From the NCBI GenBank assembly GCA_945878865.1, contig CAMCUD010000008.1, positions 62,001 to 126,000 on the forward strand: DNA of 64,000 bases, read 5' to 3'. The number at the start of each line of letters is the position of its first letter. The first letter of the stretch is position 1. A program made the position numbers and the translations under genes. The notes beneath the pieces were generated by a model, which saw only the letters and a list, made by a program, of their open reading frames with translations, had not been told where the DNA came from and ran no database searches. Shown in pieces: positions 1 through 64,000 of this stretch. The DNA comes from Bifidobacterium breve. GTDB taxonomy: Bacteria > Actinomycetota > Thermoleophilia > Solirubrobacterales > Solirubrobacteraceae.

Positions 1-607
1 TCACGTCGGGATCCTGGCGCAGCACCCGGCGCAGCGCGCGCTTGAACGAGAGCGTGTCCATCCCGACCTCGCGCTGGTTGATGAGCGCCTTCTGGTCCTT
101 GTGGAGGAACTCGATCGGGTCCTCGATCGTGACGACGTGCTTGGAGTAGTTGCGGTTGATGTGGTCGATCATCGACGCGAGCGTGGTCGACTTGCCCGAG
201 CCGGTCGTGCCGGTCACGAGCACGATGCCGCGCTCCTCGTCAGCGATGTCCTTCATCACCTGCGGCAGCTCGAGCTCGTCGAGGCTGCGGATCTCGAACG
301 GGATCGCGCGGGCGACGAGGCTGATCGTGCCGCGCTGCTGGAAGGCGTTGACGCGGAAGCGCCCGACGCCGGAGACGGCGTGGGAGAAGTCGACCTCATG
401 GTCGGACTGGAACTCCTCGAGCTTGGCCGGGTCACGAAGCATGTGACGCACGGCGCCCTCGGTGTCGGCCGGCGTGAGCGGCTCGGCACCGGGCAGCGGG
501 ACGAGCTCACCGTTGATCCGCATGCGCGGCTCGGTGTACGCCCGAAGGTGGAGGTCGGAGCCGTCCATCCGGACCAGCTCTCGCAGTGCGGTCTCGACGT
601 CGAACAC
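1..607 (-). CDS. pilT: Type IV pilus retraction ATPase PilT, 5' part only (runs off the window start)
   Basis: Hexameric ATPase that powers pilus retraction at the inner membrane. Reading the minus strand, an N-terminal PAS-like module (SDLHL, MRINGEL) is followed by the Walker A motif GTTGSGKSTT (about positions 185-220), the Asp-box region IEDPIEFLH and QREVG. The frame ends at RRVLRQDPDV at base 1, so about 200 of roughly 350 residues are present. The start is uncertain: GTG at 607 gives VFDVETALRELVRMDGSDLH, which fits the normal PilT N-terminus. The open frame continues upstream with no ATG. The gene is divergent from a GGDEF/EAL protein, and c-di-GMP commonly controls pili. PilB and other pilus genes would lie outside the window. 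Confidence 0.85.
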   Translation of the reverse strand, partial: MFDVETALRELVRMDGSDLHLRAYTEPRMRINGELVPLPGAEPLTPADTEGAVRHMLRDPAKLEEFQSDHEVDFSHAVSGVGRFRVNAFQQRGTISLVARAIPFEIRSLDELELPQVMKDIADEERGIVLVTGTTGSGKSTTLASMIDHINRNYSKHVVTIEDPIEFLHKDQKALINQREVGMDTLSFKRALRRVLRQDPDV

Positions 608-748
608 GACGGTCGCTTCGACCTCTTCGCGGGCGATCTTGAGCCGGGGTGGACGAAGTGGACGGGCGGCCGGTTCCCCTGCACGGTGACGTCCAGTACC
701 CGGGACCCGATTCAAGCCGATCTGCGGAAACTCCGATGTACCGTGCAG

Positions 749-3463
749 ATGGACTCGCTCTCCCTGCCCGCATGGAGCCCTCGCCGACGCGCGGTCGCCG
801 CTGCGCTCGTCGTCGCGATGCTCGTCTCCCTGACCATGCTGGCCGTCGGCGGCAGCGCTCTCGCGCGCCTCGTGGCCGCCGCGTGCATCGTGCTCGTCGG
901 CGTCGCCGGTCTGCTGCTCGTCCGCGCCACGCACCGCGACCAGCTTCGGGCCGTCCGCCACGCCCGCGCCGCCGAGTCGCGGCTGCGCGACAGCGAGGCG
1001 CGCTACCGCGGGCTCATGGCCAACGTGCCCGTCGGCCTCTTCCTCGCCGACCTCGGCGGCGAGCTGCTGTACGTCAACGAGACGTGGTCCGAGCTGACCG
1101 CGCTCGCCCCCGGCAAGGCGCTGGGCCGCGGCTGGCTGCAGGCCGTGCACCCCGAGGACCGGGAGCGCATCTCGGCCTCCTGGTACGTGGCGACGGGCGA
1201 GGCGCGTGAGTTCCACGGCGAGCTGCGCATCGGCGACCCCGAGAGCGGCGACGCCGTCCGCCACGTCCTCGTCGAGACCGAGCGGGTGGACGACGCCGGC
1301 AACGGGGAGCCGGGCTTCCTCGGCACGATGATCGACGTCACCGACCGCCGCCGCGCCGAGGAGCTCCTGCGCGACTCCGAGCGCCGCCACCGCCTGATCA
1401 GCGCCAATCTGCCCGGCGCGGTCGTCGCGATCCTCGACCACGACCTGCGGATCACCCTGCTGGAGGGCGAGATCGCCGAGACCGCCTTCGACGCCGACGC
1501 GCTGGTCTTCGAGTCCGTCACCGTCCTCGCCGGCCCGGACGAGAGCACCGCGCTGACCACCGCCGCCCAGGCCGCGCTGCGCGGCCTCGACGCGACCGTC
1601 GAGCTCGACAGCGACCGCCTCGGCCGCACGCTGGAGATGCACCTCGGCCCGTACCGCGACGAGATGGGCGAGATCCTCGGGGTGCTGCTCGTCGGCACCG
1701 ACGTGACGACCCAGCGCCTGGCCGACGCCGCGCTGCGCCACGCCGAGCGCCGCTTCCGCGCCGTGTTCGAAGAGGCCCCGATCGGCATGGCCGTCGTCGG
1801 GCTCGACGGGCGGGTGCGCCAGGTCAACCGCGCGCTCACCGACATCACCGGCTACACGCGCCGCGAGCTCGAGGCCACGTCGCTGCAGACGATCACCCAC
1901 CCCGACGACCTCGACATCGGCACCGAGGCCGTCTCCTCGCTGGCCGACGGCGAGAGCGAGGCGGAGGAGATCGAGCTGCGCTACCTGCACTCCACCGGCC
2001 ACCCGGTGTGGGTGTCGATGCAGGCGACGCTCGTGCGCGACGCCGACGACGAGCCGGACTTCCTCATCGTCCAGGTCCAGGACGTCACCGAGCGCCGCCG
2101 CTTCGAGGACCGGCTGCGCCACATGGCCGACCACGACCCGCTCACCGGTCTGCCCAACCGCCGCGCCTTCGAGGCCGCGCTCGAGGGCCAGGTCGAGCAC
2201 GTGCGCCGGTACGGCGCGTCGGGCGCGCTGCTCGTCCTCGACCTCGACGGCTTCAAGTACGTCAACGACACGCTCGGCCACAGCGCCGGCGACGAGCTCC
2301 TCGTGAGCGTCGCCAGCGTTCTGCGCGAGCGCCTGCGCACCACGGACGTCCTCGCCCGACTCGGCGGCGACGAGTTCGCGATCCTGCTGCCCCAGGGCGG
2401 CCGCGACGAGGCGTGGACCGTCGCCCAGGCGCTGGTCGAGGCGATCCGCAACCGCGCCGACCGGCTGCGCGGCGAGCTCGCCGGCCGCATCACCGCCTCC
2501 GTCGGCGTGGCGCTCTTCACCGACCCGAAGATCTCCAGCGAGGAGATGTTCGTCAACGCCGACCTCGCGATGTACGACGCCAAGGAGGCGGGCCGCAACC
2601 GCGTCTGCTTCTTCAGCGACGACGAGGAGGCCGAGTCGAAGATCAAGGCGCGGATGGAGTGGGTCGAGAAGATCGTCCAGGCGCTCGACGAGGACCGCTT
2701 CGTCCTGCACGCCCAGCCGATCGTCGACCTCCAGAAGATGGAGGTCTCCTGGCACGAGCTGCTGATCCGCATGGTCGACGAGGAGGGCGAGCTCGTGCCG
2801 CCGGGCGCGTTCCTCTACGTCGCCGAGCGCTTCGACCTCATCCAGACGATCGACCGCATGGTCATCCGCAAGGCGATCGAGTACATGGAGCAGGAGGGCC
2901 GCGCCGGCCGCCGCCTCCCCGTCTCGGTCAACGTCTCGGGCCGCTCACTGGGCGATCCGGAGCTGCTGGAGATCATCGAGGAGGACCTCGGGCGGGCCAA
3001 GCACGTCAACCCGTACGACCTCGTCCTCGAGGTCACGGAGACCGCCGCCGTGTCGGACATCGCGGCCGCCCGGATCTTCAGTGAGCGCCTCAACGAGCTC
3101 GGCTGCCGGCTGGCGCTCGACGACTTCGGCGCGGGCTTCGGCTCGTTCTACTACCTCAAGCACCTCCCCTTCGACGTCCTGAAGATCGACGGCGAGTTCG
3201 TCCGCGGCTGCGCGACGAACCCCACCGACCGGCTCGTCATCAAGGCGCTCGTGGACATCGCCCGCGGCATGGGCAAGGTCACGGTCGCGGAGTTCGTCGG
3301 CGACGACGAGATCGTGCGCCTGCTCCTGCGCGAGGGCGTCGACCTCGGCCAGGGCTACCACCTGGGCAAGCCGCGGCCGCTCGAGGAGCTCCTGGGGCCG
3401 GCCGTCGACGACGAGGTGTCCGCCGAGGCGAAGGCCGCGGCGCGCGCCCGCAAGGCCGCCTGA
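749..3463 (+). CDS. Membrane-anchored triple-PAS GGDEF/EAL c-di-GMP enzyme
   Basis: A 904-residue protein predicted to make and/or degrade cyclic di-GMP at the membrane. Two transmembrane helices lie at about residues 14-57. Three PAS domains follow (about 83-205, 212-325, 333-450), then a GGDEF domain with intact GGDEF at residues 539-543. The C-terminal EAL domain has ELL in place of EAL (HELLIR). Its other catalytic landmarks are present: N in SVNVSGRS, E in LEVTET, DDFG, K in LKIDGEF, E in VAEFV and Q in GQGYHLGKP. Both activities are therefore possible. I chose ATG 749 (GTG 743 is the alternative); the much longer upstream open frame is antisense to pilT. The last 20 residues are Ala/Lys/Arg-rich. 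Confidence 0.9.
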   Translation: MDSLSLPAWSPRRRAVAAALVVAMLVSLTMLAVGGSALARLVAAACIVLVGVAGLLLVRATHRDQLRAVRHARAAESRLRDSEARYRGLMANVPVGLFLADLGGELLYVNETWSELTALAPGKALGRGWLQAVHPEDRERISASWYVATGEAREFHGELRIGDPESGDAVRHVLVETERVDDAGNGEPGFLGTMIDVTDRRRAEELLRDSERRHRLISANLPGAVVAILDHDLRITLLEGEIAETAFDADALVFESVTVLAGPDESTALTTAAQAALRGLDATVELDSDRLGRTLEMHLGPYRDEMGEILGVLLVGTDVTTQRLADAALRHAERRFRAVFEEAPIGMAVVGLDGRVRQVNRALTDITGYTRRELEATSLQTITHPDDLDIGTEAVSSLADGESEAEEIELRYLHSTGHPVWVSMQATLVRDADDEPDFLIVQVQDVTERRRFEDRLRHMADHDPLTGLPNRRAFEAALEGQVEHVRRYGASGALLVLDLDGFKYVNDTLGHSAGDELLVSVASVLRERLRTTDVLARLGGDEFAILLPQGGRDEAWTVAQALVEAIRNRADRLRGELAGRITASVGVALFTDPKISSEEMFVNADLAMYDAKEAGRNRVCFFSDDEEAESKIKARMEWVEKIVQALDEDRFVLHAQPIVDLQKMEVSWHELLIRMVDEEGELVPPGAFLYVAERFDLIQTIDRMVIRKAIEYMEQEGRAGRRLPVSVNVSGRSLGDPELLEIIEEDLGRAKHVNPYDLVLEVTETAAVSDIAAARIFSERLNELGCRLALDDFGAGFGSFYYLKHLPFDVLKIDGEFVRGCATNPTDRLVIKALVDIARGMGKVTVAEFVGDDEIVRLLLREGVDLGQGYHLGKPRPLEELLGPAVDDEVSAEAKAAARARKAA

Positions 3464-3511
3464 CGCGCTCGTGCGGCGTCACGCCGCGATCCATGCGAGG
3501 ATCCCGCCGGG

Positions 3512-5053
3512 ATGAGTGGAACGGCTGAGGGGACCGACCAGCTGCTCGCCCGCCGTGCTGCCGCGCAGGAGCGCGAGGAGCAGGCGCGGGCCAAGCAGCA
3601 CGAACGCGGGCGCGGCACCGCCCGGGAGCGGATCGACAAGCTCCTGGACGACGGGTCGTTCACGGAAGTGGACCGCTACCGGCGCGAGCCGGTGGGCCCC
3701 ACGCCCGGCCCGCGCCCCGAGGGCGACGCCGTCGTCACCGGCCACGGCACGATCGACGGCCGGCCCGTCGCGGTGTACGCGCAGGACTTCACCGTCCTCG
3801 GCGGCTCGGTGAGCCTCACCGTCGGCCAGAAGGTCGCCAAGGTCATGGACATCGCCGCGAAGGGCGGCATGCCGATCATCGGGATGAACGACAGCGGCGG
3901 TGCCCGCATCCAGGGCGGCCTGGTCGCGCTCACCGGCTACGGCGAGATCTTCCGCCGCAACGTCGGCCTCTCCGGCGTCGTGCCCCAGCTCAGTCTCATG
4001 ATGGGCCCGTGCGCGGGCGGCGCGGCCTACTCCCCCGCCATGACCGACTTCGTGCTCATGGTGCGCCAGAGCTCGTACATGTTCGTCACCGGCCCCGAGG
4101 TCATCCGCGCGGTCACCGGTGAGCGCGTCGACCCGGAGACGCTCGGCGGCGCGGACACGCACGCCACCCGCTCGGGCGTCGCGCACCTGGCCACCGACAG
4201 CGAGGCCGAGTGCATCGAGGACGCCCAGGCGCTGCTGAGCTACCTGCCGTCCAACCACCTCCAGCTTCCCCCCGACGTGGCGCCCGGCGAGGCGCCGGAG
4301 GGCCACCGCGACATCGGGCGCATCGTCCCCGACGACCCGTCGCGCAGCTACGACATGCGCGACGTCATCACCAAGGTCGTCGACGACGGCGAGTTCCTGG
4401 AGATCCAGCCCGAGTGGGCCACGACGATGATCTGCGGCTTCGCGCGCCTCGGCGGCATGTCCGTGGGCATCTACGGCAACCAGCCGAAGATCCGGGCCGG
4501 TGTCATCGACATCGACGCGTCAGAGAAGGCCTCGCGGTTCATCCGCACGTGCGACGCGTTCAACGTGCCGATCATCTGCTTCGCCGACGTCCCCGGCTAC
4601 CTGCCGGGCGTCGACCAGGAATGGGGCGGCATCATCCGCCATGGCGCGAAGCTCATCTTCGCCTGGACGGAGGCGACGGTGCCCAAGCTCACCGTCAACA
4701 CCCGCAAGGCCTACGGCGGCGCGTACGGCGTGATGGGCGCCAAGCAGCTCGACGCCGACGCGAACTTCGCCTGGCCGCAGGCCGAGCTCGCGGTGATGGG
4801 CGCCGAGGGTGCCGTGAGCGTGCTCTGGCGCAAGGAGCTCAAGGAGGCCGAAGACCCCGACGCCAAGCGCGCCGAGCTCCTCGCCCTCTACCGGCGCGAG
4901 TTCCTGCAGCCCTACCCGGCGGCCGAGCGCGGCTACGTCGACGACGTCATCGACCCCGCCGAGACGCGCGACAAGCTCATCGTCGCGCTGCAGCGGCTGC
5001 GGACGAAGTACATCGAGCGCGTCGACCGGAAGTTCTCGAACATCACGCTGTAG
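3512..5053 (+). CDS. pccB: Acyl-CoA (propionyl/acetyl-CoA) carboxylase, carboxyltransferase beta subunit
   Basis: A 513-residue carboxyltransferase that moves CO2 from biotin to acetyl-, propionyl- or longer acyl-CoA in the cytosol (AccD5/PccB family). Both crotonase-fold halves are visible. The N-terminal half has the ARERIDKLLDDGSF start, MNDSGGARIQGG and the GPCAGGAAYSPAM oxyanion region. The C-terminal half has the DVPGYLPGVDQEWGGIIRHGAKL block and the usual KKYIERVDRKFSNI-like end. The length is normal for the family. No biotinylated alpha subunit is adjacent, so it must be encoded elsewhere. A weak -10-like GAGGAT lies 9 nt before the ATG. The 3' end overlaps the convergent metallopeptidase gene by 11 nt. 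Substrate specificity cannot be read from sequence alone. Confidence 0.93.
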   Translation: MSGTAEGTDQLLARRAAAQEREEQARAKQHERGRGTARERIDKLLDDGSFTEVDRYRREPVGPTPGPRPEGDAVVTGHGTIDGRPVAVYAQDFTVLGGSVSLTVGQKVAKVMDIAAKGGMPIIGMNDSGGARIQGGLVALTGYGEIFRRNVGLSGVVPQLSLMMGPCAGGAAYSPAMTDFVLMVRQSSYMFVTGPEVIRAVTGERVDPETLGGADTHATRSGVAHLATDSEAECIEDAQALLSYLPSNHLQLPPDVAPGEAPEGHRDIGRIVPDDPSRSYDMRDVITKVVDDGEFLEIQPEWATTMICGFARLGGMSVGIYGNQPKIRAGVIDIDASEKASRFIRTCDAFNVPIICFADVPGYLPGVDQEWGGIIRHGAKLIFAWTEATVPKLTVNTRKAYGGAYGVMGAKQLDADANFAWPQAELAVMGAEGAVSVLWRKELKEAEDPDAKRAELLALYRREFLQPYPAAERGYVDDVIDPAETRDKLIVALQRLRTKYIERVDRKFSNITL

Positions 5054-6020
5054 CTCGCTCCGCCGCCTCGCGCACCGCGCGGTCGACGAACGCGAGCTTC
5101 TCGATCACCGGCTGCGTGAGGACGAACGGATACGGGTCGTCGAGGCCGAGGCTGCGCGCCATCCCGTTGAGCGCGGGCATGAGCGCCAGCCATGAGCGCA
5201 GGACCGCGGCGGGCGCGGCGTCGACGCTCGGCTGGGTCGCCCCGGCGACCCGCAGGTCGTAGGCCTCGGCGGTCTGGACGCTGTCGCGGATGTGTAGGAG
5301 GTGGGCGAACGTCTCGGCCCAGTCCTCGGCCGGGTGCATCGTGGCGTACGCGCTGACGTGCGCGTCCATCCAGTCGGCGCGGGGCCCCTGCTCGTAGTGG
5401 CGCTGCAGCGCCGCCTGGTAGTCCTCGCGCTCGTCGCCGAACAGCGCGCGGCACTCGTCTTCTAGCTCTGTGCCGCCGACGATGATCGGCCAGTAGTAGT
5501 GGCCGATCTCGTGCCGGAAGTGGCCGAGCACCGTCCGGTACTGCTCGCCCATCTGCGCACGGATCTCCTCGCGGTGGGCGTCGTCGACCTCGGCGAGGTC
5601 GAGGGTGATGACCCCCGACGCGTGGCCGGTCGTCACGTGCTCGTAGGCGCTGGAGAGCAGCCGGAACTCGAGGCCGCCCTCGCGGTCGGCGGCCGACTCG
5701 ACGGGCAGGCCGAGCTCGCCCAGTTGGAAGAGCAACCAGCGCTTGGCCGCCTCGGCGCCCATGAGGTCCTCGATCGCCGCGGTGTCGTCGGCCGGCGGGC
5801 GCTCGGCCGTCAGCGCGCAGCTCGGGCACAGGCGCCCGGGGCCGTCAGCCAGCCAGTTGCAGCCGATCAACGCCACGTTGGCGCAGCGCGGCAAGGAGCC
5901 GTCGTTGACGACGACCTCGCGCTCCACCGGGTCGAAGCTCTGTGGCGAGCCGCAGGCCAGGCAGAGGGAGTTCTCGAAGAAGAGACGGCGGCCGCAGGTG
6001 CCGCAGGCGAAGACGCGCAT
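5043..6020 (-). CDS. Zinc-ribbon putative zinc metallopeptidase (Peptidase_Mx family)
   Basis: A 325-residue cytosolic protein. The N-terminus is a zinc ribbon with Cys6, Cys9, Cys20 and Cys23, followed by more cysteines in PRCAN, CNWL and CPSC. A gluzincin-type HEIGH motif sits at residues 170-174 within GHFRHEIGHYYW, followed by EDWAETFAHLLHIRD, which could supply the third ligand. This architecture matches the putative zinc-binding metallopeptidase family (PF15887); substrates are unknown. A TAGCGT hexamer lies 8 nt upstream of the ATG, suggesting a leaderless transcript. The gene sits downstream of the sigma-factor gene, separated by a strong hairpin, and so is probably transcribed independently. 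Its 3' end overlaps the carboxylase gene. Confidence 0.82.
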   Translation of the reverse strand: MRVFACGTCGRRLFFENSLCLACGSPQSFDPVEREVVVNDGSLPRCANVALIGCNWLADGPGRLCPSCALTAERPPADDTAAIEDLMGAEAAKRWLLFQLGELGLPVESAADREGGLEFRLLSSAYEHVTTGHASGVITLDLAEVDDAHREEIRAQMGEQYRTVLGHFRHEIGHYYWPIIVGGTELEDECRALFGDEREDYQAALQRHYEQGPRADWMDAHVSAYATMHPAEDWAETFAHLLHIRDSVQTAEAYDLRVAGATQPSVDAAPAAVLRSWLALMPALNGMARSLGLDDPYPFVLTQPVIEKLAFVDRAVREAAERATA

Positions 6021-6047
6021 TGCCGACCACGCTAGCCCGAGAACGAC

Positions 6048-6073
6048 GAACGCCGGCCTCGGGGCCGGCGTTC
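6048..6073 (-). terminator. Hairpin terminator of the sigma-factor gene
   Basis: A perfect 11-bp stem (GAACGCCGGCC / GGCCGGCGTTC) with a 4-nt loop lies just after the sigma-factor stop codon and before the metallopeptidase promoter. There is no long U tract, as is usual in high-GC actinobacteria. Confidence 0.75.
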
Positions 6074-6101
6074 GGGCAAGACGGTTGGCGCCGGGACGCG
6101 T

Positions 6102-7205
6102 CTACGCGACGTCGCGCAGCTTCTGCGCCTCGGCGAGGCTCTGCAGCTTCTTCAGCGACTGGTTCTCGATCTGGCGGATGCGCTCGCGCGTGACGTTGAA
6201 CGTGCGGCCCACCTCGTCGAGGGTGCGCGGGTGCTCGCCGCCGAGGCCGTAGCGCAGCTCGAGCACGCGGCGCTCGCGGTAGGAGAGGTTCTCCAGCGCC
6301 TCGCGCAGGGCCTCCTTCGTGAGGATCTCCGCGGCGCGCTCGTAGGGCGACTCGGCGCGCTCGTCGGCGATGAACTGGCCGAACTCCGACTCCTCCTCGT
6401 CGCCGACCGGCTTCTCGAGGGAGACGGGGGCCTGCGCGGAGCGCTTGATCGAGTCGACCTCTTCGGGATCGATCCCCGTGACCTCCGCGATCTCCTCGGC
6501 GGTGGGCTCGCGGCCCAGCTCCGTGACGAGCTTGCGCTCGGCGCGGCCGATCTTGTTGAGCTTCTCGACGACGTGGACCGGGATGCGGATCGTGCGGGCC
6601 TTGTCGGCGAGCGCACGGGCGATCGCCTGGCGGATCCACCACGTCGCGTACGTGGAGAACTTGAAGCCCTTGCGGTAGTCGAACTTCTCAGCCGCGCGGA
6701 CGAGGCCGAGCGTGCCCTCCTGGATGAGGTCCAGGAACGGCAGGCCCTGGTTGCGGTAGTTCTTCGCGATCGAGACGACGAGACGCAGGTTGGACTCGAC
6801 CATCTTCTGCTTGGCGTCGAGGTCGCCGCGCTCGATGCGCTTGGCGAGATCGACCTCCTCCTGCGCGGTGAGCAGGCGGACCTTGCCGATGTCCTTGAGG
6901 AACAGCTGGAGGCTGTCCGTCGTCATGTCCGGCTTCAGGTCGATCGTCGACTTGGCCTTGCGCGCACGGCGCTTGTCCGGCGCGCGCTCCACCGCGTTCG
7001 CCGCGGCGGCCGCCGGGTCGATCTCCTCCACGAGCTCGATCTCCGAGCCCTCGAGGAACGCGTTCAGCTCTTCGAGATCGGCCTCGTCGAGATCCAGCTC
7101 AGACACCGCCTGGGCGATCTCGGCGAACGTCAGCACGCCGGTGACCTGGCCCTTGGCGAGAAGCTGCTTGACCTCTTCGAGTTCCTGAAGTTCGACTACT
7201 GACAT
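6102..7205 (-). CDS. rpoD: Principal RNA polymerase sigma factor (RpoD/SigA/HrdB type)
   Basis: A 367-residue group 1-type sigma factor. A short acidic N-terminal region precedes region 1.2 ([18 protein letters not shown]). Region 2 carries [27 protein letters not shown] and [13 protein letters not shown] (core binding and -10 recognition/melting). Region 3 carries [13 protein letters not shown]. The region 4 helix-turn-helix carries [21 protein letters not shown] (-35 recognition). It is nearly full length for an actinobacterial principal sigma factor but has only a short region 1.1. ATG 7205 is chosen because MSVVELQ starts the conserved part; a GAAAG element lies about 10 nt upstream. A good promoter is visible about 140 nt further upstream, implying a long leader. 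Confidence 0.93.
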
Positions 7206-7343
7206 GAATGCGGGTCTTTCGCTCGTGCCGGAGATTCCGAGTCTAGGAGGGTTTCCGGCGCTCTTGCTCTCGAGGGGAGGACGTCGTGGTTCTGTCCGGA
7301 TCCGTACCGCACGTCGAGCCGGGGTCCCCACAACAGGGCATCC

Positions 7344-7373
7344 ATCCTAGGGTGCCCGTTTCGACCTCGTCAA
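7344..7373 (-). promoter_or_regulatory. Predicted promoter of the sigma-factor gene
   Basis: On the minus strand, TTGACG (7373-7368) and TAGGAT (7349-7344) are separated by 18 nt, close to the sigma-70 consensus. Transcription would start near 7337, leaving a leader of about 130 nt before the ATG at 7205. Confidence 0.6.
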
Positions 7374-7425
7374 CGCACGGAACAGGGTCCGCCAGACCAC
7401 TACATAGAACGACGCGATATGTCAC

Positions 7426-7452
7426 AGGTTTCGGCGCAAACCCGCGAAACCT
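7426..7452. promoter_or_regulatory. Inverted repeat upstream of the histone-like gene
   Basis: Perfect 8-bp arms AGGTTTCG / CGAAACCT are separated by 11 nt. The repeat ends 20 nt before the chosen ATG (7473), about where the -35 of a leaderless promoter (GATGAT, 7461-7466) would sit. It is a candidate operator; no cognate regulator is identifiable. Confidence 0.4.
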
Positions 7453-7472
7453 CAAACTGCGATGATGCGGAC

Positions 7473-8042
7473 ATGGCCGACAAGTCGAACGAGCGCGATG
7501 TCCTGACCAGCCTTCCCCGGACGCGACCCGCCCGCCGCAGCACCAAGCGCGGCGCTGTCGCGGGCGCCCCGGAGACCCCGGAGACACCGGCCCCGACGAC
7601 GTCCAAGCCGGCTGCGAAGACCACGGCGAAGACGACCGCCAAGGCCAAGCCGAAGACCGCCGCGAAGTCGGCGGCCAAGGCCAAGTCCACGACGGCGGCG
7701 AAGTCCAAGCCTGCGGCCAAGGCCAAGACGACGACGAAGGCCAAGACGACCGCCAAGGCCAAGGCCAAGCCGGCGACGGCCGCGAAGGCGAAGGCCAAGC
7801 CCGCGGTCAAGGCGGTGCCCAAGCCCGTCGCCGACCCGGTGCCCTCCGCCGCCGAGCGCGCCTCCGCCGCTGCGGTGCCTCCCGCCGGCTACCAGCCCGC
7901 CGCCGGTGCGACGCCGGAGCCCGAGCCCTCGAACGACCTGCTGACGACGAGCGTCCAGGCCGCCGAGGAGCTCGCGTCCATCGGCGTGACGCTGCTCAAG
8001 CAGGTCGCCGGCTCGCTCGCGTCGCGCCTGCCCAAGCCCTGA
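7473..8042 (+). CDS. Histone H1-like lysine/alanine-rich protein
   Basis: A 189-residue basic protein. After a short head (MADKSNERDVLTSLPRTR), residues 40-125 are almost entirely K, A, T, P and S in KAK/AAK/TTKAK repeats, resembling the C-terminal tail of histone H1 and the tails of actinobacterial HU proteins. A separate C-terminal segment (NDLLTTSVQAAEELASIGVTLLKQVAGSLASRLPKP in full) looks like an amphipathic helix. The likely role is DNA binding and compaction, but no HU or other globular DNA-binding domain is present. An in-frame ATG at 7419 would add 18 residues. I prefer 7473 because of the -10-like hexamer 6 nt upstream. The repetitive GC-rich coding tract makes large shadow frames on the other strand. 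Confidence 0.75.
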   Translation: MADKSNERDVLTSLPRTRPARRSTKRGAVAGAPETPETPAPTTSKPAAKTTAKTTAKAKPKTAAKSAAKAKSTTAAKSKPAAKAKTTTKAKTTAKAKAKPATAAKAKAKPAVKAVPKPVADPVPSAAERASAAAVPPAGYQPAAGATPEPEPSNDLLTTSVQAAEELASIGVTLLKQVAGSLASRLPKP

Positions 8043-8104
8043 CGGCCTGGCCTGTTGACGTAACCACGCTTCGTCGAGCGGGGTCCCTGCGCTAGGGTTC
8101 CCGC

Positions 8105-8260
8105 TTGTCAGCCGAGTCACCGTGGCGTCCGCGCCCGGTGAGCGGGGGAACCACTGCGGACCGGGATTACCGGTCCGCCGGGGCGAATCGGCGCCACGGC
8201 CAGAGGCCGCCGGCGCGGTAGCGCACACGCGCGAGCCCGTCAGCTCACCCCGTAGGCGGA
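8105..8260 (+). ncRNA. ydaO-yuaA class c-di-AMP riboswitch
   Basis: The leader of the rlpA-like gene contains the conserved blocks of the ydaO motif in the right order. These are GGTGAGCGGGGGAACCA (8137-8153), GGGGCGAATCGG (8180-8191) and CCCGTCAGCTCACCCCG (8236-8252). GGTGAGC (8137-8143) can pair perfectly with GCTCACC (8243-8249), the expected long-range closing helix. A GC-rich hairpin lies in the variable region between the conserved blocks. Riboswitches of this class bind c-di-AMP, and in actinobacteria they often precede cell-wall genes of the Rpf, NlpC/P60 or RlpA type. It ends about 22 nt before the GTG start. The mechanism (termination or translation) is not clear from sequence. A TAGGGT -10 candidate lies at 8093-8098. 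Confidence 0.88.
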
Positions 8261-8282
8261 CCGAAACGCCGGACCCATATCC

Positions 8283-8990
8283 GTGACCCGTACGCGAACC
8301 CTGATCGCGGCGCTCTGCGCCGTCTCGCTCGCCTGCCCCGCCGTGGCGCAGGCCCAGGCCCCCGACTCCTCGGGCGGCGCCGCCTTCGGCACGCCGTCGC
8401 TGGGCGCCGTGCCCGCCGCGCTGCGCGGGCAGGTCACCACGCTGAAGGGCCAGCGCCCCGACGCCGCCGGCAAGCCCGTCACCGTCCAGCGCCTCGTCCC
8501 CGACGTCGGCTGGCAGACCCTCGGCACCGGCGTCGCCGACGCCGCAGGCATGTTCTCGATCCCGTGGCGCGCCCAGGACGTCGGCCGCTACCAGCTGCGC
8601 TCGCTCATCGACGGCCAGGAGTCCACGGCGCAGGCCCAGACGGCCAGCACGTCGGGCGAGCAGCCCGAGCTCACCGTCTACCGGCCCGTGAAGGCCACGT
8701 GGTACGGCCCGGGGTTCTTCAACCGCAAGACCGCGTGCGGCCAGCGTCTGCGTGCCGGCACGCGCGGGGTCGCCCACCGCACGCTTCCGTGCGGCTCAGT
8801 CGTCGAGGTCACCTACGGCGGCAAGACCGTCCAGGCCCAGGTCATCGACCGCGGGCCGTTCCGCAAGGGCGTCCATTACGACCTCACGCAGGCGACCGCG
8901 CGCGACCTGGGCTTCGACGGCCTCGAGACGATCGGCGTCCTGACCGTCTCGCGTCCCGCGCCCATCGCGCCGGCAGCGCGCAGGCGCTGA
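8283..8990 (+). CDS. rlpA: Secreted RlpA-like double-psi beta-barrel protein
   Basis: A 235-residue exported protein. A signal peptide (residues 1-26, LIAALCAVSLACPAVAQAQA) precedes a beta-rich linker (about 40-125). The RlpA/DPBB domain follows, with KATWYGPGFFNRKTACGQRL, VAHRTLPCGSVVEV and VIDRGPF; the last carries the catalytic-type Asp of lytic transglycosylases. It probably cleaves or binds peptidoglycan in the envelope, possibly in growth or spore-like resuscitation. The c-di-AMP riboswitch directly upstream is the clearest clue to regulation. The start codon is GTG. The 3' end is 3 nt from the convergent MerR gene. There is no SPOR domain, which is usual for actinobacterial RlpA-like proteins. 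Confidence 0.87.
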   Translation: MTRTRTLIAALCAVSLACPAVAQAQAPDSSGGAAFGTPSLGAVPAALRGQVTTLKGQRPDAAGKPVTVQRLVPDVGWQTLGTGVADAAGMFSIPWRAQDVGRYQLRSLIDGQESTAQAQTASTSGEQPELTVYRPVKATWYGPGFFNRKTACGQRLRAGTRGVAHRTLPCGSVVEVTYGGKTVQAQVIDRGPFRKGVHYDLTQATARDLGFDGLETIGVLTVSRPAPIAPAARRR

Positions 8991-8993
8991 GCG

Positions 8994-9842
8994 CTACGCC
9001 GCGGATTCCTCGACGTACGCCAGGGCGCGATTCGTCAGCGCCGTGAGCGCGGGCGCGGGCTCCTCGACGGCCATCGGCCGGTCGCGCAGCAGCGCGTCGA
9101 GCTCCTCGCCGAGCGTGGCGTCAGCCCGTGCCGCCAGCCGCGCCGCCACCTCCGCTGCGCGCCTCGTGGTCCGCGGATCGATCGTCCAGAGCGCCTCGAA
9201 CCTCCGCGTCAGGTCGTCCTCGTCGCCGGGTTCGGTGATCCCGGGCTGCTCCCAGGCCAGCAGGCACGCCGCGTAGCCGGGCGCGTCCACGATGACGGCC
9301 CATTCGTTGCCGAGCGCGTCGGCTTCGGCGATCGGCACCTCGACCGGGCCCCCAGCAGGACGTCGCAGCTCGGGAAAGTCGGCGAAGACGACCGCCGCGT
9401 CGGCGAGCTGGGCCATCCGCCGGTACCGCGGCTCGACCGAACGGTAGAACGGGTCGCGCTGGAAGGCGCCGAAGACCACGGGCGCCGCGGCGCGCGCGAT
9501 GACCTCGTGCTCGATCGCGCGGCTCAGCGCGATGAGCGTGGACTTGCGCAGCACCTGCGGGCGGATCCCGGGCTCGGACGCCGCGACCGCCGCGTAGATC
9601 GACGGCCGGTCGGTGGCCGCCCCGGACTCCCGGGCGCGCTCGATCGCAGCGGCGACGGAGAGACCGCGGTGGCGGTAGGCGATGACGCGGCGCAGGGCTT
9701 CGACGTCTTCGGCCGAATACTTGCGGTAGCCCGACGCCGTCCGCGCGGGCTCCGGAAAGCCGAAGCGCTGCTCCCACATGCGGATGGTCCCGGCCGCGAT
9801 GCCGGTCTGTTCGGCCACATCCTTGATGGCAAGTCCGCTCAT
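8994..9842 (-). CDS. MerR-family regulator with C-terminal DICT sensory domain
   Basis: A 282-residue transcription factor. The N-terminal winged helix-turn-helix is typical MerR (AIKDVAEQTGIAAGTIRMWEQRFGFPEP, then GYRKYSAEDVEALRRV). Residues about 105-260 form a DICT-type sensory domain (VLRKSTLIALSRAIEHEV, FGAFQRDPFYRSVEPRYRRMA), a family linked to light/redox or nucleotide signalling, with unknown ligand here. TAGGTT lies 7 nt before the ATG, implying a leaderless mRNA. An inverted repeat overlaps that hexamer, suggesting autoregulation. The gene is divergent from the NmrA-like NAD(P)-binding gene, a possible target. Confidence 0.85.
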   Translation of the reverse strand: MSGLAIKDVAEQTGIAAGTIRMWEQRFGFPEPARTASGYRKYSAEDVEALRRVIAYRHRGLSVAAAIERARESGAATDRPSIYAAVAASEPGIRPQVLRKSTLIALSRAIEHEVIARAAAPVVFGAFQRDPFYRSVEPRYRRMAQLADAAVVFADFPELRRPAGGPVEVPIAEADALGNEWAVIVDAPGYAACLLAWEQPGITEPGDEDDLTRRFEALWTIDPRTTRRAAEVAARLAARADATLGEELDALLRDRPMAVEEPAPALTALTNRALAYVEESAA

Positions 9843-9843
9843 A

Positions 9844-9865
9844 GTGTTGAACCTATCTTCGACAC
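9844..9865. promoter_or_regulatory. Candidate MerR operator
   Basis: The inverted repeat GTGTTGAA-N6-TTCGACAC (one mismatch) directly abuts the merR start codon and covers the predicted -10 hexamer (9850-9855). Its position fits autorepression and control of the divergent gene at 9960. Confidence 0.5.
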
Positions 9866-9959
9866 AACGTAGAAGGATTCCTCGTGGGGTTCGCGACGCA
9901 TACGTGCGCCGCGGCCGAATGGGTCAATCGCCGGCGCGCCGGGGTACGTACCCCCTCCA

Positions 9960-10847
9960 ATGGACCCCGTTCTCGTCTTCGGCGCCACCGGCGCGATCGG
10001 CCGCAGGCTCGTCACCGCGCTGCTGGCCGACCACCACGACGTCCGCGCGCTCGTGCGCGACCCCGGCCGCGCCGACCTTCCCCCCGAGGTCGACGTCGTC
10101 CGCGGCGACGTCCTGACCGGCGAGGGCGTCGACGACGCGCTGCGCGGCGTGGGCTGCGTCTACTACCTCGTGCACTCCATGGGGCGCGGCAGCGGCCCCT
10201 CGGACGACTTCGCCGACCGCGACCGCCGCGCCGCCGAGCTCGTCGGTGAGGCCGCCGCACGCGCGGGCGTGCAGCGGCTCGTCTACCTCGGCGGCCTGGA
10301 GGCCGACGGCGCCGATTCCGAGCACCTGCGCAGCCGCCGCGAGGTCGCCGACATTCTCGCCCGCCATGTGTCCGGCACGGTGCACGCGCGCGCCGCGATG
10401 GTCATCGGGCCGGAGAGCGCGTCGTTCGTCATGCTCGAGACCCTCGTGCGGCGGCTGCCGGCGATGATCTGCCCGCGGTGGGTCGACACGCGCACGCAGC
10501 CGATCGCGATGGACGACGTCGTCGCGGCGCTCGCCGCCCTGGCGGACCACCCCGGCCCGCCCGCGGAGGTGCAGCTGGGTGGCGCCGACGTCCTGACCTA
10601 CGAGGAGATGATGGAGCGGATGGCCCGCGCCCTCGGGCGGCGTCCTCCGGCGATCGTGCGCGTCCCGGTGCTGACTCCGCGCCTGTCCTCGTACTGGGTC
10701 ACGCTCATCACCCCGGTCGAGCTCGGCCTCGTCAAGCCGCTCGTCGCCGGCCTGTCCGCCGAGATGGTGGTCACCGACCCCCCGCCCGCCGGGATCAACG
10801 ACACCCCGAAGGGCTTCGACGAGGCTGTCGCGGACGCGCTCGCGTAG
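9960..10847 (+). CDS. NAD(P)H-binding atypical SDR / NmrA-like protein
   Basis: A 295-residue Rossmann-fold protein. The N-terminal nucleotide-binding motif is LVFGATGAIGRRLV. It is followed by DVVRGDVLTGEGVDDAL and the VYYLVHSMGRG segment typical of the YwnB/NmrA-like atypical SDR group. The Y-x3-K dyad of classical SDRs is replaced by the RLVYLGGLEADG region. The C-terminal half (ADVLTYEEMMERMARALGR) resembles UDP-sugar/flavin reductase-type SDRs that lack a known substrate. The transcript may be controlled by the divergent MerR-DICT protein. The next gene begins 11 nt after the stop codon. Confidence 0.83.
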   Translation: MDPVLVFGATGAIGRRLVTALLADHHDVRALVRDPGRADLPPEVDVVRGDVLTGEGVDDALRGVGCVYYLVHSMGRGSGPSDDFADRDRRAAELVGEAAARAGVQRLVYLGGLEADGADSEHLRSRREVADILARHVSGTVHARAAMVIGPESASFVMLETLVRRLPAMICPRWVDTRTQPIAMDDVVAALAALADHPGPPAEVQLGGADVLTYEEMMERMARALGRRPPAIVRVPVLTPRLSSYWVTLITPVELGLVKPLVAGLSAEMVVTDPPPAGINDTPKGFDEAVADALA

Positions 10848-10858
10848 GGTTGCGACGC

Positions 10859-11596
10859 GTGAGCGCCTTCGTCGCCATCCTCGCCGGGATCGCCGCCGCG
10901 GCGACCGCGTGGTTCGCCGGGGTCCGCCGGATCCTCAACCGGTCCAAGCAGGTCGCCCGGGCCGTGATCGTCGATCCCGACGAGCACACCACCATCGACG
11001 CCGACGGCGCCGTGCGGTCCATCCAGGCCGCCGACCTCACGGTGCCGATCGATGTCCTCGACGGGATCTGGTCGCCCGAGTCCCTCGAGCGGTTGGCCCG
11101 CACGTACTGGCGCTTCCTCTCCCGGTGCACCCTCGGCCTCATCCAGGTGCGCTACCGCGAGGACGGACGCGACGTCGTCTTCCTCGCTCGCCCGTTCGTG
11201 CTGCTGAGCTTCCACAAGCCCGAGTACGAGATGCGCGCCGACCGCGGCATCGTGCGCTGGCGCATCGCCCGGGGCGTCCTCGTCGCGCGCAAGGGCCACG
11301 ACGCCGACGGCTATCTCGAGATCGACGTCACCCGCCGCCGGTGCGACGACCCGGCGTTCGGGCTCGTCCACGTCGAGGTGGAGGTCGCGAACTTCTACCC
11401 GTCGCTGGCCTCCGGGATCGCGACGTGGTTCTACACGAACACCCAGTCGCGGATCCACGTGATCGTCACCCACGGGTTCCTGCGCTCGCTGGCCCGCGGG
11501 GACCTCGCCGAGAGCCGCGTCGGCGCGCTGCGTTCCATCGAGGACGTGCCGGACCCGCGCCCCGAACGCCGCGCCCAGGAACCGGCCGCGAGCTAG
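10859..11596 (+). CDS. Membrane-anchored protein of unknown function
   Basis: I do not recognise a family. The 245-residue product has one N-terminal hydrophobic helix (residues 2-20, AFVAILAGIAAAATAWFAGV). A soluble domain of mixed alpha/beta character follows, with conserved-looking aromatic clusters such as PFVLLSFHKPEYEMR, GIVRWRIARG and NFYPSLASGIATWFYTNTQSRIHV. The C-terminus is charged and disordered. The start is GTG. TAGGGT (10845-10850) overlaps the stop codon of the preceding gene and sits 8 nt before the GTG, so this gene may have its own leaderless promoter inside the SDR gene end. Co-occurrence with the SDR suggests a shared lipid or membrane role, which is inference only. Confidence 0.72.
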   Translation: MSAFVAILAGIAAAATAWFAGVRRILNRSKQVARAVIVDPDEHTTIDADGAVRSIQAADLTVPIDVLDGIWSPESLERLARTYWRFLSRCTLGLIQVRYREDGRDVVFLARPFVLLSFHKPEYEMRADRGIVRWRIARGVLVARKGHDADGYLEIDVTRRRCDDPAFGLVHVEVEVANFYPSLASGIATWFYTNTQSRIHVIVTHGFLRSLARGDLAESRVGALRSIEDVPDPRPERRAQEPAAS

Positions 11597-11646
11597 CCCG
11601 AACCGGATTCGCCCGGACGGCGTTCCGATCTGCGAGATTCCCCGGC

Positions 11647-12570
11647 ATGGGTCTCACCTCCTTCTCCGGGCGCAAGGTCTTCATCACGGGCGCCGCCAGC
11701 GGCATCGGCCGCGCGACGGCGATCGCCGTCGCCGCTGAGGGCGGCATCGTCTTCCTCACCGACATCCAGGACGTCGGTCTGGAGAAGACCGCGCGGGACA
11801 TCGAGGCCGCCGGCGGCCGCGTCGCCCATCGCCGCGCGCTCGACCTCGTCGACCACGAGGCGGTCGTCGCCCTCGCCGAGGAGCTGCACGCCGAGCACGG
11901 CCCGATGGACGTCGTCATGAACGTCGCCGGCATCTCCACCTGGGGTCTGGTCGAGCGGCTGCGCCACGAGGACTGGCGGCGCACCGTCGACATCGACCTC
12001 ATGGGCCCGATCCACGTCATCGAGGCGTTCGTGCCGGCGATGATCGAGGGCGGGCGCGGCGGGCACCTCGTGAATGTGTCCTCGGCCGCCGGCCTGTTCG
12101 GCCTGCCGTGGCACGCGCCCTACAGCGCGGCGAAGTTCGGCCTGCGCGGCGTCTCGGAGGTGCTGCGCTTCGACCTGCGCCGCCACGGCATCGAGGTCCA
12201 CCTCGTCTGCCCGGGCGGGGTCGACACGCCGCTCGTCGGCACGGTCGACATCGTCGGCATCGACCGCGACCACCCGGAGGTCAAGAAGTTCTCCGGGCGC
12301 TTCCAGAAGCACGCCGTGTCCCCGGAGAGCGTCGCCTCGTCGATCCTCGACGGCGTGCGCAAGGGCCGCTACCTCGTCTTCACGTCACGCGACATCCAGG
12401 CGCTGCACTGGGTGCAGCGCTACGTCCCGCCGCTCTACGCGCTGATCATGCGCCTGGCCAACGACAAGTTCTTCGCCGTCGGCCGGCAGGCGATGCTCCC
12501 GAAGCAGGAGATCAGCCGTAGCGCTCCCCCGTCACCGCGCGCAGCTTCGCGCGATCGTGACGCGCGATGA
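11647..12570 (+). CDS. Short-chain dehydrogenase/reductase
   Basis: A 307-residue classical SDR. The NAD(P) motif is TGAASGIG (residues 15-22), NVAG follows, catalytic Ser is in NVSSAAG, and the catalytic Tyr/Lys pair is in YSAAKFG. The extended C-terminus (VQRYVPPLYALIMRLANDKFF) is typical of mycobacterial-type SDRs acting on lipids or steroids. The substrate is unknown. The last 59 nt overlap the convergent glpX gene, so the final Ser/Pro/Arg-rich tail ([16 protein letters not shown]) is encoded antisense to the GlpX C-terminus and is probably not conserved. Confidence 0.88.
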   Translation: MGLTSFSGRKVFITGAASGIGRATAIAVAAEGGIVFLTDIQDVGLEKTARDIEAAGGRVAHRRALDLVDHEAVVALAEELHAEHGPMDVVMNVAGISTWGLVERLRHEDWRRTVDIDLMGPIHVIEAFVPAMIEGGRGGHLVNVSSAAGLFGLPWHAPYSAAKFGLRGVSEVLRFDLRRHGIEVHLVCPGGVDTPLVGTVDIVGIDRDHPEVKKFSGRFQKHAVSPESVASSILDGVRKGRYLVFTSRDIQALHWVQRYVPPLYALIMRLANDKFFAVGRQAMLPKQEISRSAPPSPRAASRDRDAR

Positions 12571-13537
12571 CGCGGCGCGACGTGCCCGACCGTGAGCGCA
12601 TGATGAGCGACTCGGTCGTGGCCGCCGTGCCCGGGTAGCGCACGCCCTGCAGGACATCGCCGTCGGTCACGCCGGTGGCGCTGAAGAAGCAGTCGTCCGA
12701 GGCGATGAGGTCGTCGGCGGTGAGCTGCTTGTCGAGGTCGTAGCCGGCCTCGAGCGCGCGCTCGCGCTCGTCGGTGCCCTCGCGCGGCCACAGGCGGCCG
12801 ACGATCGAGCCGCCGAGGCACTTCACCGCCGCGGCGGAGATGACGCCCTCAGGCGTGCCGCCGACGCCCCAGAGGAAGTCGACGGGCGAGGAGTCCTCGA
12901 CGGCGAGCAGCACGGCGGAGACGTCGCCGTCGGTGATGAGGCGGACGCGGGCACCGGCCTCGCGGATCTCGCGGATCCCCTCCTCGTGGCGCGGGCGGTC
13001 CAGGACGACGGCCATGACGTCGCCGACGGGCACGCCGCGGCGGGTGGCGATCAGGCGGACCGTCTCACCGAGCGGGCGGTCGAGGTCGAGCAGGTCGGCG
13101 ATCTCCGGGCCGCCGGCGAGCTTCTCCATGTAGACGCAGGGGCCCGGATCGAACATCGAGCCGCGCTCGGCCAGCGCGATGACGCTGATCGCGCTCGGCA
13201 TGCCCAGCGCGCAGAGGCGCGTGCCTTCGAGCGGGTCCACGGCGATGTCCAGCGCCGGGCCGCTGCCGTCGCCGATGGTCTCGCCGTTGTAGAGCATGGG
13301 CGCCTCGTCCTTCTCGCCCTCGCCGATGACGACGGTGCCGTCCATCTGCACGGTGTCGAGGACGAGCCGCATCGCGTCGACGGCCGCCTGGTCGGCGGCC
13401 TCCTTGTCGCCCTTGCCGACCCAGCGCGCGCACGCCAGGGCCGCCGCCTCCGTCACGCGCACGAGCTCGAGCGCGAGGTTGCGATCGGGCTTCGAAGGAT
13501 CTGGCTGCTGGAGGACCTGATGCTCGGGCGTGCTCAT
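12512..13537 (-). CDS. glpX: Class II fructose-1,6-bisphosphatase GlpX
   Basis: A 341-residue metal-dependent phosphatase converting fructose-1,6-bisphosphate to fructose-6-phosphate in gluconeogenesis. Metal and substrate motifs are intact: [27 protein letters not shown] and [10 protein letters not shown]. The GFGxGD-type C-terminal domain ends with [16 protein letters not shown]. The length is normal. TAGGCT lies 7 nt before the ATG (13545-13550), again fitting a leaderless transcript. It is probably the only FBPase in this neighbourhood and complements the sugar operon at 15.5-23.5 kb. Confidence 0.95.
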
Positions 13538-13565
13538 GCGCCGGAGCCTACCCAGGCGCGCCCGG

Positions 13566-13979
13566 TCAGGCGTGCTCGGCGGAGACCGAGTCGGCGATCG
13601 CGATGAGATCCTCGAGCGCCCACGGACCCTGGCCGGTGAGGCGCAGGTACAGCCCGTCCTCGGACCAGCTCAGCTCGTGCACCGGCCGCAGCGACGGGTC
13701 GGCGTCCTCCAGGGGCGTGCTGCGGTGCGCGTAGCGGCCCATCGCCACCGGCTCGCCGAGCGGCCGATCCGGTGGAGGCGCGGTGCCCGCGTACAGCGCG
13801 AGGCGCCCGGGGTTGCCGTTGCGCGTGTCGTCGAGGTTCCACGCGATCTCCACGGCGTAGGACCCGAGGGCCAGCACATCGACCCAGCGGGCAAGCGGGA
13901 GCGGGACGCGCGGCAGCGGCACGGGCCGGCCCAGATGCGCATCCGCCGCGCCGATCCCCTCCAGCGGCTCGCGGTCCAT
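13566..13979 (-). CDS. Hypothetical 137-residue protein
   Basis: I do not recognise the family. The soluble protein is rich in Pro, Leu and Asp, starts MDREPLEGIGAADAHLGRP, and ends with HELSWSEDGLYLRLTGQGPWALEDLIAIADSV. The end resembles the closing beta-strands and helix of a small alpha/beta sandwich. There are no cysteines, signal peptide or membrane segments. TAGAGT 8 nt upstream of the ATG supports an independent leaderless promoter. It lies between glpX and the SRPBCC/SDR operon on the same strand. Confidence 0.65.
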   Translation of the reverse strand: MDREPLEGIGAADAHLGRPVPLPRVPLPLARWVDVLALGSYAVEIAWNLDDTRNGNPGRLALYAGTAPPPDRPLGEPVAMGRYAHRSTPLEDADPSLRPVHELSWSEDGLYLRLTGQGPWALEDLIAIADSVSAEHA

Positions 13980-14020
13980 GCGCGGCGACTCTACGGCCGC
14001 CCGGGGCGGCGCGCGCCGGT

Positions 14021-14455
14021 TCAGCGCGCCGGCAGCGTGGCGCGCAGCCCCTCCAGCGCCCGGTCGCCGACGCGGCCGAACGCGAGCTTGAGCAGCGGAT
14101 CGCCGAGCTTCAGCGGCCCCTTCAGGGACAGGTCGGCGTCGTACGTGATCTTCGTGCCGTCGCCGTCGGGCTCGGTCGTGATGCGGTCGAGCGACACGAC
14201 GGTGGCGTTCTCCCCCCGCAGGGTGATGGCGTGCGGCGCCTCGTACTCGACGACCTCGTAGGTCAGCGCGTTCTCGCGTCCCAGGAACGACGCGACGAGG
14301 TCGAACGTCGTCCCCACCCCGATCGTGCCGTTCCCGTTGCGCGTGGCGCGCACGACACCCGGGTCCCACTCCTCGGTCGTGCTGAAGTCGGCGAGGTACG
14401 CGAAGACGTCCTCGACGGGGCGGTCGGCGTGCAGGGTGGCGGTGTACCGGGCCAT
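14021..14455 (-). CDS. SRPBCC-family (START/polyketide cyclase-like) protein
   Basis: A 144-residue helix-grip protein. It opens with the beta-strand MARYTATLHADRPVEDVFAYLADFSTTEEWDPGV, diagnostic of the polyketide cyclase/SRPBCC family, and ends with the long C-terminal helix (LKLAFGRVGDRALEGLRATL). Such proteins bind small hydrophobic ligands. The start codon directly follows the stop codon of the SDR gene (TGAATG), so the two are translationally coupled and probably act on a common hydrophobic metabolite. Confidence 0.85.
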   Translation of the reverse strand: MARYTATLHADRPVEDVFAYLADFSTTEEWDPGVVRATRNGNGTIGVGTTFDLVASFLGRENALTYEVVEYEAPHAITLRGENATVVSLDRITTEPDGDGTKITYDADLSLKGPLKLGDPLLKLAFGRVGDRALEGLRATLPAR

Positions 14456-15403
14456 TCAGTGCTCCTCGGGGTCGAGTCCGGCAAGGCGCGTGCACGTGTC
14501 CCACAGCAGGCGGCGGTCCTCCGCGGACTCCTTCGTCCACGGCACGCGATGGGTAGGGCGCTCCCGGCGGTCGTGCCAGAAGCGGCCCGTGACGCGGCGC
14601 GGCGCGTCGGCGGCGCCGAGCCAGACGATCGTGTCGGCGCCCGCGTCGGCGTCGCGCAGGAACGGGCCGGTGACCTTGCTGAACGTCGGCAGCGCGTCCT
14701 GCACGCCGGGCGTGTCGACCCAGCCGGGATGCATGCTGTGCACGACGATGCCGCGCTCGTGCAGGCGCTCGGCCCACAGCTCGGTGAGGATCACCTCGGC
14801 GCGCTTGGTCTGCGCGTACTGCTTGACGCCGTCGAAGTCGCGCCGCTCGGCCTGCAGGTCGGCGACGTCGAGCTTCGCCGTGTACATGCCGCCCGAGGAC
14901 ACGTTGATGACCCGCGCGGGCGCGCTGGCGGCCATGAGGTCGACGAGCAGGGCGGTCAGCAGGAACGGGCCGACGACGTTCGTGGCGACGGTCAGCTCGA
15001 TGCCGTCCTGCGTTTCCGTGCGCTCGGGCGGCAGGACGCCGGCGTTGTGGACGAGGACGTCGAGCCGCTGCTCGCGCGCGGCGAAGTCCTCGGCGAACGC
15101 GCGCACGGACCTCAGGTCGGAGATGTCGCACAGCTCGACGGCGACCTGCGCGCCCGGCACCGCCTCGCGCACCGCCGCCGCGGCCTTCTCGCCCCGCTCG
15201 GCGTTGCGCACGAGCAGCCGGACGTCGGCGCCCAGCCGCGCGAAGCCCTCGGCGGCGGCCAGGCCGATGCCGCCGGTGGCACCGGTGACCGCCGCGACCT
15301 CGCCGTCCATCCGCGGGAGGTCGTCGAAGCCGCGGGCGCGCAGGCGGTAGCCGACGCTGGTGTAGCCGCCGACGACGGTGCGATCGAGAAGCGTGTCGAG
15401 CAT
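14456..15403 (-). CDS. SDR-family oxidoreductase (retinol dehydrogenase-like)
   Basis: A 315-residue SDR. An N-terminal extension (MLDTLLDRTVVGGYTSVGYRL) precedes TGATGGIG, VLVHNAGVL, catalytic Ser in NVSSGG and YAQTKRA as the Tyr-x3-Lys pair, then HPGWVDTPGV. The layout matches the RDH/WWOX-like group of SDRs that often act on membrane-associated lipids. It is first in a two-gene operon with the SRPBCC protein. The upstream region shared with the sugar operon carries two inverted repeats. Confidence 0.87.
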   Translation of the reverse strand: MLDTLLDRTVVGGYTSVGYRLRARGFDDLPRMDGEVAAVTGATGGIGLAAAEGFARLGADVRLLVRNAERGEKAAAAVREAVPGAQVAVELCDISDLRSVRAFAEDFAAREQRLDVLVHNAGVLPPERTETQDGIELTVATNVVGPFLLTALLVDLMAASAPARVINVSSGGMYTAKLDVADLQAERRDFDGVKQYAQTKRAEVILTELWAERLHERGIVVHSMHPGWVDTPGVQDALPTFSKVTGPFLRDADAGADTIVWLGAADAPRRVTGRFWHDRRERPTHRVPWTKESAEDRRLLWDTCTRLAGLDPEEH

Positions 15404-15417
15404 GTGCCAGAGGTACG

Positions 15418-15483
15418 GGCGAACCCGCCCTCACGGTTCGCCGTGGCGGTTTAAGCAGGTATATGACGACAAACTCGCCACGG
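15418..15483. promoter_or_regulatory. Two adjacent inverted repeats in the SDR/sugar-operon divergent region
   Basis: Repeat 1 is GGCGAACC-N9-GGTTCGCC (15418-15442), perfect. Repeat 2 is CCGTGGCG (15441-15448) paired with CGCCACGG (15476-15483), perfect 8-bp arms extended by GTTT/AAAC with one bulge. They share two bases and fill most of the 120 bp between the divergent starts. Candidate operators or hairpins; no adjacent regulator gene is present. Confidence 0.5.
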
Positions 15484-15523
15484 CGCGGCGCCTTCCCCCG
15501 GACGCGGGGCTAGATTGCCCGAC

Positions 15524-16267
15524 GTGGCCCCGGCCCCGCCCGCGTTCACCCTGCGCCGCCTGCTCCCCGAGGCCGAGGCCGGGCCCGTCGACGCCCGCGC
15601 GCTCTACGCCGGCGTCGACTTCGCCGCGCTGGCGCCCGACGACCGCCCCTACGTCGTCGTGAACATGATCCTGTCGGCCGACGGGCACGCCACCCACGAG
15701 GGACAGTCCGGCGGCCTGGCCAAGGACCGGTCGGACCGCACTGTGTTCCTCGCGCTGCGCGAGCAGGTCGACGCGGTGCTCGCGGGGACCGGGACCATCG
15801 GCGCCGAGGGCTACCGCCGGCTCATCCCCGAGCCAGAGCGGCGCGAGCGGCGTGCCGCGAACGGCCTGGCCCCCGACCCGCTGGCGGTGATCATGAGCCG
15901 ATCGGGCAACCTCCCCGACGCCCCGCTGCTCACCGACCCCGAGCAGCCACGGGCCGTCTACGCCGGCGACGAGGCCGACCCCCTCGCAGCGATGCGCGAC
16001 CTGCGCACGCGCCACGGGATCCGCTCCCTGCTGTGCGAGGGCGGGCCGGCCCTCAATCGCGCGCTGCTGGCCGCCGGGGTCGTCGACGAGTACCTCCTGA
16101 GCTTCTCCCCCCTGCTCGTCGGCGGCGCGGGGGCGCCGGCCGTCGCCGGGAACCCGCTGGACGAGGCGGTGTCCATGGACCTCATGTCGATGTCGGAGTA
16201 CCTGGGAACCCTCTTTCTGCGCTACCGGATCGCCCCGCCGTCTGGGAGGCTTCCCGCCCATGGCTGA
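15524..16267 (+). CDS. RibD C-terminal / dihydrofolate reductase-family pyrimidine reductase-like protein
   Basis: A 247-residue member of the RibD_C/DHFR-like family. Visible motifs are RPYVVVNMILSADGHATH, GQVDAVLAGTGTIGAEGYR-like strand-turns, LLCEGGPALNRALLAAGVVDEYLLSFSPLLVGG and the NADPH-binding EGGP. In riboflavin synthesis RibD_C reduces the ribosylamino-pyrimidine, but no rib genes are near, so the substrate is open. TAGATT (15511-15516) lies 7 nt before GTG 15524, which favours that GTG over the upstream TTG at 15515. It is first in the eight-gene sugar operon and overlaps the ROK gene by 8 nt. Confidence 0.82.
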   Translation: MAPAPPAFTLRRLLPEAEAGPVDARALYAGVDFAALAPDDRPYVVVNMILSADGHATHEGQSGGLAKDRSDRTVFLALREQVDAVLAGTGTIGAEGYRRLIPEPERRERRAANGLAPDPLAVIMSRSGNLPDAPLLTDPEQPRAVYAGDEADPLAAMRDLRTRHGIRSLLCEGGPALNRALLAAGVVDEYLLSFSPLLVGGAGAPAVAGNPLDEAVSMDLMSMSEYLGTLFLRYRIAPPSGRLPAHG

Positions 16268-17198
16268 GCGGCTCATCGGCGTCGACGTCGGCGGCACCAA
16301 GGTGTCCGTCGCGGGCATGCGCGGCGGCACGCTGGAGGAGCCCGCGCTGCAACCGACCGACACCTCCTCAGCCGACGCGCTCCTCGACCAGCTCACCGCC
16401 AGGATCAAGGCCGCGGGCGAGGCGGCGGCCGTGGGGGTGGCGATCCCGTCGATCATGGACTGGGAGGCCGGCGCCGCGCGGTTCTCCGTCAACGTCCCCC
16501 TCCAGGGCGTGCCGGTGCGTGACATCCTGCGCGAGCGCCTCGGCGTCCCCGTGTACGTCGACAACGACGCGACGTGTGCCGGCCTGGCCGAGGCCTACGA
16601 CGACGACAGCCGGCTCCTGTACCGCGACCTCGTCGCGTTCACGGTCGGGACGGGCGTGGGCGGCGGCGTCGTCATCGGCGGCCGCGTCCACCGTGGCGCG
16701 AGCGGCGCCGCGGGCGAGCTCGGCCACATGATCATCGGCCTGGACGCGGCGCACGACGTGCCGCCGGCGCGCGTGTTCCCCCAGCGCGGCTCGCTGGAGT
16801 CCCTGGCGGCCGGACGCACCCTCGACGCGATGGCGCTGCAGCACGGCCTGCGCGACGGCCCTGAGACGGTCAAGCGCGCGCAGGGCGGCGACAGCGAGGC
16901 CATCCGTCTCATCACGCTGCTCGGCCGCCGGCTCGGGCTGGGGATCGCGAACATGATCAACGCGCTGGACCCGGAGGTCGTCGTCATCGGCGGCGGCGTC
17001 TCGGCGGCAGGCGACCTGCTCATCGGCCCCGCCACCGAGGTGGCGCGCGCGTACACGATCACCGGCGGCGGCACGAAGACCGAGATCCGCCGCGCGCGGT
17101 ACGGCCGGACCGCCGGCGTGCGCGGCGCGGCGCTGCTCGCCGGACTGGAACTTGCCCACGATCGCGGCGATGACGCCACGGAGGTACTGACGGGATGA
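16260..17198 (+). CDS. ROK-family sugar kinase (probable glucokinase) lacking the zinc-binding cysteines
   Basis: A 312-residue ROK kinase, probably making glucose-6-phosphate for the Zwf reaction encoded downstream. It has the phosphate-binding DVGGTK (residues 9-14), VDNDATCAGLAE with the catalytic Asp, TVGTGVGGGVVIGG, and the C-terminal adenosine site EVVVIGGGVSAAG. The segment after GELGHMIIGL reads DAAHDVPPARVFPQRGSLE, so the usual ROK CxCGxxGC zinc motif is absent while the flanking H and E remain. Its stop codon overlaps the rpiB start (ATGA). Confidence 0.9.
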   Translation: MAERLIGVDVGGTKVSVAGMRGGTLEEPALQPTDTSSADALLDQLTARIKAAGEAAAVGVAIPSIMDWEAGAARFSVNVPLQGVPVRDILRERLGVPVYVDNDATCAGLAEAYDDDSRLLYRDLVAFTVGTGVGGGVVIGGRVHRGASGAAGELGHMIIGLDAAHDVPPARVFPQRGSLESLAAGRTLDAMALQHGLRDGPETVKRAQGGDSEAIRLITLLGRRLGLGIANMINALDPEVVVIGGGVSAAGDLLIGPATEVARAYTITGGGTKTEIRRARYGRTAGVRGAALLAGLELAHDRGDDATEVLTG

Positions 17199-17656
17199 AG
17201 GTCGGCATCGGCTACGACCACGCGGGCGCGCCGCTCGCGGAGACCGTGCGCGAGACGCTCACGGCGGCCGGCCACGAGGTGGTCGACACCGGGCAGTCCA
17301 ACGACTACCCGAACGTCGCGTTCGCGGTCGGCCACCGCGTCGCCGAGGGCGAGGTCGATCGCGGGATCATCCTCTGCGGCTCGGGGGCGGGCGTCGCAGT
17401 CGCGGCGTGCAAGATTCCCGGGGTCCGCGCCGCGTGCGCGCATGACCACTACACCGCGGGCCAGTGCGTCTCCCACGACGACGTCAACGTGCTCTGTCTC
17501 GGCGCCCGCGTCATCGGGACGGCGGTGGGCGGCGAGCTCGTCGAGGCGTTCATGGCGTCGTCCTTCAGCGGCGAGGAGCGCCACCTGCGCCGCCTGAACA
17601 AGGTCAACCAGATCGAGGCCGACGGGCTCGCGGCCGCCCTGGAGCCCGCGCCGTGA
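17195..17656 (+). CDS. rpiB: Ribose-5-phosphate isomerase B (RpiB/LacAB family)
   Basis: A 153-residue enzyme interconverting ribose-5-phosphate and ribulose-5-phosphate. Signature elements are GYDHAG (residues 6-11), [42 protein letters not shown] in parts with the active-site Cys/Ser-Gly loop, and [15 protein letters not shown]. The length is normal. It is embedded in the pentose phosphate operon, with 4-nt overlaps on both sides (ATGA from the kinase, GTGA into zwf). Confidence 0.94.
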
Positions 17657-19191
17657 GCGTCACGCTGCCGCCCGAGGCCGAGGCCAACCCGCTGACGGAG
17701 GGCCTCGAGCGCCTGCCCGTCGCCCCGACGACGCTCGTCATCTTCGGCGCCACCGGCGACCTCTCCCGCCGCAAGCTCCTGCCCGCCCTCTACAACCTCG
17801 CCCACGAGGGCTCGCTGCCCGAGCGGTTCGCGCTCGTGGGCTTCGCGCTCGGCGACCTCGACGACACCGGCTTCCGCGAGCTGCTCACCGAGTCGATCCG
17901 CAGCTTCAGCCGCCGCCCGCCCGACGAGGCGGTGCTCGCCAAGCTCGTCGAGCGCGCCCGGTACGTCTCCAGCTCGTTCGACGACGACGCGGGCTACGAG
18001 CGGCTCGGCGAGGTCCTCGACGAGTTCGACGCGCAGGCCGGCCAGCCGCTGAACCGGTGCTACTACCTCTCGACCGCGCCGATGTTCTTCCCGGTCATCC
18101 CGACGGAGCTCGGCAAGCACGGCCTGCAGCGCCACGAGTCCGCCGACGTGCGGATCGTCATCGAGAAGCCCTTCGGCACGACGCTCGCCGAGGCGATGCA
18201 GCTCAACCGCACGGTGCTCGCCACCTTCGAGGAGCATCAGGTCTACCGCATCGACCACTACCTCGGGAAGGAGACCGTCCAGAACATGCTGGCGTTCCGG
18301 TTCGCCAACGGGCTGTTCGAGCCCCTGTGGAACCGGAACTTCGTCGACCACGTGCAGATCACCGCGGCGGAGGACCTCGGGATCGGCTCGCGGGCGGGCT
18401 ACTACGACAGCGCGGGCGCGCTGCGCGACCTCATCCAGAACCACATGCTCCAGCTGCTCACGCTGCTGTGCATGGAGCCGCCGGTGAACTTCACCGCCGA
18501 CGAGGTCCGCGACGAGAAGGTCAAGGTGCTGCACGCCATCAAGGCGCCGACGCCCGCCGAAGTCCCCGACATGGCGGTGCGCGCGCAGTACGGCGCGGGC
18601 GACGTCGACGGCGAGGCCGTGCCCGGCTACCTCGAGGAGACGGGGGTGCGCCACCTCTCCACCACCGAGACGTACGCGGCGCTGCGCCTGGAGGTCGACA
18701 ACTGGCGCTGGGCGGGCGTGCCGATCTACCTGCGCACCGGCAAACGCCTGTCGCGCAAGGTCACCGAGATCGCCGTGGTGCTCAAGCCCGTCCCGCACAT
18801 GGGCTTCGGCGCCGACGAGGCGACGGGCGTACGCCCCAACCAGATCATCCTGACGCTCCAGCCCAACGAGGGGGTGTCGATCACGCTGGGAGCCAAGATC
18901 CCCGGCACCCGCATGCGCATCCGCCCCGTGAACATGGAGTTCCTCTACGGCACGGCGTTCCTTTCGCAGTCGCCCGAGGCCTACGAGCGCCTCATCCTCG
19001 ACGCGATGCGCGGCGAGGCCACGCTCTTCACCCGCGACGACGAGGTCGAAGCGCAGTGGCGCATCTGCGACCCGATCGTCGCCACGTGGGCGGAGATGCC
19101 CGGCCCGCTGCCCCAGTACGAGGCCGGCACCCCCGGCCCGGTGGAGGCCAACGCCCTGCTCGCCCCCGGCCAGAACTGGCGCGCGATCTAG
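17653..19191 (+). CDS. zwf: Glucose-6-phosphate 1-dehydrogenase
   Basis: A 512-residue NADP-dependent dehydrogenase, first step of the oxidative pentose phosphate pathway. The coenzyme fold is [20 protein letters not shown], with the EKPFG motif and the active-site [10 protein letters not shown]-terminal landmarks are [19 protein letters not shown] and the terminal PGQNWRAI. The start is GTG ([10 protein letters not shown]), overlapping the rpiB stop by 4 nt. The OpcA gene follows after 2 nt, as in most actinobacteria. Confidence 0.97.
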
Positions 19192-19193
19192 CG

Positions 19194-20276
19194 ATGCCCG
19201 CCGTCAGCGACAGCGTCTGGCAGGCCGCCGACACGACGCCCGGCGCGATCGAGGGCGCGCTGCGCTCGATGCTCGCCGAGCGCCACGCCGAGAGCGCGTC
19301 GTACGTGCCGGCGCGCGCGCTGAACCTCGTGACCGTCGTCGACCGCGAGTGGAGCGGCGAGATCGCCAACCGGCTGCGCAAGGTCGGGCGCTACCACGCG
19401 TCGCGCACCGTCGTGTGCTCCGTCGAGCCCGGCCGCACGACGATCGACGCGACGGCGACGATCGCCTCGGACACCGAGCCGCGCCCTGGGGAGTTCGCGC
19501 TGCTGCGCGAGACCGTGATCCTCTCGGTGGGGGAGCAGCATCTCCCCCACCTCGACCAGATCGTCGACCCGCTTGTCGTCACCGACCTCGCCACGGTCGT
19601 CTGGTCGCCGCACGGCCACCCGGAGGCCGTCGACGCGCTGACGACCGCGCCCCCGGGCGGGATGCCGATCGCCCAGGTGGTCCTGCTCGACAGCGTCGAC
19701 GAGCCCGACCCGCTCGAGGCGCTGCACCGCGTGTGCGCCCTGTCGGAGCGCATCGCGGTCGTCGACCTCGCGTGGCTGCGCTCGACCCCGTGGCGTGAGC
19801 GCGTGGCCGCCGTCTTCGATCCACCTGCACGCCGGCGCGAGCTCACGCTGCTGCGCGAGGTCGAGGTGGGCGCGCGGCCCGGCTCGGAGACCGCGGCGCT
19901 GCTGCTCCTCGGCTGGCTGTGCGCGCAGCTCGGGTGGACGCCGTCGCCGCTGGCGCGGGTCGGCACCGCGCTGAGCGGCAAAGTGCGCGCCCCTCGGGGC
20001 GAGGTCACGCTGACGATCACGCCCGCGGTGCACCTCAGCGTGCCGGGCCTCGACGGCATCGCGCTGCGCACCGACGACGGCGCGACGACCGCGCTGACCC
20101 GCGGCGTCGGCGGCCTGACCGAGCAGCGCACCGAAGCCGACGGGCGCACCCACGAGTGGACGGTGCTCGGCGCCTCACGCGGCGAATCGGGCATCCTCGG
20201 CGAGGGCATCCGCCAGGCGCTGCTGCGCGACCCGACGTACGCGCCGGCGGTCCGCGCCGCGCGCGATCTCCTCTGA
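19194..20276 (+). CDS. opcA: Glucose-6-phosphate dehydrogenase assembly protein OpcA
   Basis: A 360-residue OpcA-family protein that supports oligomerisation and redox control of Zwf in cyanobacteria and actinobacteria. Recognisable segments are ARALNLVTVVDREWSGEIANRLRKVGRYHASRT in part, the central LRETVILSVGEQHLPHLDQIVDPLVVTDLATVVWSP region, and LLGWLCAQLGW. It lies 2 nt downstream of zwf, the standard partner order. Confidence 0.92.
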   Translation: MPAVSDSVWQAADTTPGAIEGALRSMLAERHAESASYVPARALNLVTVVDREWSGEIANRLRKVGRYHASRTVVCSVEPGRTTIDATATIASDTEPRPGEFALLRETVILSVGEQHLPHLDQIVDPLVVTDLATVVWSPHGHPEAVDALTTAPPGGMPIAQVVLLDSVDEPDPLEALHRVCALSERIAVVDLAWLRSTPWRERVAAVFDPPARRRELTLLREVEVGARPGSETAALLLLGWLCAQLGWTPSPLARVGTALSGKVRAPRGEVTLTITPAVHLSVPGLDGIALRTDDGATTALTRGVGGLTEQRTEADGRTHEWTVLGASRGESGILGEGIRQALLRDPTYAPAVRAARDLL

Positions 20277-20287
20277 GACCAGGACTG

Positions 20288-22237
20288 ATGACGACGACCG
20301 ACCCCATGTCCCGCATCGTGGGCGACGTGCCGCTCGGCGGCTCGCCGTTCCCACCCATCGCGGAGTACGCGTTCCTGTCCGACTGCGAGACCACGGCGCT
20401 CGTGGCCCCCACGGGGAACATCGAATGGATGTGCCTGCCGCGGATGGACGGGCCGTCGGTCTTCGGCGCGATGCTCGATCGCGACGCCGGCGGTTTCCGC
20501 ATCGGGCCCGCCGACCACTACGTGCCCGCGGGCCGGCGGTACATCCCCGGCACGATGATCCACGAGACGACGTGGGGCACCCGCACCGGCTGGGTGATCG
20601 TCCGCGACGTGCTGCTCGTCGGCCCGTGGCACCACCACGACGACCGCTCGGAGACGCACAGGCGCTCGCCCACCGACTACGACGCCGACCACGTCCTGCT
20701 GCGGACCATGCGCTGCGTCAACGGCTCGGTCGAGATGGTGCTCGAGTGCGAGCCGTCGTTCGACTACGGGCGCAAGTACGCGCGCTGGGAGTACGACGGG
20801 CCGGGCTACAACGTCGGGGTTGCCACGGCGCCCGACGACCCGCTGAAGCTCACGCTCACCACCGACCTCCGCCTCGGCTTCGAGGGCGGCCGTGCCCGCG
20901 CGCGCACGACGCTGCGCGACGGCGATGTCGCGTTCGCCGCCCTGACCTGGAGCTCGCACGGCGGCCCGACGACGTACGACGAGGCCTACGAGCGGCTCGT
21001 CAAGACCGCGGACTACTGGCACGAGTGGCTCGCCCACGGCAACTTCCCCGATCACCCGTGGCGCACATACCTGCAGCGCAGCGCGCTCACCCTGAAGGGC
21101 CTGTCCTTCGCCCCGACCGGGGCGATGATCGCCGCCGCCACGACGTCGCTGCCTGAGACCCCGGGCGGCGAGCGCAACTGGGACTACCGCTACTCGTGGA
21201 TCCGCGACAGCACGTGGATGCTCTGGGGGCTGTACTCGCTGGGCTTCGACTGGGAGGCCAACGACTTCTTCTACTTCATCACCGAGATGCTTGAGGACGG
21301 CAGCGACATCCAGGTGATGTACGGGATCGGCGGCGAGCGTGAGCTCGAGGAGCTGACGCTCTCGCACCTCGACGGCTACGAGAACGCGCGGCCGGTGCGC
21401 ATCGGCAACGGCGCGTACAACCACCGCCAGCACGACGTCTGGGGCGCGGTCCTCGACTCGTTCTACCTGCACACGAAGTCGCGCGACAGCGTCGCCGAGC
21501 GCTTCTGGCGCCCGCTGTCGCGCCTGGTCGACGAGGCGATCGCGCACTGGCGCGAGCCCGACCGCGGCATCTGGGAGGTCCGCGGCGAGCCCAAGCACTT
21601 CACGTTCAGCAAGATCATGTGCTGGGTGGCGTGCGACCGCGGCGCCCGCCTGGCGCGGCTGCGCGACGCCCACGAGCAGGCGACGCGCTGGCAGGAGGCC
21701 GCCGACGAGATCAAGGCCGACGTGCTGGCCAACGGCGTCGACGACCGCGGCGTGTTCGTCCAGCACTACGAGACCGAGGCGCTCGACGCGTCGCTGCTGC
21801 TCATCCCGATGCTGCGGTTCCTGCCGCCCGACGACCCGCGTGTCCGCGCGACCGTGGAGGCGATCGAGAACGAGCTCACCGAGGACGGGCTCGTCCTGCG
21901 CTACCGCGTCGAGGAGACCGACGACGGCCTCACCGGCGAGGAGGGCACGTTCACGATCTGCTCGTTCTGGCTCGTCAGCGCCCTGGCGGAGATCGGCGAG
22001 ACGGCGCGCGCCCGGCAGCTGTGCGAGAAGCTCCTGAGCTACGCGAGCCCGCTACTGCTGTACGCGGAGGAGATCGAGGCCCGGTCGGGAAGACACCTCG
22101 GCAACTTCCCGCAGGCGTTCACCCACCTCGCCCTCATCAACGCCGTCATGCACGTCATCAAGGCCGACCAGGAGCTGGTCCAGAGCGCGACGCCGCCAGG
22201 CGCCCGGCCGGCGCACGAGCGGAGGCCCACGCTGTGA
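20288..22237 (+). CDS. Glycoside hydrolase family 15 (trehalase/glucoamylase-type)
   Basis: A 649-residue cytosolic GH15 enzyme with no signal peptide. The N-terminal beta-sandwich includes IAEYAFLSDCETTALVAPTGNIEWMCLPR, and an (alpha/alpha)6 barrel follows. The barrel has GGERNWDYRYSWIRDSTWMLWGLYSLGF and the catalytic-acid region WEVRGEPKHFTFSKIMCWVACDRG, with DGLVLRYRVEETDDGLTGEEGTF near the second catalytic Glu. Mycobacterial members are trehalases; others act on short glucans. Placement before pgl and after opcA suggests it releases glucose for the ROK kinase and Zwf. The pgl start overlaps its stop codon (GTGA). Confidence 0.9.
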   Translation: MTTTDPMSRIVGDVPLGGSPFPPIAEYAFLSDCETTALVAPTGNIEWMCLPRMDGPSVFGAMLDRDAGGFRIGPADHYVPAGRRYIPGTMIHETTWGTRTGWVIVRDVLLVGPWHHHDDRSETHRRSPTDYDADHVLLRTMRCVNGSVEMVLECEPSFDYGRKYARWEYDGPGYNVGVATAPDDPLKLTLTTDLRLGFEGGRARARTTLRDGDVAFAALTWSSHGGPTTYDEAYERLVKTADYWHEWLAHGNFPDHPWRTYLQRSALTLKGLSFAPTGAMIAAATTSLPETPGGERNWDYRYSWIRDSTWMLWGLYSLGFDWEANDFFYFITEMLEDGSDIQVMYGIGGERELEELTLSHLDGYENARPVRIGNGAYNHRQHDVWGAVLDSFYLHTKSRDSVAERFWRPLSRLVDEAIAHWREPDRGIWEVRGEPKHFTFSKIMCWVACDRGARLARLRDAHEQATRWQEAADEIKADVLANGVDDRGVFVQHYETEALDASLLLIPMLRFLPPDDPRVRATVEAIENELTEDGLVLRYRVEETDDGLTGEEGTFTICSFWLVSALAEIGETARARQLCEKLLSYASPLLLYAEEIEARSGRHLGNFPQAFTHLALINAVMHVIKADQELVQSATPPGARPAHERRPTL

Positions 22238-22926
22238 CCGTCGTGACCGCCCTGCCCGACGCCGAGGCGGCGTGCCGCCGCGTCGCCAACCTGCTGGCCA
22301 GCAACATCGCCGACGCCCGCCAGCTCGGCCGCGACGTGCACGTCTCCCTCGCGGGCGGCTCGACCCCGCGCCGCGCCTACCAGCTGCTCGCCGACATGGA
22401 GGGCTCGTGGGACCACGTCCACCTGTGGCTCGGCGACGAGCGCTGCGTCCCCGACGAGGATCCGGAGAGCAACGCGAAGATGGTCGAGGAGGAGATCTGC
22501 GCCCGCGCCCGGGCCACGCCGCCGACCCTCCACCGCATCGAGCACCACGACCGCCCGGACGACGCCGCGTGGGCGTACGGCCAGGCGCTGATCGAGGCCA
22601 TGGGGCCCGAGCCGGTCTTCGACTTCGTGCTGCTCGGGCTCGGCGAGGACGGGCACACCGCCTCGCTGTTCCCGGGCCATCCCGCCGCGGCGGCGCAGGT
22701 CGCCCCGGTGGTGGCGGTGCGCAATGCGCCGAAGCCACCGCCCGACCGGATCTCCATGACGCTCCCGCTGCTCGCCCGCGCGCGCCGCACGATCCTGCTC
22801 GCCGCCGGCGAGGGCAAGCGCGAGCCGCTCGACCGCGTGCTGGCCGGCGACGACAGCATCCCGCCGGGCCGCCTGGGCAAGGGGCTCGACGAGGTCGTCT
22901 GCGATGTCGCGGCACACCCCGGGTAG
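22234..22926 (+). CDS. pgl: 6-phosphogluconolactonase (DevB/SOL type)
   Basis: A 230-residue lactonase that hydrolyses 6-phosphogluconolactone, second step of the oxidative pentose phosphate pathway. Motifs are VSLAGGSTPRRAYQLL (phosphate loop), LWLGDERCVP, DPESN and FDFVLLGLGEDGHTASLFPG with the catalytic His. The start is GTG at 22234 in a 4-nt overlap with the GH15 gene. The 3' end overlaps the histidine phosphatase gene by 23 nt. Confidence 0.93.
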   Translation: MTVVTALPDAEAACRRVANLLASNIADARQLGRDVHVSLAGGSTPRRAYQLLADMEGSWDHVHLWLGDERCVPDEDPESNAKMVEEEICARARATPPTLHRIEHHDRPDDAAWAYGQALIEAMGPEPVFDFVLLGLGEDGHTASLFPGHPAAAAQVAPVVAVRNAPKPPPDRISMTLPLLARARRTILLAAGEGKREPLDRVLAGDDSIPPGRLGKGLDEVVCDVAAHPG

Positions 22927-23542
22927 GAACCTCACCGGCCACCGCCTCCCGGCCGCGGGCGAGCGCCGAGAGGTCGTGCTCGTCCGCCACGGCGAGACGG
23001 CGTGGTCGCGCGACCGCAAGCACACCGGGCGCACCGACATCCCGCTGCTCGACGAGGGCCGTGCGCAGATCCGCGAGGCGCTCGCGCCCAAGCTCGAGGG
23101 CTGGCCGTTCGCGCTGACGCTGTGCAGCCCGCTGGGCCGCGCGCGGGAGACGGCGGAGCTCGCGGGCCTGACACCAGACGCCTACGACGACGACCTGCTG
23201 GAATGGGACTACGGTGAGTACGAGGGCGTCACGACCGCCGACATCCGCACGCTGCGCCCCGACTGGCTGCTGTGGCGCGACGGCTGCCCGGGTGGGGAAA
23301 AGCCCGATGACGTCGCGGCACGCTGTGACCGCGTGATCGCGCGGGTGCTGGAAATCATCGGCGACCCCGACTGCGAGACCGACGTGGCGCTCGTCGCCCA
23401 CGGCCACGTGCTGCGCGTGCTGGCAGCCCGCTGGCTCGAGCAGCCACCGGCGTTCGGCTCGCGGCTGTGGCTGGCGACCGGCTCGCTCTCCGTGCTCGGC
23501 TTCGAGCGCGAGACGCGGGTCGTCCGTCGCTGGAACGCCTAG
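22904..23542 (+). CDS. Histidine phosphatase family protein (phosphoglycerate mutase-like)
   Basis: A 212-residue acid-phosphatase-fold enzyme. The catalytic RHG is in VLVRHGETAWSRDRKHTGRTD, the second Arg is in SPLGRARETAELAG, Glu is in EWDYGEYEG, and the second His is in LVAHGHVLRVLAARWL. The set of residues indicates an active phosphatase; the substrate is unknown but could be a sugar phosphate, given the operon. It is the last gene of the sugar operon and is followed at once by a strong terminator. Confidence 0.9.
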   Translation: MSRHTPGRNLTGHRLPAAGERREVVLVRHGETAWSRDRKHTGRTDIPLLDEGRAQIREALAPKLEGWPFALTLCSPLGRARETAELAGLTPDAYDDDLLEWDYGEYEGVTTADIRTLRPDWLLWRDGCPGGEKPDDVAARCDRVIARVLEIIGDPDCETDVALVAHGHVLRVLAARWLEQPPAFGSRLWLATGSLSVLGFERETRVVRRWNA

Positions 23543-23580
23543 ACCGACGTTTCGCCCGCTGAGCGGGCGTTTCGTCGGTC
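23542..23580. terminator. Bidirectional intrinsic terminator closing the sugar operon
   Basis: A two-tier hairpin has outer stem GACCGACG/CGTCGGTC, symmetric TTT bulges, and inner stem CGCCCGC/GCGGGCG with a TGA loop. It begins in the stop codon of the phosphatase and faces the convergent collagen-like gene, so it can serve both. Confidence 0.85.
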
Positions 23581-23631
23581 CTCGCAGGCGGGTGGGGCAC
23601 CGCCGGTCGGGCGCCCCACCCGCAGCGTCAG

Positions 23632-25725
23632 CTACGTCGTGCTGATGTCGATCTTCTCGGTCGTCGTGCCGGACGTGCCCGCCCGGTTGACCGCTGAGAC
23701 CTTGACCGTGAGCTCACCATCGCCGGCAGCGGCAAGCGCCTTTCGGGCGGCCTTGCTGAGCGTGAGCGAGAGCTTGGCGCTCTTGCCCTTGGCGATGCGG
23801 AACGTCTTCGAGACGCGGTAGGTCTTGCCGCCGATCTTGAACGTGCCGCGCACCGTCACGGTGCAGGTGCTCGCGTTGGAGCACGTGAACGTGCCGAGGC
23901 CGACCTTCCCGGTCTTCGTCGAGACGAGGACCGCGCTCGGCAGCGTGCCTGTCGCGGGACCGATCTTGCCCGGCGTCGACGTGCTTCCGGCGCCGGCCAC
24001 CGACGTGCCGGCGGGACCGGCGGGGCCCGCGGGGCCCGCGGGGCCGGCAGGACCTGCGGCGCCGTCAGCACCGGCAGGACCCGCAGGACCGGCGGGGCCG
24101 GCAGGACCCGCGGCGCCGTCAGCACCGGCAGGACCAGCGGGGCCGGCGGGACCGGCAGGCGGGCCGGGGGGCTCCGGCGCATCAGGCACGACGATGCTGA
24201 TCTCATCGGTCGTCGTCTGCCCGGCGCTGTCCGTGACCGTGGCCTTAAGCGTCACGATCTTGTCGTCGTCGTCGTCCGTCGGGCTCCAGCTGAACTCGTA
24301 CGGGCCCTTGGTCTTCGTGGCGACCGGCTTGCCGTCGACGCTGAGCGTCACGGACTTCACGCCGAAGTCGTCCGTGGCCTTGACGACCGGCTCAATCGTC
24401 TGACCGACTGCGACCACCGTGGCGTCCGCGGGGTCGACGATCTCCGCACCGGGCGCGGCGTCCGCCGGCTTGACCGGCACCGCCAACGGGGACGGAGCCG
24501 CTGTCAGGAAGCCCGTCACCGTGACGGACGCAGCGGGGACGGTGTCGGCGTCCAGACCTGAGATGGCACCACAGGGGTTCGCCGACGCGGCCACCGTGAT
24601 CGGACCGGTCGCGCAGTTGAACCAGTCGCCGGTCGACGGCACGGGCGACGCGAGCCTCACCGCGGTGTTGTCCACGTTGGCGTTGAAGATCGCGTGACCG
24701 TTGCGCAGGTACGAGTTGCCCTGGAGCTTCAGCGCCGGGACCGACGGATTGCTCGGATCCGGGCCCGTCCCCGCATCGGTCAGCAGGACGCCGACATTCG
24801 CGCGCAGCCCCGCGGTGCTCGTCGAGAACCGGTTGTCGCTGATCGTCGAGCCGGTGACCGCGCCGCGGGCACCTGCGTGGTACTGAATGCCCACCTGGTC
24901 CTGCGACGCGCCGACGAAACGGCCCTTCACGGTCGTGTTCGTGACGAAGCCGTACTCGAGGATGCCGCTGCGCAGGAGGTTCGCGGGGTCACCATCGGGT
25001 CCGCGGGCCGCGTCGAACAGGATGCCGCCGGATTGGTAGCCGGTGACGAAGCTGTCTTGCACGGTCACGTCCCGTCGGACGGTCGCCTCGCTGGCGCCCT
25101 GCAGCGAGTTCGTCGCAACGATGCCCCAGCCGTACGGCTTCGTGCCGGCGGTGACGTCCACCGTCGTCGGCAGGTAGAACGGGCCGATCTGCGAGTTCTT
25201 GATCTCGCCCGCCGTGTTGAAGAACGCGACGCCCGCTTCGGCGTACACGTCGGGGGAGGTGACCGTCACGCCGCTGATCGACGTGAAGTTCTCGTTGCCG
25301 TCCGACGAGCCGTTGGACTGCCGCACGACGGAGATGACGTTGCCGCCACCGTCACGCAGGTACGGGGCCGTGCCGGCGAGGGAGTCACCGCGCTCGCCCT
25401 TGGGCGAAATGAAGACCTTGTCGGGCCCGGCGCCCTTGATCGTGAGCGGCTTGGAGATCGTCAGGCCGTTCTTGGAGCCCGGCTGCGACGGGTTCTCCGT
25501 CGGATTGTTCAACGGGGTGGACCGCTCCTGGTAGGAGCCGTCGCAGATGATGATCGTGTCCCAGGGCGCGGCATGGTCGATCGCGGACTGAATCGACGTG
25601 AACGTCGCGTTGGGGCACTGGGCCTTGTCGTCGTCGACCGTCCAAGTCGACGCCGCGGCACTGGCGGGCGCGGCCAGAACGGCCAGCGTCACGCCCAGCG
25701 CAAGGCGGAGTGTGGGTGGTGCCAT
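23632..25725 (-). CDS. Secreted parallel beta-helix protein with Ig-like and collagen-like regions
   Basis: A 697-residue exported protein. It has a signal peptide (residues 1-27, ending APASAAAS) and a right-handed beta-helix-like region (about 30-400: FTSIQSAIDHA, GLTISKPLTIKGAGPDKVFI, ISGVTVTSPDVY). An Ig-like domain follows (about 420-510: DDFGVKSVTLSVDGKPVATKT). About 17 collagen-type G-X-Y triplets then appear (about 522-575; GPA, GAD, GAA units). The C-terminal beta-sandwich (about 590-697: TCTVTVRGTFKIGGKTYRV, LSLTLSKAARKALAAAGDG) is common in Solirubrobacterales extracellular proteins. There is no sortase motif or membrane anchor. An AGAGGT element precedes the ATG by about 13 nt. 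Confidence 0.82.
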   Translation of the reverse strand: MAPPTLRLALGVTLAVLAAPASAAASTWTVDDDKAQCPNATFTSIQSAIDHAAPWDTIIICDGSYQERSTPLNNPTENPSQPGSKNGLTISKPLTIKGAGPDKVFISPKGERGDSLAGTAPYLRDGGGNVISVVRQSNGSSDGNENFTSISGVTVTSPDVYAEAGVAFFNTAGEIKNSQIGPFYLPTTVDVTAGTKPYGWGIVATNSLQGASEATVRRDVTVQDSFVTGYQSGGILFDAARGPDGDPANLLRSGILEYGFVTNTTVKGRFVGASQDQVGIQYHAGARGAVTGSTISDNRFSTSTAGLRANVGVLLTDAGTGPDPSNPSVPALKLQGNSYLRNGHAIFNANVDNTAVRLASPVPSTGDWFNCATGPITVAASANPCGAISGLDADTVPAASVTVTGFLTAAPSPLAVPVKPADAAPGAEIVDPADATVVAVGQTIEPVVKATDDFGVKSVTLSVDGKPVATKTKGPYEFSWSPTDDDDDKIVTLKATVTDSAGQTTTDEISIVVPDAPEPPGPPAGPAGPAGPAGADGAAGPAGPAGPAGPAGADGAAGPAGPAGPAGPAGPAGTSVAGAGSTSTPGKIGPATGTLPSAVLVSTKTGKVGLGTFTCSNASTCTVTVRGTFKIGGKTYRVSKTFRIAKGKSAKLSLTLSKAARKALAAAGDGELTVKVSAVNRAGTSGTTTEKIDISTT
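24005..24165 (-). repeat. DNA repeat tract encoding the collagen-like GPA segment
   Basis: Imperfect 9-nt units (GGN CCN GCN) stack in a tract that also contains two identical 24-nt blocks at 24056-24079 and 24110-24133 (54-nt period), each encoding part of GAD-GAA. Such tracts expand and contract by slippage, so length variation between strains is expected. Confidence 0.85.
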
Positions 25726-26098
25726 GTGGGCGGGTACCTCTGATCGGGGTGGGTTGCGAAAGAGCGTGTGCACTCGGGCACGCCCTGTCGTCACCGTCGC
25801 GTCGGCACCCGCATCCGGTGAGGACCCGGACCGTAGTCCCCTATCCGGCCTTCGACCTTGGACACTTGGTCGAAACCTGAACCGTCTCGCTTTTGACCAT
25901 CGGTCGAACGCGCGCTTCCATCCACCGGCATAGCCTGTTGTTCTCCGAAACGCCGGGAATCTGGATGATCGCGCCACTCGGGGCGCCATCACTTCCGGTG
26001 ACCAGAAAACAGTGTGTCTCGGATGAAGTACGACGCGAGAGCTGCCGGCACGCGGGTCCGTGGAGTGCTCACCAGTCCAATCCCACCCCGGAGAACCG
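25726..26098. other. Intergenic region shared by two divergent secreted-protein genes
   Basis: A 373-bp gap with no supportable gene. It carries the GGTCGAA half-site cluster (25851-25908) and a Shine-Dalgarno GGAG just before GTG 26099. I saw no other conserved element. Confidence 0.6.
25851..25908. promoter_or_regulatory. Cluster of four TTYGACC/GGTCGAA half-sites
   Basis: There are two inverted repeats. TTCGACC-N10-GGTCGAA occupies 25851-25874 and TTTGACC-N3-GGTCGAA occupies 25892-25908. They lie between two divergent genes for secreted proteins and probably form a common operator array. Confidence 0.55.
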
Positions 26099-28693
26099 GT
26101 GAAGACCACCACCCCCACCCCACGGCTTGGGGCACGAGCGCTGCTGCTGCTGCTCGGCCTCCTGTGTGCCGTCACACCCGCCGCCGCGCAGGCCGCGGCG
26201 CCCGACCCGATGGACCGAGGCGGCTACAGCGTCACCACGCTGGATCCGTTCACCGCGGGCACGTTCAACATCCAGGAGCCCAACGCCGCCGGCGGCGCCG
26301 CCACGGGGCAGGCCTCGGCCGTCACGCTCCAGCTGCGCGGCTCCCTCTACTACCCGACGAATCGCGCGACGCCCTCACCGGTGATCGTGCTCGTCCATGG
26401 CAACCACAGCAGCTGCGACACCGGCTCGGCGCCGAACTGCACGGCGTTCAAGCGCAACGATCGCGGCTACGCGTACCTCGGCGAGAACCTCGCGACCTGG
26501 GGCTACACGGTCGTCTCGCTCGATCAGGACCAGCTCATGTACTACCAGGACAGCTCGCAGGGCAAGGGCATGCACCAGCGCCGCCTGCTCATCGCCGCTG
26601 CCCTGGACATGCTCACCAAGGCCAACGCGACCGGTCTGCCGGACGAAGGCGCCAACGGCATCAACGACCGGCTCGTCGGCAAGCTCGACATGAGCCGCAT
26701 CGGTCTCATGGGGCACTCGCGCGGCGGTGACGCCGTGTCGAGCTTCATCGACTACAACCGCACGCGCCCCGAGCCCGGCACCCGGTACCCGCTGCGCGGC
26801 GTCATCAGCCTCGCGCCGGTCGACTACGAGCGCCGCGCACCGTACGGCGTCCCGTACCTCACGGTGCTCCCGGCATGTGACGGCGACGTCTCGAACCTGC
26901 AGGGCGCGCGGATGTTCGAGCGCGGCCAGTACGTCAAGGCGGGCGACCCGTTCCCGAAGATCCAGTTCATGATCCACGGCACGAACCACAACTGGTACAA
27001 CAGCGTGTGGTCGGCCGACGGTGAGGACTCGAACAGCGGCGACGCCGCGTGCTCGATCAGCTCGGCGACGAACATCCGGCTGTCCGGAGGCATCAGCAAC
27101 CGCCCAGCAGCCCCGGCGACACCCGGCCCGGACGACGGCTGGGTCGACGGCGGCACGTACACCCGAAACAACCGCGGCTCCGGCGACCCGGCGCTCATGG
27201 GCGACCAGGAGAAGATCGGCCTGGCGACGATGTCCGCGTTCTTCCGCCGCTACGTCGGCGGCGAGGCTGGGTTCAACGAGTTCATGACCGGCGAGCGCAC
27301 CGCCACCGACCCGGGTCATCTCCCGGTCACGGAGGCCGCCTGCCCGTCGCAGATCATCACCGGCCCCTCGGGCAACGGGACCAACGGTCCGCGCATGGCG
27401 TGTAAGGAGCGCATGCTCACGAACTACTTCGCCCCGGCGGAGGAGCGTCTCGACGTCATCGCCCCGGCCGGCGACAACACGCTCACCCAGAGCGAGCTCG
27501 GCACCGCGATCACGGGCAGCGGGTTCTCGAACCCGTACATCCCGACTGGCGGTGTGCAACCGGCCCCCGTCACCACGGAGAGCGGCTACGACTGGTGCAA
27601 CCCTGAGCCGGATCACTTCCAGCTCGGCCAGGTGGGCCTGAACGGCTACCCGACCGCGGAGAAGGCCTGCCCGCTGCCCGCCATCGGCGAGCTCGGCGGC
27701 CAGGACGGCGTCCGCGAGCGCGGGCCGGTCAACCAGTCCTACGGCCTCCAGCTCGCGCTGGCCTGGAACCAGCCCGCGAAGATCGGGACGAAGATCCCGT
27801 CTGCCACGGGCGACGTGTCGAAGTACAAGGCGCTGACCCTCGCGGCCGGCGTCAACTGGTTCGACCCGCGCAACCCCGACCGGGGTGCCGAGGGCCAGTG
27901 GAACCCGGCGGCCTCGTCGCAGGACTTCCTCGTGGCGCTGACCGACGCGTCGGGCAAGACGGTCACGGTGAAGGCCGGGTCGGAGCGGTACGGCAACGCG
28001 CTGCACCCGACCATCGGCACGACCAGCAGCAAGGTGCACATCATCCTCAATCAGATCCGGATCCCGCTCGGCGACTTCGCCGACCAGGGCCTGGATCTGA
28101 CGAAGGTGCGCAAGCTCGAGCTGCGGTTCGGTGAGGATGGGACGCCGGCGACCGGATCGATCCAGGTCTCCGATGTCCGCTTCCAGGAAGCCGTGTCCGG
28201 CCCGACGGTGTTCGTCGACACGGCAGGCGCCGGCGGGGCGGCCGACCATGCGTCGACCAGCGGTGTGACGGCCGCGGACGTTCTGGCCGAGTACACGCCG
28301 GCCAAGCCGTCGGCGAAGCTGCCCGACGCGCTCCCGATCGCTGCGTCGGCGCCGGCGTGCACGCCGAGCGTCACGCTCAAGGCCATGTCGGCGAAGGGCC
28401 GCAAGCTCGCCTTCGCGGGCACAACGGCCACGATGTGCGGCAAGGCCGTCAAGTCGGTGCAGCTGCGCATTACGAAGCCTGCCGGGAAGGGCAAGGTCCG
28501 CTTCGTCGGGCTGACCGGCAAGCTGACGAAGCCGATGGCCGCCTCGACACAGGCGACGATCGTCGCGAAGGGCACCTCGTCCTGGAAGCTCACGACGAAG
28601 GGGAAGGTTCCCAAGGGCACCTACAGCGTGACGGTGGTGGCGATCGACGCCGCCGGCGCGCAGAAGAAGATCACGACGAAGATCACCGTCTGA
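26099..28693 (+). CDS. Large secreted alpha/beta-hydrolase
   Basis: An 864-residue exported protein. A signal peptide (residues 1-33) precedes an alpha/beta-hydrolase domain (about 60-400). This has the oxyanion strand VIVLVHGNHSSCDTG, nucleophile elbow GHSRGG with Ser207, acid-loop candidate VLPACDGDVSNLQG, and the His region IHGTNHNWYN, where His could complete the triad. The middle third is beta-rich (LTLAAGVNWFDPRNPDRG, LGDFADQGLDLTKVRKLELRFG) and looks like a carbohydrate-binding or jelly-roll module. The C-terminal about 90 residues form a lysine-rich beta-sandwich. The substrate is unknown; esterase or lipase activity is plausible. The GTG start is supported by GGAG 6-9 nt upstream. 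Confidence 0.82.
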   Translation: MKTTTPTPRLGARALLLLLGLLCAVTPAAAQAAAPDPMDRGGYSVTTLDPFTAGTFNIQEPNAAGGAATGQASAVTLQLRGSLYYPTNRATPSPVIVLVHGNHSSCDTGSAPNCTAFKRNDRGYAYLGENLATWGYTVVSLDQDQLMYYQDSSQGKGMHQRRLLIAAALDMLTKANATGLPDEGANGINDRLVGKLDMSRIGLMGHSRGGDAVSSFIDYNRTRPEPGTRYPLRGVISLAPVDYERRAPYGVPYLTVLPACDGDVSNLQGARMFERGQYVKAGDPFPKIQFMIHGTNHNWYNSVWSADGEDSNSGDAACSISSATNIRLSGGISNRPAAPATPGPDDGWVDGGTYTRNNRGSGDPALMGDQEKIGLATMSAFFRRYVGGEAGFNEFMTGERTATDPGHLPVTEAACPSQIITGPSGNGTNGPRMACKERMLTNYFAPAEERLDVIAPAGDNTLTQSELGTAITGSGFSNPYIPTGGVQPAPVTTESGYDWCNPEPDHFQLGQVGLNGYPTAEKACPLPAIGELGGQDGVRERGPVNQSYGLQLALAWNQPAKIGTKIPSATGDVSKYKALTLAAGVNWFDPRNPDRGAEGQWNPAASSQDFLVALTDASGKTVTVKAGSERYGNALHPTIGTTSSKVHIILNQIRIPLGDFADQGLDLTKVRKLELRFGEDGTPATGSIQVSDVRFQEAVSGPTVFVDTAGAGGAADHASTSGVTAADVLAEYTPAKPSAKLPDALPIAASAPACTPSVTLKAMSAKGRKLAFAGTTATMCGKAVKSVQLRITKPAGKGKVRFVGLTGKLTKPMAASTQATIVAKGTSSWKLTTKGKVPKGTYSVTVVAIDAAGAQKKITTKITV

Positions 28694-28699
28694 TCCATC

Positions 28700-28731
28700 C
28701 CGGGCGGGGCGGCGAGCGCCGTCCCGCCCGG
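28700..28731 (+). terminator. Terminator after the secreted hydrolase gene
   Basis: Near-perfect 15-bp arms (CCGGGCGGGGCGGCG / CGCCGTCCCGCCCGG, one G-T pair) flank a minimal loop 6 nt after the stop codon. Confidence 0.75.
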
Positions 28732-28820
28732 CGGTCATATCCCGCACCGTCACGTCGGGGTCGCGCACCATTCGTCTGCGCTGACTCCAGTCCCGGCCCG
28801 GCGTGCCGACACGAGGGGAG

Positions 28821-30233
28821 ATGCAAGACACGCGTTTCCCGCTTTCCGAGATCCTCGGGGCGCTCACCCACGCGCTGGACATCACCGAGGGCCAGCCGCC
28901 CGGCCACGCGCTGCGCAGCTGCCTCATCGGGATGCGCGTCGCCGAGGTCATCGGCCTGTCTGAGCGCGACCGCTCCGCCCTCTTCTACGCCCTGCTCATG
29001 AAGGACGCCGGGTGTTCGGCCAACGCGTCGCGCATGGCGGCGATCTTCTCCACCGACGACATGGAGCTCAAGCGCACGAGCAAACTCGTCGACACCGGTG
29101 ACCCCAAGGCCGAGCGCCGCTGGGCGGTCACGTCCGCGGGCCGCGGCCGAGGGCTCTCGGGCCGCGTCAAGGCGATCGTCGAACTGGCGCGCACCGGCGC
29201 CTTCGCCGACGACCTGTACGCAGCGCGGTGCGAGCGCGGCGCGGAGATCGCGCGCATGCTGCAGCTGCCGGAGGCCTCGGCCGAGGCGATCCGCGCGCTG
29301 GACGAGCACTGGAACGGCGGCGGCCGCCCGAGTGGTCTGCGCGGCGAGGAGATCCCGCTGCTCGGGCGCATCCTCGGGCTGTCGCAGACCGTCGAGGTCT
29401 TCTGTGCGGCCGCCGGGCCGTACGAGGCGATCGAGGTCGCACGCGCGCGGCGCAGCACCTGGTTCGATCCCGCGCTCGTCGACGCGCTCACGTCCATCCC
29501 GATCGGCGACCCGCTCTGGGCGGCGGTGGCCGCCGAAGACCCCGCCGAGTTCGTCGCCGAGCACGACCCGGGCGACCGCCTGGTCACGACGGGCGACGCG
29601 CAGCTCGACCTCATCGCCGAGGCGTTCTCCCAGGTCATCGACGCGAAGTCCCCCTACACGTTCAACCACTCGGCGCGGGTCGCCGACGTCACGCTCGGGA
29701 TGGCGGTGCAGGCGGGGATCGAGGGCGAGCGCCTGCGGGACCTCCGACGCGCCGCGCTCCTGCACGACATCGGCAAGCTCGCCGTCTCCAACGCCGTGCT
29801 CGACAAGCCGGGCAAGCTCACCGACGACGAGTTCCGGCAGATCAAGCGTCACCCCGAGCAGACGCTCGCGATCCTGTCACGCGCCCCGTGCTTCGCCCCC
29901 ATCGCCGAGCTGGCGGCCAACCATCACGAGAAGCTCGACGGCTCGGGCTACCACCGCGGGATCACGGGCGACCAGCTGACCTTCGACATGCGGATCCTCG
30001 CCGTGGCCGATATCTACGAGGCGCTCACCGCCAATCGGCCGTACCGGGACGGCATGCCGCTCGAGAAGGCGATGGGCATCATCGCCTCGGACGTCCCGCA
30101 CAAGCTCGACCGCGAGGCGCTCGCGGCGCTGCGGTCGTGGGTGCAGACCGACGACCCGGCGGTGCTGGCGGCGCCGTCAGCAGACGTGATCGAGCTCGGC
30201 CGCGCGCCCTCACCCCATCGACGCGTGGCCTGA
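28821..30233 (+). CDS. HD-GYP domain c-di-GMP phosphodiesterase-like protein
   Basis: A 470-residue cytosolic protein with two HD-type halves. The N-terminal half (ITEGQPPGHALRSCLIGMRVAEVIGL, LFYALLMKDAG) is a degenerate HD repeat. The C-terminal HD-GYP domain has HDIGK (from residue 315), HHEKLDGSGYHRG (from residue 368) and ADIYEALTANRPYR. The GYP motif reads GYH, a common variant. It may hydrolyse c-di-GMP to GMP. The start is ambiguous between ATG 28821 and GTG 28803. The purine-rich GAGGGGAG directly precedes the ATG, so it could be a ribosome site only for a slightly later contact. I prefer ATG because MQDTRFPLSEILGAL starts the conserved part. Confidence 0.87.
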   Translation: MQDTRFPLSEILGALTHALDITEGQPPGHALRSCLIGMRVAEVIGLSERDRSALFYALLMKDAGCSANASRMAAIFSTDDMELKRTSKLVDTGDPKAERRWAVTSAGRGRGLSGRVKAIVELARTGAFADDLYAARCERGAEIARMLQLPEASAEAIRALDEHWNGGGRPSGLRGEEIPLLGRILGLSQTVEVFCAAAGPYEAIEVARARRSTWFDPALVDALTSIPIGDPLWAAVAAEDPAEFVAEHDPGDRLVTTGDAQLDLIAEAFSQVIDAKSPYTFNHSARVADVTLGMAVQAGIEGERLRDLRRAALLHDIGKLAVSNAVLDKPGKLTDDEFRQIKRHPEQTLAILSRAPCFAPIAELAANHHEKLDGSGYHRGITGDQLTFDMRILAVADIYEALTANRPYRDGMPLEKAMGIIASDVPHKLDREALAALRSWVQTDDPAVLAAPSADVIELGRAPSPHRRVA

Positions 30234-30249
30234 CCGTCCGGCGGCGGGT

Positions 30250-30265
30250 CGGGGGTGCGCCCCCG
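30250..30265. terminator. Small GC hairpin between convergent genes
   Basis: CGGGGG-TGCG-CCCCCG sits in the 41-bp gap between the HD-GYP and nitronate monooxygenase gene ends and could terminate either transcript. Confidence 0.5.
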
Positions 30266-30274
30266 GACGTGGAC

Positions 30275-31372
30275 CTACGCCAAGAGCGAGTCGACCTCGC
30301 CGACCAGCGCCGAGACGAACTCCCCCGCGTCGCGGCCCGGCCGGACGAGCGGCGCCGACTGTCCGGCCCAGAACACCGCGAGGTCGAGCCGCCCCTGCTC
30401 CCTCGCCGCCTGGGCCACCGGCTTCATGAGCGCCGCCTGATAGGGATACGGCGCGATCCGCGGGTCGCCGGTCGCGATCTCCTCGGTGATGCGCGCTGTC
30501 AGCCCGCGCGCGAGACGCCCGGTCTGCACCCGCGTGAGCCGGGTCCGCCGCGGCCCGGACGTGAGGGCCGCGCGGTGCTCGGGTGTCACCCCGGACTGCG
30601 CGGTGGCGAGGAACGCCGTGCCGATCTGCACCGCGTCGGCCCCAAGCGCGAGCGCGGCAACCGCCTGACGGGCCGTCGCGATCCCGCCGGCCGCGATCAC
30701 GGGCGCCTCGACGGCATCGACCACCGCCGGCACGAGGGCCAGGGTGCCGACGAGGGAGTCTTCGGCCTCGCGGAGGAATGCGACCCGGTGGCCACCGGCC
30801 TCGAACCCCGAGGCCACGATGGCGTCGACGCCGGCTTCGTCCAGTGCGACCGCCTCTTCGACGGTGATCGCCGTGCCGATCGTGACGATGTCCGCCGCAC
30901 GGCAGCGTTCAAGGATCTCCGGCGACGGCACGCCGTAGACGAAGCTGAAGACGGGCGCCTGCGCTGTGATGAGCGCGTCGGCGAGCTCCTCGAACCCGTA
31001 CGCCGCCGGACGCGGTCGTTGCGGCGGCTCGATCCGCAGTTCCTCGTAGAGCGGCAGCAGGCGAGTGACCGCAGCATCCCAGTCGGCGTCGGTGAAGTCG
31101 GCCTCTGGCACGTCGTGTGTGCTGACCCAGAGGTTGACGTTGAAGACCCCGTCGATCCGGCGGTGGAGGCTGTCGACGAGCGACGTCACGCCGGCCGGAT
31201 CGAGATGCTGGGCGCCGAACGACCCGAGGCCGCCGGAGGCCGTCACCGCGGCGGCGAGTTCGATGCTCGACAGACCACTGCCGAACGGGCCCTGGATGAC
31301 GGGGTGCTCCAGGCCGAGCAGCTCCGTGGCGCGGGTGCGTCGCCAGTCCCGTCGATGTGTGAGGAGGGGCAT
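30275..31372 (-). CDS. Nitronate monooxygenase-family flavoprotein
   Basis: A 365-residue TIM-barrel FMN enzyme of the NMO/2-nitropropane dioxygenase family. Visible elements are HPVIQGPFGSGLSSIELAAAV, GGLGSFG, FSFVYGVPSPE, VASGFEAGGH (catalytic His region), PVIAAGGIATARQAVAALALGADAVQIGTAFL for FMN phosphate binding, and TRVQTGRLARGL. It oxidises alkyl nitronates or related toxins. ATG 31372 gives the conserved N-terminus; ATG 31408 would add 12 residues. It is divergent from an HxlR regulator, which probably controls it. Confidence 0.88.
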   Translation of the reverse strand: MPLLTHRRDWRRTRATELLGLEHPVIQGPFGSGLSSIELAAAVTASGGLGSFGAQHLDPAGVTSLVDSLHRRIDGVFNVNLWVSTHDVPEADFTDADWDAAVTRLLPLYEELRIEPPQRPRPAAYGFEELADALITAQAPVFSFVYGVPSPEILERCRAADIVTIGTAITVEEAVALDEAGVDAIVASGFEAGGHRVAFLREAEDSLVGTLALVPAVVDAVEAPVIAAGGIATARQAVAALALGADAVQIGTAFLATAQSGVTPEHRAALTSGPRRTRLTRVQTGRLARGLTARITEEIATGDPRIAPYPYQAALMKPVAQAAREQGRLDLAVFWAGQSAPLVRPGRDAGEFVSALVGEVDSLLA

Positions 31373-31428
31373 GTCCGCGACGGTACGCCCGCGATCGACG
31401 ATGGGCAATCATCTGCCGGTTTCCCCGC

Positions 31429-31445
31429 GGTAACCTCCGGTAACC
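31429..31445. promoter_or_regulatory. Tandem GGTAACC repeats at the HxlR/NMO divergence
   Basis: Two GGTAACC units (31429-31435, 31439-31445), each nearly self-complementary, lie 10 bp apart (one helical turn) and abut the HxlR start codon. This is a candidate HxlR operator. Confidence 0.5.
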
Positions 31446-31841
31446 GTGCTGCGTCACCGCCCGACTCGCGTCCCGCCGCCACCGGAGTCCTGTCCGCTGA
31501 CCGAGTGCCTGTCACTGCTCGGGGGGGCCTGGACGCCGAACGTCATCTGGTACCTCCGCGCCGGACCCCGCCGGTTCAATGAGCTGCGCGGCGATCTTCG
31601 CGGCGTCAGCGCCAAGGTGCTGGCCGACCGGCTGCGCCGGATGGCGGCCGACGGCCTCATCACCCGGACGGAGCTCGCCACCGTCCCGCCGTCCGTCGAG
31701 TACGAGCTGACGGACTTCGGACGCGAGCTGCTCCCCGCCGTCGACGCGATCGTCGATGTCGGCCACCGCATCAAGCAGCACCGCGCCGACGCCGCGGCGG
31801 CGCATCAGCTCAGCGCCGCACCACCTGCGACCCGCCCGTGA
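31446..31841 (+). CDS. HxlR-family transcriptional regulator
   Basis: A 131-residue winged-helix regulator with the HxlR pattern. It has CPLTECLSLLGGAWTPNVIWYL (Cys16 and Cys21, potential redox/aldehyde sensors), RFNELRGDLRGVSAKVLADRLRRMAADGLI, and the wing VEYELTDFGRELLPAVDAI. HxlR proteins often control adjacent detoxification genes; here the divergent gene encodes nitronate monooxygenase. GTG start. The last 32 nt overlap the convergent MBL hydrolase gene. Confidence 0.9.
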   Translation: MLRHRPTRVPPPPESCPLTECLSLLGGAWTPNVIWYLRAGPRRFNELRGDLRGVSAKVLADRLRRMAADGLITRTELATVPPSVEYELTDFGRELLPAVDAIVDVGHRIKQHRADAAAAHQLSAAPPATRP

Positions 31842-32562
31842 TCCCGTCCTCGCCGGTGTCGGCGAAGCGCACCCACGCCTTGTTCGTCCCGTCGTAGTCG
31901 GGCGCCCAGAGGATGAGCGTCGCGGGCCGGTCCCAGACCGTGACCTGCTCGTCGCCCTCGGGGTCCAGCCCGCGCCAGATGCGGATGAACGGGTTGTGCT
32001 CCCACTCCTCGCCGGCGGTCGTCGGCAGCGTGTGGCCGGGATGCAGCACGGTCTCCGGGGGCAGCTGCGCCAGGCGCATCGCCGCGGCCTTCTGATCGGC
32101 GTAGCCGGTGTTCGCCGGCGCGAAGTTGCCCCCGACCGTGCCCTTGAAGATCGTGTCGGCGGTGAACGCGTCGGTGCCGTTGACGACGAAGGCGAGCTGG
32201 CCGGCGCAGTGGCCCTCGCTGAGCAGCGGCTCGATGCGCAGGCCCCCGAACTCGAGCACGTCGCCCTCGGTGATCTCGTGCTCGGCGCTCAGCCCCTCGA
32301 CCGCCGCGTTGGTGATCGCGTGCGTATAGACAGGCGCCCCGAACGCGTCGCGGTAGTCGACGATCGCCTCGACATGGTCGGCGTGCTGGTGGGTGACGAG
32401 GATCGCGTCGACGGTGACGCCGAGCTCCTTCGCCCGATCGATGTTCCCCTGGACGACACCGTTGCCGTCGATCACGACGGCGTGGCCGCTCTCGGGGTCG
32501 GCGACGAGGTAGGAGTTCGACGTCCAGCCGGGCGCCTCAGTGCGCTCGATGATCAGCGCCAT
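31810..32562 (-). CDS. MBL-fold metallo-hydrolase (glyoxalase II-like)
   Basis: A 250-residue metallo-beta-lactamase-fold hydrolase. The metal motif is THQHADH (His58, His60, Asp62, His63), followed by EGHCAGQLAFVV, FTADTIFKGTVGG and LHPGHTLPTTAGEEWEHNPFIR. The layout resembles glyoxalase II and the MBL partners of thiol-dependent formaldehyde dehydrogenases. Its start codon shares a base with the stop codon of the dehydrogenase gene (TGATG), so the pair is translationally coupled and probably acts in sequence, the hydrolase cleaving an S-formyl-thiol. Confidence 0.88.
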   Translation of the reverse strand: MALIIERTEAPGWTSNSYLVADPESGHAVVIDGNGVVQGNIDRAKELGVTVDAILVTHQHADHVEAIVDYRDAFGAPVYTHAITNAAVEGLSAEHEITEGDVLEFGGLRIEPLLSEGHCAGQLAFVVNGTDAFTADTIFKGTVGGNFAPANTGYADQKAAAMRLAQLPPETVLHPGHTLPTTAGEEWEHNPFIRIWRGLDPEGDEQVTVWDRPATLILWAPDYDGTNKAWVRFADTGEDGITGGSQVVRR

Positions 32563-33665
32563 CAGAAGGTCACCACGCTGCGGATGCCGTCCTGGTCGTG
32601 CATGAGGTCGAACCCCTTGTTGATGTCGTCGAGCGTGAGGCGATGGGAGACGAACTTGTCCGCATCGATGTCTCCGGCAAGGTAGCGGTCGACCAGCAGC
32701 GGCACCTGCTCGCGGCCCTTCACCCCGCCGAACGACGCGCCCATGACCGTCCTGCCGGTGATGAGATAGCGCGGGACGATGTCGAGCGTCTCCCCCTTGC
32801 CCGCCACGCCGGTGACACAGCAGACGCCCCAGCCCATGCGGGCGGATTCGACCGCCTGGCGCATCACGTCGACGAGGCCGGTCGCCTCGAACGTGAAGTC
32901 CGCGCCGTAGCCGTCGGTGGCCGCCAGGACGCGGTCGACGATGTGCTCGTCGGCCACCCACGTGTCCGTGGCGCCGTGCACGCGGGCCAGCCCGAGGCGC
33001 TCCTCGCTGAGGTCGACGCAGATGATCCGCTCGGCGCCCTGCAGGCGCGCGCCCGCCACCGCGCCCAGGCCGACCATGCCGGCGCCGAAGACGACGGCCG
33101 TGGAGCCCTCCCAGACCTTCGCGCGGTACATCGCGGCGCCCAGGCCCGTCGACAGGCCGCACGCGAACAGCGCGGCGGTCTCCAGCGGCGCCTCCGGGGA
33201 GACCTTCGCCAGCGAGTACTCGGAGACGACCGTCGCCTCAGCGAACGCCGAGCAGCCCATGAAGTGGCGGATCGGCTCGCCGTCGCGACTCAGCCGGGCC
33301 GTCCCGTCGGGCAGGTAACCGAGGTTCTGCTGCTCGCGGATCGCCACGCAGATGTTCGTGCGGCCCGAGCGGCAGTTCACGCACTGGCCGCACTGCGGGC
33401 TGAAGAGCGTGACGACGTGGTCGCCTGGCGCGACCGAGGTCACGCCCTCCCCGACCGCCTCCACGACGCCCGCGCCCTCGTGGCCCAGGACGCACGGCGC
33501 GTAGCCCGACGGGTCGACGCCGGACGCCGTGTACATGTCGGTGTGGCACACCCCGCAGGCGTGCAGCCGAACGAGCACCTCACCCGCCTTCGGGCCGGCG
33601 AGGTCCACCGTGGTGACCTTCAGCGGCTGGGCGAACTCCTCGAGGACGGCGGCGCGAATCTCCAT
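32562..33665 (-). CDS. Class III-type zinc alcohol dehydrogenase (S-hydroxymethyl-thiol / formaldehyde dehydrogenase-like)
   Basis: A 367-residue medium-chain dehydrogenase. Catalytic-zinc ligands are Cys40 (CGVCHT), His62 (GHEGAG) and the Cys in FACGLSTG. The structural zinc is held by Cys92, Cys95, Cys98 and Cys106. The coenzyme site is VVFGAGMVGLGAV with ICVDLSEERL, an Asp that favours NAD. Segments such as RLSRDGEPIRHFMGCSAFAEATVVSEYSLAKV match class III enzymes such as FrmA. Actinobacteria usually use mycothiol rather than glutathione, so mycothiol-dependent formaldehyde oxidation or S-nitrosothiol reduction is the best guess. Coupled to the MBL hydrolase. Confidence 0.88.
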   Translation of the reverse strand: MEIRAAVLEEFAQPLKVTTVDLAGPKAGEVLVRLHACGVCHTDMYTASGVDPSGYAPCVLGHEGAGVVEAVGEGVTSVAPGDHVVTLFSPQCGQCVNCRSGRTNICVAIREQQNLGYLPDGTARLSRDGEPIRHFMGCSAFAEATVVSEYSLAKVSPEAPLETAALFACGLSTGLGAAMYRAKVWEGSTAVVFGAGMVGLGAVAGARLQGAERIICVDLSEERLGLARVHGATDTWVADEHIVDRVLAATDGYGADFTFEATGLVDVMRQAVESARMGWGVCCVTGVAGKGETLDIVPRYLITGRTVMGASFGGVKGREQVPLLVDRYLAGDIDADKFVSHRLTLDDINKGFDLMHDQDGIRSVVTF

Positions 33666-33686
33666 CGGGCTCCTTGGGACGCGGAA

Positions 33687-33712
33687 ACGCGCCGGAGGCT
33701 ACCCCGGCGCGT
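33687..33712. repeat. Perfect inverted repeat upstream of the dehydrogenase gene
   Basis: 9-bp arms ACGCGCCGG / CCGGCGCGT with an 8-nt loop begin 22 nt upstream of the dehydrogenase start. It could be a second terminator for the MMPL gene or an operator. Confidence 0.55.
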
Positions 33713-33747
33713 CCCCGCATTCATCCAGTTCGCCATAACGGCAGAGT

Positions 33748-33770
33748 CTCAGGCTCACGTTGAGCCTGAG
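33748..33770 (-). terminator. Terminator of the MMPL transporter gene
   Basis: A perfect 10-bp stem CTCAGGCTCA / TGAGCCTGAG with a CGT loop lies 10 nt past the MMPL stop codon. Confidence 0.75.
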
Positions 33771-33780
33771 GCCCGCCCGC

Positions 33781-36051
33781 TCAGACGCCCGCGGGCTCGC
33801 GCACCTCCGGCGGTGCACTGACCGCGCGCGCCGGCACGGGTTCCATAACGCCCACGGCGCCATGGTCCATCTGCGGCAGCCACTCCAGCCACCGCGGGAG
33901 GTACCAGTTGCGGTCACCCAGCAGCTGCATGACCGAAGGCAGGAGCACGCCGCGCACGATGGTCGCGTCCAGCAGGATCGCGACGGCGAGGCCGACGCCC
34001 ATCTCCTTCATCTCGATCATCGACAGCGAGCCGAAGATCGCGAACACCGCGACCATCACCACGGCGGCGCTCGTGACGACCCCGGCGGTCGAGCGGATCC
34101 CGCCCGAGATCGCGTCCTTCGTCGACGCGCCGCCGTCCCGGAGCTCCTTGATCCGGCTGAGGATGAACACGTGGTAGTCCATCGACAGGCCGAAGAGGAT
34201 CACGAACAGGAAGATCGGCAGCCAGCTCGTGATCGCTCCGGGGGCGTGGAAGTCCAGCACGCCCTCGAGGTGGCCCTTCTGGAACACCCACACCAGCACG
34301 CCGTACGCGGCGGCGACGCTCAGGAGGTTCATCGCGATGCCCGTCAGCGGGATGACCACCGAGCGGAAGCTCACCATGAGCAGGAGGAACGCCAGCGACA
34401 GCACGAACGCGAAGACCAGCGGCGCGGCGTCGCGCATCTTCTCGTTCCAGTCCTCCGAGCCGGCGGTGTAGCCGGTCACCTTGCCCGTCGCACCGGCGGT
34501 GGCCAGCGTCGCGGGGATGATGTCCTCGCGCAGCGCCTGCAGCCCGTCGAGCGACTGCTGATCGCTGCCGTCGCCCTTCATCGCGATCGAGACGGAGGCG
34601 ACCTTGCCGTTCTCGGCCACGTCGACGTTCACCGACTGGCCGAACAGCCCGGTGGCCTGGGCCCGCTTGACCATCTCCTCGATGGCGGTCGTGACCTCCG
34701 GCGCGTTGACGTCGGCAGCCTGGACGGCCACCACGGCCGGGATCGGCTGGCCGGGGAAGGCCTCCTGGATCCGGTCGTAGGTCTGCATGACCGGCAGCGA
34801 GCGCGGGAACTGGTCGATGCCGCTCGTCGCCGTCTTCATCTGCAGCGCCGGCAGCGCGAGCGCGACGAGCACGGCCGTCGCCGCCAGCGCGGCGAAGGCG
34901 GGGAACTTCAGCACCGGCGTGAGGATCGCGCCCCACACCCGGCTGTCGCTCCCAGCCGTCCGGCGGCCCAGGAACGGGATCCGGCCCTTGTCGACCTTCG
35001 GCCCGAGCCACGCGAGCATCGCCGGGATGACCGTGATCGAGCCCAGCATGGCGGCGGCGACGACGATGATCGTGCCCACGCCGAACGACATGAACGTCTT
35101 GTCCCCGGTCAGGAACATGCCCGACATGGCGATGATGACCGTCAGGCCGCTGATGAGGATGGCCTTGCCCGAGGTCGCGGCCGCGATGTCGATCGCCTCC
35201 TCGGTCGTCCGGCCCCTCCCCCGCTCCTCGCGCTCTCGGCGCAGGTAGAACAGCGAGTAGTCCACACCGACGGCCATGCCGATGAGCAGGATCACCGAGC
35301 TGATCGCGTCATCGACGGGCAGGAGCTGGCTGGGCAGCGCCACCAGGCCGAGGGACGCGATGACCGCGGTGATGCCCAGCAGGAGCGGCAGGCCGGCGGC
35401 GACGAGCGCCCCGAAGGCGATGACGAGGATGATGAGGGTGATCGGCAGGGACAGGAACTCGGCCCGCTGGAAGTCCTTCTCGAACTGGTCGTCGATCTGG
35501 TGCTCGGCCGTCGCGTCGCCGAACGGCTCCACGCGGAGCGTCGGGTACTCCTTCGCGGCCCGGGCGATCTGCGCGTTGATGGCGTCGATCTGGTCGACCG
35601 CCTCCTGGTCCTCGGTGTCACGCAGCTCGTAGTCGACGAGCGCGGAGTGCCCGTCGGCCGAGATGCTGCCCCGCTCCTGGTAGGGCGAGGTCACGTCCGA
35701 GACGCCGTCCTGGCGCTTGAGCGTCGCCACGATCGAGGCGACGGCCGCTCTGACGTCGGGGTCCCGCACGTTCCGTGCGCCATCACGACCCTGGACGAGG
35801 ATGGATTCCGACGCGGTCTCCTTCGGGAAGGCGTCGTCGAGGACGCGCTCGGCGCGCCCGGATTCCCCGGCGCCCGTGTCGGCGTCCTCGAGCTGCTTGG
35901 TGCCGACCATGCCGCCGAGGACGAAGGCGGCGATGACGAACGCCAGCCAGCCGAAGACCGCGGTCTTCTTGTGGTGGGCGCTCCAGCGGCCGGCGCGCGC
36001 GGCGATCCCGCGGGGCCGGCGGGGGGTGGTTTGAGGCGGTGAGGTGGTCAT
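33781..36051 (-). CDS. MMPL/RND-family membrane transporter
   Basis: A 756-residue inner-membrane protein with two repeats of one plus five transmembrane helices around large extracytoplasmic loops. TM1 is at about residues 27-48 (KTAVFGWLAFVIAAFVLGGMVG). The first cluster contains GMAVGVDYSLFYLRREREER, the conserved GxxxDY motif of proton-driven MMPL proteins. The second repeat has LFGLSMDYHVFILSRIKE. Such proteins export lipids, siderophores or drugs. ATG 36051 is used; an upstream ATG at 36087 adds 12 residues. It has its own terminator and is divergent from the ergothioneine genes, with no obvious functional link. Confidence 0.9.
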   Translation of the reverse strand: MTTSPPQTTPRRPRGIAARAGRWSAHHKKTAVFGWLAFVIAAFVLGGMVGTKQLEDADTGAGESGRAERVLDDAFPKETASESILVQGRDGARNVRDPDVRAAVASIVATLKRQDGVSDVTSPYQERGSISADGHSALVDYELRDTEDQEAVDQIDAINAQIARAAKEYPTLRVEPFGDATAEHQIDDQFEKDFQRAEFLSLPITLIILVIAFGALVAAGLPLLLGITAVIASLGLVALPSQLLPVDDAISSVILLIGMAVGVDYSLFYLRREREERGRGRTTEEAIDIAAATSGKAILISGLTVIIAMSGMFLTGDKTFMSFGVGTIIVVAAAMLGSITVIPAMLAWLGPKVDKGRIPFLGRRTAGSDSRVWGAILTPVLKFPAFAALAATAVLVALALPALQMKTATSGIDQFPRSLPVMQTYDRIQEAFPGQPIPAVVAVQAADVNAPEVTTAIEEMVKRAQATGLFGQSVNVDVAENGKVASVSIAMKGDGSDQQSLDGLQALREDIIPATLATAGATGKVTGYTAGSEDWNEKMRDAAPLVFAFVLSLAFLLLMVSFRSVVIPLTGIAMNLLSVAAAYGVLVWVFQKGHLEGVLDFHAPGAITSWLPIFLFVILFGLSMDYHVFILSRIKELRDGGASTKDAISGGIRSTAGVVTSAAVVMVAVFAIFGSLSMIEMKEMGVGLAVAILLDATIVRGVLLPSVMQLLGDRNWYLPRWLEWLPQMDHGAVGVMEPVPARAVSAPPEVREPAGV

Positions 36052-36107
36052 GGCGCAAGCCTCGTCTGCGCGCGGCCGCGCGCCCATACGGTCTGCAGGC
36101 GTCCCGA

Positions 36108-36125
36108 GGTGCGGGTAACCGCACC
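36108..36125. promoter_or_regulatory. Palindrome over the -35 region of egtB
   Basis: Perfect arms GGTGCGG-GTAA-CCGCACC. The egtB -10 hexamer TAGGGT is at 36136-36141, so a -35 at 17-bp spacing falls inside the palindrome, the position of a repressor site. It also lies in the promoter region of the divergent MMPL gene. Confidence 0.55.
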
Positions 36126-36150
36126 CCCGACGGGGTAGGGTCGGGTTTCA

Positions 36151-37398
36151 GTGACGTCCGCGACCGCTGCCACCGGACCCACCACCACCGGCGCCGAGCT
36201 CGCCGCGCGCCTGCGCGAGACGCGCGCCCGGACGCTCGCGCTCGTCGCCGGCATCGACGACGAGCGGCTGCAGCGCCAGCACGACCCGCTCATGAGCCCG
36301 CTGGTGTGGGACCTCGCGCACATCGCCGCCTACGCGGACCTCTGGCTGTCGCGGGCGCCCGGAGCCGCGGCGCCGCTGCGCCCCGACGTCTTCGCCCTGT
36401 ACGACGCCTTCGAGCAGCCCCGCGCCGTCCGCGGCGATCTCCCCCTGCTCGATCCGCGCCAGGCCCGCGACTACCTGGCGGCGACCCTCGACCGCGCGTG
36501 CGCCTGCGCCGAGGCGACCGACATGTCCGCCGACGCGCCCCCGATCGTGCGCGACGGGTTCCTCTGGGATCTGCTCCTCGAGCACGAGGAGCAGCACCGC
36601 GAGACGATGCTCCAGGCCCTCGCGCTTGCTCCGCGAGGCTGGATCGTGCCGGAGCGCGCCCGGCTTCCCGTGCGCGCGGGCGCGCCGACCGGCGTCGTCG
36701 CGCTGCCCGGCGGGACGTTCACGCTGGGGTCCACCTCGGGCTTCGCCTACGACAACGAGGGCCCGGCCCACGTGGTCGAGGTCGCGCCGTTCGCACTGGA
36801 CCGCGCCCCGGTGACCGTCGGCGCGTGGAGAGCGTTCGTCGCCGACGGCGGCTACGCCGACCCGCGGCTGTGGAGCGACACCGGATGGGCGTGGCGCGCC
36901 GAACACGGCATCTCCCGGCCGCTGTACTGGAGCGAGGACGGCGAGACCGCGCGCCGGTTCGATCGCGACGACCCGCTGGGAGACGCCGAGCCGGTCCTCC
37001 ACGTCAGCGCGCACGAAGCCGACGCGTTTGCGCGCTGGCGCGGCGCGCGGCTGCCGACCGAGGTCGAGTGGGAGTACGCCGCGCGGCTGCACCCGACAGC
37101 CGACCCGGTGCTCGGCGGCACGACGTTCGCCCCCGGCCCCGTGGGCTCCGGCAACGGCATCCTGGGCCTCACCGGCGACGCGTGGGAATGGACGAGCACG
37201 GAGTTCGCGGCATATCCCGGCTTCGCCGCGTTCCCCTACCGCGAGTACAGCGAAGTCTTCTTCGCCCGCGGCTATCGCGTCCTGCGCGGCGGCTCGTGGG
37301 CCACCGCGCCGTGCGTCGCGCGGCCGACGTTCCGCAACTGGGACAAGCCCGAGCGCCGGCAGATCTTCGCCGGCCTGCGCTGCGCGGAGAACCTGTGA
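36151..37398 (+). CDS. egtB: Ergothioneine biosynthesis sulfoxide synthase EgtB
   Basis: A 415-residue non-haem iron enzyme that joins a sulfur donor to trimethylhistidine (hercynine). The N-terminal DinB-like domain carries the iron ligands His57 (WDLAHIAAYAD) and His145-x3-His149 (LEHEEQHRETM). The C-terminal formylglycine-generating-enzyme-like domain has GGTFTLGS, VDEAP-like DRAPVTVGAW, RLPTEVEWEYAARL, GNGILGLTGDAWEWT and VLRGGSWAT. The GTG start lies 9 nt after TAGGGT, consistent with a leaderless mRNA. It is followed by egtD in a 4-nt overlap. No egtA, egtC or egtE is present nearby. Confidence 0.93.
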   Translation: MTSATAATGPTTTGAELAARLRETRARTLALVAGIDDERLQRQHDPLMSPLVWDLAHIAAYADLWLSRAPGAAAPLRPDVFALYDAFEQPRAVRGDLPLLDPRQARDYLAATLDRACACAEATDMSADAPPIVRDGFLWDLLLEHEEQHRETMLQALALAPRGWIVPERARLPVRAGAPTGVVALPGGTFTLGSTSGFAYDNEGPAHVVEVAPFALDRAPVTVGAWRAFVADGGYADPRLWSDTGWAWRAEHGISRPLYWSEDGETARRFDRDDPLGDAEPVLHVSAHEADAFARWRGARLPTEVEWEYAARLHPTADPVLGGTTFAPGPVGSGNGILGLTGDAWEWTSTEFAAYPGFAAFPYREYSEVFFARGYRVLRGGSWATAPCVARPTFRNWDKPERRQIFAGLRCAENL

Positions 37399-38399
37399 CC
37401 GGCCAGGACCGCATCCAGGCGCTCGCCGAGCACGGCGTGGAGATCCACGCGTTCCCCGAGAGCTGGACGGCGCTGGCCGCCGACGTGCTGCACGGCCTGT
37501 CGTCGACCCCGAAGACACTGCCGCCGAAGTGGTTCTACGACGCCCGGGGCAGCGAGCTGTTCGACGAGATCTGCGACCTGCCCGAGTACTACCCGACCCG
37601 CACCGAGGCCGCCCTGCTCGCCGACGTCGGCGCGCGGATCGCCGCGGAGGTCCCAGCCGCCGAGGTCATCGAGCTCGGGTCCGGGTCGTCGACGAAGACG
37701 CCGCTGCTGCTCGACCCCCTACGCGACGCCGGTGTCCTGCGCCGCTACGTGCCTGTGGACGTGAGCGCCGCCGCCATCCAGGGCGCGATCCCCGCGCTGA
37801 CGGCGCGCTACCCGGGCGTGGAGATCGACGCGCGGATCTGCGACTTCACCACCGACCTCTGTGACCTGCCGGCGCCGACGGGGGCCCCGCGCATCGTGGC
37901 GTTCCTCGGCAGCACGATCGGGAACCTCCAGCCGGTCGAAGTCCAGGCGTTCCTCGCCCAGGTCCGCCCGCTGCTGGGCCCGCACGACGCACTGCTGCTC
38001 GGCACGGACCTCGTCAAGGACGTCGCCGTCCTCGAGCCCGCGTACGACGACGCCGCCGGCGTGACGGCGGCGTTCAACCGCAACGTCCTGGCCGTCATCA
38101 ACCGGGAGCTGCAGGCCGACTTCGTGCTCGACGCCTTCGATCACGACGCAGCGTGGAACCCCGTGCTCGAGCGCATCGAGATCCGCCTGCGCAGCGTCTG
38201 CGACCAGGTCGTCCGGATCCGCGCGCTCGGCCTCGAGGTGACGTTCCAGGCAGGCGAGTCGATCCTCACCGAGATCAGCCGGAAGTTCCGGCGCGGCGGC
38301 ATCGAGCGCGCGTACGCGCAGGCCGGGCTCGGGCTGCGGTCCTGGTTTCAGGACCCCTCTGCGTGGTACGCGTTGTCACTCGCGTCCATTCGAGACTGA
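37395..38399 (+). CDS. egtD: L-histidine N-alpha-methyltransferase EgtD
   Basis: A 334-residue SAM-dependent methyltransferase that makes hercynine from histidine. Signature parts are PPKWFYDARGSELFDEICDLPEYYPTRTE in segments, VIELGSGSSTKTPLLLD for SAM binding, YVPVDVSAAAI, FLGSTIGNLQP, LLLGTDLVKD and AAFNRNVLAVINRELQADF. The length is normal. GTG start overlapping the egtB stop (GTGA). With egtB it forms a minimal two-gene ergothioneine cluster. Confidence 0.95.
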   Translation: MTGQDRIQALAEHGVEIHAFPESWTALAADVLHGLSSTPKTLPPKWFYDARGSELFDEICDLPEYYPTRTEAALLADVGARIAAEVPAAEVIELGSGSSTKTPLLLDPLRDAGVLRRYVPVDVSAAAIQGAIPALTARYPGVEIDARICDFTTDLCDLPAPTGAPRIVAFLGSTIGNLQPVEVQAFLAQVRPLLGPHDALLLGTDLVKDVAVLEPAYDDAAGVTAAFNRNVLAVINRELQADFVLDAFDHDAAWNPVLERIEIRLRSVCDQVVRIRALGLEVTFQAGESILTEISRKFRRGGIERAYAQAGLGLRSWFQDPSAWYALSLASIRD

Positions 38400-38440
38400 A
38401 GCCGGTTCAGATCGCCTCGGTTCTGCCGATGATCGGTGGC

Positions 38441-40087
38441 ATGAGCGCCGTTGCCAGCCCCGGGCTGGGTCACAAGATCCTGTCCGCATTCCCCCGACTC
38501 CGAGGCCTGCCGTACGACGAGTGGGCGCCCCGGCACACCGTCATCGTCAGCCTCATCGTGCTGCACATCCCCGCCGTGATCTTCTACGGGATCGCCGAAG
38601 GCATGAGCGCACCGCATCTCGTCGCGGAGACCGTCGGGCTCCTCGGCCTGTTCGCCGCGCTCGCGTCGTGGAACGCGCTCAGCCAATCCACGCGGTCATG
38701 CGCCGCAGCAGCCGGCCTCATCTTCGCCTCGGCGCTCGTCGTGCACGTCTCGGGCGGATCGATCGCCGCGCACTTCCACTTCTTCATCGTGCTGCCCATC
38801 ATCGGCCTGTACCTCGACTGGCGGCCGTTCGCCGTGGCCGTCGGGCTCATCGTGGTGCACCACCTGTTCTTCGCCCTGCTCGTTCCCGCGTCGGTGTTCG
38901 GCCACGGGCAGAGCACAGGCAGCATCGTCAAGCAGACGCTCATCCACGCGGCGTACGTCGTCGTGCAGGTCGCCGCGCTGCTGGCGTCCTGGAAGCTCGC
39001 CGAGAAGCAGGAGGAGGTGCTGCAGCGGCGCAACGCCGAGATGGACCGCCGCAAGGAGGAGCTCGAGGCCAAGAACGCCGAGCTCGACGGCACCATCTCC
39101 CGCCTGGACCGCACGGTCAGCGAGATGCGCCGGCTCTCCGAGCGCGTAGGCGCGCACGCCGAGCAGGTCGCCGCCACCGGCGAGCAGCTGGCCGCCGAGG
39201 CGGGTGGTACCCATGAAGCCGCCGAGCGCAGCGCCGCGGCCCTCGACGCCGTGCGCCTGTCGGCCGAGGCGCTCGATGAGGCCGCCGACGCCGCCGCGCG
39301 TGAGGCCGCCCGCGTGGTCGAGGAGACGCTCGCGACCACCACGGCGACCAGCGAGGGCAGCAGCGCGATGGATGAGCTCGTCAAGGACATGGACGAGGTC
39401 GGCACGCGCGTCGGGGGCATCGCCGACGGCGTGGCCTCGCTGACCGAGCGGACCCGCAAGGTCGCCGTCATCGTCGACACCGTCCGGCAGCTCGCCGACC
39501 AGTCGCGGCTGCTCGCGCTCAACGCCTCCATCGAGGCCGCCCGAGCGGGCGAGCACGGCCGCGGCTTCGCCGTCGTCGCCGAGGAGGTCCGCAAGCTCGC
39601 CGAGGAGTCCAACGCCGCGACGGAGTCCGTCGACGAGCTGCTGTCCGACATCGAGAAGGCCGCGCAGGACGCAATCACCGCGGCCCGGTCGGGCGTCGAC
39701 TCGGTCGAGCGCGGCAAGCAGACCGCCACCCGCACCGAGGAGGCGCTGCGCGCCATCGCGCACGCCGGCGACGCGGTGCACGAGAGCGCGGAGAGCATCT
39801 CCAGCGCCGCCGGGCGCAGCCGCGCGGTGGGCCAGGAGATCGGCGCGGGCGTCCAGCAGGTCGCCGCCGCGATCTCCGAGGTCACGACCTCGGCCGACGA
39901 GGTCTCCGGGTTGGCCAACCGGCTGCGCGAGCTCGCCGCCGAGCTCGACGCGCTCACCGCCGCCGGGGACGGCGGCGAGGAGTACGCCGACCAGGACGCG
40001 CTGGCCGAGCTCGCCGAGCTGACAGGCATCAACGGCCCCGCTCCGGATGTCCAGAGCGAGGCCGATGATCAGCGGGTCACGCCGTAG
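38441..40087 (+). CDS. Membrane methyl-accepting chemotaxis-type receptor without periplasmic ligand domain
   Basis: A 548-residue receptor. Residues about 25-185 form five to six transmembrane helices with short loops, including a histidine-rich pair AAHFHFFIVLPIIGLYLDWRPF and LIVVHHLFFALLV. A coiled coil follows (190-240), then the MCP signalling domain with hairpin tip LADQSRLLALNASIEAARAGEHGRGFAVVAEEVRKLAEES. No HAMP domain is evident. Related 6-TM sensory modules occur in other actinobacterial signalling proteins; the histidines could bind a metal or haem. Start ATG 38441 or 38429. It converges on the thiolase gene with a 3-nt gap. No che genes are nearby. Confidence 0.85.
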   Translation: MSAVASPGLGHKILSAFPRLRGLPYDEWAPRHTVIVSLIVLHIPAVIFYGIAEGMSAPHLVAETVGLLGLFAALASWNALSQSTRSCAAAAGLIFASALVVHVSGGSIAAHFHFFIVLPIIGLYLDWRPFAVAVGLIVVHHLFFALLVPASVFGHGQSTGSIVKQTLIHAAYVVVQVAALLASWKLAEKQEEVLQRRNAEMDRRKEELEAKNAELDGTISRLDRTVSEMRRLSERVGAHAEQVAATGEQLAAEAGGTHEAAERSAAALDAVRLSAEALDEAADAAAREAARVVEETLATTTATSEGSSAMDELVKDMDEVGTRVGGIADGVASLTERTRKVAVIVDTVRQLADQSRLLALNASIEAARAGEHGRGFAVVAEEVRKLAEESNAATESVDELLSDIEKAAQDAITAARSGVDSVERGKQTATRTEEALRAIAHAGDAVHESAESISSAAGRSRAVGQEIGAGVQQVAAAISEVTTSADEVSGLANRLRELAAELDALTAAGDGGEEYADQDALAELAELTGINGPAPDVQSEADDQRVTP

Positions 40088-40090
40088 CGA

Positions 40091-41236
40091 TCAGAGGCGT
40101 TCGATGAGCATGGCCATGCCCATCCCGCCGGCGACGCACATCGACTCGATGCCGTAGGTCCCGTCGAGCGTCTCGAGGTCGTTGAGCAGCGTCGTCGCGA
40201 TCCGGGCGCCCGTCATGCCGAACGGGTGCCCCAGCGCGATCGCCCCGCCGAACGGGTTGAGCTTCTCGGCGGGGATCCTCAGCTCGTCCATGCACGGGAC
40301 GATCTGCGCGGCGAACGCCTCGTTGATCTCCACGGCGTCGATGTCGTCCATCGTCATCCCGGTCTGCGCGAGCAGCTGCTGGATGGCGGGGATCGGGCCG
40401 ACGCCCATGACCTCGGGCCGGATCGCGGCCACCGAGGTCGCGACGATCCGCGCCCGCGGACGCAGCCCGAGGCGGCCGGCTTTCTCGTCGCTCATGAGCA
40501 GCACGGCGGCCGCGCCGTCGTTGAGCGGGCACGCGTTGCCCGCGGTCACCGTCCCGTCCTCGACGAAGGCGGGCTTGAGGGCCGACAGCTTTTCCAGCGT
40601 CGTGCCCGGCCGGGGTCCGTCGTCGCGGCTGACGACCTCCCCCTCGGGCGTCGTCACCGGCGTGATCTCGACGTCGAAGTGCCCGTCCTCCCAGGCGGCG
40701 ACGGCGCGCTCCTGGGAGATGACCGCCCAGGCGTCCTGGTCCTCGCGGCTGACGTTCCACTGGGCGGCGACGTTCTCCGCCGTCAGGCCCATCGGGATGT
40801 AGACGTCGTAGGGCGCGCCGTCCTTGCCGTCGAGCTCGGGGTGCGGCGGGATCTGCGTGCCGACGGCCCGGGAGACGGCCTCGACGCCGGCGGCGACGTA
40901 CTGGTCGCCCTCCCCCGCCTTGATCGCGTGGGCGGCGTTGCGGATCGTCTGCAGCGACGACGCGCACCAGCGGTTCACGGTCGCCGCGGGGACGCGATGG
41001 TCGTAGCCGGCGAGCAGCACGGCGCTGCGCGCGACGTTGCCCCCGGCCTCGCCCTCCTGGACCGCGCAGCCCATGAGGACGTCCTGGGTCTCGTCGAGGT
41101 CGACTCCGGGGTTGCGCTCACGCAGCGCCCTCAGAGGGACGGCGGCGAGGTCGTCGGTCCGGACGGTCTTCAGTGACCCCTTCACCGCACGGCCGATCGG
41201 GGTCCGCACGGCGTCGACGATGACTGCTTCGGGCAT
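40091..41236 (-). CDS. Acetyl-CoA acetyltransferase / 3-ketoacyl-CoA thiolase
   Basis: A 381-residue thiolase, probably for fatty-acid or steroid side-chain beta-oxidation. The acylation Cys is Cys91 in VNRWCASSLQ. The C-terminal motifs NPFGGAIALGHPFGMTGAR (His) and CVAGGMGMAMLIERL (second Cys) are intact. The start is supported by an unusually strong AGGAGG 5 nt before the ATG. The leader holds two tandem hairpin repeats and a 27-bp operator-like palindrome over the -10, so expression is probably tightly controlled. Confidence 0.93.
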   Translation of the reverse strand: MPEAVIVDAVRTPIGRAVKGSLKTVRTDDLAAVPLRALRERNPGVDLDETQDVLMGCAVQEGEAGGNVARSAVLLAGYDHRVPAATVNRWCASSLQTIRNAAHAIKAGEGDQYVAAGVEAVSRAVGTQIPPHPELDGKDGAPYDVYIPMGLTAENVAAQWNVSREDQDAWAVISQERAVAAWEDGHFDVEITPVTTPEGEVVSRDDGPRPGTTLEKLSALKPAFVEDGTVTAGNACPLNDGAAAVLLMSDEKAGRLGLRPRARIVATSVAAIRPEVMGVGPIPAIQQLLAQTGMTMDDIDAVEINEAFAAQIVPCMDELRIPAEKLNPFGGAIALGHPFGMTGARIATTLLNDLETLDGTYGIESMCVAGGMGMAMLIERL

Positions 41237-41254
41237 GGTGCCCTCCTATGTCAG

Positions 41255-41310
41255 GCCCCGGCGGTCTCACTCCACGGGGCGAACTCCCCGGCGGTCGCAC
41301 TCCACGGGGC
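41255..41310 (-). repeat. Two tandem hairpin-forming repeats in the thiolase leader
   Basis: Two 25-nt units (41256-41280 and 41286-41310, 30-nt period) differ at one base (T/G in CGGTCTCAC versus CGGTCGCAC). Each is bounded by CCCCG/CGGGG arms that can form a 5-6 bp stem. They lie between the predicted transcription start and the ribosome site. Confidence 0.8.
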
Positions 41311-41312
41311 CT

Positions 41313-41339
41313 GAGTCCATTGTATGACACAACGGACTC
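41313..41339. promoter_or_regulatory. 27-bp operator-like palindrome at the thiolase promoter
   Basis: GAGTCC-ATTGT-N5-ACAAC-GGACTC: 6-bp perfect outer arms and 5-bp inner arms with one mismatch. The minus-strand -10 hexamer TACAAT (41324-41319) is inside it. Size and symmetry fit a TetR/FadR-type repressor of lipid catabolism. No such gene is adjacent. Confidence 0.65.
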
Positions 41340-41351
41340 GGACGGGAAGGG

Positions 41352-42341
41352 TCAGCGCGCGATGAAGACCTTGCGCAGCGTCATGCGGTTCCCCGCGTCG
41401 TCGCGCGCGACGATCCGCAGCTTCAGCCGCACGTCGTGCTTGCCGCGGAGCTTCTCGGCCCCGCCGTCGGACACGCGCATGCGCAGCACCGCCGGATCCG
41501 GCGCGATCCTGCGCTCCCCGCGCGCGAGCACGCGGGCGCCGTCGAAGAGCGTGACCTGGGCGCGCGCGACCTCGCTGCCGCGCAGCGTGACCTGCAGCCC
41601 GGAGCGCAGGAGCTCGGCGAGCGACGACGGCGCCAGCGAGACGACGTCGACCACCGGCGCGGTGTTGTCGGCGCTCGCGGCGACGATGAACTTCAGCGTC
41701 GTCGTGGTCTGCCCCGCCGCGCTGGGCTCGTCCGTCCGGCCGGTCACCGACATCTTCCGGCGCCCCGCCCGCGCGTACGTCGTGGTCACGCGGGGGTCCT
41801 TCGTGATGCGGTCCGGGCCCGAGCGCGTCTTGACCTTGCCGTCGCCGTCGAGGTCCCAGGCGAAGCTCGTGTACCGCATGTCCCCTGTCCCCTCCACGTA
41901 GGAGGCGACGAACGTGACGGGCGCGCCCGCCACGGGCTCGGCCGGTTCGGTCTTCAGGCGCAGCAGCGGCGGGCGCGTCAGGGGCCGCGCCCCCGTCTTC
42001 GCCACGGCCGTCACCACGCCGCGCATCCCCTCGTCGCCATGCAGGGCGCACACGTACTCGACGCGGTCACCGGGCGCGCTGAGCGTGCGCCGGAACGGCG
42101 ACGGGCCTGGATACGGGGCGCCGAAGGGATCGGAGGGCGACAACCGGTAACGCAGCGGGTGAGCCGCGAAATCCCCGGTCCACTCGACGATGTCGCCAGC
42201 CTGCACGGTCAGCTCCGCGGGCTCGTAGCGGTTCCCGAGCTCGCCGCCGAAGCGGATGGTGCGGACGTCGGCGGCTGCGCCTGCCGGCGCCGCCGCAAGC
42301 ACCCCCAGCGCGAGGGTCAGAGCGGTGCGCACCCGGCGCAC
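41352..42341 (-). CDS. Secreted cupredoxin-PKD protein
   Basis: A 329-residue exported protein. It has a signal peptide (residues 1-24, ending AGAAA) and a plastocyanin-like domain (about 26-115). The full type 1 copper ligand set is His61 (AAHPLRY), Cys98 (YVCALHGDEGM), His101 and Met106. A PKD domain follows (about 125-215: VTFVASYVEGTG, SFAWDLDGDG, VTTTYARAGRRKMSVTG). A beta-sandwich similar to those of other secreted proteins here closes the protein. A role in electron transfer or copper binding at the cell surface is inferred. Three in-frame GTG codons (42359, 42341, 42332) could start it; 42341 gives the best signal peptide. Confidence 0.8.
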   Translation of the reverse strand: MRRVRTALTLALGVLAAAPAGAAADVRTIRFGGELGNRYEPAELTVQAGDIVEWTGDFAAHPLRYRLSPSDPFGAPYPGPSPFRRTLSAPGDRVEYVCALHGDEGMRGVVTAVAKTGARPLTRPPLLRLKTEPAEPVAGAPVTFVASYVEGTGDMRYTSFAWDLDGDGKVKTRSGPDRITKDPRVTTTYARAGRRKMSVTGRTDEPSAAGQTTTTLKFIVAASADNTAPVVDVVSLAPSSLAELLRSGLQVTLRGSEVARAQVTLFDGARVLARGERRIAPDPAVLRMRVSDGGAEKLRGKHDVRLKLRIVARDDAGNRMTLRKVFIAR

Positions 42342-42377
42342 GGTACCACCGTGGACCACCGAATGGTCAGGCCGTGC

Positions 42378-43013
42378 TCAGAGCCCGAGCTCGCGCACGC
42401 CGAGTTCGTCGGCCCCGAGATGGTGCGCCAGCTCGTGCCGGACGGTGCGGGTGACCTGGTCGCGCAGCAGATCCGGGTCGTGCCCGAAGTCGCGCCGCAG
42501 CGTGTCGCGGTAGATCACGATCCGGTCCGGCGTGTCGTTCCGCGCGACCGTGCCGCCGTGGTACAGGCCGTACGCGCGCGCCTTGCGGCCACCGTCGCTG
42601 ATGACCACCGCGACGTTGCGCTCCAGCGCGCGCTGCAGGAGGTCGGGCAGCTCGTCGAGCGCGTCGCGGACAAGCTCCTCGAAGTCCTCGTCGTCGTACG
42701 GGTCGAGGTCCTCGAACTCCATCTCGTCGGGCTCTGCGAACGTCCCGTCGCGCGCCAGACGCTCCGACCGCTCAACGATCCGCTCGAAGTCCTCCTCGCT
42801 CTCAGGCTCCTGCCAGCCGGCGACCCGCAGGCCGATCATCGTCAGGAGGCTGAGCACGGCGAACAGGCCCAGCCCGAAGATCGCGACGCCCTGCAGCAGC
42901 CGGATCAGGGAGTTCGTGGAGAACCCTCCCAGCACGGTGATCGCGGTGAGGCCAAGCGCGAGCGCGACGCCAGAGGCGAGGGCGATCCGCCGGCCGAGCG
43001 ATGACGGGCGCAT
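42378..43013 (-). CDS. Membrane-anchored zincin-like metallopeptidase family protein
   Basis: A 211-residue protein. Two transmembrane helices (about 10-31 and 38-62) are joined through an acidic linker (MEFEDLDPYDDEDFEEL) to a small zincin domain of the DUF1025/PF06262 type. That domain has FEELVRDALDELPDLLQRALERNVAVV in part, GLYHGGT, PDRIVIYRDTLRRDFG and HELAHH at residues 193-198. The family usually lacks membrane anchors. Substrates are unknown. It is divergent from the alanine-racemase-fold gene. Confidence 0.78.
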   Translation of the reverse strand: MRPSSLGRRIALASGVALALGLTAITVLGGFSTNSLIRLLQGVAIFGLGLFAVLSLLTMIGLRVAGWQEPESEEDFERIVERSERLARDGTFAEPDEMEFEDLDPYDDEDFEELVRDALDELPDLLQRALERNVAVVISDGGRKARAYGLYHGGTVARNDTPDRIVIYRDTLRRDFGHDPDLLRDQVTRTVRHELAHHLGADELGVRELGL

Positions 43014-43052
43014 GAGGAGAGCGTAGTGGTCCGCGCCGGTAGGCTCGCCCGG

Positions 43053-44246
43053 ATGGACGCCCGGGCGCGCCTGGACACGGCGACAGCACCGCTCGACCCG
43101 CCGCTGGCGCTCGTGGACCTCGACGCGTTCGACGCCAACGCCGCGGACCTCGAGGCGCGAGCCGCCGGCACGCCGCTACGGGTGGCGAGCAAGTCGGTGC
43201 GGGTACGCGCCCTGCTCGATCGCGTCCTGGCCCGCCCGGGATGGTCCGGCGTGCTGGCCTACGCGCTCGGCGAGGCGCTCTGGCTGCACGAGCAGGGCCT
43301 GACCGACGACGTCGTCGTCGGCTACCCGACCGCCGACCGCGGCGCGATCGCCCGGCTCGCGGCCGACGAGGCCGCGGCCTTCACGATCACGCTCATGGTC
43401 GACGACGCCGCGCAGCTCGACCTCGTCGATGCCGTGCGCCCCCCGGCCGCCCGCGCGCCGATCAAGGTCTGCCTCGAGCTCGACGCGTCCTGGCGGCCTG
43501 CCGGCCGGCCGCTGCATGTCGGGACGCGCCGCTCCCCCGTCCACGGCACCGCGCCCCTGGCAGCGCTCGCCGCCGAGGTGGCGCGGCGCCCCGGCTTCGT
43601 CCTCGACGGCGTCATGGCCTACGAGGGCCAGATCGCCGGACTGGGCGACCGCCCGCCGGGCGCGCGCGTCCGCGGCGCCGCCGTCCGCGCCATGCAGCGC
43701 CGGTCGGCCGCCGAGCTCGCGGAGCGCCGGGCCGCGGCGGTCGAGGCCGTCTCAGCGGTGGCGCCGCTGCGGTTCGTCAACGGCGGCGGAACGGGCTCGG
43801 TTCACCTCACCGCGCGCGAGCCCGCCGTCACGGAGGTCGCCGCGGGATCGGGGCTGTTCGGCCCGACCCTGTTCGACGCCTACACGGCGTGGCGTCCCCG
43901 GCCCGCCGCGCTGTTCGCCCTGCCGGTCGTGCGGCGCCCGTCCCGGCGCATCGCCACGCTCTACGCGGGCGGCTACATCGCCTCGGGCCCGCCCGGGCGC
44001 GACCGCCAGCCGTCCGTCTTCCTGCCCGAGGGCCTCTCGCTGCTTGCGACCGAGGGCGCCGGCGAGGTCCAGACGCCGGTGCGGGGCCGCGCCGCCGGTG
44101 CGCTGCGGGTGGGCGACCGCGTCTGGCTGCGCCACGCCAAGGCCGGGGAGCTGTGCGAGCGCTTCGACGAGGTCCAGCTTCTCTCCGGCGACGCGCTCAC
44201 GGGCGCGACGCCCACGTATCGCGGCGAGCGCCGGAACTTCGGCTGA
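43053..44246 (+). CDS. Alanine racemase-fold PLP enzyme (D-threonine aldolase / amino-acid deaminase-like)
   Basis: A 397-residue fold-type III PLP enzyme. The PLP lysine is in LRVASKSVRVRALL (about Lys49). Downstream are WSGVLAYALGEALWLHEQGLTDDVVVGYPTADR in part, CLELDASWRPAG, GVMAYEGQIAGLGD, FVNGGGTGSVHLTAREPAVTEVAAGSGLFGP in part, and GGYIASGPPGRDRQPSVFLPEGLSL. The C-terminal DSD1-like domain ends with LRHAKAGELCERFDEV, whose His/Cys positions would bind the metal of D-threonine aldolase or D-serine dehydratase. TAGGCT lies 7 nt before the ATG (leaderless pattern). Confidence 0.82.
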   Translation: MDARARLDTATAPLDPPLALVDLDAFDANAADLEARAAGTPLRVASKSVRVRALLDRVLARPGWSGVLAYALGEALWLHEQGLTDDVVVGYPTADRGAIARLAADEAAAFTITLMVDDAAQLDLVDAVRPPAARAPIKVCLELDASWRPAGRPLHVGTRRSPVHGTAPLAALAAEVARRPGFVLDGVMAYEGQIAGLGDRPPGARVRGAAVRAMQRRSAAELAERRAAAVEAVSAVAPLRFVNGGGTGSVHLTAREPAVTEVAAGSGLFGPTLFDAYTAWRPRPAALFALPVVRRPSRRIATLYAGGYIASGPPGRDRQPSVFLPEGLSLLATEGAGEVQTPVRGRAAGALRVGDRVWLRHAKAGELCERFDEVQLLSGDALTGATPTYRGERRNFG

Positions 44247-44285
44247 CCATCGGCGCGCTCGCGAAGGTTGCCACCACCGCCGTGG

Positions 44286-44316
44286 CGACTTCTGCATGTC
44301 CAGGATGCAGAAGTCG
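44286..44316. other. Perfect 12-bp inverted repeat between the PLP enzyme and rhodanese genes
   Basis: CGACTTCTGCAT-N7-ATGCAGAAGTCG is lower in GC than its surroundings. It lies 40 nt after one stop codon and 38 nt before the rhodanese start, so it could terminate the first gene, regulate the second, or be a dispersed repeat. Confidence 0.8.
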
Positions 44317-44353
44317 ACACGGCGGACGAGCGCGCGGCGGCTACCCTGCCGCC

Positions 44354-44686
44354 ATGGCCGACACGGACATCGAGATCACGCCCCAGGACGCCAGCGCCGC
44401 CCTCGAGGCAGGCGAGGCGGTCATCATCGACGTCCGCACGACCGCCGAATGGGATGCCGGACGCATCCCGGGCGCGACGCACATCCCGCTCGACGAGCTC
44501 ACGAGCCGCGCCGGAGAGGTCCCGCGTGATCGGGACGTCGTCTTCTCGTGCAAGTCCGGCGGCCGGTCGTTCATGGCCGCCCAGGCGTTCCGCGCCTCAG
44601 GCGTCAACGCGCGCTCACTGGCCGGCGGCGCGCACGCGTGGCAGGACGCCGAGCTGCCCTTCGAGGGCGTCGTCGCCGATCACTGA
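44354..44686 (+). CDS. Rhodanese-like sulfurtransferase
   Basis: A 110-residue single-domain rhodanese. It has IIDVRTTAEWDAGRIPGATHIPLDEL, the catalytic Cys66 in FSCKSGGRS, and the C-terminal LAGGAHAWQDAELPF. It transfers sulfane sulfur or detoxifies cyanide/persulfide; the partner is unknown. TACCCT lies 6 nt before the ATG (leaderless pattern). The stop codon abuts the stop codon of the convergent secreted protein with no spacer. Confidence 0.9.
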   Translation: MADTDIEITPQDASAALEAGEAVIIDVRTTAEWDAGRIPGATHIPLDELTSRAGEVPRDRDVVFSCKSGGRSFMAAQAFRASGVNARSLAGGAHAWQDAELPFEGVVADH

Positions 44687-45094
44687 TCAGCGGCGGGACT
44701 TCGCGCGCTTCTTGCGCGAGGCCGCCAGCTGTTCGGCGTCACGGCCCGCCTGGCCGCGGCGCTCGTCGAAGATGCGACGCGGCGTCGTGCCGCGACCCGG
44801 GACGACGCCGAAGCCCGGGTTCGGGTTGGACTTCGGCTTGGAGGAGCCGCACCCGGCATAGGTCGTCACGCGGTCGAGCGTCCGGGCGCCGAGCTGGATC
44901 TCGATGACCTGGTCGTCAGGCCCGGCCTGCATGTCCTCGCCGGTGTCCTCCTCGATCGGCACCTCGAACGTGTCGCTGCACGACGCGGCCTGGGCCGGGC
45001 TCACCGGCGCGACCGCCAAGGCGGCGGCCAACAGGAGGAGGAGCAGCGCGAGGAGCGCGAGCGGGCGGCGGGAGATGAGGTTCGACGTGGCCAT
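44687..45094 (-). CDS. Small secreted protein of unknown function
   Basis: I do not recognise a family. The 135-residue product has a signal peptide (residues 1-36, very Leu/Ala-rich, ending PAQAA) and a cysteine-containing segment (CSDTFEVPIEEDTGED, YAGCG) that could form one disulfide. The tail is basic and disordered (RRIFDERRGQAGRDAEQLAASRKKRAKSRR in parts). It may bind the cell wall through charge. Confidence 0.65.
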   Translation of the reverse strand: MATSNLISRRPLALLALLLLLLAAALAVAPVSPAQAASCSDTFEVPIEEDTGEDMQAGPDDQVIEIQLGARTLDRVTTYAGCGSSKPKSNPNPGFGVVPGRGTTPRRIFDERRGQAGRDAEQLAASRKKRAKSRR

Positions 45095-45220
45095 GCACGA
45101 GCCATGTCGGTGCGCCGCTCAATGTTCCGCCGCTTTGGCCGAAGGGCTGGACGGATGAGCCATGAGCCGTGTGGCCCACGTTGGACGGGTGACGGATCCA
45201 CGACACGCCCCGGAACGAGG

Positions 45221-45244
45221 AAAGGCCCGCACATGCGGGCCTTT
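45221..45244. terminator. Intrinsic terminator after the cold-shock gene
   Basis: A perfect 10-bp stem AAAGGCCCGC/GCGGGCCTTT with an ACAT loop. On the minus strand the stem is followed by CCTCGTT, a modest U-rich tail. It lies 32 nt past the csp stop codon. Confidence 0.85.
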
Positions 45245-45275
45245 CGCGATCTGCGCGCGAGGCGCGGAGGTCGAC

Positions 45276-45479
45276 TCAGATCTTCTGGACGTTGACGGCC
45301 TTGGGGCCCTTGTCGCCGTTCTCCTCTTCGTACGTGACGCGCGCGCCCTCTGCGAGCGTGCGATACCCGTCAGCGATGATGCCGGTGTGGTGGACGAAGA
45401 GGTCGCGTGAGCCTTCGTCGGGTGTGATGAACCCGAAGCCCTTGTCGTCGCTGAACCACTTCACGGTGCCGCTGGCCAT
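45276..45479 (-). CDS. Cold-shock domain protein (CspA family)
   Basis: A 67-residue OB-fold RNA chaperone. RNP1 KGFGFI is at residues 13-18 and RNP2 LFVHH at 27-31; it starts [14 protein letters not shown] and ends [10 protein letters not shown]. The length is standard. A GGAGGAT ribosome site lies about 9 nt upstream, behind a leader of at least 100 nt that could carry temperature control. A clear terminator follows the gene. Confidence 0.95.
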
Positions 45480-45653
45480 GTGAGCCGATCCTCCGGTGAT
45501 GATGCGTACATCCGGCTCGGGTCCTGGCTTCCGGGCCGGTTGCGCGGAACGTACCATGCCCGCCGACCGAACTCGGTGAACTGGTGTGAACCTGTCCCGG
45601 TCGTCCACCGGACCCCGCCCGACGGGCCATCGCGGCGGGGCACGGCGTCCTGC

Positions 45654-47204
45654 TCACGGCCCCGCCGGCGCGGCGCTGCCGGCGGCGACGCGCGTCGCCG
45701 CCGCGGCGGTCGGGAGCTCGATCGTGACGGTGGCGTTCAGCGCGCCGCTCGTGCGCTGCGCATCGAAGAGCGCCGACGAATCCACGAGCTGCAGCGACAG
45801 CTCGTCGCCGGGCTCGACGCGCGCGGCGATCGGCTCGAGCGCGAGCGACAGCGTCCGCTGCCGCCCGTCGAGGAGGACCGGGATCGGCGACGCCTGGTTG
45901 CCGATGACCTCCCGGCGCCCCGACGCGACCCGTCGGACGACCTGCGCGAAGACGTGCGTGTCACGCCGAGGCCACCCCGTGCCCTTGTACGTGAGCGTCA
46001 ACTGCGGCGCCCCCACCACGTCCGCGGCGGCCGGCGTCGGGATCGGGACCGACCAGCCGCCCTGCGCGGGCATCGCGGCGATCGGGTTGCCCGATGCCGT
46101 GCCGGGACGGATCTGCATCCGGCCGGACGCGCTTGCCCGCAGCGGCGCGCCTGGCGCGGGCGGCCAGGACGGCGCGGAGCGCCAGCGCCCGTCGTCGGCG
46201 AGCCAGGTGAAGGGCGCGCCGGTGTCGACGGTGGTGTCGTCGCGCAACCACCGGTCGAGCCACGCGACCGTCGCCCGGGCGACCTCGCCCCGCGGCCCCG
46301 GGTCGACCATGCACGCGCCGTGCCCCCCGCAGAACCACACCATCCGGACGGGCGTGCCGGCCGCGCGCAGCATCTCGTAGTTCTTGATGCCGTCGCGCAG
46401 CGTGAAGAGCGTGTCGACGGTGCCCTGGAGGATCAGCGTCGGCGCGGTGATGTTCTTTACGAGGTCGCCGGGCCCGCGCGCCAGGAACCAGTCGTAGTCG
46501 CTCTGGCGCACCCGGCCCGACCACAGCGTCGCGCTGTACGCCGACTGCATCTCCGGCGCGAGGGAGCCGGACGCCTGCCCGCCGCCGAGCAGGAGGCTCG
46601 CCCAGCCCAGGCGGAAGTCGCCCTCGGGAAGCAGCGGGTTCTCGAGGTCGTGCCACGCGATCGTCGGGGTGATCGCGTCGACCCGATGATCGATCGCCGC
46701 GGTGACGAGCTGGATGCCGCCGCCGTAGCTCCCGCCCGCCATGCCGAGCCGCGGATCGCCGGGCGCGTCGAGCGCCGCCTCGTCCTGCTTGGAGATCCAG
46801 TCGATGATCGCCTGCGCGTCACGCCCCTCGTAGGCGGGGCTGTCCACCTGCGCCCGGCCGCCCGAATCGCCGAAGCCGCGCTCGTCCCAGGTCACGACGT
46901 TGTATCCCGCCCGGTGCAGCAGGCCGGCGTCGACGCTCTCGCTCGGCTCGCTGGGCGCGGCGCGGGTGTCGAGCTCGCCGGAGCCGGCCCAGCCGTGCCC
47001 CAGCATGACCGTCGGCGCCCGGCCGGCGGCATCCCGCGCGCCCTCAGGCGCGGGGAAGAAGTGCGTGACGATCTCCGTCCCGTCGAACGACGGCAGCCGG
47101 ATGTCGCGGCGGCCGGTGTCGGCGCCCTGCGCGGCGGCAGGGGCGATCAGCGATGTGAGCGCGGCAGCGGCCACGGCCGCGCGCGCAAGAGTTCCTCCCC
47201 ACAT
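45654..47204 (-). CDS. Secreted X-Pro dipeptidyl-peptidase-like (CocE/NonD) hydrolase
   Basis: A 516-residue exported serine hydrolase. A signal peptide (residues 1-28) precedes the alpha/beta-hydrolase domain, with DGTEIVTHFFPAPEG, MLGHGWAGSG (oxyanion), WDERGFGDSGG and nucleophile Ser159 in GGSYGGG. The acid region is ILQGTVDTLFTLRDG and the catalytic His is in GGHGACMVDPG. The C-terminal jelly roll (about 380-510: LTLTYKGTGWPRRDTHVFAQVV, LDGRQRTLSLALEPIAARV) is the X-Pro dipeptidyl-peptidase C-terminal domain. It may cleave peptides or esters outside the cell. ATG 47204 is chosen because the signal peptide starts there. Confidence 0.88.
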   Translation of the reverse strand: MWGGTLARAAVAAAALTSLIAPAAAQGADTGRRDIRLPSFDGTEIVTHFFPAPEGARDAAGRAPTVMLGHGWAGSGELDTRAAPSEPSESVDAGLLHRAGYNVVTWDERGFGDSGGRAQVDSPAYEGRDAQAIIDWISKQDEAALDAPGDPRLGMAGGSYGGGIQLVTAAIDHRVDAITPTIAWHDLENPLLPEGDFRLGWASLLLGGGQASGSLAPEMQSAYSATLWSGRVRQSDYDWFLARGPGDLVKNITAPTLILQGTVDTLFTLRDGIKNYEMLRAAGTPVRMVWFCGGHGACMVDPGPRGEVARATVAWLDRWLRDDTTVDTGAPFTWLADDGRWRSAPSWPPAPGAPLRASASGRMQIRPGTASGNPIAAMPAQGGWSVPIPTPAAADVVGAPQLTLTYKGTGWPRRDTHVFAQVVRRVASGRREVIGNQASPIPVLLDGRQRTLSLALEPIAARVEPGDELSLQLVDSSALFDAQRTSGALNATVTIELPTAAAATRVAAGSAAPAGP

Positions 47205-47239
47205 GAACGCGACCGTACACGGCCGCGGACTGTGGAGAT

Positions 47240-48625
47240 CTACATCCCTCCGCGCCGCAGCATGTGAGGAACCGTGCGGACCAGGATCTTCACGTCCGTC
47301 CACAGGGACCAGTTGGCCACGTAGAGGTAGTCGATCTTGACCATCTCGTGCAGCGGGATCCGCGACGAGCCGAGGATCTGCCAGTGGCCGGTCATGCCGG
47401 GCGTGAGGTGCAGACGGCGGCGCCGCCAGCCCTCGATCTTCTCGTCCTCGTCGAGCACGAGCGGCCGCGGCCCGACGAGGCTCATCTCACCGCGGAACAC
47501 GTTGAAGAGCTGCGGCAGCTCGTCGAGCGACGTCTTGCGCAGGATCCGGCCGACCCGCGTGATCCGCGGATCGTCCTCGATCTTGAACAGGCCGCCGTCG
47601 GCTTCGTTCTGGTCGCGCAGGCTGTCCTTCAGCTCCTCGGCGTTCTCGACCATCGTGCGGAACTTCATGACCTCGAAGGTCTCGCCGTTGCGCCCCACGC
47701 GGACCTGCTTGAAGAGGACCGGGCCGCGCGAATCCAGCCGCACCGCCGCGGCGATGACCGCCAGCAGCGGCGAGATCGCAAGCAGGCCGATGGTCGACCC
47801 GACGACGTCCATGGAACGCTTGATCAGCTGCGACGACCGCGTCATGCCGAAGTTGCGGACGCCGAGCACGGTGACGCCGTCGAGCTCGTCGAAGACGACG
47901 GACGAGCCGACGACCTCGAACATCCGCGGCAGAAGGCTGACGCGGACGCCCAGGCTCTTGACCGTGCGGACCATGTCGAGGACGTACTCGCTGTCGGCCT
48001 GCCGCGGGGCGAGGATCACGCGATGCACGTCGCGGTCGGCGATCGCCTGCTCGACCCGGCGCAACGTGCGCCGGTGGTCATGGCCCTCGTCCAGCGGAAC
48101 GGTGCCGACGAGCACGGCGTTGACGGAGTGGGCGCTCGAGAGCTTGTTGTCGATCTCGACGGCGACGTCGGACCCGCCGACGACGAGGCAGCGCTCCTCG
48201 CGGGTGGTGCGGCTCACGACGGCACGGGTGCACCAGCGGCCGACGAGGGCGAACGTGAAGAGGCAGACCCAGAGGCCGAGCACCTGGTCGTGACCGAGCT
48301 GGCCGTCGACGAAGACGCGCTCCCCGAGCCAGAAGACGAGCGTGGAGATCGTCGCGAGCTGGAAGATCTGGGGCGCCTCGTCGAGCGTGGTCTTGCGTAG
48401 GAGCAGCTCGTCGCGGTCGTAGAGGCCGAGGATCTTCGCGGCCACGACGACCATCGGGATGGCCAGGAGCGTCAGGCCGGAGACGTAGTCACGGCCGAGG
48501 ACGAAGATCGCGACCGTGAGCGCGAGGCTCGCGGCCAGCGCGTCGGACCAGGCGAGCGCGATGCGGTACGTGTGCTCGCGACGCCGGATCTCACCCTTGA
48601 CGGGGCCCTCGAAGATGGCGCCCAT
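47240..48625 (-). CDS. Exopolysaccharide polyprenyl-phosphate sugar transferase (WbaP/ExoY type)
   Basis: A 461-residue initiating glycosyltransferase for exopolysaccharide. Four or five N-terminal transmembrane helices (about 20-125) precede a Rossmann-like CoA-binding/epimerase-like domain (RCLVVGGSDVAVEI, VLVGTVP). The bacterial sugar transferase domain (about 270-461) has KRSMDVVGS, FEVMKFRTMV, KTSLDELPQLFNVFRGEMSLVGPRPL in segments, LTPGMTGHWQI and DYLYVANWSLWTDVKIL. It transfers a sugar-1-phosphate to undecaprenyl phosphate. The frame is open up to 48892, but conservation starts at MGAIFEGP (48625), leaving a long leader. A second transferase is divergent. Confidence 0.88.
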   Translation of the reverse strand: MGAIFEGPVKGEIRRREHTYRIALAWSDALAASLALTVAIFVLGRDYVSGLTLLAIPMVVVAAKILGLYDRDELLLRKTTLDEAPQIFQLATISTLVFWLGERVFVDGQLGHDQVLGLWVCLFTFALVGRWCTRAVVSRTTREERCLVVGGSDVAVEIDNKLSSAHSVNAVLVGTVPLDEGHDHRRTLRRVEQAIADRDVHRVILAPRQADSEYVLDMVRTVKSLGVRVSLLPRMFEVVGSSVVFDELDGVTVLGVRNFGMTRSSQLIKRSMDVVGSTIGLLAISPLLAVIAAAVRLDSRGPVLFKQVRVGRNGETFEVMKFRTMVENAEELKDSLRDQNEADGGLFKIEDDPRITRVGRILRKTSLDELPQLFNVFRGEMSLVGPRPLVLDEDEKIEGWRRRRLHLTPGMTGHWQILGSSRIPLHEMVKIDYLYVANWSLWTDVKILVRTVPHMLRRGGM

Positions 48626-49012
48626 CCGGAAGAAGCCCTGCGTCCGGCTGCGCCGGATCCCGCCGTTGCGACGCGAAGCCGGTGCGGTGTGATCGATCGC
48701 CCCATGGCGTCGTTCACCCGTTCCCTCCGCACCTCTCGTCGTCGTCTCCACGCCCACGCCTCGACGCACCCCCCAGTGAGGTCGAATCCCCTGTGGTTCC
48801 CATCGGCGTCCCGACTCCAAATCGATGCGGGCCCGCTCGTCCCGCGCGGTCGGCCGCATCCCCCCAAGCCAAGACGCTGCTTCTCTCGACATCGCCGCGG
48901 AACCGTCGCCCTGCAGCGAAATTCACCTTACGCCGGGTAGTTCTACCGACACATCCGACATTCGTCCAGCATTTCTCCGGATCGCTACGACTCGCGGTCC
49001 AACCGGAGCCGT
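48626..49012. other. Long leader/intergenic region of the sugar transferase gene
   Basis: 387 bp with no supportable gene other than a possible N-terminal extension of the transferase to 48892. A promoter-like TAAGGT on the minus strand lies near 48930 beside the small hairpin GGTAG-TT-CTACC. The GC content is slightly lower than in neighbouring genes. Confidence 0.45.
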
Positions 49013-49216
49013 TCAGCGGTGCCCGGCGCCGCGCAGTCCGCGGTGTGCCGGAGCCTCACATACGGGCCGGCGCGAGCGCCCCACAGCGTGAGGCCGGCGG
49101 CGCGGCGCCGCGGCGCATCGGGACGCCGTATCGCCCCGCTGGGCCGCCGCGCACAGCGCGACGACGGACAGCGCAACGACCAGCCAGATCACACCGAGGA
49201 TGACGAGGACTTCCAT
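49013..49216 (-). CDS. Possible small single-pass membrane protein
   Basis: A 67-residue frame starting MEVLVILGVIWLVVALSVVALCAAAQRGD, a clear transmembrane helix, followed by a basic Arg/Pro-rich tail with two cysteines. It lies in the gap between two sugar transferases. There is no ribosome site and the tail looks like GC-rich noise, so only the N-terminal helix argues for a real gene. It could be a small regulator of polysaccharide export or a chance frame. Confidence 0.4.
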   Translation of the reverse strand: MEVLVILGVIWLVVALSVVALCAAAQRGDTASRCAAAPRRRPHAVGRSRRPVCEAPAHRGLRGAGHR

Positions 49217-49262
49217 GGGACGGGGTGAGGCATCGACAGCCCTTGAGCAGAACAGGAGACCC

Positions 49263-49366
49263 CGGAGACGAACCATCCCGCTCCTTGCGGAAAATCCGTC
49301 TCCGACTGACGTGACGCCTGCAGGATGTCGCCCGCTTCGGACGGACTGTTCGTGGCAGACGTCACG
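49263..49366 (+). other. Structured leader upstream of the second sugar transferase
   Basis: Hairpin A has outer stem CGGAGACG (49263-49270)/CGTCTCCG (49297-49304) with inner CCGC/GCGG. Hairpin B has CGTGACG (49310-49316)/CGTCACG (49360-49366) plus CTGC/GCAG, with an inner CCG/CGG loop. The stems are perfect and nested 6 nt apart, ending 86 nt before the GTG. It matches no riboswitch class I can name. Confidence 0.5.
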
Positions 49367-49452
49367 CATGCCGCGCGGATGACGGGGGGCCGTCCGTCAA
49401 ACGTTCGCCCGCGCGACTACAGGTGCGCGGCTGACATTCCGATTCCATACCC

Positions 49453-51090
49453 GTGGCCACCCGGTTGACCCCAGACCCGATGGATCCTTCCGGGGTGCCC
49501 GCTCCCGCGCGCCGCGGCGACCTCCAACAGGCGCCTCCCGCCACTCCCGTGTCGCACGGCGCGGTGGGAGCGGGCACCGTCCTTCCTCCTCCGCGCCCGG
49601 CGGGGGACCTCTTCGAGGGCGCGGCGTGGACCATGGTCAGCGGGCTGGCCGACACCGTCGCGCTGAGCACCGCGGTGCTCGCCGCCTGCCGCCTGGCCGG
49701 CGACGCCACACCGTCGACGACCGCCGTCGGCCTGCTCGTCATCCTCGTCGCTGGGACCGTCCTGCGCATGGGCGCCCGCGGGATGTACGGCGCCCGGCCG
49801 GCCCGGATGCCGCTGAGCGACCAGCTCGTCCTCGTCTTCTCGTCCGTCGGCGGCGCCGCGCTGCTCGCGCTCGCCGCGGCATCGATCTCCGGCGCGGCCC
49901 GGGTCGACGTCCTCACCGTCGCGTGGGGCTGGCTGGCCGCGGTGCTCGCGCTCACGGCGGGCCGCGCCGTGCTGTGGCTCGCCCGCCGGCACGCGCGCCG
50001 CCGGGGCCGCAGCGGCAAGCGCACGATCATCGTCGGCGCCGGCGAGATCGGCACGCAGCTGGCCGAGCGGCTCATCGACGCACCCGAGCTCGGCCTGATC
50101 CCGATCGGCTTCGTCGACGGCAACCCGCTGCCCGCCCACCGGCTCGAGTCCCTTCCGCCGCTGCTGGGGCCGCCCGACCGGCTCGATCAGCTCGTCGTCG
50201 GCTCGGGCGCCGAGCACGTCATCTTCGCCTTCACGCGGGAGCCCGACTCGGTCGTGCTCCCGCTGCTGCGTCGGTGCCAGCGCCTCGGCATCGAGGTCTC
50301 GGTCGTCCCGCGTCTCTTCGAGAACGTCAACGAGCGCCAGTGGGTCGAGCACGTCGGCGGCCTGCCGCTCGTCGAGCTCCGCCAGACCGACCCGCACGGC
50401 TGGCAGTTCCACGCCAAGCACACCTTCGACCGCCTCATCGCGGCGGTGCTCATCGTCGCGCTCGCGCCGATCCTCGTGCTCCTGGCGATCGGCGTGCGCG
50501 CGTCCTCCCCGGGCCCGATCCTGTTCCGTCAGCGCCGGATCGGCCGCGACGGGACGGAGTTCGACATCCTGAAGTTCCGCTCGATGCGCGTCGCGCCGAA
50601 GGAGACCGACCGCGTGTTCCGCGCGAAGGTGGCCCGCGCCGGCACCGCGCCCGGCGGCGTCGAGGGCCTCGATCGCCGCACCGCGTTCGGCGCGTTCATC
50701 CGCCGCACGTCGCTCGACGAGCTCCCGCAGCTCTTCAACGTGCTCATGGGCCACATGAGCCTCGTCGGCCCGCGCCCCGAGCGCCCCGAGTTCGTCGAGA
50801 TGTTCGGCGAGACGCTCAACCGCTACGACGACCGCCACCTCGTCAAGTCCGGGATCACCGGCTGGGCGCAGGTCCACGGGCTGCGCGGGCAGACCTCGCT
50901 GGCCGAGCGCGTCGAGTGGGACAACTGGTACATCCAGAACTGGTCGCTCTGGCTCGACCTCAAGATCCTGCTCCTCACGCCGATCGCGGTGCTGCGGGCT
51001 CCCGCCGAACCGCAGGCTCCCGACCCGACGGAGCCGCGCGACGCCGAGCCCGAACCCGCGACCCTGGAGGCCCGATGGAAGGCGAGCTGA
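49453..51090 (+). CDS. Exopolysaccharide polyprenyl-phosphate sugar transferase, second copy
   Basis: A 545-residue initiating glycosyltransferase. A Pro-rich N-terminal tail (1-50) precedes four transmembrane helices (about 60-170), the nucleotide-fold domain (RTIIVGAGEIGTQLAERLID, IPIGFVDG) and the sugar transferase domain (about 315-510). That domain has KHTFDRLIAAVL, FDILKFRSMRV, SLDELPQLFNVLMGHMSLVGP in part, RPERPEFVE, KSGITGWAQVHGLRG and WYIQNWSLWLDLKIL. It resembles the CpsE/WcaJ group more than its divergent neighbour. GTG 49453 or ATG 49480 could start it. The histidine kinase gene overlaps its end by 16 nt, suggesting co-expression. Confidence 0.88.
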   Translation: MATRLTPDPMDPSGVPAPARRGDLQQAPPATPVSHGAVGAGTVLPPPRPAGDLFEGAAWTMVSGLADTVALSTAVLAACRLAGDATPSTTAVGLLVILVAGTVLRMGARGMYGARPARMPLSDQLVLVFSSVGGAALLALAAASISGAARVDVLTVAWGWLAAVLALTAGRAVLWLARRHARRRGRSGKRTIIVGAGEIGTQLAERLIDAPELGLIPIGFVDGNPLPAHRLESLPPLLGPPDRLDQLVVGSGAEHVIFAFTREPDSVVLPLLRRCQRLGIEVSVVPRLFENVNERQWVEHVGGLPLVELRQTDPHGWQFHAKHTFDRLIAAVLIVALAPILVLLAIGVRASSPGPILFRQRRIGRDGTEFDILKFRSMRVAPKETDRVFRAKVARAGTAPGGVEGLDRRTAFGAFIRRTSLDELPQLFNVLMGHMSLVGPRPERPEFVEMFGETLNRYDDRHLVKSGITGWAQVHGLRGQTSLAERVEWDNWYIQNWSLWLDLKILLLTPIAVLRAPAEPQAPDPTEPRDAEPEPATLEARWKAS

Positions 51091-52748
51091 TCGGTCTGAT
51101 CGCCGTCGCGACCCTCGCGGTCGCGGCGATCGCCTCGCTGGTCTGGGCGCTCTCGGGCTGGCGGCGGGCGGATGTCCACGCGCGCGAGATGCTGCTCGGC
51201 GAGCGCGAGGCCGACCTGCAGTCGGCGCGCTACGAGGCCGCGCTCCAGCGCGACCGCGTCGAGGTGCTGCACCACGCCGCCGACCGCCTCACCGGCCGGC
51301 TCGACGACCAGAAGCTCGCCACCACGATCCTCGAGCTGCTTATCGACGCGCTGCGCGCTCCGGCGGGCACGCTGCACCTCGTGCGTGAGGGCGACGTCGC
51401 CTCCCCCGCCGTCGCGGCGCGCGGGCTGACCGCCGGCGCGCTGCCCACGGTCCGCCAGGGCGAGGGCACCGCCGGGCGCGCATGGCGCGACGGGCGCGCG
51501 GCGACCGGCGCGACGGGCACGAAGGTCGACGGCGACGGCGGCGCGACGTTCACCGACGAGGTCGCCCTGCCACTGCGCCACGGCGACATCACCCTCGGGG
51601 TCGCCCGCATCTACCTCTCCGACGGCCGCGGCGTCGCGGCCGGCCAGCTGCAGACCGCCGAGCGGATCGCCGCACTCGCCGCGCTCGCGCTCGCCCATCG
51701 CGAGCTGCGGGCGGCCGCGCTGCACGCCACGCGGGTCAACAGCGCGATGCTCGACGCGACGCCGGACGCGCTGGCGCTCCTGCACCGCGACGGCCAGGTC
51801 ATCGTCGAGAACGAGCCGATGCGCGAGCTGCGCGCCGCCGGGGTCACGCTCGTCGCCGACCCGCACGCCGACGGCGAGCAGCGCGACGAGCTGCCGAACC
51901 CCACGGGCGACGGGATGCTCCTGCGCTTCAGCACGCCCGTGCAGGACGAAACGGGGAGCCCGCTCGGGCGCATCGTCGTGCTGCGCGACATCACGGGCGA
52001 GCGCGAGTCCGAGCGGTTGAAGGACGAGTTCTTCGCGCTTGTCAGCCACGAGCTGCGCACCCCGCTGACGTCGATCATCGGCTACCTCGACCTCGTCCTC
52101 GACGACGGCGAGGGTCTCGACGCCGACACCCAGCGCTTCCTCGAGGTCGTCCAGCGCAACGCGCGGCGCCTGCTGCGCCTCGTCGGCGACCTCCTGTTCG
52201 TCGCCCAGGTCGAGGCGCGGCAGCTCTCGCTCGAGCAGACCCAGGTCGACCTCGGCCAGATCGCCGCCGAGGCTGTCGAGGCCGCCCGGCCCCGCGCGGA
52301 GAACAACGGGGTCGAGCTCATCCTCAGCGCCGAGCCGGCGCGGCCGCTGACCGGCGACCGCGACCGGTTCGGCCAGATGCTCGACAACCTCATCGGCAAC
52401 GCGGTGAAGTTCTCGCCCGACGGCGGCCGCGTGGAGGTCTACCTCTCCGACGAGGGCGGCGACGCGATCCTCGAGGTCCGCGACACCGGCATGGGCATTC
52501 CGCCGGAGGATCTCGGGCGCCTGTTCGAGCGGTTCTTCCGCAGCTCGGACGCGACGCGCCGAGCGGTCCCCGGCGTCGGCCTGGGGCTCACGATCGTCAA
52601 GGCGATCGTCGACGCCCACCACGGCGAGATCGAGGTCACCTCCGACCCGCGCCACGGCACGACGTTCCGGATCACGCTGCCGTACCGGAGCCGGCCGGAG
52701 CTCGATCTCGACAGCGATCCGCCGCAGCCGCTCGAGCTGCCGCGCTGA
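51075..52748 (+). CDS. GAF/PAS sensor histidine kinase
   Basis: A 557-residue membrane histidine kinase. It has one transmembrane helix (residues 5-27), a coiled coil, a GAF-like domain (about 65-215) and a PAS-like domain (about 220-310). HisKA follows, with phosphoacceptor His325 in FFALVSHELRTPLTSIIGYLDLV. HATPase_c has N-box MLDNLIGNAVKFSPDGG, G1 DTGMGIPPEDLGRLFERFFR and G2 GVGLGLTIVKAIVDAHHG. A GGAGG site lies 5 nt before the ATG. Co-transcription with the sugar transferase suggests control of exopolysaccharide or surface stress. The convergent response regulator 6 nt away is the probable partner. Confidence 0.92.
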   Translation: MEGELIGLIAVATLAVAAIASLVWALSGWRRADVHAREMLLGEREADLQSARYEAALQRDRVEVLHHAADRLTGRLDDQKLATTILELLIDALRAPAGTLHLVREGDVASPAVAARGLTAGALPTVRQGEGTAGRAWRDGRAATGATGTKVDGDGGATFTDEVALPLRHGDITLGVARIYLSDGRGVAAGQLQTAERIAALAALALAHRELRAAALHATRVNSAMLDATPDALALLHRDGQVIVENEPMRELRAAGVTLVADPHADGEQRDELPNPTGDGMLLRFSTPVQDETGSPLGRIVVLRDITGERESERLKDEFFALVSHELRTPLTSIIGYLDLVLDDGEGLDADTQRFLEVVQRNARRLLRLVGDLLFVAQVEARQLSLEQTQVDLGQIAAEAVEAARPRAENNGVELILSAEPARPLTGDRDRFGQMLDNLIGNAVKFSPDGGRVEVYLSDEGGDAILEVRDTGMGIPPEDLGRLFERFFRSSDATRRAVPGVGLGLTIVKAIVDAHHGEIEVTSDPRHGTTFRITLPYRSRPELDLDSDPPQPLELPR

Positions 52749-52754
52749 CCGCGC

Positions 52755-53450
52755 TCAGGCCGGCCGGTACCGGTACCCGAACCCGCGCACGGTCTCGATC
52801 GGGACCGTCTCCCCGTCGGTGAGCGCGCTCTCGAGCTTGCGGCGCAGGTAGCCGACGTAGAGCTTGACCTGGTCGGGCGCGACGGCGGTGCTGTCGCCCC
52901 ACACGAGATCGAGCAGCTGGTCGCGGCTGAGCACCTGGTCGGGGTTGCGCACGAACGCGAGCAGGAGGCGGAACTCCAGGGGCGTGAGCTGCACCGTCGT
53001 CCCGTGCACGGCGACCGACGCGTTCGCGACGTCGACGGTGAGCAGGTCGTCCTCGTAGGTCTCGCGCTCGGGGGGACGCTGCGCGACGGCCCGGCGCAGC
53101 AGCGCGTTGATGCGCGCCAGCAGCTCCTGCCGGCCGAAGGGCTTCGTGACGTAGTCGTCGGCGCCGCCCTGCAGCCCGCGGACCTTCTCGAGCTCCGCGT
53201 TGGCGGCGGTGAGCATGACGACCGGGACGTCGGTCAGGTCGCGGACGCGTTCGAGCGTCTGCCAGCCGTCCATGTCGGGCATCGTGACGTCGAGCAGGAT
53301 GATGTCCGGCCGCGCGTCGTAGAGGATGCGCAGCGCCTCGCGGCCGTCACGCGCCTCGCGGACGAGACAGCCGGCCCGCTCGAGCATCTCCCGCAGCAGA
53401 CCACGAACATCGGGGTCGTCGTCGACGACGAGCACGCGGGCATCCTTCAT
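52755..53450 (-). CDS. OmpR/PhoB-family response regulator
   Basis: A 231-residue two-component regulator. The receiver has acidic pocket VVDDDPD (residues 8-14), phosphoacceptor Asp54 in ILLDVTMPDMDGW, Thr in VVMLTAAN and Lys in VTKPFG. The winged-helix DNA-binding domain (about 130-230) has VQLTPLEFRLLLAFVRNPDQVLSRDQLLDLVWG in segments and VKLYVGYLRRKLE, ending VRGFGYRYRPA. TATGAA lies 6 nt before the ATG (leaderless pattern). It is convergent with the histidine kinase, an unusual but workable pair arrangement. Confidence 0.94.
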   Translation of the reverse strand: MKDARVLVVDDDPDVRGLLREMLERAGCLVREARDGREALRILYDARPDIILLDVTMPDMDGWQTLERVRDLTDVPVVMLTAANAELEKVRGLQGGADDYVTKPFGRQELLARINALLRRAVAQRPPERETYEDDLLTVDVANASVAVHGTTVQLTPLEFRLLLAFVRNPDQVLSRDQLLDLVWGDSTAVAPDQVKLYVGYLRRKLESALTDGETVPIETVRGFGYRYRPA

Positions 53451-53511
53451 ACGCGGTTCATACCAGGTGGCTCCGTCGGTCACGCCACGCCGGGGAACGC
53501 TGTCGGACACC

Positions 53512-53886
53512 ATGGCCCGGATCTCCGTGAGCGAACCTCATCTCGAGACGCGCGAGCTGCTCAGGCGGCTCGTCGTGCGGCTCGGGCACGAGCTGGTCGA
53601 CGCCGACGCGGACGTCATTCTCGTCGAGGACGTCGAGGACGGGCCGGGCGCGGTGGGGCTCGCGCGCCAGGCCTCCCCGGACGCCCGCGTGATCGTCTGC
53701 TCGATCCTCCAGCACGACCGGGCCGCGCTCGATGCCGTCGGCGCGGATGCGTTCCTGCTCAAGCCGCTCGGCCTGGCCGAGCTGCGATCGGCGATCGACG
53801 ACGTTCAGGCCTGCGACCAGCTGGCCGGCGGCGCGGCGAGCATCTCGCGCAGCCTCCCGGGCGCCAGCGGCCGCGCGAAGTGGTAG
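53512..53886 (+). CDS. Stand-alone degenerate receiver-like protein
   Basis: A 124-residue frame with a CheY-like strand/helix pattern. MARISVSEPHLETRELLRRLV corresponds to beta1/alpha1, ADVILVEDVED to beta3, ARVIVCSIL to beta4, and AFLLKPLGLAELRSAI to beta5/alpha5 with the conserved Lys-Pro. The N-terminal acidic pair is absent and the phosphoacceptor region reads ED, so normal phosphorylation is doubtful. The gene is divergent from the response regulator, and its last 82 nt overlap the convergent GGDEF/EAL gene. No ribosome site is evident. It may be an atypical signalling partner or a decaying gene. Confidence 0.58.
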   Translation: MARISVSEPHLETRELLRRLVVRLGHELVDADADVILVEDVEDGPGAVGLARQASPDARVIVCSILQHDRAALDAVGADAFLLKPLGLAELRSAIDDVQACDQLAGGAASISRSLPGASGRAKW

Positions 53887-55217
53887 CCCTGCCCCTGCGC
53901 GCAGCGCAGCGCTGAAAGCCGCCGCAGCTGACGCGAGCTCTCCACGCCCTCGGCGACCACGGTCAGGCCGAGCGCCGTCGCCATGTGGATGATCGCGGCG
54001 ACCAGGAGCGCGTCCTCGCCCTCGTCGGCCAGGCCGAGGGACGCGACGAACGACCGGTCGACCTTGATCGCGTCGAACCGCAGGCGCTTGAGCTGCGCCA
54101 GCGACGCGTACCCGGTGCCGAAATCGTCGAGGACGAGTCGCACGCCGAGCGCGCGCAGCTGCGCGAGGCCCTCCTCGGCAGCCTCCTCGTGTCCCTCGTC
54201 CACGAGCGCGCTCTCGGTGATCTCCAGCGCGAGCAGGTGCGGCGGCAGGCCGGTCTCCTCCAGCACCTCCGTCACGGTCGCGATGAGCGTGTCCGGGCGG
54301 CTGAGCTGGCGCGCCGAGAGGTTGACCGCGAGCTCGAGCTCGCGGGTCGAGGGGTCCTCGGCCCGCAGCGCCGCGACCTCCGCGGCCGCGTGCCGGAGCA
54401 CCCACGCGCCCACCCGCCGGATGAGCCCGGACTCCTCGGCGATGTCGACGAACTGGTCCGGGCCGACGAGGCCGAGCCGCGGATGGTCCCAGCGCACGAG
54501 CGCCTCGACGCCGACGATCCGCCCTTCGCGCAGGCCGATAATCGGCTGGTACTCCAGGCGGAGCTCGTCGCGCTCGACGGCGGTGCGCAGCTCGTTCTCG
54601 ATCTGGAGCCGGTCGACGAGCCGCGAGCGCATCTCGGCGTCGAAGATCTCGTGGCGCATCCCGCCCCGCCGCTTGGCGCGGTCGAGCGCGCTGTTCGCGT
54701 CGGCGAGGAGGTCGCCGGGGCGGCGGTGGCCGTCGTGGGCGAGGGCGACGCCCGCGCTGACGCTCAAGACGAACTCCCGGTCGCCCGTGCTCATCGGCTC
54801 GTCGAGTGCGGTCAGCAGCCGCGTCGCGACGTCGTGGACCGCGCGCTCGGACTCCAGCTGGACGCAGAGGACGGCGAACTCGTCGGCCCCCACCCGGGCG
54901 AGCGTGTCGCCTGGGCGCAGGACCGCCCGCAGCCGACGGGAGAGCTCGACAAGCGCCGCGTCGCCGCCCTCGCTGCCGAGCCAGTCGTTCAGGCGCCCGA
55001 ACCGGTCGACGTCGATCTGGATGACGGCGGTCACCGACGGGTGGCGCAGCGCCATCGCCAGGGCGTGGTCGAGGCGGTCGAGCAGCAGCTCGCGGTTCGG
55101 CAGGCCCGTCAGCGGGTCGTACATACCCTGCCGGTGCAGGGCCCGTTCGAGGTCGGCGATCCGCCGTTCGCGGGCGCGCAGCGCAGCGCGCAGGAGCTGG
55201 AGCTCGTCCTCGGTCAC
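53805..55217 (-). CDS. GGDEF/EAL protein, probable c-di-GMP phosphodiesterase
   Basis: A 470-residue cytosolic protein. An N-terminal coiled coil (TEDELQLLRAALRARERRIADLERAL in part) precedes a GGDEF domain whose motif is GADEF (RVGADEFAVLC), probably weakened for cyclase activity. The EAL domain (about 220-465) is complete: VGVEALVRWDHP, AVNLSARQLS, LEITESALV, LDDFGTGYASL, IKVDRSFV, VAEGVES and GQGYHFARPL. It is therefore likely to hydrolyse c-di-GMP. The start is GTG 55217, where the conserved part begins; ATG 55298 would add 27 disordered residues. Neighbours are the receiver-like gene and LOG. Confidence 0.9.
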   Translation of the reverse strand: MTEDELQLLRAALRARERRIADLERALHRQGMYDPLTGLPNRELLLDRLDHALAMALRHPSVTAVIQIDVDRFGRLNDWLGSEGGDAALVELSRRLRAVLRPGDTLARVGADEFAVLCVQLESERAVHDVATRLLTALDEPMSTGDREFVLSVSAGVALAHDGHRRPGDLLADANSALDRAKRRGGMRHEIFDAEMRSRLVDRLQIENELRTAVERDELRLEYQPIIGLREGRIVGVEALVRWDHPRLGLVGPDQFVDIAEESGLIRRVGAWVLRHAAAEVAALRAEDPSTRELELAVNLSARQLSRPDTLIATVTEVLEETGLPPHLLALEITESALVDEGHEEAAEEGLAQLRALGVRLVLDDFGTGYASLAQLKRLRFDAIKVDRSFVASLGLADEGEDALLVAAIIHMATALGLTVVAEGVESSRQLRRLSALRCAQGQGYHFARPLAPGRLREMLAAPPASWSQA

Positions 55218-55248
55218 CGGCCGCTCACTCCGCGGCCAGGCACGATCG

Positions 55249-55268
55249 GCTCGCCCGGAGGGGCGAGC
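55249..55268 (-). other. Perfect 8-bp hairpin just upstream of the GGDEF/EAL start
   Basis: GCTCGCCC-GGAG-GGGCGAGC lies 31 nt before GTG 55217. It could affect translation of the leader, or could lie in a longer N-terminus if ATG 55298 is used. Confidence 0.5.
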
Positions 55269-55358
55269 GGAGCAGGCGGCGACGGCGGTCCCATCCATGG
55301 CACACAGCCACGGTTCGCCGCCATCCCCGCCAACCCTGCGAAATCCCGCGTGCGCTCG

Positions 55359-55381
55359 GACACACGGGTTCGTGGTGTGTC
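55359..55381 (-). terminator. Hairpin at the end of the LOG gene
   Basis: 7-bp perfect arms GACACAC/GTGTGTC with a 9-nt loop, overlapping the LOG stop codon. Confidence 0.55.
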
Positions 55382-56105
55382 AGGTTGTCTCGGCTATCTG
55401 CTGGCGCTCGACCGCAGAGCAGACGATCTCGCAGGCCTGATCGAGGTCGTCGGTGACGATGACCCGGTCGAGATCCCGCTCGGAGATCCGGTGGTAGCCG
55501 ACGAGCTCGCGGCGCATCCAGTGCACGAGCCCGCCCCAGTGCGACGCGCCGACGAGGACGACCGGGAAGTCCTTGATCTTGCCGGTCTGGATGAGCGTGA
55601 GGCACTCGAAGAGCTCGTCGAGCGTGCCGTAGCCGCCCGGGAGCGCGAGGTACGCGCTGGCGTACCGCACGAACATGACCTTGCGGCAGAAGAAGTAGTG
55701 GAAGTGGACCTCGAGATCGACGAAGCGGTTGACGCGCTCCTCGGCCGGCAGATCGATCGTCAGCCCCACCGAGAGCGCGCCGACCTCCCGCGCGCCCTTG
55801 TTCGCCGCCTCCATCGCGCCGGGACCGCCGCCGGTGATGACCGCCAGGCCGGCCTCGCCGAGCTTGCGCCCCAGCTCGACGCCGGCGCGGTACTCGGGAT
55901 GGTCGGCGGGGGTCCGCGCCGAGCCGAACACCGAGGCGGCCGGGCTGACGTGGCGCAGCGCCTCGAAGCCGTGGCGCAACTCGGCCTGCATCCGGTCGAC
56001 GCGCTGGTCATCCGTCAGCTCGCTGATGACGCGCAGCTCTTCCGCGCGGATGACCTCCTCGTCGGGGGTCTTGGGGTGGCGGGGCGGTTGCGGGTCGGCA
56101 GCCAT
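55380..56105 (-). CDS. LOG-family protein (cytokinin riboside phosphoribohydrolase-like)
   Basis: A 241-residue Rossmann-fold enzyme of the TIGR00730/LOG family. It has SVFGSARTP, AVITGGGPGAMEAANKGA, and the family signature PGGYGTLDE at residues 156-164 with the catalytic Arg/Glu set (FFCRKVMFVRYASAYLALPGG in part). Members cleave the N-glycosidic bond of nucleoside monophosphates such as AMP or cytokinin nucleotides. It lies 3 nt downstream of the M20 peptidase gene, so they form an operon. Confidence 0.92.
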   Translation of the reverse strand: MAADPQPPRHPKTPDEEVIRAEELRVISELTDDQRVDRMQAELRHGFEALRHVSPAASVFGSARTPADHPEYRAGVELGRKLGEAGLAVITGGGPGAMEAANKGAREVGALSVGLTIDLPAEERVNRFVDLEVHFHYFFCRKVMFVRYASAYLALPGGYGTLDELFECLTLIQTGKIKDFPVVLVGASHWGGLVHWMRRELVGYHRISERDLDRVIVTDDLDQACEIVCSAVERQQIAETT

Positions 56106-56108
56106 CGG

Positions 56109-57239
56109 TCAGCCGCCCAGCGCCGCGTCGGCGATGGCGAGCGCGACGCCGGCGCGCTCGGGCAGTGACGAGGCCAGGACGTGCTCGTGCGGCGCGTGCG
56201 CGCCGCCGCCGCGCGGGCCGAGCCCGTCGACGGTCTGGCCGATGCTCGCGGCGAAGTGGCTGGCGTCGCTTGCCCCGCCACGCTCGGCGGCGACGATCGG
56301 CCGGCCCAGCCGCTCAGCCGCGCGGGCGAGCAGCGGCGCGGCGGCCTCCCGCGCGTCCATGCCGGGCCAGCGGCGCAGGATCTCCGCCTCGAGCGTCGCC
56401 CCGCCGACCTCCGCCGGGACCGTGTCGACCACGCCCTCGATCGCGTCGAGGTGGTCCGCGCGCAGGTCGCAGATGAGCTCGCCGGCCGCGGGGACGACGT
56501 TGAACGCGTCGCCGCTGCGCAGGATCGTCGGGACGGCGGTGAGCCGGTCGGGACCCTGCGGGGCGTGATTGGCCGCCACGGCCTGCGCCGCCGCGGCGAG
56601 CGCCAGCAGCGCGTTGCGCCCGTCGTCCGGCGACGCCCCCGAGTGGGCGGACTTCCCGTGGGCGCGCACCCGCACCGTCCCGGCCGCCTTGCGGCGGACG
56701 ATGACGGCGTCGTCGCCGTTGGCGTCGTGCTCGCCGGCTTCGAAGCAGAGGCACGCGTCGTAGCCGGTGAAGCGCGCGGTGTGCGTGAACGGCTGCGTCC
56801 GCCATTCCTCGTCGACGACGAGCAGCAGGTCCGCCGCGGCGAACTCCGCGCGGCGCTCGAGCAGCGCGCGCTGCAGCCCCAGCGCGAGAACGACGCCGCC
56901 CTTCATGTCGACGGTGCCCGAGCCGTTGAGGCGATCACCGGCGACCTCGAGCGTCCGGTGGTGCTCGTGGCCGATCACGGTGTCGAGGTGGCCGAGCAGC
57001 AGCAGCCGCCGCGCGCCGGTGCCCGGGAGTCGCAGAAGCAGGTCGGGGGCGTGGCGCGGGGTCGAGCACGGCAGCCGTACGACCTCGGCCTCGGTCGGCG
57101 CCAGCGCGGCCGCGATCGCGATCGCCTCCTCCGCCCCGGGCACGTCGCCCGACGGCGACGACACGCCGACGAGCGCCTCGAGGTCGCGGAAGGCGCGCTG
57201 GGCAATCCTGGCGCTCTGCTGTTCGATCCACTGGGACAC
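56109..57239 (-). CDS. M20-family metallopeptidase
   Basis: A 376-residue di-zinc hydrolase (ArgE/DapE/CPG2 group). Metal ligands are His84 and the catalytic Asp86 (LLGHLDTV), bridging Asp111 (GTVDMKGG), the catalytic Glu pair in VVDEEWRTQ, Glu in FEAGEHDA and the last His in HAPHEHV. The dimerisation domain has VRAHGKSAHSGASPDDGRNAL in part. It removes N-acyl or glutamyl groups from small peptides or amino acids; the substrate is unknown. GTG 57239 is supported by GAAGGGG about 6-12 nt upstream. Confidence 0.9.
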   Translation of the reverse strand: MSQWIEQQSARIAQRAFRDLEALVGVSSPSGDVPGAEEAIAIAAALAPTEAEVVRLPCSTPRHAPDLLLRLPGTGARRLLLLGHLDTVIGHEHHRTLEVAGDRLNGSGTVDMKGGVVLALGLQRALLERRAEFAAADLLLVVDEEWRTQPFTHTARFTGYDACLCFEAGEHDANGDDAVIVRRKAAGTVRVRAHGKSAHSGASPDDGRNALLALAAAAQAVAANHAPQGPDRLTAVPTILRSGDAFNVVPAAGELICDLRADHLDAIEGVVDTVPAEVGGATLEAEILRRWPGMDAREAAAPLLARAAERLGRPIVAAERGGASDASHFAASIGQTVDGLGPRGGGAHAPHEHVLASSLPERAGVALAIADAALGG

Positions 57240-57253
57240 GACCACCCCTTCTA

Positions 57254-57273
57254 TCGCACACGGTGTGTTGCGA
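57254..57273. promoter_or_regulatory. Inverted repeat in the M20/peroxiredoxin divergent promoter
   Basis: TCGCA-N10-TGCGA enclosing the 11-bp near-palindrome CACACGGTGTG. It sits between the two starts and could be a redox-regulator site. Confidence 0.35.
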
Positions 57274-57312
57274 GGTGAACCGAAGGCCCCGGGGAAGCCG
57301 TATGGTGGAGCG

Positions 57313-57792
57313 ATGCCACGCGCGCCACAGATCGGCGATCCCGCCCCTGACTTCGAGCTGGAGGGCACGGAAGGCACCTTCCGGCTCTCCGAGCACCGCG
57401 GCCGGCCCGTCGTGCTCCTCTTCTATCCCGGCGACGAGACGCCGGTGTGCACCAAGCAGTTCTGCTCCTACCGCGACCGCGGCGCGGAGCTCTCCGCGCT
57501 CGACGCCGTCGTCGTCGGGATCTCCGCGCAGGATGTGCGCTCCCACCAGAAGTTCAAGGAGCACCACAACCTCAACGTGCCGCTGCTCGCCGACACCGAG
57601 CGCACCGTGGCGCAGTCCTACGGCGTGAGCGCGCCGGTGATGGGCACGCGCCGCGCGGTGATCGTGGTCGACGCCGAGGGCAAGATCGCTCACCGCAAGG
57701 TGCACGTGCTCGGCCTCTCGTTCGCGACGGTCGACGAGATCTCGAAGGTCCTCGCGGACCTTCCCGCGCGCGACACCGTCTCGTCCCGCTGA
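57313..57792 (+). CDS. bcp: Thiol peroxidase of the PrxQ/Bcp type
   Basis: A 159-residue thioredoxin-fold peroxiredoxin reducing hydroperoxides. The peroxidatic Cys46 is in TPVCTKQFC with resolving Cys51 four residues on, the alpha2-type PrxQ arrangement. Arg in MGTRRAVIVV and Thr43 complete the active site. TATGGT lies 6 nt before the ATG (leaderless pattern). A TetR regulator follows after 15 nt and may be co-transcribed. Confidence 0.93.
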   Translation: MPRAPQIGDPAPDFELEGTEGTFRLSEHRGRPVVLLFYPGDETPVCTKQFCSYRDRGAELSALDAVVVGISAQDVRSHQKFKEHHNLNVPLLADTERTVAQSYGVSAPVMGTRRAVIVVDAEGKIAHRKVHVLGLSFATVDEISKVLADLPARDTVSSR

Positions 57793-57807
57793 TATCCGTT
57801 CGCGCCG

Positions 57808-58374
57808 ATGGCGCGACTCGCTCCTCCGCGCGAACGGATCCTCGCCGCGGCCGACCGGCTGTTCACCGCCCACGGCATTCGCGCCGTGGGGATCGACGCA
57901 ATCCTGCGCGAGTCCGGCTGCGCGAAGGCGACGCTGTACGTCCATTTCCACAGCAAGGACGGGCTCATCGCCGCGTATCTCGCCGGGCGCGCCGCGCGAT
58001 TTCGCGAGCGTCTGGGCCAGGATCTGCGCGCGGTGGCCGATCCGCGCGAGCGGCCGGGGGCGTTCTTCGACGTCCTCGGCGCGCTCGCGCGGGAAACGAA
58101 GACGTGGCGTGGCGACGCCCTGCTGGGCGCCGCGGTCGAGGGGTGCGTGAGCGAACCCGCCCAGGCGGAAGTGCTCGTCGAGCATCGCCAGTGGCTGGGG
58201 GTCCTGCTCGAAGCGCTGGCCCGCGAGGCCGGTGCAGGCGACCCGGAGATCGCCGGGCGCGAGCTTCTCCTGCTCCATGACGGCGTCATGGCGCAGGCGT
58301 TTTATGGCAACGGCGCACTGGCGGCGGCGGAGGCCAAAACCGCCGTTTCGCGGCTTCTCTCACCCTCGACTTGA
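57808..58374 (+). CDS. TetR-family transcriptional regulator
   Basis: A 188-residue repressor-type protein. The N-terminal HTH is RERILAAADRLFTAHGIRAVGIDAILRESGCAKATLYVHFHSKDGLIAAYL in segments. The C-terminal helical domain has TKTWRGDALLGAAVEGC and LLLHDGVMAQAFYGNGA, similar to the YcdC/TetR_C_33-like group. The ligand is unknown. It lies downstream of the peroxiredoxin gene and may sense an oxidised lipid or electrophile, which is inference. Its stop codon lies inside the terminator hairpin. Confidence 0.9.
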   Translation: MARLAPPRERILAAADRLFTAHGIRAVGIDAILRESGCAKATLYVHFHSKDGLIAAYLAGRAARFRERLGQDLRAVADPRERPGAFFDVLGALARETKTWRGDALLGAAVEGCVSEPAQAEVLVEHRQWLGVLLEALAREAGAGDPEIAGRELLLLHDGVMAQAFYGNGALAAAEAKTAVSRLLSPST

Positions 58375-58381
58375 GGGTGAG
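58359..58381 (+). terminator. Terminator at the end of the TetR gene
   Basis: A perfect 9-bp stem CTCACCCTC/GAGGGTGAG with a 5-nt loop that contains part of the stop codon, followed by CCTTCCCCT. Confidence 0.8.
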
Positions 58382-58440
58382 CCTTCCCCTCGCGGGGGCA
58401 CGTTTTCCCTGCATGTGCAGGAGAACGTTCCCCACAACGA

Positions 58441-58466
58441 CCGAGGGCGCCCGCAGGCGCCCTCGG
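58441..58466 (-). terminator. Terminator of the Rieske-suf operon
   Basis: A perfect 11-bp stem CCGAGGGCGCC/GGCGCCCTCGG with a CGCA loop lies 23 nt past the sufD stop codon. On the minus strand it is followed by TCGTTGT. Confidence 0.85.
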
Positions 58467-58488
58467 AACAGCGTTATGGAACCTCGGG

Positions 58489-59757
58489 CTAGCCGAGAAC
58501 CGCTTCGAGCCGGCGATCGAGCGCGGCACCGACGGCCTCGCGCACCGGCCCCTCCTCGAAGCGCTCCACCGTCGCCTGCAGGAAGCCCTCGATGACGAGG
58601 CGCTTGGCCTGGGCCTCCGGGAGGCCGTGGCTGCGCAGGTAGTAGAGCTGCTCGGGGTCGAGCTGCGCGATCGCCGCCGCGTGCGTGCAACGCACGTCGT
58701 TGGCGAGGATCTCCAGGCCCGGGATCGCGTCCGCGTGGGCCTTCTTGGAGAGGAGGAGGTTGCGCGACTCCTGGAACGCGTCGATCTGCTGTGCGCCCGG
58801 ATCGACCTTGATCATCCCCGACCACACGGTCTGGGAGCGCTCGGCGAGGATCCCGCGGAACGCCAGATCACTGTTCGTGCGCGGCGCCGCGTGCTCCTGC
58901 GTCGTCGCGTAGTCCAGGTGCTGCTTGCCGTTCGTGGCGTACGCGCCGGTGACCCGCCCCTCGGCGCCCTCGCCGGCGAGGTTCGTCTCCACGGCGACGC
59001 GGCCGTTGGCCGAGCCGAAGCCCAGGAGGATCCAGTCGAGCGTGCCGTCGCGCTGGACGACCGCGCGCTGGCTGCCGAACACCCACGTCCTCCCGGAGAG
59101 GTTCTGGGCGCCGACGTAGCGCAGGGACGCGCCCTGGCCCACGGACAGCTCGGCGACGGTGGTCACGAGGCCCTCCTGCTCGGCGTCCGCCGACAGGTGC
59201 TGCTCCCAGACCTCGGCCTGCGCGCCGTCCTCCAGGACGACGAGCGTGCGCCAGTGCGCCGCGGTGCCCGCGCCCGCATGAACGGCGGTGACGACGATCG
59301 GCGCCTCCACGGTCACGCCGCGCGGGACGTAGACGAACGCGCCGCCGGTCCAGCCGGCCTCGTTGCGCGCGACGAACGGGTCCTCGGCCGAGACGATCGA
59401 GCCGAAGTGCTCCTCGAGCACCTCGGGATGCGAGATCGCGGCCTCGGAGAGCGGGAGCACCAGCGGGCCCTCGGAGTCGAGCTCCGGGCCGGGCGCGAAC
59501 GTCGCGTCGACCTGGTCGAGCCGGACCGCGCCCTCGGGCGCCTCCAGGACTGGATCGACCGAGCGCGCGAGCGCGAGGTCCCCCGCCCCCGCCGCCGGGA
59601 AGGCGTCGAGGTCGAGCCCCTTGAGCGACGTGAACTCCCAGCCGGGCTGGCCCCGGAAGGACGGCAGCTCCAGCGAGCCCACGAGCTCTCCGGCGCGGGC
59701 CCGGCGCTCCGCGAGGAAGCCGGGCTCCGACGTCGTGTCAGCAGACAGCGTGGTCAT
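58489..59757 (-). CDS. sufD: Fe-S cluster assembly scaffold SufD
   Basis: A 422-residue scaffold partner of SufB. N-terminal helices ([16 protein letters not shown]) precede the right-handed beta-helix of the SUF family: [64 protein letters not shown] and [25 protein letters not shown] in segments. The conserved C-terminal helices carry [37 protein letters not shown] in part. Its ATG overlaps the sufB stop (ATGA). It is last in the operon and is followed directly by a terminator. Confidence 0.93.
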
Positions 59758-61187
59758 CCGATGGAGCCCTCCATCTGCAGCTCGATGAGGCGGTTCATCT
59801 CGACCGCGTACTCCATCGGCAGCTCCTTGACGATCGGCTCGATGAAGCCGTTGACGATGAGCTTCGAGGCCTCCTCCTCCGGGATCCCGTGGGACTGGAG
59901 GTAGAACAGCTGCTCCGCGCCGACCTTCGAGACGGTCGCCTCGTGGCCGACGTCGACGTCGTCCTCGCCGATGCGGATCGTCGGGTACGTGTCCGAGCGC
60001 GACTCCTCGTCGAGCAGCAGCGCGTCGCAGACGACCTTCGACTTCGCGCCGTGCGCGCCCTTGGCGACCTCGAGCAGGCCGCGGTACGACGAGCGCCCGC
60101 CGTCCTTGGAGATCGACTTGGCGAAGATGTTCGACGTCGTATTCGGCGCGGCGTGCACGATCTTCGCGCCCGCGTCCTGATGCTGACCGGTGCCCGCGAA
60201 GGCGATCGACAGCACCTCGCCGTGCGCGCGCTCGCCCATCAGCCAGACCGCCGGGTACTTCATCGTGAGCTTCGAACCGAGGTTGCAGTCGACCCACTCG
60301 ACCGTCGCGTCGCGCTCAGCCACCGCGCGCTTCGTGACGAGGTTGAAGACGTTCTGCGACCAGTTCTGCACCGTCGTGTAGCGGATGCGCGCACCCGGCT
60401 TGGCGATGAGCTCGACGACCGCGGAGTGCAGCGAATCCGACGAGTACGTCGGCGCGGTGCAGCCCTCGACGTAGTGCACGTACGAGCCCTCGTCGGCGAT
60501 GATCAGCGTGCGCTCGAACTGGCCCATCGACTCCGTGTTGATGCGGAAGTAGGCCTGCAGCGGCATCTCGACGTGGACGCCCGGCGGCACGTAGACGAAC
60601 GAGCCGCCCGACCACACGGCGCTGTTGAGCGCGGCGAGCTTGTTGTCGTTGTTCGGGATGACCGTGGCGAAGTACTCGCGGACGAGGTCCTCGTGCTCGC
60701 GCAGGCCCGTGTCCATGTCGACGAAGATCACGCCCTGCTGCTCGAGATCCTCGCGCACCTGGTGGTAGACGACCTCGGACTCGTACTGGGCGCCGACGCC
60801 GGCGAGGAACTTGCGCTCGGCCTCCGGGATGCCCAGGCGGTCGAACGTCTTCTTGACGTCCTCGGGCACGTCGTCCCAGGAGCGCTCGGCGCGCTCGCTG
60901 GCGCGGACGAAGTAGTGGATGTCGTCGAAGTCGACCTCGGCGAGCATGGGCGAGCCCCACGTCGGCATGGGCCGGGCCTCGAAGTTCTCCAGGGACTTCA
61001 GGCGGAACTCCCGCATCCACGCGGGCTCGCCCTTCATCTCCGAGATCTTCTCGACGATCTCACGGTTGATGCCCTTCGGCGCCTTGTAGAGGTAGTTCTC
61101 GGCGTCGTGGAAGCCGTACTTCTCGGTGTAGTCGGCATTGAGGTCCTGAAGGGCCTCCTGCTCGGCGATGACGTCGGGTGTGGCCAT
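59754..61187 (-). CDS. sufB: Fe-S cluster assembly scaffold SufB
   Basis: A 477-residue core of the SufBC2D scaffold. Recognisable parts are [47 protein letters not shown] in segments, [43 protein letters not shown] and [15 protein letters not shown]. Others are [21 protein letters not shown] with the Cys implicated in cluster assembly, [26 protein letters not shown], and [21 protein letters not shown]. The length is normal. It lies 5 nt downstream of the Rieske gene. Confidence 0.96.
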
Positions 61188-61192
61188 GGTGG

Positions 61193-61510
61193 CTACTCCA
61201 CCTCCAGCTTGATCGTGTCGCCCTCGACGCGGACCGGAAAGGTCTCGACCGCGACGTAGGCCGGGAGGGTCTTGGGCGCACCGGTGCGCAGATCGAACAG
61301 CGAGCCGTGCCGCGGGCATTCCACGGTGCAGTTCGCCTGGTCGAGCGGCCCCTCGGCAAGGGGCCCATCGTCGTGCGAGCAGCGGTCCTCGATGGCGAAC
61401 AACTCGCCGTTGCAGTTGAAGACGCCGATCTCGTAGTCCTCCCACTCGATGACCTTGCGGCCGCCGGGCGGAAGCTCTGAGACCGGGCACACGTCGATGA
61501 CGTCGGGCAT
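61193..61510 (-). CDS. Rieske [2Fe-2S] ferredoxin-like protein
   Basis: A 105-residue non-haem dioxygenase-type ferredoxin. The cluster motifs are CSHDDGPL and [10 protein letters not shown] (Cys-x-His and Cys-x2-His). It starts [17 protein letters not shown]. It is first in the suf operon; such Rieske proteins accompany Suf genes in many actinobacteria and may supply electrons or act as a first client. The TACAAT -10 at 61559-61554 predicts a leader of about 35-40 nt. Confidence 0.92.
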
Positions 61511-61542
61511 GCGGTCCTTGAAGGCGATTCCAAATCCGATTG

Positions 61543-61616
61543 CGGAGGTACGGATTGTAGCGGCCACCCGGTCGAGAAGGCCATCCGACCCCCACGAAAA
61601 CACGGGCGTACCTCCG
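61543..61616. promoter_or_regulatory. Inverted repeat flanking the suf operon promoter
   Basis: Perfect 10-bp arms CGGAGGTACG (61543-61552) and CGTACCTCCG (61607-61616) are 54 nt apart. The minus-strand -10 hexamer TACAAT (61559-61554) lies just inside one arm; the other arm is 40 nt before the divergent serine hydrolase start. It is a candidate two-site operator or looping element. Confidence 0.6.
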
Positions 61617-61656
61617 TATGGGAGACTGCGCGCGCCCACCACGGGAGGAGAGGGTC

Positions 61657-62898
61657 ATGCCGCACCGCCGCCTGGTCGCGCTCATCGCGATCGCCGCCTC
61701 GTTCGCCGCAGCGCCCGCGGCGCGCGCCGCCACCGCCTGCCCGAACCCCACCGGGACCTCCGAGTTCCAGCGCGCCGTCCCTGAGCAGGTCGACCTTGAC
61801 GGCGCGAAGGTGCGCAGCGCCCTGCGCTTCATGACGAGCCGCCTCGCCGTGTCGGCGCGGGTGTACCGCCACGGCTGCCTGGTCGCCACCAGCGGCCTCG
61901 ACCCGCTCACCCAGAACACCCGCGCGAACATCTGGAGCGCGACGAAGGGCGTCACCGCGCTGCTGACCGGCCGCGCGATCACCCAGGGGAAGCTCGGCCT
62001 CGACGACCCGATCGGCCGGTACCTCCCCCAGGCCGACGCCGCCCACGGCGCGATCACCGTCCGCCAGCTGCTGACGCAGACGTCGGGGCTGCGCTTCGCC
62101 TGGCTCTCGGACATCGCGACGCCCGACACCGTCAACTACACGCTCGCCCTGCCGTTCGCGCACACTCCTGGGACGTACTTCGAGTACGCGCAGACCACCG
62201 TCACGCTGCTCGCCGCCGTCGTCCAGCGGGCCGTCGGCGAGGACCTGCAGGCCTACGCGCAGCGCGAGCTGTTCGATCCGCTCGGGATCCCGCGCTCGCA
62301 CTGGAACTGGTCGCGCGACGCCAAGCGTCAAACCCAGGGCTACGCGTTCCTCTACCTGCCGCCGAAGGACCTCGGGCGCATCGGCCAGCTGCTGCTCCAG
62401 CGGGGCAGCTGGAACGGCGCGCAGCTCATCGACGCGGGCTACATGCGCGAGCTCAGCGCTCCGACGCCGACGAACGGCGCGTACGGGTTCCTGGCCTGGA
62501 CGAACGAGGGCGGGACGATGATCACCGCAACCGCGCCGAGCCGGCGCGTCATCGATGCGCCCTTCCTGCCACCCGCCCCGCGCGACGCGTTCGCCTTCGT
62601 CGGGTTCATGGGCCAGCTCGTCCTGGCGATTCCGAGCCTCGACATGGTCGTGATCCGCACCGGCTACCCGGGCAACGTCGACCCGGACGCCCACTCGCTG
62701 CTGACCTCGAAGTCCGGCGACATGGACTACGAGTCGACGCGGATGCTCATGCAGGCCGTGCGCGACGTGAAGGTGCCCGACCCGGGACCGTTCGAGCGGG
62801 TCCGCCGGTTCGAGTCGTTCGACACCGCGAAGTGGCTGGACCTGCGCACGCTGCTGCTCTCCCTCGCCCCACCCCGCTGCACCCTGGCCACCTGCTGA
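61657..62898 (+). CDS. Secreted beta-lactamase-fold serine hydrolase
   Basis: A 413-residue exported protein of the class C beta-lactamase/DD-peptidase superfamily. A signal peptide (residues 1-26, AAPAARAA) is followed by the catalytic Ser94-x2-Lys97 in [22 protein letters not shown] and the Tyr motif [12 protein letters not shown] (Tyr-x-Gln instead of Tyr-x-Asn) follow. The third motif region is [26 protein letters not shown] in part. The substrate is unknown (esterase, amidase or peptidase). A strong GGAGGAGAGGG ribosome site precedes the ATG. Divergent from the suf operon. Confidence 0.88.
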
Positions 62899-62927
62899 CG
62901 CGCGGGCGCTCCGGTCCCACCAGTAGC

Positions 62928-64000
62928 GTGCGCGCCGGGTTGCCTCGTCTCGCTCTCCTCGCGCTGGTCCTGCTCGCGTCGGCCTTCGGCTGCGCTCCGG
63001 CGTCCGCTGCCCCGGCGGTGCCGGCCGACGCGTTCCGCGACGCGGTCGGCGTGAACACCCACGTCATGCACGGCGAATCGCCGTACTGGGACCTGCCGCA
63101 GCTGAAGTCGGCGCTGACGTACCTCGGCGTCCGCCACATCCGCGACGGCGTCCGCTGGTACCGCACGCGGGCGACGCAGTGGTACGTCGACGAGCAGGCG
63201 CGCCGGTTCCAGTCGCTTGCCGACGACGGCGTGCGGTTCGACCTGCTGCTGCCCGGCCCCCGCGAGGGCTATGGCACGGTCGACGAGGCACTCGACGTCA
63301 TGGCGGCGACCGGTGGCACGGAGTCCGTGGAGGTCGCCAACGAGTGGGACCTCAACGGCGATCCGGTCGGGTGGACGAGCCAGCTCCACGGCCACGTGCG
63401 GGAGGCGCGCGCCGAACTCGACGCCCATCCCGCGCTGCGCGGCACACCGCTCGTCGGCCCGGGCTTCGGCCGGCCGGGTAGCTCGGAGCGTTTCGGCGAC
63501 GAAGCCGAGGCCGTGGACTACGGCAACGCGCACCCGTACACCGCAGGGCTCCCGCCGGAGGTCGCCGAGTCCCCGACGCAGCGCTCGCTGGAGCGCAGCA
63601 TCGACGCGCTGCGGCTCGTCTCGGGCCCGCGGCCGTTCATGTTCACGGAGTCGGGCTACCACGACGCCCTCGCCGCGACCACGGGGCAGCCGGCGGTGGA
63701 CCGCGCGACGGCCGCCGTCTACACCGTGCGCACGCTGCTCGAGCACGTCCGCGCCGGCGCGACCCGCACGTACCTCTACGAGCTCGCCGACTCGTTCGAC
63801 GATCCGGCGATGGGCAACCCTGAGGCACACTTCGGCCTGTTCGACTTCGCGTGGCGTCCGAAGCCCGCGGCCACAGCCGTGCGCAACCTGCTGGCCGCGG
63901 TCAAGGACCCGCTCCCCGCTCCGCGGGGCGCGTCGCTGGACTACACGATCGACGGACCCACGGCGGACCTGCGCGAGCTGCTGCTCTCGCGCGCGGGCGG
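62928..64000 (+). CDS. Secreted glycosidase-like TIM-barrel protein, 5' part (runs off the window end)
   Basis: At least 357 residues. A signal peptide (LALLALVLLASAFGCAPASAAPA in part) precedes a clan GH-A-like TIM barrel. It has VGVNTHVMHGESPYWDLPQLKSALTYLGVRHIRDGVRW in segments, the acid/base Glu in VEVANEWDLNG, DYGNAHPYTAG, and a candidate nucleophile Glu in PFMFTESGYHD. The barrel closes near FGLFDFAWRPKPAATAVRNLL. It resembles the GH39/GH5-like fold; the substrate is unknown. GTG 62928 and TTG 62940 are in-frame starts. The frame is open to the last base, so the C-terminus is missing. Confidence 0.82.
   Translation, partial: MRAGLPRLALLALVLLASAFGCAPASAAPAVPADAFRDAVGVNTHVMHGESPYWDLPQLKSALTYLGVRHIRDGVRWYRTRATQWYVDEQARRFQSLADDGVRFDLLLPGPREGYGTVDEALDVMAATGGTESVEVANEWDLNGDPVGWTSQLHGHVREARAELDAHPALRGTPLVGPGFGRPGSSERFGDEAEAVDYGNAHPYTAGLPPEVAESPTQRSLERSIDALRLVSGPRPFMFTESGYHDALAATTGQPAVDRATAAVYTVRTLLEHVRAGATRTYLYELADSFDDPAMGNPEAHFGLFDFAWRPKPAATAVRNLLAAVKDPLPAPRGASLDYTIDGPTADLRELLLSRAG

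Follow-up and report, generated by a model that had tools for sequence, protein, structure and literature searches.

A divergent ydaO-type aptamer as a probable c-di-AMP switch in the leader of an rlpA-like gene

The rlpA-like gene and its leader

The window, by which we mean the whole 64-kb stretch of DNA analysed, carries an rlpA-like gene whose GTG start lies 25 nt after the closing helix, P1, of a ydaO-type (RF00379) c-di-AMP aptamer (Table 1). By eye, the predicted protein has a signal-peptide-like N-terminus and an Ig-like N-terminal stretch; its C-terminal DPBB domain scores 47.4 bits with PF03330 (cut-off 28.8). With a DPBB domain and apparent secretion, the protein is a putative enzyme of the PF03330 RlpA/DPBB lytic transglycosylase family, in agreement with the sequence-only reading of this DNA, which had named an RlpA-like protein as the target. 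An open reading frame that separates the principal sigma-factor gene from the riboswitch (window 7461-8042, + strand) encodes a lysine/alanine-rich protein with AKAKTTAK-like repeats, which resembles a histone-H1-like tail and has no Pfam match. Convergent with rlpA is a gene whose product joins a MerR-type regulator to a DICT sensory domain (window 8994-9842, - strand).

Table 1. Positions of the promoter, aptamer and gene features at the rlpA locus.
Feature	Position	Strand	Basis or remark
Probable -10 element TAGGGT (TANNNT)	8093..8098	+	Sequence; CTAGGGTT conserved in L018 and L019
c-di-AMP (ydaO-type) aptamer, full model match	8100..8273	+	RF00379, 27.0 bits; R1, 55.9 bits, E 2.8e-13
P1 5' strand GCC	8111..8113	+	Pairs with GGC 8255-8257; Rfam and R1 alignments
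P1 extension GTC/GAC	8107-8109 / 8259-8261	+	Across an A.G mismatch; P1 extension analysis
P2 hairpin TCACCG ... CGGTGA	8117..8141	+	Compensatory orthologue changes TCCCCG/CGGGGA and TCACTG/CAGTGA
P3 5' strand GCGGGG	8142..8147	+	Pairs with CCCCGT 8248-8253; conserved GAACC next
Extra 9-bp hairpin GCGGACCGG/CCGGTCCGC	8156..8178	+	Variable-stem insertion, lowers Rfam score; stem kept with changes in orthologues
Conserved block GGGGCGAATC	8180..8189	+	GGG 8181-8183 pairs with CCC 8236-8238
Last hairpin GCGC-ACAC-GCGC	8221..8232	+	4-nt loop without the CUCUUUC that makes the Shine-Dalgarno pseudoknot in most relatives
Conserved 3' core CCCGTCAGCTCACCCCGTAGGC	8236..8257	+	Ends with P1 3' strand
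Core stretch CAGCUCACC	within aptamer
rlpA-like gene, GTG start	8283..8990	+	PF03330, E 2.3e-12; start shared with orthologues L018 and L019

Transcription probably starts at about position 8105, some 5 nt before the aptamer. A TANNNT motif precedes P1 by 8-32 nt in 77 of 103 leaders, against 13.9 expected in shuffles. A generic sigma-70 scan returned no promoter at the rlpA leader, a result that says little on actinobacterial promoters.

The sequence-only reading held that all conserved blocks of the class are visible here, and the RF00379 architecture at 8100-8273 bears this out; its closing pairing, GGTGAGC (8137-8143) with GCTCACC (8243-8249), does not stand. The two runs are complementary, but their pairing clashes with P2, P3 and the core: GGTGA is the 3' arm of P2 and pairs with TCACC, GC opens P3, and GCTCA is part of the unpaired conserved CAGCU(A/C)A core. 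Each of two congeneric orthologues, moreover, has one mismatch in this 7-nt match.

These orthologues, from a Solirubrobacteraceae MAG (L018) and Svornostia abyssi J379 (L019), share 76-78% protein identity with the RlpA-like protein, and their leaders retain the core while P2 and the variable stem have changed in a compensatory manner. The S. abyssi leader (L019:1321-1492) is one G short in the conserved GGGGGAACC run; P3 or the ligand site may be weakened by this, or the leader may be decaying in that sister species. Beyond the genus, we found a match to a clade model of the aptamer (R1, described below) in the leader just upstream of 24 of 27 more distant RlpA-relative loci, all from other genera of the family; by this comparison, the association of switch and RlpA is an old one.

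Identity of the aptamer and its sister copies

RF00379 matched the leader over its full model length (1-134) with E 3e-4 in a search of 7900-8500 (601 nt), and 5.9e-4 for the genome. Run at the gathering score over the whole 64-kb window, Rfam returned no match: the rlpA copy misses the 38-bit cut-off, and the above-threshold covariance score that the sequence-only reading had named as support was not obtained (27 against 38). This cut-off marks a curator's choice, not a point of biology, and the nine sister copies score above it. The low score probably reflects the inserted 23-nt hairpin and the shortened last loop, and not a degraded core.

An independent test used R1, a covariance model built from 35 leaders of this genome and its relatives, with the rlpA locus and its orthologues excluded. 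R1 scored the leader at E 2.8e-13 over 64 kb, and this was its sole significant match in the window (runner-up, 5.6 bits); the resemblance is thus far beyond chance. In the R1 alignment, 95.7% of base-pair cells are paired, 14 pairs show changes on both sides, and covariation is 0.367, compared with 0.114 in shuffles. The rlpA leader keeps 39 of the 40 columns invariant in the 35 relatives as aligned, and the one apparent miss arises because the last C of GCGC is shifted in the alignment beside the shortened loop. It has the conserved blocks, the architecture of P1-P3, P5 and last hairpin, and the covarying structure of the family. Together, these results indicate that the rlpA leader is a genuine but divergent ydaO-type aptamer, with c-di-AMP as the ligand expected from the family; the class named by the sequence-only reading is upheld. 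Two other families, RF01340 (a CRISPR repeat model that consists of a hairpin only) and RF02242, gave overlapping matches below threshold, which we set aside as chance.

Because the leader region is 75% G+C, drew a high bias correction in the RF00379 search and scored under the gathering cut-off, we considered whether G+C-rich hairpins merely resemble RF00379 by chance and no RNA regulator is present. The E-value from the independent clade model, the orthologous position and conservation of the leader, and nine bona fide copies elsewhere in the genome speak against this explanation; the clade model and orthologue conservation refute it, and we give it next to no credence.

The genome contains ten RF00379 loci, namely nine above the Rfam cut-off (44-85 bits) and the rlpA copy, the lowest-scoring of the ten; R1 found the same ten and no others. 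Behind them lie genes for three M23 peptidases, two Rpf-like transglycosylases with a peptidoglycan-binding domain, two RlpA/DPBB proteins (the window copy included), a peptidoglycan-binding protein at a contig end, an NlpC-like protein (by eye, no Pfam match) and an unknown membrane protein. By Pfam or by eye, cell-wall-type proteins follow at least nine of the ten switches, rlpA included, and at least eight of the nine sisters. Each of the 61 genomes compared, 60 of them relatives of this one, has between one and 12 switches, and the 67 downstream proteins examined in relatives include at least 24 with PG_binding_1, at least 13 with M23 and at least six with DPBB, tallies that are lower bounds, as automatic ORF choice picks the wrong frame in some relatives.

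The same genome encodes, near G000:C3:47333 and with a CarD-like reading frame behind it, a protein of DisA length with DAC and DisA-linker domains, which matches the prediction of a DisA-type cyclase outside the window. The rlpA copy accordingly occupies the 5' leader of a cell-wall gene, and the organism encodes a diadenylate cyclase; neither of the findings named beforehand as fatal, a missing ydaO-model match or a genome without a c-di-AMP synthase, was encountered. DHH-domain proteins, possible phosphodiesterases, are also encoded.

The Shine-Dalgarno pseudoknot and the expression platform of the rlpA copy

Most leaders have a last hairpin whose loop, typically CUCUUUC as at C3:164194, can pair with a GAAAGAG just 3' of P1 that is also the Shine-Dalgarno sequence, and the two sides vary in a compensatory manner (CTCGTTC/GAACGAG, TCATCCG/TGGATGA, TTCTTTC/GAAAGAA and others). 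The pairing score was at least 6 in 77 of 102 leaders. Since flank shuffling is a weak control for purine-rich flanks, we instead swapped flanks between leaders: mean best loop-flank pairing was 6.21, compared with 5.00 (sd 0.10) after swapping, and none of 500 swaps reached as high a value. Of 61 pseudoknot leaders whose start was parsed, 46 had a Shine-Dalgarno match of at least 5 nt. Start codons usually follow P1 by some 10-30 nt, which leaves a terminator no room. The compensatory pairing of loop and Shine-Dalgarno implies translational OFF control, and this comparison supports a model for most relatives in which the ligand stabilises a fold that hides the ribosome-binding site.

The pseudoknot is a common, not universal, feature of the class, and the rlpA leader lacks it: its loop is ACAC, and no complementary run was found in the 3' flank. 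Nor does this leader have a clear Shine-Dalgarno sequence, the only match being GAAA, 16 nt from the start. Both features are also missing in the two orthologues and in some leaders of other genera, where RlpA and M23 genes repeatedly follow leaders without a pseudoknot, and a Shine-Dalgarno match of at least 5 nt is absent from all eight short-loop leaders that could be parsed. In an exploratory comparison that ignores kinship, P1 was longer in pseudoknot-less leaders, with a mean of 1.96 extra pairs against 0.70 in the others. Thermodynamic folding revealed no switch in accessibility of the start region (0.53 unpaired in the free ensemble versus 0.55 in the forced aptamer), and a scan of 7950-8500 found no terminator-like structure.

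We consider it probable that the aptamer is a c-di-AMP OFF switch on rlpA, most likely working through translation initiation. The proposal builds on observed aptamer homology, covariation, gene linkage, a genomic DisA and the pseudoknot comparison; regulation by the rlpA copy would follow from its family membership, conservation and position. The rlpA transcript would begin about 5 nt before the aptamer, which would take up nearly all of the 5' leader ahead of the start codon. At high levels of c-di-AMP made by DisA, the aptamer would be stabilised and less secreted RlpA produced, with both ligand and OFF direction taken from knowledge of the family, and the nine sister switches would have the same effect on other cell-wall remodelling enzymes. 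Control would most likely fall on translation initiation, as the gap between aptamer and start codon is too short for a terminator. The platform of the rlpA copy itself is a conjecture: given its loss of the pseudoknot and of a recognisable Shine-Dalgarno sequence, a ligand-closed, slightly extended P1 beside the start region might hinder the 30S subunit. More broadly, a Thermoleophilia subclass may have dropped the Shine-Dalgarno sequence together with its pseudoknot and may control translation start by means other than sequestration, such as a longer P1 that the ligand closes right beside the start region, a suggestion that we offer only tentatively.

Several points count against the proposal: the sub-gathering Rfam score, the missing pseudoknot and clear Shine-Dalgarno sequence, the flat folding result, the G lost from GGGGGAACC in S. 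abyssi, and the precedent of Streptomyces rpfA. In that precedent, a switch without a canonical terminator is reported to work by transcription termination (PMC10117811). The rlpA aptamer could similarly act mainly on transcription, with the bound aptamer stopping RNA polymerase early, and without a Shine-Dalgarno pseudoknot it needs a different platform; yet 7950-8500 holds no terminator-like structure, the start codon comes 25 nt after the aptamer, and most relatives have a clear pseudoknot that hides the Shine-Dalgarno sequence, so that we judge this reading unlikely. We regard as more improbable still that the leader is a degenerating former riboswitch, whose fold persists while regulation has gone with the lost expression platform. 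The rlpA copy does score lowest of the ten, lacks pseudoknot and clear Shine-Dalgarno sequence, and has a sister in S. abyssi without a core G; decay, however, sits poorly with invariant columns that are kept while orthologue stems change in a compensatory manner, and with the repeated presence of pseudoknot-less leaders upstream of RlpA and M23 genes in further genera, with a longer P1 in the exploratory comparison.

Relation to known switches and the wider regulon

The rlpA copy shares with the RF00379 ydaO/yuaA class its helices, its conserved blocks (GCCGA..., GCGGGGGAACC, GGGGCGAATC and CCCGTCAGCTCACCCCGTAGGC), a cell-wall gene directly downstream and a DisA in the genome; it differs in its long extra variable-stem hairpin, its 4-nt last loop without a pseudoknot and its sub-gathering score. 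The nearest parallel to our translational OFF proposal is the ydaO switch of Corynebacterium glutamicum nlpC, an OFF switch without a terminator that appears to be translational and for which a loop CTCC-GGAG pseudoknot was suggested by the authors (PMC9960051). Both are actinobacterial ydaO switches before a cell-wall enzyme with no terminator, and the pseudoknot suggested for nlpC is the pattern of most Thermoleophilia relatives, whereas the rlpA copy lacks it and has RlpA in place of NlpC as its target. Streptomyces likewise has a multi-copy cell-wall-hydrolase regulon, with seven such switches in S. coelicolor and six in S. venezuelae (PMC10117811), compared with ten switches in this genome; unlike our proposal, termination is reported for rpfA there, and the available text mentions no RlpA targets.

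That actinobacterial ydaO switches mostly precede cell-wall genes has been published (as cited in PMC9960051). Such targets were thus already known, and a modest twist lies in the expression platform of the rlpA copy. In open-access literature, covered in part, we found nothing relevant that joins c-di-AMP riboswitches with RlpA, or Solirubrobacter with c-di-AMP. Our data would extend the actinobacterial regulon of c-di-AMP and the cell wall to Thermoleophilia, where this genome alone has ten switches, and RlpA would join its recurrent targets. For the Shine-Dalgarno pseudoknot, which in C. glutamicum had only been suggested, the comparative set provides covariation support, and the pseudoknot-less leaders form a natural set for testing how such switches can work.

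Two further observations concern the sister switches. At G000:C8:13635-14984 (L013:3397-5485, - strand), two adjacent Rpf-like genes have separate c-di-AMP switches within about 2.1 kb. The best-scoring switch of the genome (L010:2326-2928, G000:C2) precedes a small protein without a Pfam match, which has an N-terminal WW(A/T)DVE(H/D)(L/V)RE-like motif and, in this genome's copy, a C-terminal hydrophobic segment. Similar proteins follow switches in relatives (L021, L025, L028, L030, L033, L043 and L117), and the WW(A/T)DVE-motif proteins are possibly an unknown family of c-di-AMP-controlled envelope proteins.
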